From: a virus
Length of the DNA: 20,752 nucleotides
Virus record (IMG/VR): IMGVR_UViG_3300037847_002393
Span: 19,610 to 40,361 of that record
Reading direction: 5' to 3' (one strand)
Part shown: positions 1-20,752 of the stretch, piece by piece
Layout: the number at the start of each line of letters is the position of its first letter
How positions within the stretch are numbered: position 1 is the stretch's first letter
The notes under the pieces: model-generated
The model's database searches: none
What the model saw: the letters and a program-made list of their open reading frames with translations, nothing else
Told to the model about the DNA's origin: nothing
Translations under genes and position numbers: made by a program

Positions 1-1748
1 TTATGCTTGTTCCTACTAGAAACTGGCTTACCATCAAAGTACACTAATTGTCTTTTATAACTATCTATTTTAGCTTGACTTTCTGAATTGCCATAAGGTA
101 AATGAATTTTATTTGCCTCAAACAATTCTGCCATTGCACCTACACCATATAATGGGTCGTGCTTGTTTTTGCCTGTTAGATGTCCTTGTAATAATATACC
201 TGTTCTTAGTACAAATTCTTTTATGTTGTTATCTTGTCTAATAGCAGTTTGAAATCCGTTTTCTTCTATTATCCAATGTCCTAAATCATATTTATGAAAC
301 CAATCACTAATTATTTGTGCAGCAGCTCTAACACCGCCACCTTGTTGATTATCAATATCTATACAGTAAAGTTCTGAGTTCCAAGTGTCTATACCCCACA
401 AAACTGCAGCTTGATAGCCACTAGCAGAAGGGTCAAGTCCTGCAACAAGTTGTAATTGTTTAGGCATTTGTCCTACAACTAAATCAGTACGTTTACAACT
501 ATCTACAGCGTCAGGACTAAATATTTGTGTGCCTTGTACATACGCTTGATTAAAATACACCATTTCAAATATCTGTTTACCACCTGTAGTTTCTGCAGCT
601 TTCATTCTTGACATTAACCATTTATGTGTACGTTTACTACCCCACAACATACAATCTGTATGTTCTTCATGTGATACTTCAGGTAAATCGCATTCTAAAT
701 CGTGTGCAGTTTCTACTATAGATGTGTAGTTATCATTATTAAGTAAGTGATGATATAAGTCATCAGGGTGTTGTCTTGACCCAATAACTACAACTGCAGT
801 ATGTTCCTCTTTACGACTAGATAGTGTTGTAGTCCACCATTGTCTAGTGTTTTCTCTTGCACCAGGTTGCATAGTAGTTTGATGGTCCTCAATGTCGTCA
901 GCAATAATAATATCGCAATCTCTTGATAGTATCTTGCCACCTTTACCTACAGCAACCATAGTTGGTGATTTAATACCAGGAACTGTTCTAGTACCTACAG
1001 TAAATTGATTAGAAGCCCACATCTTACCTGAACGATTATCAGGTTTAAAGTTTTTACCAGGTTCACAAAAATCTTCTTGTAATCTCTCATTGCTTTCTAG
1101 TTGGTCAAGTACAGAAGATACAGCGTTCTTTGCAATATCCTCATTACCACCAACCCACATAATCCTTACATTAGGGTTTTTACATATTTGATATACAGCA
1201 AAATGTATAAGTAATTCTGTCTTACCGTGTCTAGGTGGCGACAATATTAATAGTTCTTCACCATTATCTATAGAGTGAATAATGTTATTTATCCAATTTT
1301 CATGAAAGTTTGCTGTTTCGTATTTCTCTCCTGTTTCTGTTGCAAAATAGTTTTTACGAAAAGCAGAAAAGTTTTCTAGTGCATTCTGTGCATCTTCTGA
1401 TACTTCCCAATCTTCTGCATCTAATTTATTTTGTAAGTCTATTTGATAAGCAGCGTTCATTTTAGATATTGTTGCTATTGGACACCCAATAACTTCTGCT
1501 GCTTTAGTTGCAGTTAGCTCACTATTCATTACTTTGTCTGCTAGACCACTATCTACATACTCTTGGTAATACTTACCTTTCATAGGTGTAGTAGCTGCGT
1601 ATTCTGAATTTATAGGCTTTTCTTGTTTTTTATTATGTCTGTATTCTTTCATATACTGACGCTGTTGGCATTTAGTAGAACAATACTTAGATTTATTCTT
1701 AGGTAATCTTTTTCTGCAGTTAGTAGCGTGGCATATCTTTTTAGACAT
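1..1748 (-). CDS. terL: Phage terminase large subunit, C-terminus cut by window edge
   Basis: Packaging motor ATPase and nuclease that moves phage DNA into the prohead. The frame is open from the ATG at 1748 to base 3 (about 582 codons) with no stop, so the gene continues left of the window. Visible parts are an N-terminal Cys cluster (C..C, then YCSTKC, residues about 6-26) that looks like a zinc site, a helix-turn-helix-like stretch (KAAEVIGCPIATISK, about residues 90-105), Walker A (SPPRHGKTELL, about 170), Walker B (IIIADDIED, about 281) and the RNase H-fold nuclease start (AGLDPSASG, about 438). The N-terminal zinc/HTH extension is longer than in minimal terminases and may stand in for small-subunit DNA recognition; that is inference. 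SD-like ATAGGAA lies just before the ATG. The Walker and nuclease motifs make the assignment secure. Confidence 0.95.
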   Translation of the reverse strand, partial: MSKKICHATNCRKRLPKNKSKYCSTKCQQRQYMKEYRHNKKQEKPINSEYAATTPMKGKYYQEYVDSGLADKVMNSELTATKAAEVIGCPIATISKMNAAYQIDLQNKLDAEDWEVSEDAQNALENFSAFRKNYFATETGEKYETANFHENWINNIIHSIDNGEELLILSPPRHGKTELLIHFAVYQICKNPNVRIMWVGGNEDIAKNAVSSVLDQLESNERLQEDFCEPGKNFKPDNRSGKMWASNQFTVGTRTVPGIKSPTMVAVGKGGKILSRDCDIIIADDIEDHQTTMQPGARENTRQWWTTTLSSRKEEHTAVVVIGSRQHPDDLYHHLLNNDNYTSIVETAHDLECDLPEVSHEEHTDCMLWGSKRTHKWLMSRMKAAETTGGKQIFEMVYFNQAYVQGTQIFSPDAVDSCKRTDLVVGQMPKQLQLVAGLDPSASGYQAAVLWGIDTWNSELYCIDIDNQQGGGVRAAAQIISDWFHKYDLGHWIIEENGFQTAIRQDNNIKEFVLRTGILLQGHLTGKNKHDPLYGVGAMAELFEANKIHLPYGNSESQAKIDSYKRQLVYFDGKPVSSRNKH

Positions 1749-1780
1749 ATTTTCCTATCTTTTTCGTAAAGATTTGTGTA

Positions 1781-1815
1781 ATGATAATTATATGTTATCA
1801 TACATTAAATTACAA
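1781..1815 (-). promoter_or_regulatory. Terminase promoter with palindromic operator
   Basis: Read on the minus strand, TTGTAA (1810-1815), a 17-nt spacer and a perfect TATAAT (1787-1792) form a sigma70-type promoter about 32 nt before the terminase ATG. The -10 sits inside a perfect 7-bp inverted repeat, ATGATAA-N7-TTATCAT (1781-1801). This layout is typical of a repressor site that blocks polymerase, so the terminase could be held off early. The repressor is not identifiable here. Confidence 0.6.
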
Positions 1816-2071
1816 ACATTGGGAATAAGTAATTAGTTACAAGTAAAGTGGCAATCGGGGTGCCGAAAGCTAGGGATACGTAGAAGTATAACGCAGTAAC
1901 ACAAACCTAGTACTCAAGGATTAACCAAAGTTTCCAATCATAACTCTTTCTCCCTTACTAGCCCGTTATGTCTGAAAGGGCTTCAAACCTTATAAACATT
2001 GACAGAAATATCTTTACAATGTTTTACTAGAATATTTTTTACTACTTACATATATACAGGTGGGGGTACGC

Positions 2072-2097
2072 AGATTAAGACCTGTAGGTCATAATCT
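2072..2097 (+). other. Perfect stem-loop with TGTA loop
   Basis: AGATTA-A-GACC-TGTA-GGTC-A-TAATCT folds into 10 pairs with one symmetric A:A mismatch. No T-run follows, so it is not an ordinary terminator. It may be a protein-binding dyad or part of a leader RNA. Confidence 0.55.
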
Positions 2098-2237
2098 TAC
2101 GTGTGTGCAGGTGTACAAGCCTGTGCAGGACTATAAATATATAGCAATAAAGGATAGTGTCTACATACTAGATATAGTGCTACTATATATAGGGATATGA
2201 AATTAAATACCACCATATGTAGTAGTATTAACTTCTT

Positions 2238-2267
2238 TTGAACTGTAATAAACTCTTAGTATATATT
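2238..2267 (+). promoter_or_regulatory. Candidate early promoter
   Basis: TTGAAC (2238-2243), an 18-nt spacer and TATATT (2262-2267) resemble a sigma70 promoter facing the early genes. The predicted start near 2274 lies just before the three 28-bp-spaced operator-like sites, the expected geometry for repression by bound protein downstream of the start. Inferred from consensus only. Confidence 0.45.
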
Positions 2268-2287
2268 TAGATAGAGAGAGCTTCACC

Positions 2288-2359
2288 CCCCAAGATATTG
2301 TGGTTTCCCAATGAGCCACTAGATGTTGTATGGTCTACCCCGACCACAAGATGTAGTGG
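2288..2359. repeat. Three iteron/operator-like dyads at 28-bp period
   Basis: The 16-mers CCCCAAGATATTGTGG (2288-2303), CCACTAGATGTTGTAT (2316-2331) and CCACAAGATGTAGTGG (2344-2359) start exactly 28 bp apart and share the dyad CCACwAGATrTwGTGG. A fourth site, ATACTAGATATAGTGC, lies at 2165-2180. The dyad resembles the NrdR box as I recall it (acaCwAtATaTwGtgt), matching about 12-13 of 16 positions. The strict period also fits replication iterons. No nrd gene is in the window, so the bound protein is unknown. Confidence 0.55.
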
Positions 2360-2378
2360 TTATTGCCGAGAGGTAATA

Positions 2379-2415
2379 GTATTTAACCCCTTACTTTAGT
2401 AAGGGGATTAAATAC
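2379..2415 (+). repeat. Early-gene hairpin repeat, copy 1
   Basis: GTATTTAA CCCCTTAC-TTTA-GTAAGGGG-A-TTAAATAC gives 16 pairs with a single bulged A after GGGG. It lies 31 nt before the ATG at 2447. It is the longest of five related hairpins between early genes; loop-proximal base pairs change together among the copies. No U-run follows, so a simple rho-independent terminator is unlikely. Confidence 0.75.
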
Positions 2416-2446
2416 ATTAATCCGTGTAGAGAAAGCTGAGAAAAAA

Positions 2447-2647
2447 ATGCTAGATAATAAAGATTATATTGAAATAACTAAAGCCTATCTTGATAATGAG
2501 ATAAATGATATAGCCTTTTACATGATGATGTTTAAAGGTTTTGACGGCTTTACTTGTACTACAAGTCCTTGCAAAGTTTGTGGCGATAGGATTATTCCTA
2601 TGAATAATCAAACTTCCACAAGCTACTGCGAGATTTGTTTGGTTTAG
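2447..2647 (+). CDS. Small zinc-ribbon-like protein (66 aa)
   Basis: Function not recognised. The N-terminal half is helical and acidic (about residues 1-30), followed by a four-Cys pattern: CKVCG near residue 42, and CEIC at the C-terminus. That is a likely zinc knuckle for nucleic-acid or protein contact. Translation starts after TGAGAAAAAAATG, an A-rich leader also found before the genes at 3025 and 4225 and unlike the strong SD sites elsewhere. It is the first gene of the early plus-strand run and lies between hairpin copies 1 and 2, which suggests both flank its message. Confidence 0.7.
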   Translation: MLDNKDYIEITKAYLDNEINDIAFYMMMFKGFDGFTCTTSPCKVCGDRIIPMNNQTSTSYCEICLV

Positions 2648-2649
2648 GT

Positions 2650-2685
2650 GGTTTTAACCCCTACTTTAGTAGGGGGTATAAAACC
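2650..2685 (+). repeat. Early-gene hairpin repeat, copy 2
   Basis: GGTTTTA-A-CCCCTAC-TTTA-GTAGGGG-GTA-TAAAACC, 14 pairs. Compared with copy 1 the stem has lost one pair on both arms and the flanking stem differs on both sides, so pairing is preserved while sequence changes. It lies between the stop at 2647 and the SD (TTGGAG) of the gene at 2707. Confidence 0.75.
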
Positions 2686-2706
2686 CCTAGAGAGATTGGA
2701 GTGAAA

Positions 2707-2832
2707 ATGAAATTCTGTAGTGCTTGTGAAACATCTAAAGATGTTTACCATTTGTTTGGAACTTTTTACGCGTGTTCGCCTGAGTGCGAGGACGAGGTTG
2801 GAATTTTGAGCGACCCTTACTATTGGGATTGA
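2707..2832 (+). CDS. Zinc-ribbon-like microprotein (41 aa)
   Basis: Not recognised at family level. It begins MKFCSACETSKDVYH and carries CxxC near the start and CSPEC at about residues 24-28, a plausible four-Cys zinc site of the treble-clef or FCS type. The start at 2707 is chosen because ATTGGAG sits 7 nt upstream; an upstream in-frame ATG at 2635 would run through hairpin copy 2 and overlap the previous gene. It is one of at least six Cys-pair microproteins in the plus-strand genes. Confidence 0.7.
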   Translation: MKFCSACETSKDVYHLFGTFYACSPECEDEVGILSDPYYWD

Positions 2833-2836
2833 GATT

Positions 2837-2880
2837 TAGGGTATTTAACCCCTTAACTTGTTAAGGGGATTAAATCCCTA
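2837..2880 (+). repeat. Early-gene hairpin repeat, copy 3
   Basis: TAGGG-TA-TTTAA CCCCTTAAC-TT-GTTAAGGGG-A-TTAAA-T-CCCTA. It has the same core and the same bulged A as copy 1, with an extra outer TAGGG/CCCTA stem. It starts 5 nt after the stop at 2832. Confidence 0.75.
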
Positions 2881-3014
2881 TGCCGATTGAAAAAACAAAG
2901 CATGAACCCTTTGTGGTGGAGCTAAAACACGTTTCGGTACGTGTACCTGCTGTGTGCAGGTGGACATGCCTATATGTATGTGGGGTGTGTCCAAGTGTAC
3001 ACACATACGAGAAA
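2881..3014 (+). other. Structured leader before the 3025 gene
   Basis: Holds the palindrome GGTACGTGTACC, the hairpin CCTGC-TGTGT-GCAGG, a TGGACA/TGTCCA pairing and a GTATGTG/CACATAC pairing. TGTGTGCAGGTGGACATGCC at 2951 repeats, with two differences, the block at 2102-2122. A 45-codon frame (2880-3017) crosses it but lacks a good SD and is Cys/Val-rich without a motif, so I treat it as probably untranslated. The leader ends in the shared TGAGAAAAAAATG start. Confidence 0.45.
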
Positions 3015-3024
3015 TGAGAAAAAA

Positions 3025-3351
3025 ATGAGTAAAATGTTGGCTAACGCCACAACCGAAGTGCATAATGTACGTAATGACAACAACGAAATACTACCTAACT
3101 ATTTCATAGTTAAGAACGTTGAAACAAAGGAATATTTCGTGTCTAATGCGTATGTATCAGACGTGAAAGAATTGGATAAAACCAATACTGTTTCACCTAT
3201 GACAAAAAACTTCGCAGACGCTAGTGATATGGTCAAGGAATTGTCCGCAGACCCTACGCTTACACACATCACACCTAAAGGCTTAACTGCTATTAGGTCT
3301 GCACGTGGTAAGAGGGCTTGGGCAAAGAAAAAGGCTCTAGCAAACGCTTAG
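3025..3351 (+). CDS. Hypothetical early protein (108 aa)
   Basis: No family recognised. Soluble, with a central part containing NYFIVKNVETKEYFVSN (beta-strand-like) and a strongly basic C-terminus (RSARGKRAWAKKKA) suited to contact with nucleic acid. The start at 3025 follows the A-rich TGAGAAAAAAATG leader; extending to 2941 would translate the structured leader, which is less likely. A clean hairpin lies 12 nt after the stop, so the gene may be a monocistronic unit. Confidence 0.75.
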   Translation: MSKMLANATTEVHNVRNDNNEILPNYFIVKNVETKEYFVSNAYVSDVKELDKTNTVSPMTKNFADASDMVKELSADPTLTHITPKGLTAIRSARGKRAWAKKKALANA

Positions 3352-3362
3352 TGTTTATCTCG

Positions 3363-3384
3363 CACCCACCTGAGATGGTGGGTG
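3363..3384 (+). other. GC-rich hairpin after the 3025 gene
   Basis: CACCCACC-TGAGAT-GGTGGGTG is a perfect 8-bp stem. A second dyad, ATATAC-N7-GTATAT, follows at about 3389. No T-run is present, so it could be a rho-dependent 3' end, an mRNA-stabilising hairpin or an operator. Confidence 0.5.
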
Positions 3385-3444
3385 TAGGATATACATTAAC
3401 TGTATATTGTACTGTAAATATCTGTTCTAAAGAAAAGGAATATA

Positions 3445-3591
3445 ATGATAAAAAGAATAAAACAATATAGTAATGAAACTACACGTGTAGGTAGGCTAAT
3501 TATTTGGTTAGCTTATGCGTTAGGTTTACATGACGAGTGTAATCCTAAAGCTCTTGCAGGTGTGCCTGAGTGGGAGTGTTGGTGCGTATAA
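3445..3591 (+). CDS. Hypothetical microprotein (48 aa)
   Basis: MIKRIKQYSNETTRVGR..., with a basic start, a hydrophobic stretch LIIWLAYALGL (about residues 18-28) and a Cys/Trp-rich tail ending PEWECWCV. The stretch is too short for a sure membrane helix. AAAGGAA precedes the ATG at good spacing. The stop overlaps the next start as TAATG, so the two are probably translationally coupled. Function unknown. Confidence 0.6.
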   Translation: MIKRIKQYSNETTRVGRLIIWLAYALGLHDECNPKALAGVPEWECWCV

Positions 3592-3779
3592 TGTGTTGCA
3601 TGTGTTTAGTTAAATTAGAAGTACCTTACATAAGACATAATGGCTTTTGGTATTGCGATTATGAGTGCTTTAACGAAGGCGTAAAAGACGAGTTGTTTTA
3701 TGCGTGGCTTAAATTCAAAAATGCTACTGACATATACAATGGTGAAATGATGTTAGGTGCAGGAACATTAAGTAATTAA
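3591..3779 (+). CDS. Zinc-finger-like microprotein (62 aa)
   Basis: MCCMCLVKLEVPYIRHNGFWYCDYECFNEG carries CxxC at residues 2-5 and CDYEC near residue 22, with the spacing of a treble-clef or FCS-type zinc site. The start at 3591 is preferred over 3570 because it forms a TAATG overlap with the previous stop. Its stop TAA is the first part of hairpin copy 4. It resembles the 2707 product in its Cys layout and may be a diverged paralogue; function unknown. Confidence 0.7.
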   Translation: MCCMCLVKLEVPYIRHNGFWYCDYECFNEGVKDELFYAWLKFKNATDIYNGEMMLGAGTLSN

Positions 3780-3806
3780 CCCCTTAATTTATTAAGGGGC
3801 TTAATT
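3774..3806 (+). repeat. Early-gene hairpin repeat, copy 4
   Basis: AATTAA CCCCTTAAT-TT-ATTAAGGGG-C-TTAATT. The usual bulge after GGGG is here C instead of A. The 5' arm overlaps the stop codon at 3779 and the 3' arm ends about 8 nt before the GGAG of the next gene. Confidence 0.75.
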
Positions 3807-3824
3807 AATTAGATTGGAGATTTT

Positions 3825-4001
3825 ATGAGTGTCCGTGTAAGTGGCAACGATAATGACATGTTATGCGATAATTGTAGACAAAACAATTATGCACGTGTAG
3901 GTATACATAGCAATGTCAAAAGCTCTGTACATGTAATGGTACAGTGCTTTTCATGTGGTTATCGAACAGTTAAAAAGCAATCAAGCAAAAGGAACTTATG
4001 A
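3825..4001 (+). CDS. Zinc-ribbon microprotein (58 aa)
   Basis: MSVRVSGNDNDMLCDNCRQ carries CDNC at about residues 14-17 and CFSC at 41-44, the two-knuckle layout of a zinc ribbon, followed by a basic tail (RTVKKQSSKRN). The family is not identified; transcription-factor-like or RNA-binding roles are possible. SD TTGGAG lies 8 nt before the ATG. The stop overlaps the next start (ATGA). Confidence 0.7.
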   Translation: MSVRVSGNDNDMLCDNCRQNNYARVGIHSNVKSSVHVMVQCFSCGYRTVKKQSSKRNL

Positions 4002-4171
4002 CATTACACGACAAAAAATCCCCAAGATACCACAAGCACTACGACTTTACGTTTCCAAAAGAAACGTTTGGTTATAGGAGTGAGTATTTTGAGGAAGTAA
4101 AAAAGATACATAAACAAAAGAAACGTACATACGACCTTGATAAAGTCAAGAAGTCGTTGTATATAGACTAG
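3998..4171 (+). CDS. Hypothetical basic protein (57 aa)
   Basis: MTLHDKKSPRYHKHYDFTF..., a Lys/Tyr/His-rich soluble protein with a helical charged second half (EYFEEVKKIHKQKKRTYDLDKVKK). The ATGA overlap with the preceding zinc ribbon indicates coupled translation. The stop lies at the foot of the 4171-4207 hairpin. No known domain recognised. Confidence 0.65.
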   Translation: MTLHDKKSPRYHKHYDFTFPKETFGYRSEYFEEVKKIHKQKKRTYDLDKVKKSLYID

Positions 4172-4207
4172 TGTACAATGGAGTGTCATGTGATGCTCCA
4201 AGTACAC
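4171..4207 (+). promoter_or_regulatory. Leader hairpin of the 4225 gene
   Basis: GTGTAC-AA-TGGAG-N12-CTCCA-A-GTACAC, 11 pairs, followed by GGAAAGTGAGAAAAAAAATG. The leader before 3025 also ends with TCCAAGT..TACAC and then TGAGAAAAAAATG, so the two leaders look like relatives. A role in translation control or RNA processing is inferred. Confidence 0.5.
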
Positions 4208-4224
4208 GGAAAGTGAGAAAAAAA

Positions 4225-4650
4225 ATGGGTGAAAGAGCAAACGTTCTGTTATACCAAAAACTACCAAAACATACAGCAGTAAATCCAAGCGACAAGGATA
4301 CGCTAGTGTATAGCCCTGTGATTTATACACATTGGGGTGGTAGAGAAATGAAAAGCGTTGTAGCTAGTGTAGTACACGAATACTACGAGTTTACAGGCGA
4401 TACTAATTGGGAAGTATCTATGCGTAGAGAAGTTGAACGTGTATTTCCTAAATTACTTGTTGCATGTATAAAAAATGAGTTAGAACCAAGCGTTTATAAC
4501 TTTGATTACATGAAATTTAGAGATGAATTACCAACAGGTAATGATATGCCGATTATCGCAGATGATTGGGGTACTTTACTTGTAGATATTAGTACATGGA
4601 AGTACGAAACTTTAGTATACGATTGGAAGAAAGCATTAGAGGAGGAATAA
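4225..4650 (+). CDS. Conserved phage-type protein with RANV...YTHWGG motif (141 aa)
   Basis: Begins MGERANVLLYQKL and continues with VYSPVIYTHWGGREMK (about residues 28-43). I recall this pattern (RANxx..., then [LY]Y[ST]HW.G) from many phage and plasmid proteins of unknown function. The second half contains DDWGTLLVDISTWKY, matching the family's usual '...PLLVVDL...' end. Likely a small soluble enzyme-like or regulatory domain; no catalytic residues can be assigned. The start at 4225 follows the A-rich leader; 4171 would translate the hairpin. The last codons GAG GAG GAA serve as SD for the next gene (TAATG overlap). Confidence 0.75.
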   Translation: MGERANVLLYQKLPKHTAVNPSDKDTLVYSPVIYTHWGGREMKSVVASVVHEYYEFTGDTNWEVSMRREVERVFPKLLVACIKNELEPSVYNFDYMKFRDELPTGNDMPIIADDWGTLLVDISTWKYETLVYDWKKALEEE

Positions 4651-4895
4651 TGCCTGATATAAAAGCAAAACTTGAACAAGAAATTAAAGAACTTGAAGAT
4701 GAGGTGTGGGCAAAATATCAAGAAGATAGCTTTGGTTATGCCGAGTGGTTTGACCACCTTGATAGTGTTGATAATGTAGATGACATTATGAGAACTATTA
4801 GCAAGTGGGATTTTGATGATACTGATAATGCAGTATATTTTTACACAAAAATCAGTACATTGAAAAGTGTTCTTTCTAATATGGGGGAAAAATAA
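4650..4895 (+). CDS. Acidic helical hypothetical protein (81 aa)
   Basis: MPDIKAKLEQEIKELEDEVWAKY is predicted coiled-coil, followed by an acidic Asp-rich segment (HLDSVDNVDDIMR, WDFDDTDNAV). Start at 4650: the SD GAGGAGGAA lies inside the 3' end of the previous gene and the stop/start overlap is TAATG. The stop again overlaps the next ATG. No family recognised; it may be an adaptor or DNA-mimic-like acidic protein, which is speculation. Confidence 0.7.
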   Translation: MPDIKAKLEQEIKELEDEVWAKYQEDSFGYAEWFDHLDSVDNVDDIMRTISKWDFDDTDNAVYFYTKISTLKSVLSNMGEK

Positions 4896-5047
4896 TGTTT
4901 AGTGTACAAGGTCTTATACTTGCATTTATGGGTGGAATAATGTTTATGGCACTTATATTCGGTATATGGCTATACTTTATGGAAAGGCGTATTGAAAAAG
5001 AACAAGGTCTTTCAGACGAATTTATGACGTGGGTGAAGAATTTATAA
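4895..5047 (+). CDS. Single-pass membrane protein (50 aa)
   Basis: MFSVQGLILAFMGGIMFMALIFGIWLYFMERRIEKEQG has one strong hydrophobic helix (about residues 4-28) followed by positive charge, so an N-out/C-in inner-membrane protein is likely. GGGGAA upstream is SD-like and the start overlaps the previous stop (TAATG). The stop at 5045-5047 abuts hairpin copy 5. Function unknown; superinfection exclusion is one possibility for early phage membrane microproteins, without direct evidence here. Confidence 0.65.
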   Translation: MFSVQGLILAFMGGIMFMALIFGIWLYFMERRIEKEQGLSDEFMTWVKNL

Positions 5048-5079
5048 TTTAACCCCTTAATTTATTAAGGGGATTAAAT
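5047..5079 (+). repeat. Early-gene hairpin repeat, copy 5
   Basis: ATTTAA CCCCTTAAT-TT-ATTAAGGGG-A-TTAAAT, with the bulged A conserved. The 5' foot touches the stop at 5047 and the 3' foot is followed by AGAGAGGAG, the SD of the gene at 5100. Confidence 0.75.
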
Positions 5080-5099
5080 ATAAATAGAGAGGAGCTGTT

Positions 5100-5330
5100 G
5101 TGAGTTGCAAACAAGGTGTTTCACGATATGCAAAAAACGTTGATGAACAAGATGAATTGATAACTGTCGGGCATAAAAGCGTTCCCGTGATAGCTGTTAG
5201 TCGTGCATTTGGTAAAACAACAATAACGTATGGGGATACGAATAAACCAACGCAACGAGTATTCGCAGATAATGACAATGTTGTTATCAACGAAAAGATT
5301 TATCGGCAACGCATAAAACCCAACAGGTAA
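5100..5330 (+). CDS. Hypothetical protein (76 aa), GTG start
   Basis: MSCKQGVSRYAKNVDEQDELITVGHKSVPVIAVSRAFGKTTITYGD..., a predicted small beta-rich protein of unknown family. The GTG at 5100 follows AGAGGAG at proper spacing. The gene sits between hairpin copy 5 and a strong GC-rich hairpin that starts 9 nt after the stop. Antisense frames over this gene lack support. Confidence 0.6.
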   Translation: MSCKQGVSRYAKNVDEQDELITVGHKSVPVIAVSRAFGKTTITYGDTNKPTQRVFADNDNVVINEKIYRQRIKPNR

Positions 5331-5338
5331 AAGCTATT

Positions 5339-5385
5339 ACACACCCTCTCCAAAACCTTGTACTGCGATACAAGGGGGGGTGTGT
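5339..5385 (+). other. Strong two-part hairpin after the 5100 gene
   Basis: Outer stem ACACACCC (5339-5346) with GGGTGTGT (5378-5385) and inner stem CCTTGTA (5356-5362) with TACAAGG (5369-5375) around a CTGCGA loop. No T-run follows; it leads straight into the next long stem. It may be one domain of a larger leader RNA. Confidence 0.6.
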
Positions 5386-5460
5386 GTAGCTAAGTGTCTA
5401 TTGTGTGTATTCTAATTTCCCTGTTAGTACATACGTGCTACACAGTAGGCACTTAGCTAC
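5386..5460 (+). ncRNA. Long G-U-containing stem-loop, leader of the 5484 gene
   Basis: GTAGCTAAGTG... (5386-5406) pairs with the arm ending ...CACTTAGCTAC (5440-5460) over 21 consecutive positions, two of them U-G. Since both wobble positions are U on the 5' arm, pairing holds in plus-strand RNA but not as a perfect DNA palindrome. The 33-nt apex holds smaller pairings, GTAT/ATAC and CTAA/TTAG. It ends 23 nt before the next ATG. Arm length equals that of the tandem elements at 5829-6391, so they may be related. Confidence 0.6.
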
Positions 5461-5483
5461 TTAAACATGATTGGAGGAAAACA

Positions 5484-5786
5484 ATGCAGATAAAAGTAGG
5501 TACAAAACTATCTACGTTGCCGAAATCTAACCCTTTCGGAGCAGGTAGACAAACCATTTTTGAAGAACGAAAATGGGATAAACTGTTAATGGACGCACCT
5601 TTTATGTGGGTATGTCTTGAAGTTATGCCTAAAACTACCAAATCAAATGGTACTAGACGTAGTAATGGTACGTTTTGGACGAGAGCCAAACAGTACAACA
5701 AACGTTATGGAGCTGACGGCTTTGAGTTCGCAGCACGTTGTATAGGTGGAGTATATACCTTTTGGGGTAGATACGAAACAAAATAA
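5484..5786 (+). CDS. Hypothetical basic protein (100 aa) inside RNA-rich region
   Basis: MQIKVGTKLSTLPKSNPFGAG..., basic, with aromatic segments APFMWVCLEVM and GGVYTFWGRYETK. No family recognised. TTGGAGGAAAACA gives a strong SD. It is the only gene between 5331 and 6410 and is flanked on both sides by long RNA-like stems, so it may bind or depend on those RNAs; this is inference from position. The conserved KSNGTRRSNGTFWTRAKQYNKR stretch (about residues 53-74) would suit nucleic-acid binding. Confidence 0.7.
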   Translation: MQIKVGTKLSTLPKSNPFGAGRQTIFEERKWDKLLMDAPFMWVCLEVMPKTTKSNGTRRSNGTFWTRAKQYNKRYGADGFEFAARCIGGVYTFWGRYETK

Positions 5787-5828
5787 AATCGTGGACTAGC
5801 AATAGCTCACGTAAGCTACTTACATTAA

Positions 5829-5917
5829 GTAGGTAGCTTGTAGCACATAGCAGAGTTAAAGGTCTGCAGACACTTTAAACGATTGCTAAAAACTGTTGTG
5901 TGTTACAAGCTATCTAT
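5829..5917 (+). ncRNA. Structured RNA element 1
   Basis: Arms 5829-5849 and 5897-5917 pair over 21 positions with four G-U pairs. Inside, TAGCA/TGCTA (5848-5852 with 5884-5888) encloses the hairpin GTTAAAG-GTC-TGCA-GAC-A-CTTT-A-AAC (5855-5880). The linker that follows has an 11-bp hairpin (5942-5952 with 5956-5966) and ACAC-GAAA-GTGT, a GNRA-type tetraloop. Confidence 0.6.
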
Positions 5918-6012
5918 ATAAACACGGGGATTGACCTAGTGTACGTAGATAGTAGCTATCTATGTAGGACGAGAAGATACACGAAAGTGTTGATGAAAAG
6001 CAAAGTTGGTAT

Positions 6013-6156
6013 GTAGGTAGCTTGTAACACATACCAAAATAGCTCTGCAATTTGGGAGTAGCGTGAGTGCCTAGTTAGACGATACTAGGAACAACACTTG
6101 GACGCCTTGTAGGTTCAAATCCTACCGTTAGCTAGTGTGTGTTACAAGCTATCTAT
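6013..6156 (+). ncRNA. Structured RNA element 2 with tRNA-like domain
   Basis: Arms 6013-6033 and 6136-6156 form the shared 21-bp stem. The interior looks like a cloverleaf: TAGCT/AGCTA (6040-6044, 6130-6134) as closing stem; a GCAATTTGGG stretch like a D-loop; a long arm GCGT-G-AGTG...CACT-TGG-ACGC (6061-6069, 6095-6105) topped by CCTAGT/ACTAGG; and a textbook T-arm GTAGG-TTCAAAT-CCTAC (6109-6125). A 7-nt anticodon loop and a 7-bp acceptor stem are missing, so it is not an ordinary tRNA. Confidence 0.6.
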
Positions 6157-6245
6157 TCAAACAAACTACTTGACCTCTCGCTCAGAGTACTCAAAGTATG
6201 ATAACGAAACGAGGCATACACGAAGTTAAGTATCTTGTTAATTGA

Positions 6246-6391
6246 GTAGGTAGCTTATAGCACATAGACTACAGACCGCCATACTCTAGCCCTGCAGAGA
6301 ATACAAGCTAGTAGTCGCGAATATGAGGTAGGTGAGAAACTATCCTAGCGATATAAGGTCATCTGATAGATGTGTGCTACAAGCTATCTAT
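6246..6391 (+). ncRNA. Structured RNA element 3
   Basis: Arms 6246-6266 and 6371-6391 pair with one A-C mismatch. The interior has GACTAC/GTAGTC (6267-6272, 6311-6316) enclosing a CTCT/AGAG hairpin, then AGGTAG with CTA-T-CCT around GTGAGAAA (6326-6346). The 3' arm ends 19 nt before the ATG of the next gene, so its folding could affect that gene's SD (GAGAGG). Confidence 0.6.
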
Positions 6392-6410
6392 AAGAAAGAG
6401 AGGTGATAGC

Positions 6411-6701
6411 ATGTTGCCAGAAGGCATGGTTCGTAAAGAACCACCGATTACAACGCAACGTGGTGGACGACAACCAAAAATTTTGTCACAGGACAAAGTT
6501 AAAATATTGTTGAACAACCCAAACACGTGGTACGTAATCGCCACACAACCGAGATGGAGTAGTGGAGTTGTACAAAACATACAACAAATGACACAACGCA
6601 ACATCTCACACTTGAAAGATAAAGGTTCTTTTGAGTGTAAACAGAGAAAAAATGAAACAAATGGTGTGGACTTGTACTGCAGGTTCGTACCGAAAGGATA
6701 A
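6411..6701 (+). CDS. Hypothetical small protein (96 aa) before the AAA+ gene
   Basis: Polar and basic: MLPEGMVRKEPPITTQRGGRQPKILSQDKVKILLNN, then WYVIATQPRWSSGVVQNIQQMTQRNISHLKDKGSFECKQR. The second part has the look of a winged-helix or HTH module, with helices of regular length and a FECKQR...YCRFVPKG beta end; not proven. The start at 6411 follows AAGAGAGG; a longer frame from 6372 would cut into RNA element 3. It lies 8 nt before the AAA+ ATPase gene and probably shares its message; it may be a transcription regulator. Confidence 0.65.
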   Translation: MLPEGMVRKEPPITTQRGGRQPKILSQDKVKILLNNPNTWYVIATQPRWSSGVVQNIQQMTQRNISHLKDKGSFECKQRKNETNGVDLYCRFVPKG

Positions 6702-6709
6702 ATACAAAT

Positions 6710-7429
6710 ATGAAAAAACAAACATGTTGGGAGTTAGCCCAACTCGTTATAGGTAAAAGCGATAGAGTACTCTTATACGGACCTCCAGGTACAGGTAAGA
6801 CACACTCAGCTGTAAAAGAAAACGCACCATTGAACATAAATGGTGACCCAAACGTGTATCAAATTACACTAACAGAGGAAAGCACAAGTGCAGACCTTAT
6901 GGGATATTATCAAATAGGAGAAAACCAACAGTTCGTATGGCATGACGGTATTGCTATACAGGCTTGGCGTAATGGTGGTAGATTGGTTATCAATGAGATA
7001 GACCATGCTTCACCTGACGCTATGACATTTCTACATGCCATACTTGATGACAAATCTATTGCAGGTATCACTCTCAACAACAGAGAGAAAGAAACTGTTA
7101 GACCTGCAGAAGGTTTTCAAGTGGTTGCAACTTCTAACGCAGACCCTGAAAGTCTGCCACAAGCAGTTAAAGATAGGTTTCCTATCTCAATCAACATAGA
7201 TAATATTCACCCAACTGCATTGGAAAAATTTCCTGAGCAATGGCGTGATGTGATAAACGATACCTCAACCATAGATGATGAGCATGAACGTATCTCAATT
7301 CGTAAATGGTTGGAGTTCTTTAAACTTACAGAGGAACAAAATATGGATATGGACACAGCAGGTGTACTTGTATTCGGTGATAGAAGTGAAGAATTACTTG
7401 ACGCTATCAAATTATCTAACGTAGAATAA
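6710..7429 (+). CDS. MoxR/CobS-like AAA+ ATPase (239 aa)
   Basis: ATP-driven remodelling enzyme that usually acts with a VWA-domain partner. Walker A is LLYGPPGTGKTH (residues 21-32), Walker B LVINEIDHA (92-100), sensor 1 VVATSNAD (138-145), and VKDRFPI (about 153-159) supplies an arginine-finger candidate. Length is short for MoxR proteins, about one AAA+ core with a reduced lid. About 450 nt downstream is a metallopeptidase/VWA gene (7876), reproducing the MoxR-VWA or CobS-CobT gene pairing. Cyanophages and other marine phages often carry cobS-like genes of unclear role, so cobalamin synthesis is not implied. The stop overlaps the next start (TAATG). Confidence 0.9.
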   Translation: MKKQTCWELAQLVIGKSDRVLLYGPPGTGKTHSAVKENAPLNINGDPNVYQITLTEESTSADLMGYYQIGENQQFVWHDGIAIQAWRNGGRLVINEIDHASPDAMTFLHAILDDKSIAGITLNNREKETVRPAEGFQVVATSNADPESLPQAVKDRFPISINIDNIHPTALEKFPEQWRDVINDTSTIDDEHERISIRKWLEFFKLTEEQNMDMDTAGVLVFGDRSEELLDAIKLSNVE

Positions 7430-7677
7430 TGAGTTATTTATATCACGTAGGTGAAAGTTCTATAGATGAAAGACATTGGTCTATATCATCTACAAGAATA
7501 CTCACAAGAGCTGAAATAAATGAGGCGTTTTCTAACGCAGATTTTAACATTGGTAAAAGACCACAAACTATTCATCTTGACACAGGTGTAGAAGTTACAG
7601 TTGTGTTTGAGGGATTAGAATTTGGTGATGACGCACAAGTAAGACTTTACATGGGTGAAGTAGCAGAGGAGGAATAA
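7429..7677 (+). CDS. Hypothetical protein of the AAA+/VWA operon (82 aa)
   Basis: MSYLYHVGESSIDERHWSISSTRILTRAEINEAFSNADF..., soluble, with a beta-rich acidic second half ending GEVAEEE. No family recognised. The TAATG overlap couples it to the ATPase gene, and its own 3' end GAGGAGGAATAATG provides the SD and stop for the next start. The position suggests an accessory or substrate-adaptor factor for the ATPase; that is inference. Confidence 0.7.
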   Translation: MSYLYHVGESSIDERHWSISSTRILTRAEINEAFSNADFNIGKRPQTIHLDTGVEVTVVFEGLEFGDDAQVRLYMGEVAEEE

Positions 7678-7766
7678 TGTCAGTATATATAGAGTGTTGT
7701 TCGGTAAGCATACCTAATGCACCATACATACAAGCAATAGACTGTGATTGTAAGGAGGAGGAATAA
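7677..7766 (+). CDS. Cys-rich micropeptide (29 aa)
   Basis: MSVYIECCSVSIPNAPYIQAIDCDCKEEE has CC near the start and CDC near the end, possibly a metal site. It starts at a TAATG overlap directly after GAGGAGGAA and ends in the same way for the next gene. Its short length makes function uncertain, but the precise SD and overlap spacing on both sides argues that it is translated. Confidence 0.5.
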   Translation: MSVYIECCSVSIPNAPYIQAIDCDCKEEE

Positions 7767-7876
7767 TGTATGAGTGTGTGTGGTGTGGAACTACAAACAT
7801 AAAAATAACAAAAGAAAATAATACTATTTGTACAGATTGCAATAGTGTTAATCAGATAAGTATGAGGGAGGAATAA
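7766..7876 (+). CDS. Zinc-ribbon microprotein (36 aa)
   Basis: MYECVWCGTTNIKITKENN... with CVWC at residues 4-7 and CTDC at 22-25, a minimal zinc ribbon with a beta-hairpin-sized spacer. TAATG overlaps on both sides and SD GGAGGAGGAA upstream; the end GAGGGAGGAATAATG supplies the SD for the metallopeptidase/VWA gene. It may be an adaptor for that protein, or simply one more member of the phage's zinc-ribbon set. Confidence 0.6.
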   Translation: MYECVWCGTTNIKITKENNTICTDCNSVNQISMREE

Positions 7877-9369
7877 TGCAACACAGACCCTTTCCTGAAA
7901 TAGTTACAGGTGAACGTGATTGGGAAGTATTTGAGGACGATAATCACCCACGTACAGATATGACTAACAGAAAGATGTACGTTCCACTTGATGACGATTG
8001 TCACAAATGTGGACTACAACATAGTCGTATGGTACGTAGACATGAGTTAGGTCATGTTAAGTGGTCACCACGTTCTTATGGTAAATTGAAACAAGGCGTT
8101 ATGGAAGAAGCAATACACTTGCTTGAAGAAATACGTATCAATCATTTACTTACAATGCATGGTATCCCAATGGACGAACCACACAAATGTATTGAGGAAG
8201 TAGAGGCACAGACACGTCACTTCGTAGAAAAAGGTAGCGTAGCTGAATTACTTAAATGGACACTTGCTACTGCTTTTATTATTAGAAGTAGTTTTAGTAG
8301 TTACTTTCCATACAGGTTGTATCAAAATGCATACTATGGTTCAGGTAGTATTGAGGTAGGTCATGAGCTAAAAGCAACGCTTACAGCTATGTATGACGCT
8401 ATCAATAGCAATACACTTACACCACAACGTAAAGCTGACTTAGAGTTCGTAATACACCAAGCACAATGGTTTCACAAACGTATTGTGACAATGAGTAAAA
8501 ACACATCTAGCTTATCTAAAAACATATCTTTTGCACGTGTTAAGAAGTATGCAGAAGATTTGAGTGACATCTTACGTATATACAACGAAAGACCACAAGA
8601 AGATGAGGTGTTTCTTACAGAAGAACAACAAAAGCAAATACAAGACTTGCTTGATGATGAGGACTTTGAGGGTGATAGTGAGGACGCTTACGAAGAAGCA
8701 GGTATAGGTACAGTTGATGACCTTAAATCTCTTGAAAGACGTAACAAGCAAGACATACGTGAATTACTTGTAGACTTTAAGAAGAAAGGTCACCCTGCAC
8801 AATGGGGTGAAATGACAATACACAATCCTCAATGTACAGTTAACCTATCAAATCAATTACGTACAGGTTATTCAACTATTGCAAAAGACTATGGTACAAA
8901 CCCTAACAAGATACAAAGATACACAGTAGACAAGAAAGTGTTTTCTCGTAAGTTCAATGTGTATGGTGGCACAGTACTCATAGACGCTTCAGGTAGTATG
9001 TCTTTTGACGGTGAGGACTTGTTAGAAGTTATGCAAGAAATACCTGCTGTAACTATTGCTATGTACAATGGTATGGGTAGTAAAGGTGACTTACGTATAA
9101 TTGCTAGAAATGGTAGACGTGTTAACGAAGATTATCTTTACCGACACTCAGGTAGAGGTAATATGATTGATTTACCTGCACTACATTGGTTGGGTAAACA
9201 AGAGCCAAAACGTTTATGGGTTAGTGACATGAAAGTTATACCACCCGCAGGTGCTAGTCAAGAGGGTCTACAAGATTGTATAGACGCTATGAACAAGTAT
9301 CACATTACACGTCTTGCAGATATTAAGGAAGTAAAACAATTCGCAAAAGCATTAAATGTACTAAAATGA
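7876..9369 (+). CDS. Metallopeptidase-like + VWA domain protein (497 aa)
   Basis: Predicted partner of the AAA+ ATPase. The N-terminal part has CHKC (residues 42-45), a zinc-protease signature HELGH (56-60) and then HLLEEIRIN (81-89), which may supply a third ligand. The middle (about 230-290) is charged and helical with an acidic run (DDEDFEGDSEDAYEE). The C-terminal VWA domain has GGTVLIDASGSMSFDG with a MIDAS DxSxS motif (D370, S372, S374) and a later WVSDMKV strand. This order matches the DUF2201-type 'putative metallopeptidase plus VWA-like' proteins, typically encoded beside MoxR-type ATPases. It is probably cytoplasmic. Whether the protease site is active is untested. Confidence 0.85.
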   Translation: MQHRPFPEIVTGERDWEVFEDDNHPRTDMTNRKMYVPLDDDCHKCGLQHSRMVRRHELGHVKWSPRSYGKLKQGVMEEAIHLLEEIRINHLLTMHGIPMDEPHKCIEEVEAQTRHFVEKGSVAELLKWTLATAFIIRSSFSSYFPYRLYQNAYYGSGSIEVGHELKATLTAMYDAINSNTLTPQRKADLEFVIHQAQWFHKRIVTMSKNTSSLSKNISFARVKKYAEDLSDILRIYNERPQEDEVFLTEEQQKQIQDLLDDEDFEGDSEDAYEEAGIGTVDDLKSLERRNKQDIRELLVDFKKKGHPAQWGEMTIHNPQCTVNLSNQLRTGYSTIAKDYGTNPNKIQRYTVDKKVFSRKFNVYGGTVLIDASGSMSFDGEDLLEVMQEIPAVTIAMYNGMGSKGDLRIIARNGRRVNEDYLYRHSGRGNMIDLPALHWLGKQEPKRLWVSDMKVIPPAGASQEGLQDCIDAMNKYHITRLADIKEVKQFAKALNVLK

Positions 9370-9595
9370 AAGAGGTTATGATGTCGGGCAACCGACACAT
9401 GTTCTCCTTTCGCATGTAGTGCATAACAAGTGAGTGAGGAATAGAGGTGTAGGAGAGCTACACACGGGTTGTTTTTCTTTCGTAAGAACTTCAACATTTT
9501 TATAACTTACGAGGGTTTGTTCCCTTCATGAACACCTTACTTGCGTTTATCTGTATTTATCTATATTTGTCTTACATTTCTGTTAGACTTATTTT
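9370..9595 (+). other. Structured intergenic region
   Basis: 226 nt without a gene. Dyads: TGTCGG-GCAA-CCGACA (9382-9397, GNRA loop); GTGTAG-GAGAG-CTACAC (9447-9463), followed shortly by GTTTTTCTTT and possibly a terminator for the AAA+/VWA operon; TCGTAAG/CTTACGA (9480-9486, 9506-9512); and GTTC/GAAC near 9530. The last 50 nt are AT-rich and hold the likely start signals of the 9596 gene. Confidence 0.5.
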
Positions 9596-9832
9596 ATGGT
9601 AGATATAGATAAATTACTAGAGGAAGCCGAGCATGGTGCAGTTGGTAATTTTGTAGAACGCAAAATTACTGATGACGCTATGCCGTTTTGGAAAGCCGTT
9701 ACAGAGCGAGTACAAAATGGTAATGAGGTCAAGCCCTATCGTGTAGTCAAAATATTAGAACGTGAGTTTAATATAAAAATAAGCGATAGTGCTATGAGAA
9801 AATATTTACGAGGTCTTGCAAATGGTAAATAA
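9596..9832 (+). CDS. Small HTH-like protein (78 aa), apparently leaderless
   Basis: MVDIDKLLEEAEHGAVGNFVERKITDDAMPFWKAVTERVQ, then VKPYRVVKILEREFNIKISDSAMRKYLRGLANG. The last 35 residues read like a helix-turn-helix for DNA binding ('YRVVKILEREFNIKISDSAMRKYL'-type spacing), similar in style to small-terminase or regulator HTHs; not proven. There is no SD before the ATG; an extended -10 TGTTAGACT ends 6 nt upstream, so the transcript may begin at the start codon. It overlaps the next gene by 11 nt. Confidence 0.65.
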   Translation: MVDIDKLLEEAEHGAVGNFVERKITDDAMPFWKAVTERVQNGNEVKPYRVVKILEREFNIKISDSAMRKYLRGLANGK

Positions 9833-10883
9833 AGATGTAGCTAAGTTATTAGCTGAGGCAGAAAGTACAAAGATACTTGAGCTTGAGCAAACTAACATAA
9901 AACTACTTAAACAATTAGAGAAATCTAAAAACAAAACACAAGCACTTGTTGACGCAGTATATGACGCAGTTAAAACAAGCATTACGACATATCGTACAGG
10001 TAAAGTACCCAAGCCAAAACTTCCTACGAAGAAAGCTAAAGGTACAGAGATTGCATGTGCAGTATTAAGTGATGTACAACTTGCAAAAGTAACACCGACT
10101 TACAATACGAAAGTAGCTGAAGAACGTGTTGTACGATACGCACACAAGATTGTGGAGTTAACAAACATACAAAGACAAGCAACCAACGTAAAGAAATGTG
10201 CAGTATTTGCTGTAGGTGACATTGTTGAGGGAGAACTTATATTCCCTGGGCAAGAACATTTAATTGACGCTTCGTTATACAACCAAGTGACAGTTGACGC
10301 ACCAAGAATATTGACACAATTCTTTGACATATTACTTGCTAACTTTGATGAAGTAGAAGTTCATTGGGTTATTGGTAATCATGGACACTTAGGTGGACGT
10401 TCACGTAAAAACTATCACCCTGATAGTAATGCTGACCGCATGTTAGGAAAGATAATGGAAATGATATACGACAAAGAACCTCGTATTACATGGACAATAC
10501 CTGACACTACAGGCGATAATCATTGGTTTGATATTGCTGATTTAGGTGAAAAATGTAAATTTTTCTTGTGGCATGGCGACAATGTACGTGGTTTTGGTGG
10601 CTTTCCATGGTATGGATTTGGTAAAAAGATAATGGGTTGGAAAACATTAGCTAGTCAAGGACTTATGCCTGACTTTAATTACGCTATTGCAGGTCATTTT
10701 CATACACCAAACACACAATATATTAATGATGTACGACTATGGATTAATGGAAGTACGGAAAGTTACAATACATACGCCTTAGAACAGTTGGCAAGTATGG
10801 GTAGACCGTGTCAATACTTACTATTTTGTAAGCCAGGTCACGGAGTAACTGCTGAATACCTTGTACAACTAGGTGATGTATAG
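9822..10883 (+). CDS. Calcineurin-like metallophosphoesterase (353 aa)
   Basis: Two-metal phosphoesterase fold. Residues about 1-45 form a coiled coil (LELEQTNIKLLKQLEKSKNK in part). The catalytic motifs follow in family order: ALSDVQLAK (D-x-Q where most relatives have D-x-H), AVGDIVEGE, WVIGNHGHLGG, LWHGDNVRG and AGHFHTP, with NGS near the end. The fold occurs in nucleases such as SbcD/Mre11, in phosphodiesterases and in protein phosphatases. Placed between an HTH protein and recombination genes, a DNA end-processing role is plausible. Start 9822 (ATG) is preferred over the in-frame TTG at 9816. Confidence 0.85.
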   Translation: MVNKDVAKLLAEAESTKILELEQTNIKLLKQLEKSKNKTQALVDAVYDAVKTSITTYRTGKVPKPKLPTKKAKGTEIACAVLSDVQLAKVTPTYNTKVAEERVVRYAHKIVELTNIQRQATNVKKCAVFAVGDIVEGELIFPGQEHLIDASLYNQVTVDAPRILTQFFDILLANFDEVEVHWVIGNHGHLGGRSRKNYHPDSNADRMLGKIMEMIYDKEPRITWTIPDTTGDNHWFDIADLGEKCKFFLWHGDNVRGFGGFPWYGFGKKIMGWKTLASQGLMPDFNYAIAGHFHTPNTQYINDVRLWINGSTESYNTYALEQLASMGRPCQYLLFCKPGHGVTAEYLVQLGDV

Positions 10884-10890
10884 TTATAAT
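10861..10890 (+). promoter_or_regulatory. Promoter for an apparently leaderless gene at 10900
   Basis: TGTACA (10862-10867), 17 nt, TATAAT (10885-10890), then 9 nt to the ATG at 10900. The expected transcription start (about 10897) would leave essentially no leader, and no SD is visible. The -35 lies in the 3' end of the metallophosphoesterase gene. Confidence 0.55.
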
Positions 10891-10899
10891 AGATAGTAT

Positions 10900-11049
10900 A
10901 TGGCTAACATAAATGTCAAAAGTGGACACAAGTTAGTAGGAATTGAATATTCAGGCGATAAGCCAATGTTGATATTCAAAACAAAAAATGGTGAAATCCA
11001 TTTTGAGAAACTACAACGTGGTGTCTTACGCTTAGACAAAGTAGAATAG
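10900..11049 (+). CDS. Hypothetical small beta-rich protein (49 aa)
   Basis: MANINVKSGHKLVGIEYSGDKPMLIFKTKNGEIHFEKLQRG... shows alternating hydrophobic residues, a short beta-barrel or beta-sheet pattern. No family recognised. It has its own promoter with TATAAT 9 nt before the ATG and no SD, so leaderless translation is likely. A strong hairpin starts 5 nt after the stop, making this a self-contained unit. Confidence 0.65.
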   Translation: MANINVKSGHKLVGIEYSGDKPMLIFKTKNGEIHFEKLQRGVLRLDKVE

Positions 11050-11054
11050 CATTT

Positions 11055-11090
11055 CTTTTACTGTTCTTATTTATTAAGAACAGATAAAAG
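11055..11090 (+). terminator. Long AT-rich hairpin after the 10900 gene
   Basis: CTTTTA-CTGTTCTTA-TTTAT-TAAGAACAG-A-TAAAAG gives 15 pairs with one bulged A on the 3' side, the same bulge placement as the five early-gene hairpins. The loop-proximal sequence TTATTTATTAAG also resembles copies 4 and 5. It lacks a clear T-run, so termination is uncertain; it could instead be an RNA-processing or leader element for the gene at 11116. Confidence 0.5.
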
Positions 11091-11115
11091 TAAATGAATA
11101 GAGGAAGGAAGAATA

Positions 11116-12150
11116 ATGGCAAACAAGCCTGTTAAATTGCTATCCCCTTTTCCAAAGAAGCTAGTTAAAAAAGCTCCTGCAGGAAAGTTCGGGGATTACG
11201 TTCCACACGCTAATTACGTAGAAAGATTACGTGATAGTGGTGTTAAATACTCATGGTCATGTGAACCTGTATATGGTTTACATAAAGGTGAGAACAGAAT
11301 AGTTGGTGCTAAAGGCACAATAACTATTGAAGATATGGGCAGTTATGACGGCTTTGGAGATATTGATACGTTCAAGTTAGATAATCCAAAGTTTAATGAC
11401 GGAACTAATCTTAAAGACGCAGAAAGTGACGCATTCAAAAGAGCATGTATGCGTTTCGGTTTGGGTGTAGAACTATGGTCAGGTAGTGATGTATCAGAAG
11501 AAGAACATACTGCAACTCTAGTATCTACTACTGACCCTGATACAGACAATGTAGTGGTCACAAAGATAGATATGAGGAAGAAAGAACACAAAAAACCTGC
11601 ACCTGTTCCTAGACCCATAGAAGAAATTGGTGAGGAAGAAGCACCTTTTAGTGAAGCCTCTCAACCTGCTGATGATAAAGTAGATTTTATTAATCACACA
11701 GTTGAACAGATGTTTGAGGGGTATGATGATAAGACTATAAGGTTTGCACTTGACCTAGCAGATAATTATGCAAAGGTAAAGAAATACCCTGATAAATCTC
11801 TATGGACAGACACACAGATTGATGATTACCTAGCTAAAATAACTTTAGGGTTATCAAGCGAAGTGGCTTCGGTAGATGATGATGACGACCTTATTACAAA
11901 AGCTGACGTATTACTAGGAGGTATTGTGGAAAAGGTTGAAAACAACCAAGAACCTAGAACAGACTTAACTTGTCCGTTCTGTAAAGGTATGGTTTATGAC
12001 AACAGACACGATAAGAAGTCTGATAGAAGTCCTGACTTTGTATGTTCAGGTCGTGACACTAATGAATGTCCTGCACATACAGGCAAATGGCGTAAATCAT
12101 GGTGGTTAAATTCAAGTGACTTACCGAAAGAGTGGGGTTTTGGTAGCTAA
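11116..12150 (+). CDS. Rad52-like single-strand annealing protein with zinc ribbon (344 aa)
   Basis: Predicted DNA recombination protein that anneals single strands. Residues about 18-135 carry the Rad52/Sak-type pattern: FGDYVPHANYVERLRDSGVKYSW, a beta-rich GTITIEDMGSYDGFGD, then the hallmark KDAESDAFKRACMRFGLGVELW. The middle is acidic and proline-rich (about 150-195). The C-terminal about 60 residues hold CPFC...CSGRDTNECPAHTG, a zinc ribbon that may bind DNA ends or partners. SD GGAAGGAAG is strong. The following gene is a PD-(D/E)XK-like nuclease that overlaps the end, a typical annealing/nuclease pair. Confidence 0.85.
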   Translation: MANKPVKLLSPFPKKLVKKAPAGKFGDYVPHANYVERLRDSGVKYSWSCEPVYGLHKGENRIVGAKGTITIEDMGSYDGFGDIDTFKLDNPKFNDGTNLKDAESDAFKRACMRFGLGVELWSGSDVSEEEHTATLVSTTDPDTDNVVVTKIDMRKKEHKKPAPVPRPIEEIGEEEAPFSEASQPADDKVDFINHTVEQMFEGYDDKTIRFALDLADNYAKVKKYPDKSLWTDTQIDDYLAKITLGLSSEVASVDDDDDLITKADVLLGGIVEKVENNQEPRTDLTCPFCKGMVYDNRHDKKSDRSPDFVCSGRDTNECPAHTGKWRKSWWLNSSDLPKEWGFGS

Positions 12151-12535
12151 AAAGATTGACTATAAAAGACAGGGGTCACGTAACAAAAGGAAAGGCAGAC
12201 GTAAGCAATTAGAAGCATTAAGACAGTTACAAATGCCTGAGCCTAAGTTACACCACCTGCGTGTACACGAAGAAGGTTGGAAAGACGCTTTTATACGTGT
12301 AGAAGTAAAAGCAGGTAAACAAGTACAGACCCTTTGGAATAGGTATCTTAAAGCTAAAGAACAAAATGACGCTAACTTACCCAATGACCCTAGACCATTT
12401 GTATTTGTCGCCAAACCTGACGGCACATCAGACGGTCTTGTGTGTTTTAATATTAAAGACCTTGACGAATTTTGTGTGGCTTATGGGTTACATGTCAAAG
12501 GTGTAAAGTATAGAAACACATTTGAAGAAGAATGA
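12116..12535 (+). CDS. PD-(D/E)XK-like nuclease, putative Holliday junction resolvase
   Basis: The basic N-terminus YKRQGSRNKRKGRRKQLEALRQL suggests DNA contact, and AFIRVEVKAGKQVQTLWNRY contains the E-x-K core of PD-(D/E)XK nucleases. FVFVAKPDGTSDGLVCFNIKDL is the usual beta end of phage Hjc-like resolvases. It overlaps the annealing protein by 35 nt if the GTG at 12116 is used; a TTG at 12140, just after GAGTGGGG, is the main alternative and would give 131 residues. The family level is inferred from motif layout and context. Confidence 0.7.
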   Translation: MTYRKSGVLVAKKIDYKRQGSRNKRKGRRKQLEALRQLQMPEPKLHHLRVHEEGWKDAFIRVEVKAGKQVQTLWNRYLKAKEQNDANLPNDPRPFVFVAKPDGTSDGLVCFNIKDLDEFCVAYGLHVKGVKYRNTFEEE

Positions 12536-12972
12536 TTGAATTAATAATTGCTTGTGCAGTATCAAGTCCACTTACACCTGTAGAAGTAGATAACTATTTA
12601 TTATGTGTAGACACACAAGAAAAAGTTGAACACGTAATAGAGTGGTATCCCACAATAGAAGAACACTTTGAACCTGAAGATATACTTAAAGCTATGTTAG
12701 TTGTTTTCTGCGAAAGTTCAGGTAGACCTGCTGTTGTTGGTGCAAACACAAACGGTACAGTTGATATTGGTTTGTGGCAATTCAATGATGTAACTTGGGA
12801 GTGGCTAACCCCTAAATTAAAATTAACAAGTAAAAGAACAGACCCGTATGTGTCAACTGCAGTAGCTAGTTGGTTAGTTTACAATGACGGTTGGCACCAT
12901 TGGTCAAGTAGTGAAAGGTGTTGGAATGAGTATTTTCTCAGACCCAAAGAAACTTCAAGATTGGGCTATTGA
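12532..12972 (+). CDS. Lytic transglycosylase/lysozyme-like enzyme (146 aa)
   Basis: Cleaves peptidoglycan glycan strands. Motif VVFCESSGRPAVVGANTNG supplies the catalytic Glu (E61) with the ES-SG context of SLT/goose-lysozyme folds; DIGLWQFNDVTW (78-89) is the GL[WF]Q motif; a Trp/His-rich stretch WHHWSSSERCW follows. The N-terminal MIELIIACAVSS is weakly hydrophobic and too short for a sure signal peptide. Placement among plus-strand recombination genes, away from the minus-strand holin-like genes, is odd for an endolysin and may point to a virion-associated or entry role. ATGA overlap with the nuclease gene. Confidence 0.8.
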   Translation: MIELIIACAVSSPLTPVEVDNYLLCVDTQEKVEHVIEWYPTIEEHFEPEDILKAMLVVFCESSGRPAVVGANTNGTVDIGLWQFNDVTWEWLTPKLKLTSKRTDPYVSTAVASWLVYNDGWHHWSSSERCWNEYFLRPKETSRLGY

Positions 12973-13126
12973 TTTAGCTAATGCTTGTGGTGGATTTAAA
13001 ATAAAGAAGTCGTTAGAGGTACAACCGCCTAACGTAGAAAGAGTTAACAAACTATTAGATGAGTTTGTTATCTCATTTGATAAAACAATAGAAGAACGTG
13101 ACAATGCAAAACGAGAAGAAGAATAA
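12926..13126 (+). CDS. Hypothetical helical protein (66 aa)
   Basis: MSIFSDPKKLQDWAIDLANACGGFKIKKSLEVQPPNVERVNKLLDEFVISFDKTIEERDNAKREEE, two or three amphipathic helices ending in a charged tail. No family recognised. The start at 12926 is chosen with GTTGGA upstream; it overlaps the transglycosylase gene by 47 nt. A longer frame from 12884 has no SD. Confidence 0.6.
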   Translation: MSIFSDPKKLQDWAIDLANACGGFKIKKSLEVQPPNVERVNKLLDEFVISFDKTIEERDNAKREEE

Positions 13127-13493
13127 AGACTATACAAATAAGTTTGACATTGACTTATCAAAAGGTCTACAAATGGAAGAAACTCTCAAAGAATTTTTTG
13201 AGGGTAAACGTATAGAAGTAAAATCAGAACGTCACATATGGGAAACTACAGGCAATCACTTTGTAGAGTATGAGTGTCGTGGTAAACCTAGTGGTATTGC
13301 TGTCACGGAAGCCGAGTATTGGGCTTTGATGTTGATACGTGAAGATGAAACAGTAGTTATAGTTTACATTATACCAATAGAACGTATGAAAGCACTTGCT
13401 CGTAAACATTGGAACAACAGAACTATTGGTGGTGATGACAACGCAAGTAAAGGTGTCTTAGTACCAATAGAAGAAATAGGAGAATGTATATGA
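13104..13493 (+). CDS. PD-(D/E)XK-like nuclease family protein (129 aa)
   Basis: Contains KRIEVKSERHIWETTGNHFVEYECRGKPSGIAVTEAEYWAL: E-V-K is the ExK nuclease core, and the 'TGN.F[VI]EYE.RGKPSGI..T.A[DE]YW' sequence is a pattern I recall from many phage and bacterial proteins predicted to be restriction-like nucleases. A GTG at 13098 would add two residues. It overlaps the previous gene by 23 nt and the next by 4 (ATGA). The role could be a recombination nuclease or host-DNA degradation. Confidence 0.7.
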   Translation: MQNEKKNKDYTNKFDIDLSKGLQMEETLKEFFEGKRIEVKSERHIWETTGNHFVEYECRGKPSGIAVTEAEYWALMLIREDETVVIVYIIPIERMKALARKHWNNRTIGGDDNASKGVLVPIEEIGECI

Positions 13494-13558
13494 TAGAAAT
13501 AATAATATTAACAATGGTTGCATTTATGTTGGGTGTAACTTATGGTAAAACATTATGA
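13490..13558 (+). CDS. Membrane micropeptide (22 aa)
   Basis: MIEIIILTMVAFMLGVTYGKTL is nearly all one hydrophobic helix. ATGA overlaps at both ends and GGAGAATGT upstream place it in a coupled run of genes, which supports real translation despite the size. Function unknown. Confidence 0.5.
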   Translation: MIEIIILTMVAFMLGVTYGKTL

Positions 13559-13683
13559 GTTATCCAATTCCAGGGTACGACTACCCAAGATGTATAGAGT
13601 GTAATGAAGTTCCCGAAACTACATTAAACTTTGACGATACATGTGTACATTGCATGGCTCATAAAGTAGAGGATTGCGTATGA
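13555..13683 (+). CDS. Zinc-binding microprotein (42 aa)
   Basis: MSYPIPGYDYPRCIECNEV..., with CIEC at residues 13-16 and CVHC at 30-33, then a final Cys. This is a compact zinc ribbon. ATGA overlaps on both sides. It lacks the fourth conserved Cys and helix of WhiB proteins, so I do not call it WhiB-like. Confidence 0.6.
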   Translation: MSYPIPGYDYPRCIECNEVPETTLNFDDTCVHCMAHKVEDCV

Positions 13684-13940
13684 AAATAGTATTGCACAGA
13701 CTTACGTATTATGAGGACGGTGAAAAGTTTTATGCTTACACTACCGAATATGAAAAACTAGAAAGACTACTACTGTTATGGAAAGAAAATGGTAAAGACA
13801 CTACATACGATAGAGTAGATACCTTTACTTTTACAGTAGATAAAGTAGAAATGCTTACACAATTCATTAACAAAGCTATAGCTACATATGATAGTGGTAC
13901 AAACAGAAATCCTTGGTTTGAAGAAGTAGGATTATATTAG
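13680..13940 (+). CDS. Hypothetical protein (86 aa)
   Basis: MKIVLHRLTYYEDGEKFYAYTTEYEKLERLLLLWKENGKDTTYDRVDTFTFTVDKVEMLTQFINKAI..., an alpha/beta protein with mixed charge; no family recognised. The start at 13680 forms an ATGA overlap with the zinc microprotein and is preferred over 13674. Its stop overlaps the GTG of the HNH gene. Confidence 0.65.
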   Translation: MKIVLHRLTYYEDGEKFYAYTTEYEKLERLLLLWKENGKDTTYDRVDTFTFTVDKVEMLTQFINKAIATYDSGTNRNPWFEEVGLY

Positions 13941-14215
13941 TGGACAACCTATCAGAAATGCGAGAAATAGCTCTTAAAAGGGCTAATTACGTTTGTGAGT
14001 GGGCATATTGTACAGATAATAAATGGTTAGAACTAGCACACATACAAGGTATAGGTATGGGTGGAAACAAATCACGCAAGTATGACATCAACAATGTAGC
14101 TATGTTGTGTAAACATCACCATGATATATATGACGGTAGACAACGTGTAGGTACTAGCGTAGCTTATAGAGAATTACTTATGGGTTATCTTAAAAGAGAA
14201 CGTACTACTTCTTAA
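13940..14215 (+). CDS. HNH endonuclease (91 aa), GTG start
   Basis: Metal-dependent DNA nuclease. MREIALKRANYVCEWAYC supplies the first Cys pair, LELAHIQGIGMGG the catalytic His region, and YDINNVAMLCKHHHDIYDG the second Cys and the N...H..H end of the HNH fold. Free-standing HNH proteins of this size in phages help packaging-end cutting or act as homing-type nucleases. The GTG at 13940 overlaps the previous stop (TAGTG). It is the last plus-strand gene; its final 11 nt overlap the end of the opposing gene 14205-14324. Confidence 0.85.
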   Translation: MDNLSEMREIALKRANYVCEWAYCTDNKWLELAHIQGIGMGGNKSRKYDINNVAMLCKHHHDIYDGRQRVGTSVAYRELLMGYLKRERTTS

Positions 14216-14324
14216 TTTTTTTTATCTTGCCATTCTTTGTTCTAGCAAATTTATGTGTTTTAGTTTCACGTATAAGAGTACCATAATAAGTTTTGCCACC
14301 CCATTTCCAACTAACTCTAGCCAT
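14205..14324 (-). CDS. Basic microprotein (39 aa)
   Basis: MARVSWKWGGKTYYGTLIRETKTHKFARTKNGKIKKIKK, a small beta-rich and Lys-rich protein. It is the last gene of the leftward late block and overlaps the HNH gene tail to tail. The ATG lies at the stop of the upstream gene (TAATG). Function unknown; the charge suggests nucleic-acid binding. Confidence 0.6.
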   Translation of the reverse strand: MARVSWKWGGKTYYGTLIRETKTHKFARTKNGKIKKIKK

Positions 14325-14503
14325 TATTTTTTCTTTCTAACAGCACGTGACTTTTGTACTGCTTTTAAATCTATGTATTTACCCTGTTTGTAAGCCTTAG
14401 CTGTTCTTCTAATTTCACTCGCAACAGATGATTTACTATTCTTTTTGTTCTTAAGATATTTAGCAGGAACACCTTTTTCATATTTAACTTTTTTTCTTGG
14501 CAC
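14324..14503 (-). CDS. Basic small protein (59 aa), GTG start
   Basis: Begins MPRKKVKYEKGVPAKYLKNKKN and continues with VASEIRRTAKAYKQGKYID, ending RAVRKKK. The 'KGVPAKYL....EI[KR]RTAK.YK.GK' order is one I recall from marine phage proteins of unknown function. The frame has no ATG; GTG at 14503, with AAGG upstream, is the only good start. It overlaps the upstream gene by 20 nt. Confidence 0.65.
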   Translation of the reverse strand: MPRKKVKYEKGVPAKYLKNKKNSKSSVASEIRRTAKAYKQGKYIDLKAVQKSRAVRKKK

Positions 14504-14744
14504 GTTTGCCTTTCTTTATATCATTATCTTGAGAATGACCACCCCTAATAAAAGAGTTAACTCTACCCATAGCCCAAGCTGCCATAGAAGCTGATTTACT
14601 TCCTGAAGAAAGGTAGGCTCCTTGTCCACGCCTGTAAACTTGTGCCAACTGTCCATACGTATACTTAGAGTTTTTTGCTTTATTCTGTAAAGTTTTTTTA
14701 GTACTAGCGTTAATAGGTTTACGAGCAGGTTTTTTCTTGCTCAT
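14484..14744 (-). CDS. Conserved phage protein, YRRGQGAY type (86 aa)
   Basis: MSKKKPARKPINASTKKTLQNKAKNSKYTYGQLAQVYRRGQ..., then GAYLSSGSKS.SMAAWAMGRVNSFIRGG, a pattern I recognise from many marine phage genomes; role unknown. The charged ends are strongly basic (KKGKRAKKKS). The ATG at 14744 overlaps the upstream stop as ATGA; a TTG three codons earlier is less likely. The central block looks like a folded helical domain, unlike its low-complexity neighbours. Confidence 0.75.
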   Translation of the reverse strand: MSKKKPARKPINASTKKTLQNKAKNSKYTYGQLAQVYRRGQGAYLSSGSKSASMAAWAMGRVNSFIRGGHSQDNDIKKGKRAKKKS

Positions 14745-14923
14745 TTTTTCCAACTTTTTTTTGCAACCTTTTGAGATTTTTTAGATAATTCACCATAATG
14801 AAATAATCTTTTAGATGATTTACTGTGTGTTGCACCACTATGTAATTGACCATTAGGCATTTTATGATACTTGCCTTTGAACTCTTTACCTGACTTTAGA
14901 TAATGTTTTACACCCATTCCCAT
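14741..14923 (-). CDS. Basic conserved phage microprotein (60 aa)
   Basis: MGMGVKHYLKSGKEFKGKYHKMPNGQLHSGATHSKSSKRLFHYGELSKK..., Lys/His-rich; the 'GVKHY...HKM..G.LH.G.THSK.SK.LFHY' pattern is familiar from marine phages but has no known function. TAATG overlap with the upstream gene; ATGA overlap downstream. An internal ATG at 14917 could also be used. Confidence 0.7.
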   Translation of the reverse strand: MGMGVKHYLKSGKEFKGKYHKMPNGQLHSGATHSKSSKRLFHYGELSKKSQKVAKKSWKK

Positions 14924-15045
14924 TATTTTTTCCTCTTTCTTTTTTTGAGAGCCTTGAAATCTGCACCTGTAATTTTATTACGTGGTGGAGCAACTCTTGC
15001 AATCTTCATTTGCTTTTTGGAATAACCTTTTTTACCTTTTGGCAT
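14923..15045 (-). CDS. Basic conserved phage microprotein (40 aa)
   Basis: MPKGKKGYSKKQMKIARVAP, then PRNKITGADFKALKKRKRKK. The 'MPKGK.GY.KKQMK(I)A..APPR.KITGADF..L' pattern recurs in marine phages. Highly basic, likely packed into virions or bound to DNA; the role is not known. The start lies 1 nt from the upstream stop (TAGTATG) and the stop overlaps the next ATG. Confidence 0.7.
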   Translation of the reverse strand: MPKGKKGYSKKQMKIARVAPPRNKITGADFKALKKRKRKK

Positions 15046-15046
15046 A

Positions 15047-15322
15047 CTACCACTTTACCTTATGTGACCAATATCTAGCACTTAATTTATCAGGATTTCT
15101 GTCTTGTGCATTGTGCCTAGCGTAATATGATTTTTTACGTGCTTTATCTTTCTTTGATTTAGGATTTTTACCTGCACCACGAACCCCTTGTTGACCAAAT
15201 CTAATTAACTTTACAGTATCACCTTTTTTTGCAAGTACTGCATGTGATTTAGTTTTATGCTTAGGTGTTCTTTTTGGTTTATTATAGCCTGAAAAACGTT
15301 CTCCACGATAAACGATTGCCAT
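15047..15322 (-). CDS. Conserved phage protein, probably DUF6321-like (91 aa)
   Basis: MAIVYRGERFSGYNKPKRTP, then KLIRFGQQGVRGAGKNPKS...ARKKSYYARHNAQ...LSARYWSHKVKW. The FGQ.GV.GAGK...ARKKS[FY].ARH...YW..KVKW pattern is widespread in marine phages, and I recall it under the name DUF6321, from memory and unchecked. Function unknown; basic and near structural genes. Confidence 0.75.
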   Translation of the reverse strand: MAIVYRGERFSGYNKPKRTPKHKTKSHAVLAKKGDTVKLIRFGQQGVRGAGKNPKSKKDKARKKSYYARHNAQDRNPDKLSARYWSHKVKW

Positions 15323-15324
15323 GA

Positions 15325-15390
15325 TTAATACTTCTTGGTTTTACGTTTACTAGAATAACGTTTCTTTTTGCCTTTTTTAGTCATTGGCAT
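15325..15390 (-). CDS. Basic micropeptide (21 aa)
   Basis: MPMTKKGKKKRYSSKRKTKK followed by Y. MPMTKKGKK is the usual start of a longer family of about 40 residues in marine phages, so this may be a shortened version. It starts at a TAATG overlap with the upstream gene and ends 2 nt before the next start, which supports translation. Confidence 0.5.
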   Translation of the reverse strand: MPMTKKGKKKRYSSKRKTKKY

Positions 15391-15653
15391 TACATATCAC
15401 CGTACCTTTTTGAATATCTATTTCTTGCTTTTTGAGCTGCTCTTAAATCTTTTAACCTAATATCAGCTCTCATACTAAGTTCATTACTAAGTTTAGCATA
15501 TCTTTTTGCACGTCTTAAAACTTCAGGACGTGATGTATTCATACCTAATAATTGCTTACTTGCTTTACGCATTTCATCAGCAATTTTAAGTTCTTGTAAG
15601 ATAAACTTTTTAGCTTTATCTTCGTTCTTAATTTTAGGTTTTTTCTTAGCCAT
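15390..15653 (-). CDS. Basic helical protein (87 aa)
   Basis: MAKKKPKIKNEDKAKKFILQ..., then long charged helices (MRKASKQLLGMNTSRPEVLRRAKRYAKLSNELSMRADIRLKDLRAAQKARNRYSKRYGDM in overview). No family recognised; the helical, basic composition would suit a scaffold-, DNA- or RNA-binding protein. TAATG junctions at both ends. Confidence 0.65.
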   Translation of the reverse strand: MAKKKPKIKNEDKAKKFILQELKIADEMRKASKQLLGMNTSRPEVLRRAKRYAKLSNELSMRADIRLKDLRAAQKARNRYSKRYGDM

Positions 15654-15934
15654 TACTTAGTAATTTGTTTTTTAGCGTATGTCTTTACAACTGCTAGAGC
15701 AGCACCACCACCTGCAAGTGCAGCTAACTGAAGGGTTTCAGCTTCTACACCGACAAGAGGAGCGACAGTTAAAGCACCAATAAATGCTTCAATAAATGTC
15801 CATACGGCTCTTTCAATCATATCTTTAAGTTCATCACTCATTTTATAACTCCATGCTTCGTTCCAAGGGGTCCACGCTACATCTTTCTTAAACGTACCAT
15901 CTTGGTTTCTTGCTCTCTTAAATTTATCTAACAT
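15653..15934 (-). CDS. r1t-type holin-like membrane protein (93 aa)
   Basis: Putative holin forming membrane lesions for lysis. After a charged N-terminus, MIERAVWTFIEAFIGALTVAP (about residues 39-59) and LAALAGGGAALAVVKTYAKK (about 70-89) form the two short helices of the r1t holin family: 'ERA..TF.(Q/E)A..' followed by a Gly/Ala-rich segment. Length is normal for the family. TAATG overlaps on both sides. Two other candidate holin-like proteins are encoded nearby (17522, 19659), so assignment of the true holin is open. Confidence 0.65.
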   Translation of the reverse strand: MLDKFKRARNQDGTFKKDVAWTPWNEAWSYKMSDELKDMIERAVWTFIEAFIGALTVAPLVGVEAETLQLAALAGGGAALAVVKTYAKKQITK

Positions 15935-16791
15935 TAATAATTTCTACGTTTTTTATATTTTTTTGCAGGATTTTTTGCACCAAACTGTGGAACATATTTT
16001 GTTGCTTCTGATGTAGTAAGTACATCATATACATCTTTAGCTAACAACGCAGTACCTACGCCAGGTATTAAACGTGACGCACCTTTAGCTGCAAGTTTTG
16101 CACCTCTAGCAAGTACTGTTTTTTTAGCAGTTCCTGATATAGCTTTTTTGTTTAACTTGACAGGCGAAGATGTTCCTGATTTGTATACAGGTTGTTTACC
16201 ACCTACATATTTACTTCCTGCAACTTTTCTTGTTGTTGTATCATTATCATAAATAGTAACTTTTTTACCTGAAGGTTTAAACTGTGTACCACTAAGTCTT
16301 TGTTGTTTTACAGGTAATGTGCTTTCTGCAGTTTTAGCTGTTTGATAACCAATAACATCACCTACAGTTTTCTTTACACCTTTTTTAATTGTAGGATTTT
16401 TACCTTTAGGTATACCAAACTTTGCTTTACTTACACCTTCACCACCCATAACACTTTCTGTAAGATAACCTGCTTTTTTAAGTGACTTAGTATTTATTCT
16501 AGCGTCAACACCTTTTGGTACAGATGTAGGCATTGGTTTACTTGCACCTGGTAATTTAGAAAATTTAGGACCTTTGTATCTAGCACGAGCTAATTCTGCA
16601 GGTGAGGCTTTGCCAACTTTTAAATTAGTTTTCTTAGCTATCTGAGTTTTTTTAACTTTCTTTGGTTTGTATGGTCTTGCTACTTTGTATTCTTTAGCAA
16701 GGTCATCTTTAAGAGTATTGTATATATACTCATTCATAGCAGCGACTTTAGGTTTGCCTGAAGTCCTGTATGTTTTCTTTTTCTTAGCCAT
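15934..16791 (-). CDS. Basic hypothetical protein (285 aa)
   Basis: Very Lys-rich (MAKKKKTYRTSGKPKVAAMN...) with much low-complexity sequence. Repeated basic motifs around residues 45-150 are followed by a hydrophobic Gly-zipper-like segment LIPGVGTALLAKDVYDVLT near residue 243 and a basic tail. Function unknown; the size and charge suggest a virion or DNA-associated protein, with the late hydrophobic segment possibly membrane-active. TAATG overlap at its start and end. Confidence 0.65.
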   Translation of the reverse strand: MAKKKKTYRTSGKPKVAAMNEYIYNTLKDDLAKEYKVARPYKPKKVKKTQIAKKTNLKVGKASPAELARARYKGPKFSKLPGASKPMPTSVPKGVDARINTKSLKKAGYLTESVMGGEGVSKAKFGIPKGKNPTIKKGVKKTVGDVIGYQTAKTAESTLPVKQQRLSGTQFKPSGKKVTIYDNDTTTRKVAGSKYVGGKQPVYKSGTSSPVKLNKKAISGTAKKTVLARGAKLAAKGASRLIPGVGTALLAKDVYDVLTTSEATKYVPQFGAKNPAKKYKKRRNY

Positions 16792-17384
16792 TATGAAATA
16801 ATCCTGCCACCTATTTTAGCATTTATTTTTATTAGATTACCATTAATATCTGACATTTTTTCTTCTACAAGTTCTTTAATATCATCTATTTGACTAACGT
16901 TACTGTCACCTATTTGTACATTGTTTGTCAAGTTAATTTTAGAATACTCAATAGTTACAGGGTTTCCTATAAGTAATTGTTTTGCCACTTTATTATATAA
17001 CTTAGTGTAAGCATCTCGGCTACCACCAATAAATCCGTCCTTACCATTATCTAAATCTGCTTGTGTATTACCTACTATTAAACAACCTGATGTATGTTCA
17101 TCTGTATTGCCTGTATGAATAAGTATATATTCAAAGCCAGGTACGTCTTGTAACCAAAGCATACCTTTATGCATAGCACCATAACGTTCTGTATATCTTG
17201 CATGAAAACCACCAACAGTTCTAAACTTTATATCGTATGTTCCTTCAGGTATGCAAGTTTCGTGCATAACTTTTACTTCTTGGTATTGGTCCTCTAGTGT
17301 ATAACACTCAAATAAACCATCTACAAACAACATACCATTGGTAGCGTCTTGTCCAAACTGTGTTCTAATTACTTGTAATTTCAT
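16791..17384 (-). CDS. DUF5675-type L,D-transpeptidase-like enzyme (197 aa)
   Basis: Residues 1-145 match the DUF5675 layout: MKLQVIRTQFGQDATNGMLF, EDQYQEVK...IPEGTYDI, then EYILIHTGNTDEHTSGCLIVG with H90, H97 and C101 as the likely catalytic His/Cys of the YkuD-like fold. The family acts on, or is predicted to act on, peptidoglycan and is common near phage lysis genes. The last about 50 residues (NVQIGDSNVSQIDDIKELVEEKMSDIN) form a separate helical tail. SD AAAAGGAT precedes the ATG, which lies inside the end of the 17365 gene. Confidence 0.8.
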   Translation of the reverse strand: MKLQVIRTQFGQDATNGMLFVDGLFECYTLEDQYQEVKVMHETCIPEGTYDIKFRTVGGFHARYTERYGAMHKGMLWLQDVPGFEYILIHTGNTDEHTSGCLIVGNTQADLDNGKDGFIGGSRDAYTKLYNKVAKQLLIGNPVTIEYSKINLTNNVQIGDSNVSQIDDIKELVEEKMSDINGNLIKINAKIGGRIIS

Positions 17385-17484
17385 TTTCTATTATCCTTTT
17401 CTCGTCATTACACATGTCACTTCCGTATTTACAATTACATACTTGTACAAATGAACCATCATTATGTACATTAACTGTACACAT
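17365..17484 (-). CDS. Cys-rich small protein (39 aa)
   Basis: MCTVNVHNDGSFVQVCNCKYGSDMCNDEKRIIENE... has five Cys, including CNC and a later MC, possibly metal-binding or disulfide-linked. It starts at TAATG after the 12-aa peptide and overlaps the DUF5675 gene start by 20 nt. Function unknown; the coupled position between holin-like and cell-wall enzyme genes hints at a lysis role. Confidence 0.5.
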   Translation of the reverse strand: MCTVNVHNDGSFVQVCNCKYGSDMCNDEKRIIENEITSN

Positions 17485-17522
17485 TAGTTACCACCACAAC
17501 AACCATTGCCGCAACAATCCAT
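17484..17522 (-). CDS. Possible 12-aa Cys/Gly micropeptide
   Basis: MDCCGNGCCGGN, with four Cys in twelve residues. It links the stop of the holin-like gene (TAATG) to the start of the next gene (TAATG), so ribosomes could pass through it. It may only serve as a coupling bridge; expression is uncertain. Confidence 0.35.
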   Translation of the reverse strand: MDCCGNGCCGGN

Positions 17523-17734
17523 TATCTACTTACTCCTTTATTCTTTGGCTTATCTTTTCTAAATCCAATAGTTAGTAACCATATACCTAATGTAATAACG
17601 GTAGCTAAACCTGTTACTTGTTGGGCAGAACCTGTAAGTGTTAAGGTTGCAATAACTAAACCAACTAAAGTCCAACTTAAATTAAGCGTTTCTTTAATTG
17701 CTTCTACTATCCATTGCCATAATTTCTTTAGCAT
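17522..17734 (-). CDS. Two-helix membrane protein, putative holin (70 aa)
   Basis: MLKKLWQWIVEAIKETLNLS, then WTLVGLVIATLTLTG and a second helix VTGLATVITLGIWLLTIGF, ending in a basic tail RKDKPKNKGVSR. Two short membrane helices with a charged C-terminus are class II holin-like features. It is immediately downstream of the secreted acidic protein gene and upstream of cell-wall enzyme genes. Function inferred from topology and context. Confidence 0.6.
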   Translation of the reverse strand: MLKKLWQWIVEAIKETLNLSWTLVGLVIATLTLTGSAQQVTGLATVITLGIWLLTIGFRKDKPKNKGVSR

Positions 17735-19662
17735 TAACTTCTCCTAAATACAAAAGCTGCCATACTAGCTATTCTAGTCAGAATAACAGGCACTACAACT
17801 TCTTGTGCTTTTTCCTTTTGGTCTTGGGTCATATCATCACCAATACTTGTAAGGTTTATTTCTTGTATATCTATATCCACCAAAACTTCTATAGGATTTT
17901 CAACAAATGTTTCAAACTGTACCTCTGTTACTACGTCAGCAAGTGTATAGTTTTCTACATCTGCATTTTCTACTGCACGTTCTACGTATTCTTCTACTGC
18001 TTCAGCTACTACTTCATCTGATTTAATAGCTTCTGCAACGATAGCAACATCTTTAGTTTCAACTTGTAGTACCTCAGCAACAACCTCAACTTGTTCCTCT
18101 GTAAGTTCCTCAACATCTTCTATAGCCTCCTCTACTATTGCTTGTACAACTTCTTGCACTTCTTCAGATACTTGTTCCAAGTTTTGTACACCGACATCTT
18201 GTACTTCTTCTAAAACTTCTATAACTTCTTCAGTTTCTAATTCTTCAACATATTCTTCAATAACTTCAGCAACTTCTTCTTGTGACAAATCTTCTTCTAC
18301 TACAGGTATATCTACAATTTCTTCAATGATTTCTTCAACTTCAACAAGTTCTTCAACGATTTCTTCCTCAGAAAGTTCTTCTGCAAGTTTCTTCTTAACA
18401 TCTTCCTGTATTGGCTCAACCAAAACTTCCTCATCAATTTCTTCATCTTCCACCACAATAACAATGTCATCTTCTAAATCCTCCTCCTCAACAATAACCA
18501 CGATAATATCATCAGGTATATTATCAAGAATAATTTCTTCTTCTACAATCTCTATAATTTCTAATGTATCTTCTATTTCTTGTATTACATCTACAAATTC
18601 TTCTAGTTCTTCTTCAGATAAATCTTCAAGAATAATAACGCTATCTTCAAGCTCCTCTAATATAAGTAATTCTTCTTCAGCGTCTTTTTGTTCTTGAATT
18701 AAACGTTCTTCTTCAGCTTTAATCTCAGCTTCAATAATAGCTATTTCTTCTTCTGTGAGTTCAATAATTTCTTCTTCAACAATTTCCTCTGTGAGGGTGT
18801 CATCTTCAAGTATTTCTGTGTCCAACTCATCATTTAATTCTTCGGTTTTGACAATATCAACAACAACATCAGGTACGTCAGAGCAATCCCCAGGTTGATA
18901 GCCAAACCAATCTCCACTTTCTACGGCTTCCAAATATTGTTTATACGATAAAGGGTTATTCGGGTGTTCACACCCATTTTTATCCCAAGCCAAGTACGTA
19001 GTGATACCATCTTCGACCACATCTTTCGCCTTAGGTAACGTTGTCGTTGTTGTGGTGCTAGTAGTTGTTGTCGTACTAGATGTCGTTGTAGTAGGTACAT
19101 TATCATACTTATAGTATATATTATCTATTAAGTACCAGTCAGGATTTTCTCCTGTTAATCCATCAATAACTATCTCTGTAATAAAAGTATCTACACCTTC
19201 AGCTACTGTCCAAGACTTTGACATAACAGTTGTATAATCTGTGTGTTGCTCTAATGTAAATGTTTCAGAAGCACCATTATCGTAGTAAACAGTTCCTGAT
19301 ATATTATCTACATCTGTAGCACCATATTGAAAACCTACCTCGTAAGGTTCGTTAGAAAATGCAATAGTAATACTATCTGCACTACCTCTTATACCCAATG
19401 CGTGTCTATTTAAACTAAAGTATTCTGAACCAAAACAATCTAAATCTTCTATACCTATACTACCTGCTGTGCTTGTGTTAGCACATTCAGGTGATGCAGT
19501 AGTGGCAGCAGTTACTTCTGTGTCATTACTGCCATACAATATATTTATATCAGTATTTATTTGTTGGTCATTAAAAGTTTCTGTTACTGTAGTTTCTTCT
19601 GCTATAGAATGTATAGGTACAGTTAGTAAAAGAACTGCAGTTAATACTACAAGTTTTTTCAC
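17734..19662 (-). CDS. Large secreted acidic protein with Thr linker (642 aa)
   Basis: No family recognised. Residues 1-21 are a Sec signal peptide (MKKLVVLTAVLLLTVPIHSIA). Residues 22-185 form a beta-rich domain with Cys60 and Cys76, resembling a carbohydrate-binding or lectin-like sandwich (WYLIDNIYYKYD end). Residues 191-208 are almost pure Thr/Ser. Residues 220-262 hold a small Cys/Trp domain (CEHPNNPLSY...GDWFGYQPGDC). Residues about 270-605 are an extreme Glu/Val/Ile repeat region, and residues 620-642 are hydrophobic with a final RRS, like a membrane anchor. The GTG start overlaps the upstream stop (GTGA). Thr linkers of this type are common in Acidimicrobiia. Possible roles: a surface-exposed receptor-blocking or adhesion protein; unproven. 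Confidence 0.8.
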   Translation of the reverse strand: MKKLVVLTAVLLLTVPIHSIAEETTVTETFNDQQINTDINILYGSNDTEVTAATTASPECANTSTAGSIGIEDLDCFGSEYFSLNRHALGIRGSADSITIAFSNEPYEVGFQYGATDVDNISGTVYYDNGASETFTLEQHTDYTTVMSKSWTVAEGVDTFITEIVIDGLTGENPDWYLIDNIYYKYDNVPTTTTSSTTTTTSTTTTTTLPKAKDVVEDGITTYLAWDKNGCEHPNNPLSYKQYLEAVESGDWFGYQPGDCSDVPDVVVDIVKTEELNDELDTEILEDDTLTEEIVEEEIIELTEEEIAIIEAEIKAEEERLIQEQKDAEEELLILEELEDSVIILEDLSEEELEEFVDVIQEIEDTLEIIEIVEEEIILDNIPDDIIVVIVEEEDLEDDIVIVVEDEEIDEEVLVEPIQEDVKKKLAEELSEEEIVEELVEVEEIIEEIVDIPVVEEDLSQEEVAEVIEEYVEELETEEVIEVLEEVQDVGVQNLEQVSEEVQEVVQAIVEEAIEDVEELTEEQVEVVAEVLQVETKDVAIVAEAIKSDEVVAEAVEEYVERAVENADVENYTLADVVTEVQFETFVENPIEVLVDIDIQEINLTSIGDDMTQDQKEKAQEVVVPVILTRIASMAAFVFRRS

Positions 19663-19865
19663 ATTAAGTTATTGATTAACACCACCAATGCCGAGATTGC
19701 AACTAACCAACCCGATAACTCTTGTCTTGATATTTTTTGATTAACTTTTTCGTGTAATTCATCTATGCGTTTGTTTATATCTTGTTGCCCTTCTAATATA
19801 AGATTTAACATTTCTTTTTGTGTAAATCCATTACCACTATGGGAGGTCATCATTAGTCCATTCAT
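19659..19865 (-). CDS. Coiled-coil protein with C-terminal membrane anchor (68 aa)
   Basis: MNGLMMTSHSGNGFTQKEML, then a coiled coil INKRIDELHEKVNQKIS and a C-terminal membrane helix WLVAISALVVLINNLM. The layout resembles XhlA-type hemolysin/holin-associated proteins. The start is ambiguous (19865 or the ATG at 19850); no strong SD is visible. It overlaps the 19837 gene and its stop overlaps the GTG of the 642-aa gene. Confidence 0.6.
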   Translation of the reverse strand: MNGLMMTSHSGNGFTQKEMLNLILEGQQDINKRIDELHEKVNQKISRQELSGWLVAISALVVLINNLM

Positions 19866-19986
19866 TGTCTAATTCAATAATAGTTTTAAATTGTTGATTA
19901 AAATTATTGTTATTTGCTAATTGTTTTATATATGATATAAAATCTCTAAAACAATAACCTAATACAAATACAATAATAAAATCCAT
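19837..19986 (-). CDS. Small membrane protein (49 aa)
   Basis: MDFIIVFVLGYCFRDFISYIKQ, then a polar Asn-rich and acidic tail (NNNNFNQQFKTIIELDNEWTNDDLP). The single N-terminal helix is short. No SD is seen; a promoter with TGC-TACAAT lies 7 nt upstream, so the transcript may begin at or near the ATG. Function unknown. Confidence 0.55.
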   Translation of the reverse strand: MDFIIVFVLGYCFRDFISYIKQLANNNNFNQQFKTIIELDNEWTNDDLP

Positions 19987-19993
19987 AAATTGG

Positions 19994-20023
19994 ATTGTAG
20001 CATATTATTCTATGAGTTCCCAA
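19994..20023 (-). promoter_or_regulatory. Internal late promoter
   Basis: Read leftward: TTGGGA (20018-20023), 18 nt, TACAAT (19994-19999) with the extended TGC in front. It lies between the fibre-associated gene and the 49-aa gene, so it could drive the membrane/lysis genes separately from the tail genes. Consensus-based only. Confidence 0.45.
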
Positions 20024-20409
20024 CCTTGTGAATTATCCGCTTGATATGCTTCTTCATTCCATTGATAAAAAGTTTCATCATCACCTGGATAAGGAATTGG
20101 AGGTGTCCATAACCAATTAGTTTCTTCACTTATTGTCCAACTAGCATACGGTTGGGGTGGATAAAATACATCATTAGTTGTATCGTAAGTATCACCTATT
20201 CCTGCATAGTTTCCTCTAAAAGGTGTACCACTATCAGTATGTGTATTACCTATGGTGTTGTAAGAAGTTCTTTTACAAGTCTGTGAATGAAAATTTCCGT
20301 ACCATTCTTCCCAATCTACTACCGCACCATCTCTTAGTTCATCTTCATTTTTACCTACAATAACTTGTGTTACTATATTGTTTTCATCTAAAAAAGCGTA
20401 ATGTGCCAT
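20005..20409 (-). CDS. Phage tail-fibre-associated conserved protein (134 aa)
   Basis: MAHYAFLDENNIVTQVIVGKNEDE, then TSYNT...RGNYAGIGDTYD...DVFYPPQPYASWTISEETNWLWTPPIPYPGDDETFYQWNEE. This is a common marine phage (including cyanophage) arrangement, found next to tail fibre or structural genes; the YAGIG.TYD, F.PP(Q/K)P and PYP...YQWNE blocks are the hallmarks. The exact role is unknown, possibly a fibre tip or chaperone. The start at 20409 is chosen because it overlaps the upstream stop (TAATG); 20418 would add MGI. Confidence 0.8.
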   Translation of the reverse strand: MAHYAFLDENNIVTQVIVGKNEDELRDGAVVDWEEWYGNFHSQTCKRTSYNTIGNTHTDSGTPFRGNYAGIGDTYDTTNDVFYPPQPYASWTISEETNWLWTPPIPYPGDDETFYQWNEEAYQADNSQGWELIE

Positions 20410-20752
20410 TATGCCCAACTCACATTATCAGAACCTGCAGTAAATGTAGTAACTTTAAAATCTCCATCTGTTGCAGTTGATGATGTTAAACTACCACCTA
20501 CAGTTATTGTAAAATCACTAGAATACCTTAATATAACTATTCCTGAACCACCTGCACCTGAAGAACCAGTTTGGTGAGCGCCACCGCCACCTCCACCTGT
20601 ATTAGCAGAACCTGCAGAAGCATTAGCATTACCATAAGAACCTGAAGCTCCACCACCTGAACCTCCACTTGAACTAGCACCTCCACCGCCTCCACCGCCA
20701 CCTCTTGTGACAGCAGAACCTGTAATAGATGAACTTAAACCATTTCCACCAT
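20409..20752 (-). CDS. Gly-rich tail fibre or adhesin C-terminus, cut by window edge
   Basis: The frame is open to the right edge and ends at the TAA at 20409-20411. The visible about 113 residues include glycine runs (RGGGGGGGGASSSGGSGGG and a second GGGGGG) and then AGGSGIVILRYSSDFTITVGG, which is the closing motif of the phage glycine-rich fibre domain (GSGIV[IL][RL]Y). Such domains form polyglycine-II helix bundles at receptor-binding tips. The upstream part and the start lie outside the window. Confidence 0.8.
   Translation of the reverse strand, partial: GGNGLSSSITGSAVTRGGGGGGGGASSSGGSGGGASGSYGNANASAGSANTGGGGGGAHQTGSSGAGGSGIVILRYSSDFTITVGGSLTSSTATDGDFKVTTFTAGSDNVSWA

Follow-up and report, generated by a model that had tools for sequence, protein, structure and literature searches.

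The array and its surroundings

The window, by which we mean the whole stretch of 20,752 nucleotides analysed here, is part of a 40,361-base IMG/VR virus record. Its plus strand carries three RNA elements in tandem, each consisting of an interior closed by a left and a right arm that pair into a long helix, which we call the handle; the arms occur nowhere else in the record. Element 1 (5829–5917) has its left arm at 5829–5849, a 47-nt interior and its right arm at 5897–5917. Element 2 (6013–6156) has arms at 6013–6033 and 6136–6156 around a 102-nt interior, and element 3 (6246–6391) has arms at 6246–6266 and 6371–6391 around an interior of 104 nt. Stems at these coordinates and interiors of these lengths had been proposed in a first-pass annotation of the DNA, and both are borne out. 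The arms of element 1 match the family consensus exactly, and its predicted helix extends on the left to 5853, giving 25 uninterrupted base pairs (5829–5853/5893–5917). That of element 2 runs for 22 bp (6013–6034/6135–6156), while element 3 pairs over 21 positions (6246–6266/6371–6391), with a single A–C mismatch at pair 11 and a compensated G–C at pair 14. All three elements fold far below dinucleotide shuffles (z = -7.7, -5.8 and -4.3 for elements 1, 2 and 3), as does the whole 625-nt stretch (z = -7.1). A conserved protein frame had been named as a competing explanation of the stretch; there is no open frame here, as the plus strand from 5787 to 6371 holds no ORF of at least 60 aa and has many stops in all three frames. 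When the array is folded as a whole, the right arm of one element is able to pair with the left arm of the next, so that 'interior' and 'linker' may be exchangeable states and the whole array could be the functional unit.

The interior of element 2 forms three hairpins in a tRNA-like layout. One of these, GTAGG-TTCAAAT-CCTAC (6108–6125, plus strand), matches positions 46–63 of the Rfam tRNA model locally, at 14.3 bits against a gathering score of 29, and similar hairpins are present in related modules. A tRNA or tmRNA was considered and rejected: ARAGORN finds neither, and the Rfam model matches the T-arm only.

Downstream on the plus strand follow a conserved gene of 96 aa (6411–6701), whose Shine-Dalgarno sequence GAGAGGTGAT lies a few nucleotides past the last stem, and an AAA ATPase gene (6710–7429), which anchors the locus and whose homologues were used to find related loci (numbered with an L below). 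The 96-aa protein is modelled with a helix-strand-helix-strand-strand order that is winged-helix-like, at low to moderate confidence (pLDDT 69). Upstream, a small plus-strand ORF at 5484–5786 is an accessory part of a variable island, present in L086 and L088–L091 and not found in L082, L085 or L087; its product and that of the gene at 6411 have a common W-V/I...F-E...Y/F-R look. Of the 71 elements near AAA homologues, 68 lie 0.4–3.6 kb upstream of the AAA gene, and 164 of 185 elements are intergenic, mostly in the same direction as the flanking genes. Judged from this arrangement, the array appears to sit near the start of an early operon, among co-directional early genes.

Several other structures surround the array. 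A second long stem of other sequence (5386–5406/5440–5460, plus strand), with AGCT near its base, is kept in close relatives; the region 5330–5466 folds into two strong adjoining stems (z = -8.0) of another sequence family, likewise conserved in close relatives. Between early genes, always just before a start codon, the window has copies of a short hairpin, TTTAACCCCTT..AAGGGGATTAAA (2382–2411, 2643–2685, 2837–2880, 3770–3810 and 5040–5085), which is also found in L085, L087 and L092–L094. In six other loci (L017, L025, L035, L053, L070 and L080), stems of about 20 bp with TATATATC at the base lie about 3–4 kb upstream of the AAA gene and enclose loops of 16–19 nt (41 nt in L080). Strong plus-strand folding is also predicted at 2251–2500 (z = -7.2) and 13401–13550 (z = -6.5), with 20 shuffles each. 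The window further contains an HNH endonuclease-like gene and, on the minus strand at 17734–19662, a gene for a long acidic repeat protein whose Thr-rich linker reads TTTTTTLP. Linkers of this type are common in some marine Actinobacteria, a weak hint that the host is found among them.

Distribution of the handle

The first-pass annotation had read the three elements as a family of modular RNAs, folded from the plus strand, a reading that called for relatives and for covariation, and both were found. Among the matches listed, more than 100 IMG/VR phage contigs carry the same handle. Pattern scans of IMG/VR yielded at least 119 stretches, anchoring on the downstream AAA ATPase yielded 80 loci, and anchoring on the 96-aa gene after the array yielded 15. 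With the window included, the arms of 11 of 81 AAA-anchored loci do not alternate strictly when up to 4 mismatches are allowed; in several of these, the partner has diverged beyond 4 mismatches or was lost at a contig end.

The carriers are a large group of marine tailed phages. The terminases of most are related, with 51 to 95% identity to that of the window phage, and in two larger carrier contigs no terminase or AAA homologue is detectable. Cultured phages have no DNA-level match to the region, and their AAA and terminase proteins are only remote relatives (below 30% among the matches listed, where the closest terminases are those of Streptomyces phages at about 25%). Of seven matches in GTDB genomes, only L217 contains an element in full; its contig is short, comes from a metagenome bin and is likely a misbinned phage.

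The handle as an RNA helix

In dozens of loci anchored on the AAA gene or the 96-aa gene, a left arm TAGGTAGCTTGTAGCACATA precedes a right arm TGTGTGTTACAAGCTATCTA. In a set of 76 different arm pairs, 98.3% of cells are paired and 13 of 20 handle pairs have changed on both sides, values that were reached in none of 500 shuffles, which leave the relatedness of the sequences unmodelled. A position that reads G-U, A-U and G-C in the three copies of the window had been taken for covariation; it is pair 14, where the wider family has GU 51, AU 13, GC 11 and CG 1 times. The proposal that differences between the arms are mostly G-U wobbles, valid in plus-strand RNA, extends to the whole family, in which the non-Watson-Crick cells comprise 222 G-U and 7 A-C. 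This strand bias argues for RNA independently of relatedness, as a DNA palindrome has no reason to prefer one strand, and it identifies the plus-strand transcript as the folding molecule. The handle is an RNA helix that covaries and carries a strand bias.

The wider set of 108 arm pairs contains 42 different inner 9-mers. Here, pairs 9–17 are variable in sequence yet paired and pairs 1–8 are fixed, the outer 7–9 bp being the most conserved part, a conservation that is affected by the search, which preset seven positions per arm either fully or to two letters. Among the conserved pairs, two wobbles are conspicuous: a G-U at pair 4 (74%) and a U-G at pair 19 (75%). Handle helices are mostly 20–28 bp long, with a mode of 22–25 bp and a lower bound that the search partly imposed. 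A search for long stems near the AAA gene, free of these constraints, returned 128 distinct stems, with AGCT in both arms of 80; its reversed-sequence control is uninformative, as reversal preserves pairing.

Interiors and linkers as portable modules

The interiors of 181 elements form 90–96 sequence clusters, 40 of which have more than one member. Those listed span 23 to 143 nt, longer spans being joined or nested. Within three aligned clusters, 6 of 37, 9 of 23 and 9 of 21 pairs have changed on both sides, counts that come from small alignments and include the handle pairs; the interior of element 2 is related to the modules of L061, L131 and L152, which form the first of these clusters.

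Modules are portable. One and the same module is found enclosed by the handle, placed as a linker between two handles, or enclosed by a stem of different sequence, as with an 86-nt module that also lies inside a AAAGGAAATGATGAAA/TTTCATCTTTCTTT stem and a 61-nt module that also lies inside a GTAGCTTGAAAGATATT/AGTATCTTTCAAGCTATC stem. When the same module is compared between different loci, the flanks are dissimilar on both sides in 147 of 161 pairs. The linkers of the window illustrate this as well. Linker module 1 (GAGAAGATACACGAAAGTGTTGATGAAAAGCAAAG, 5971–6005, plus strand) is again a linker in L079, and in L011 and L151 it forms the interior of a stem. Linker module 2 (6172–6227, plus strand) is enclosed by the handle in L002, L006, L018 and L003 and occupies linkers of L096, L127 and L214. 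Two words do recur in the linkers of the window, TTGACCT (5931–5937 and 6170–6176) and TACACGAA (5978–5985 and 6217–6224), and had been annotated as shared. Relatives place them in two unrelated linker modules, so the repetition stands, but not as a shared motif, and their recurrence is coincidental.

Linker module 2 carries the self-complementary GAGTACTC, in place of which relatives have GACTAGTC, GACTGGTC or ACGTACGT; only relatives with a CGCTyA context are counted, the search pattern itself being too loose. At 6182–6197 and in these relatives, the 8-mer thus changes while its self-complementarity is kept, which might point to RNA dimerisation.

The next ORF is homologous in 17% of same-module pairs and in 6% of other pairs, in a crude test with rough ORF calls. 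A weak cis association of the module with its downstream gene may therefore exist. The same module usually stands before non-homologous downstream ORFs, which argues against gene-specific cis regulation.

Turnover at the locus

The array had been attributed to amplification by duplication, a proposal that comparison with relatives does not support: the interiors are mutually unrelated, and the nearest relative carries almost wholly different modules between flanks that are 94–95% identical. This relative, L082, has 94.9% identity to the window as far as 5344 and 93.9% from 6371 onwards; in the interval, the alignment is confined to one 56-nt module, which in L082 lies inside a stem. Near-identical flanks around different modules indicate that modules are exchanged by recombination between phages. 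The last right arm (6371–6391, plus strand) marks a junction of this exchange. In all six close relatives compared, similarity restarts at its beginning, at 6371 in L082, L002, L091, L084 and L085 and at 6372 in L086. A further locus, L127, shares little with the window except the segment 6136–6254, which runs from a right arm into the next left arm and is 97.5% identical. Together with the restarts at the last right arm, this is the pattern expected from exchange through identical arms. Recombination at the arms is compatible with the gene content of the phage, which includes a predicted single-strand annealing protein and an exonuclease. On these comparisons, the locus is a hypervariable, recombining RNA-module locus rather than a tandem duplication.

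Comparison with known RNAs

The annotation knew of no described element with this layout, and our searches agree. At gathering score, neither the window nor any of 16 related loci matches a family of Rfam 15, GOLLD and ROOL included. A relaxed search (E up to 1) that covered further loci gave only three matches, all below gathering. A separate weak match is to the ssNA-helicase RNA (RF03070; 19.7 bits against 41.5 for gathering, E 0.52), which has a hairpin followed by UGUAGCAUGUAGCA, similar to GGUAGCUUGUAGCA in the left arm here; it is absent from 11 further loci and was dismissed as a chance match. Matches to tRNA and to miRNA precursors are either weak or local. In the literature, covered mostly through titles and abstracts, no account of such a layout was found.

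Several known systems resemble the array in part. GOLLD and ROOL are also phage-associated structured noncoding RNAs and Rfam families, but each is a single large ornate RNA. TIGR arrays of TIGR-Tas systems are likewise tandem RNA arrays in phages, some of them stem-loop arrays; their units have 8–12 nt spacers flanked by box C/D motifs, and a Nop-domain protein accompanies them (PMC12045711). The interiors here are not such short spacers but long (23–143 nt), structured and portable, and a TIGR-Tas assignment was rejected. No Nop-domain Tas protein was found in 17 phage records, which may be fragments, while control genomes were positive. A reverse transcriptase was also absent from the 17 records and detected in control genomes, and a retron or DGR reading was set aside. 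ToxI-like type III toxin–antitoxin loci of phages or mobile DNA also have structured RNA units in tandem, but ToxI repeats are near-identical, direct and beside a toxin, whereas the interiors here differ. A search for a ToxN-like toxin gave no match here, and none in the control genomes. Tandem RNA stem-loops in phage early transcripts are also known as the put antitermination RNAs of HK022, which to our knowledge are not interchangeable modules on a common handle. RNase III stems of the T7 early region, such as R1.1, are long stems between early genes in a polycistronic phage mRNA. We know of no interchangeable structured interiors in these stems, nor of a near-constant handle shared across phages. 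What appears to be new is the layout, a constant helix that carries exchangeable structured RNAs, for which we found no matching RNA family.

Possible functions of the array

What is seen is a near-constant RNA helix of about 20–25 bp that closes many different, individually structured modules, with handles and modules in tandem in what would be a plus-strand transcript near the start of an early operon. We propose, with a probability of about 0.5, that this is a modular noncoding RNA locus in which handles are cut or bound by a double-strand-RNA activity and modules are released as trans-acting small RNAs. The simplest reader of the handle would be host RNase III, in the manner of T7 early mRNA processing. 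RNase III cuts the early mRNA of T7 at five sites (PMC4858673), which makes processing at handle-like helices plausible. At about two turns, the handle has a length that fits an RNase III-processed phage mRNA stem, the transcript being assumed from gene direction. A search of 17 phage records for RNase III family PF14622 found none, so handle processing would need a host enzyme. The modules would then be released or protected as separate small RNAs and may target host factors in trans, with takeover or counter-defence as a conceivable role, one suggested only by early position and hypervariability; identical arms would let homologous recombination shuffle the modules. A more specific and tentative version is that the modules are tradeable RNA 'cartridges' that block or mimic different host or defence components, with a common factor cutting or binding the handle and exchange proceeding through the identical arms.

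The handles could instead act in cis, cutting, insulating or stabilising a polycistronic early mRNA with the interiors as passengers. The stems do lie between genes and immediately before a ribosome-binding site (6391 to 6399), the TTTAACCCCTT..AAGGGGATTAAA hairpins repeat between early genes, and T7 provides a precedent (PMC4858673). Passengers would be expected to drift, however, and the interiors show conservation and covariation and turn up again in distant phages as well as in other stems, which leaves this reading unlikely. Quite unlikely, too, is a set of cis regulators of the early operon (attenuators, riboswitches or put-like antitermination RNAs). The position near the start of a co-directional operon and the alternative pairings between neighbouring arms would suit such regulators, but the downstream gene is usually not kept with the module, terminator-like sites are not in excess in the array, and one locus holds many unrelated modules.

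Handle and interior might also form a selfish, MITE-like unit that inserts into or beside hairpins, in line with the presence of the same modules in nested positions and in linkers, their sharing between phages whose terminases are just 51–58% identical or not detected, and the HNH endonuclease-like gene within the window. Mobile units of this kind seem quite unlikely to us, as copies cluster in a single region per genome instead of being dispersed, a linked transposase is lacking and the strand-specific G-U pairs indicate a folded RNA. The same pairs make it highly improbable that the arms are inverted repeats acting at the DNA level, as targets of a phage regulator or in replication or recombination, and that the RNA signal is incidental. 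A winged-helix-like fold is predicted for the product of a small gene close to the paired 20-bp motifs, which would fit such a role, but the arms differ by G-U-type changes (222 against 7 A-C) that DNA binding would not select, and the middle of the helix covaries freely while pairing is kept.

Implications

Should the handles turn out to be processing sites and nothing more, the layout would be less novel than we claim. As it stands, dozens of unannotated structured RNA families share one recognisable handle that a simple pattern finds, so that new RNA folds can be searched for directly through the handle. Such RNA arrays are overlooked by annotation pipelines that consider genes only. The handle also raises a clear question, namely which enzyme or protein reads it and what the modules bind. 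If the proposal of a modular noncoding RNA locus is true, these arrays would correspond, at the RNA level, to the islands of exchangeable accessory genes that phages carry.
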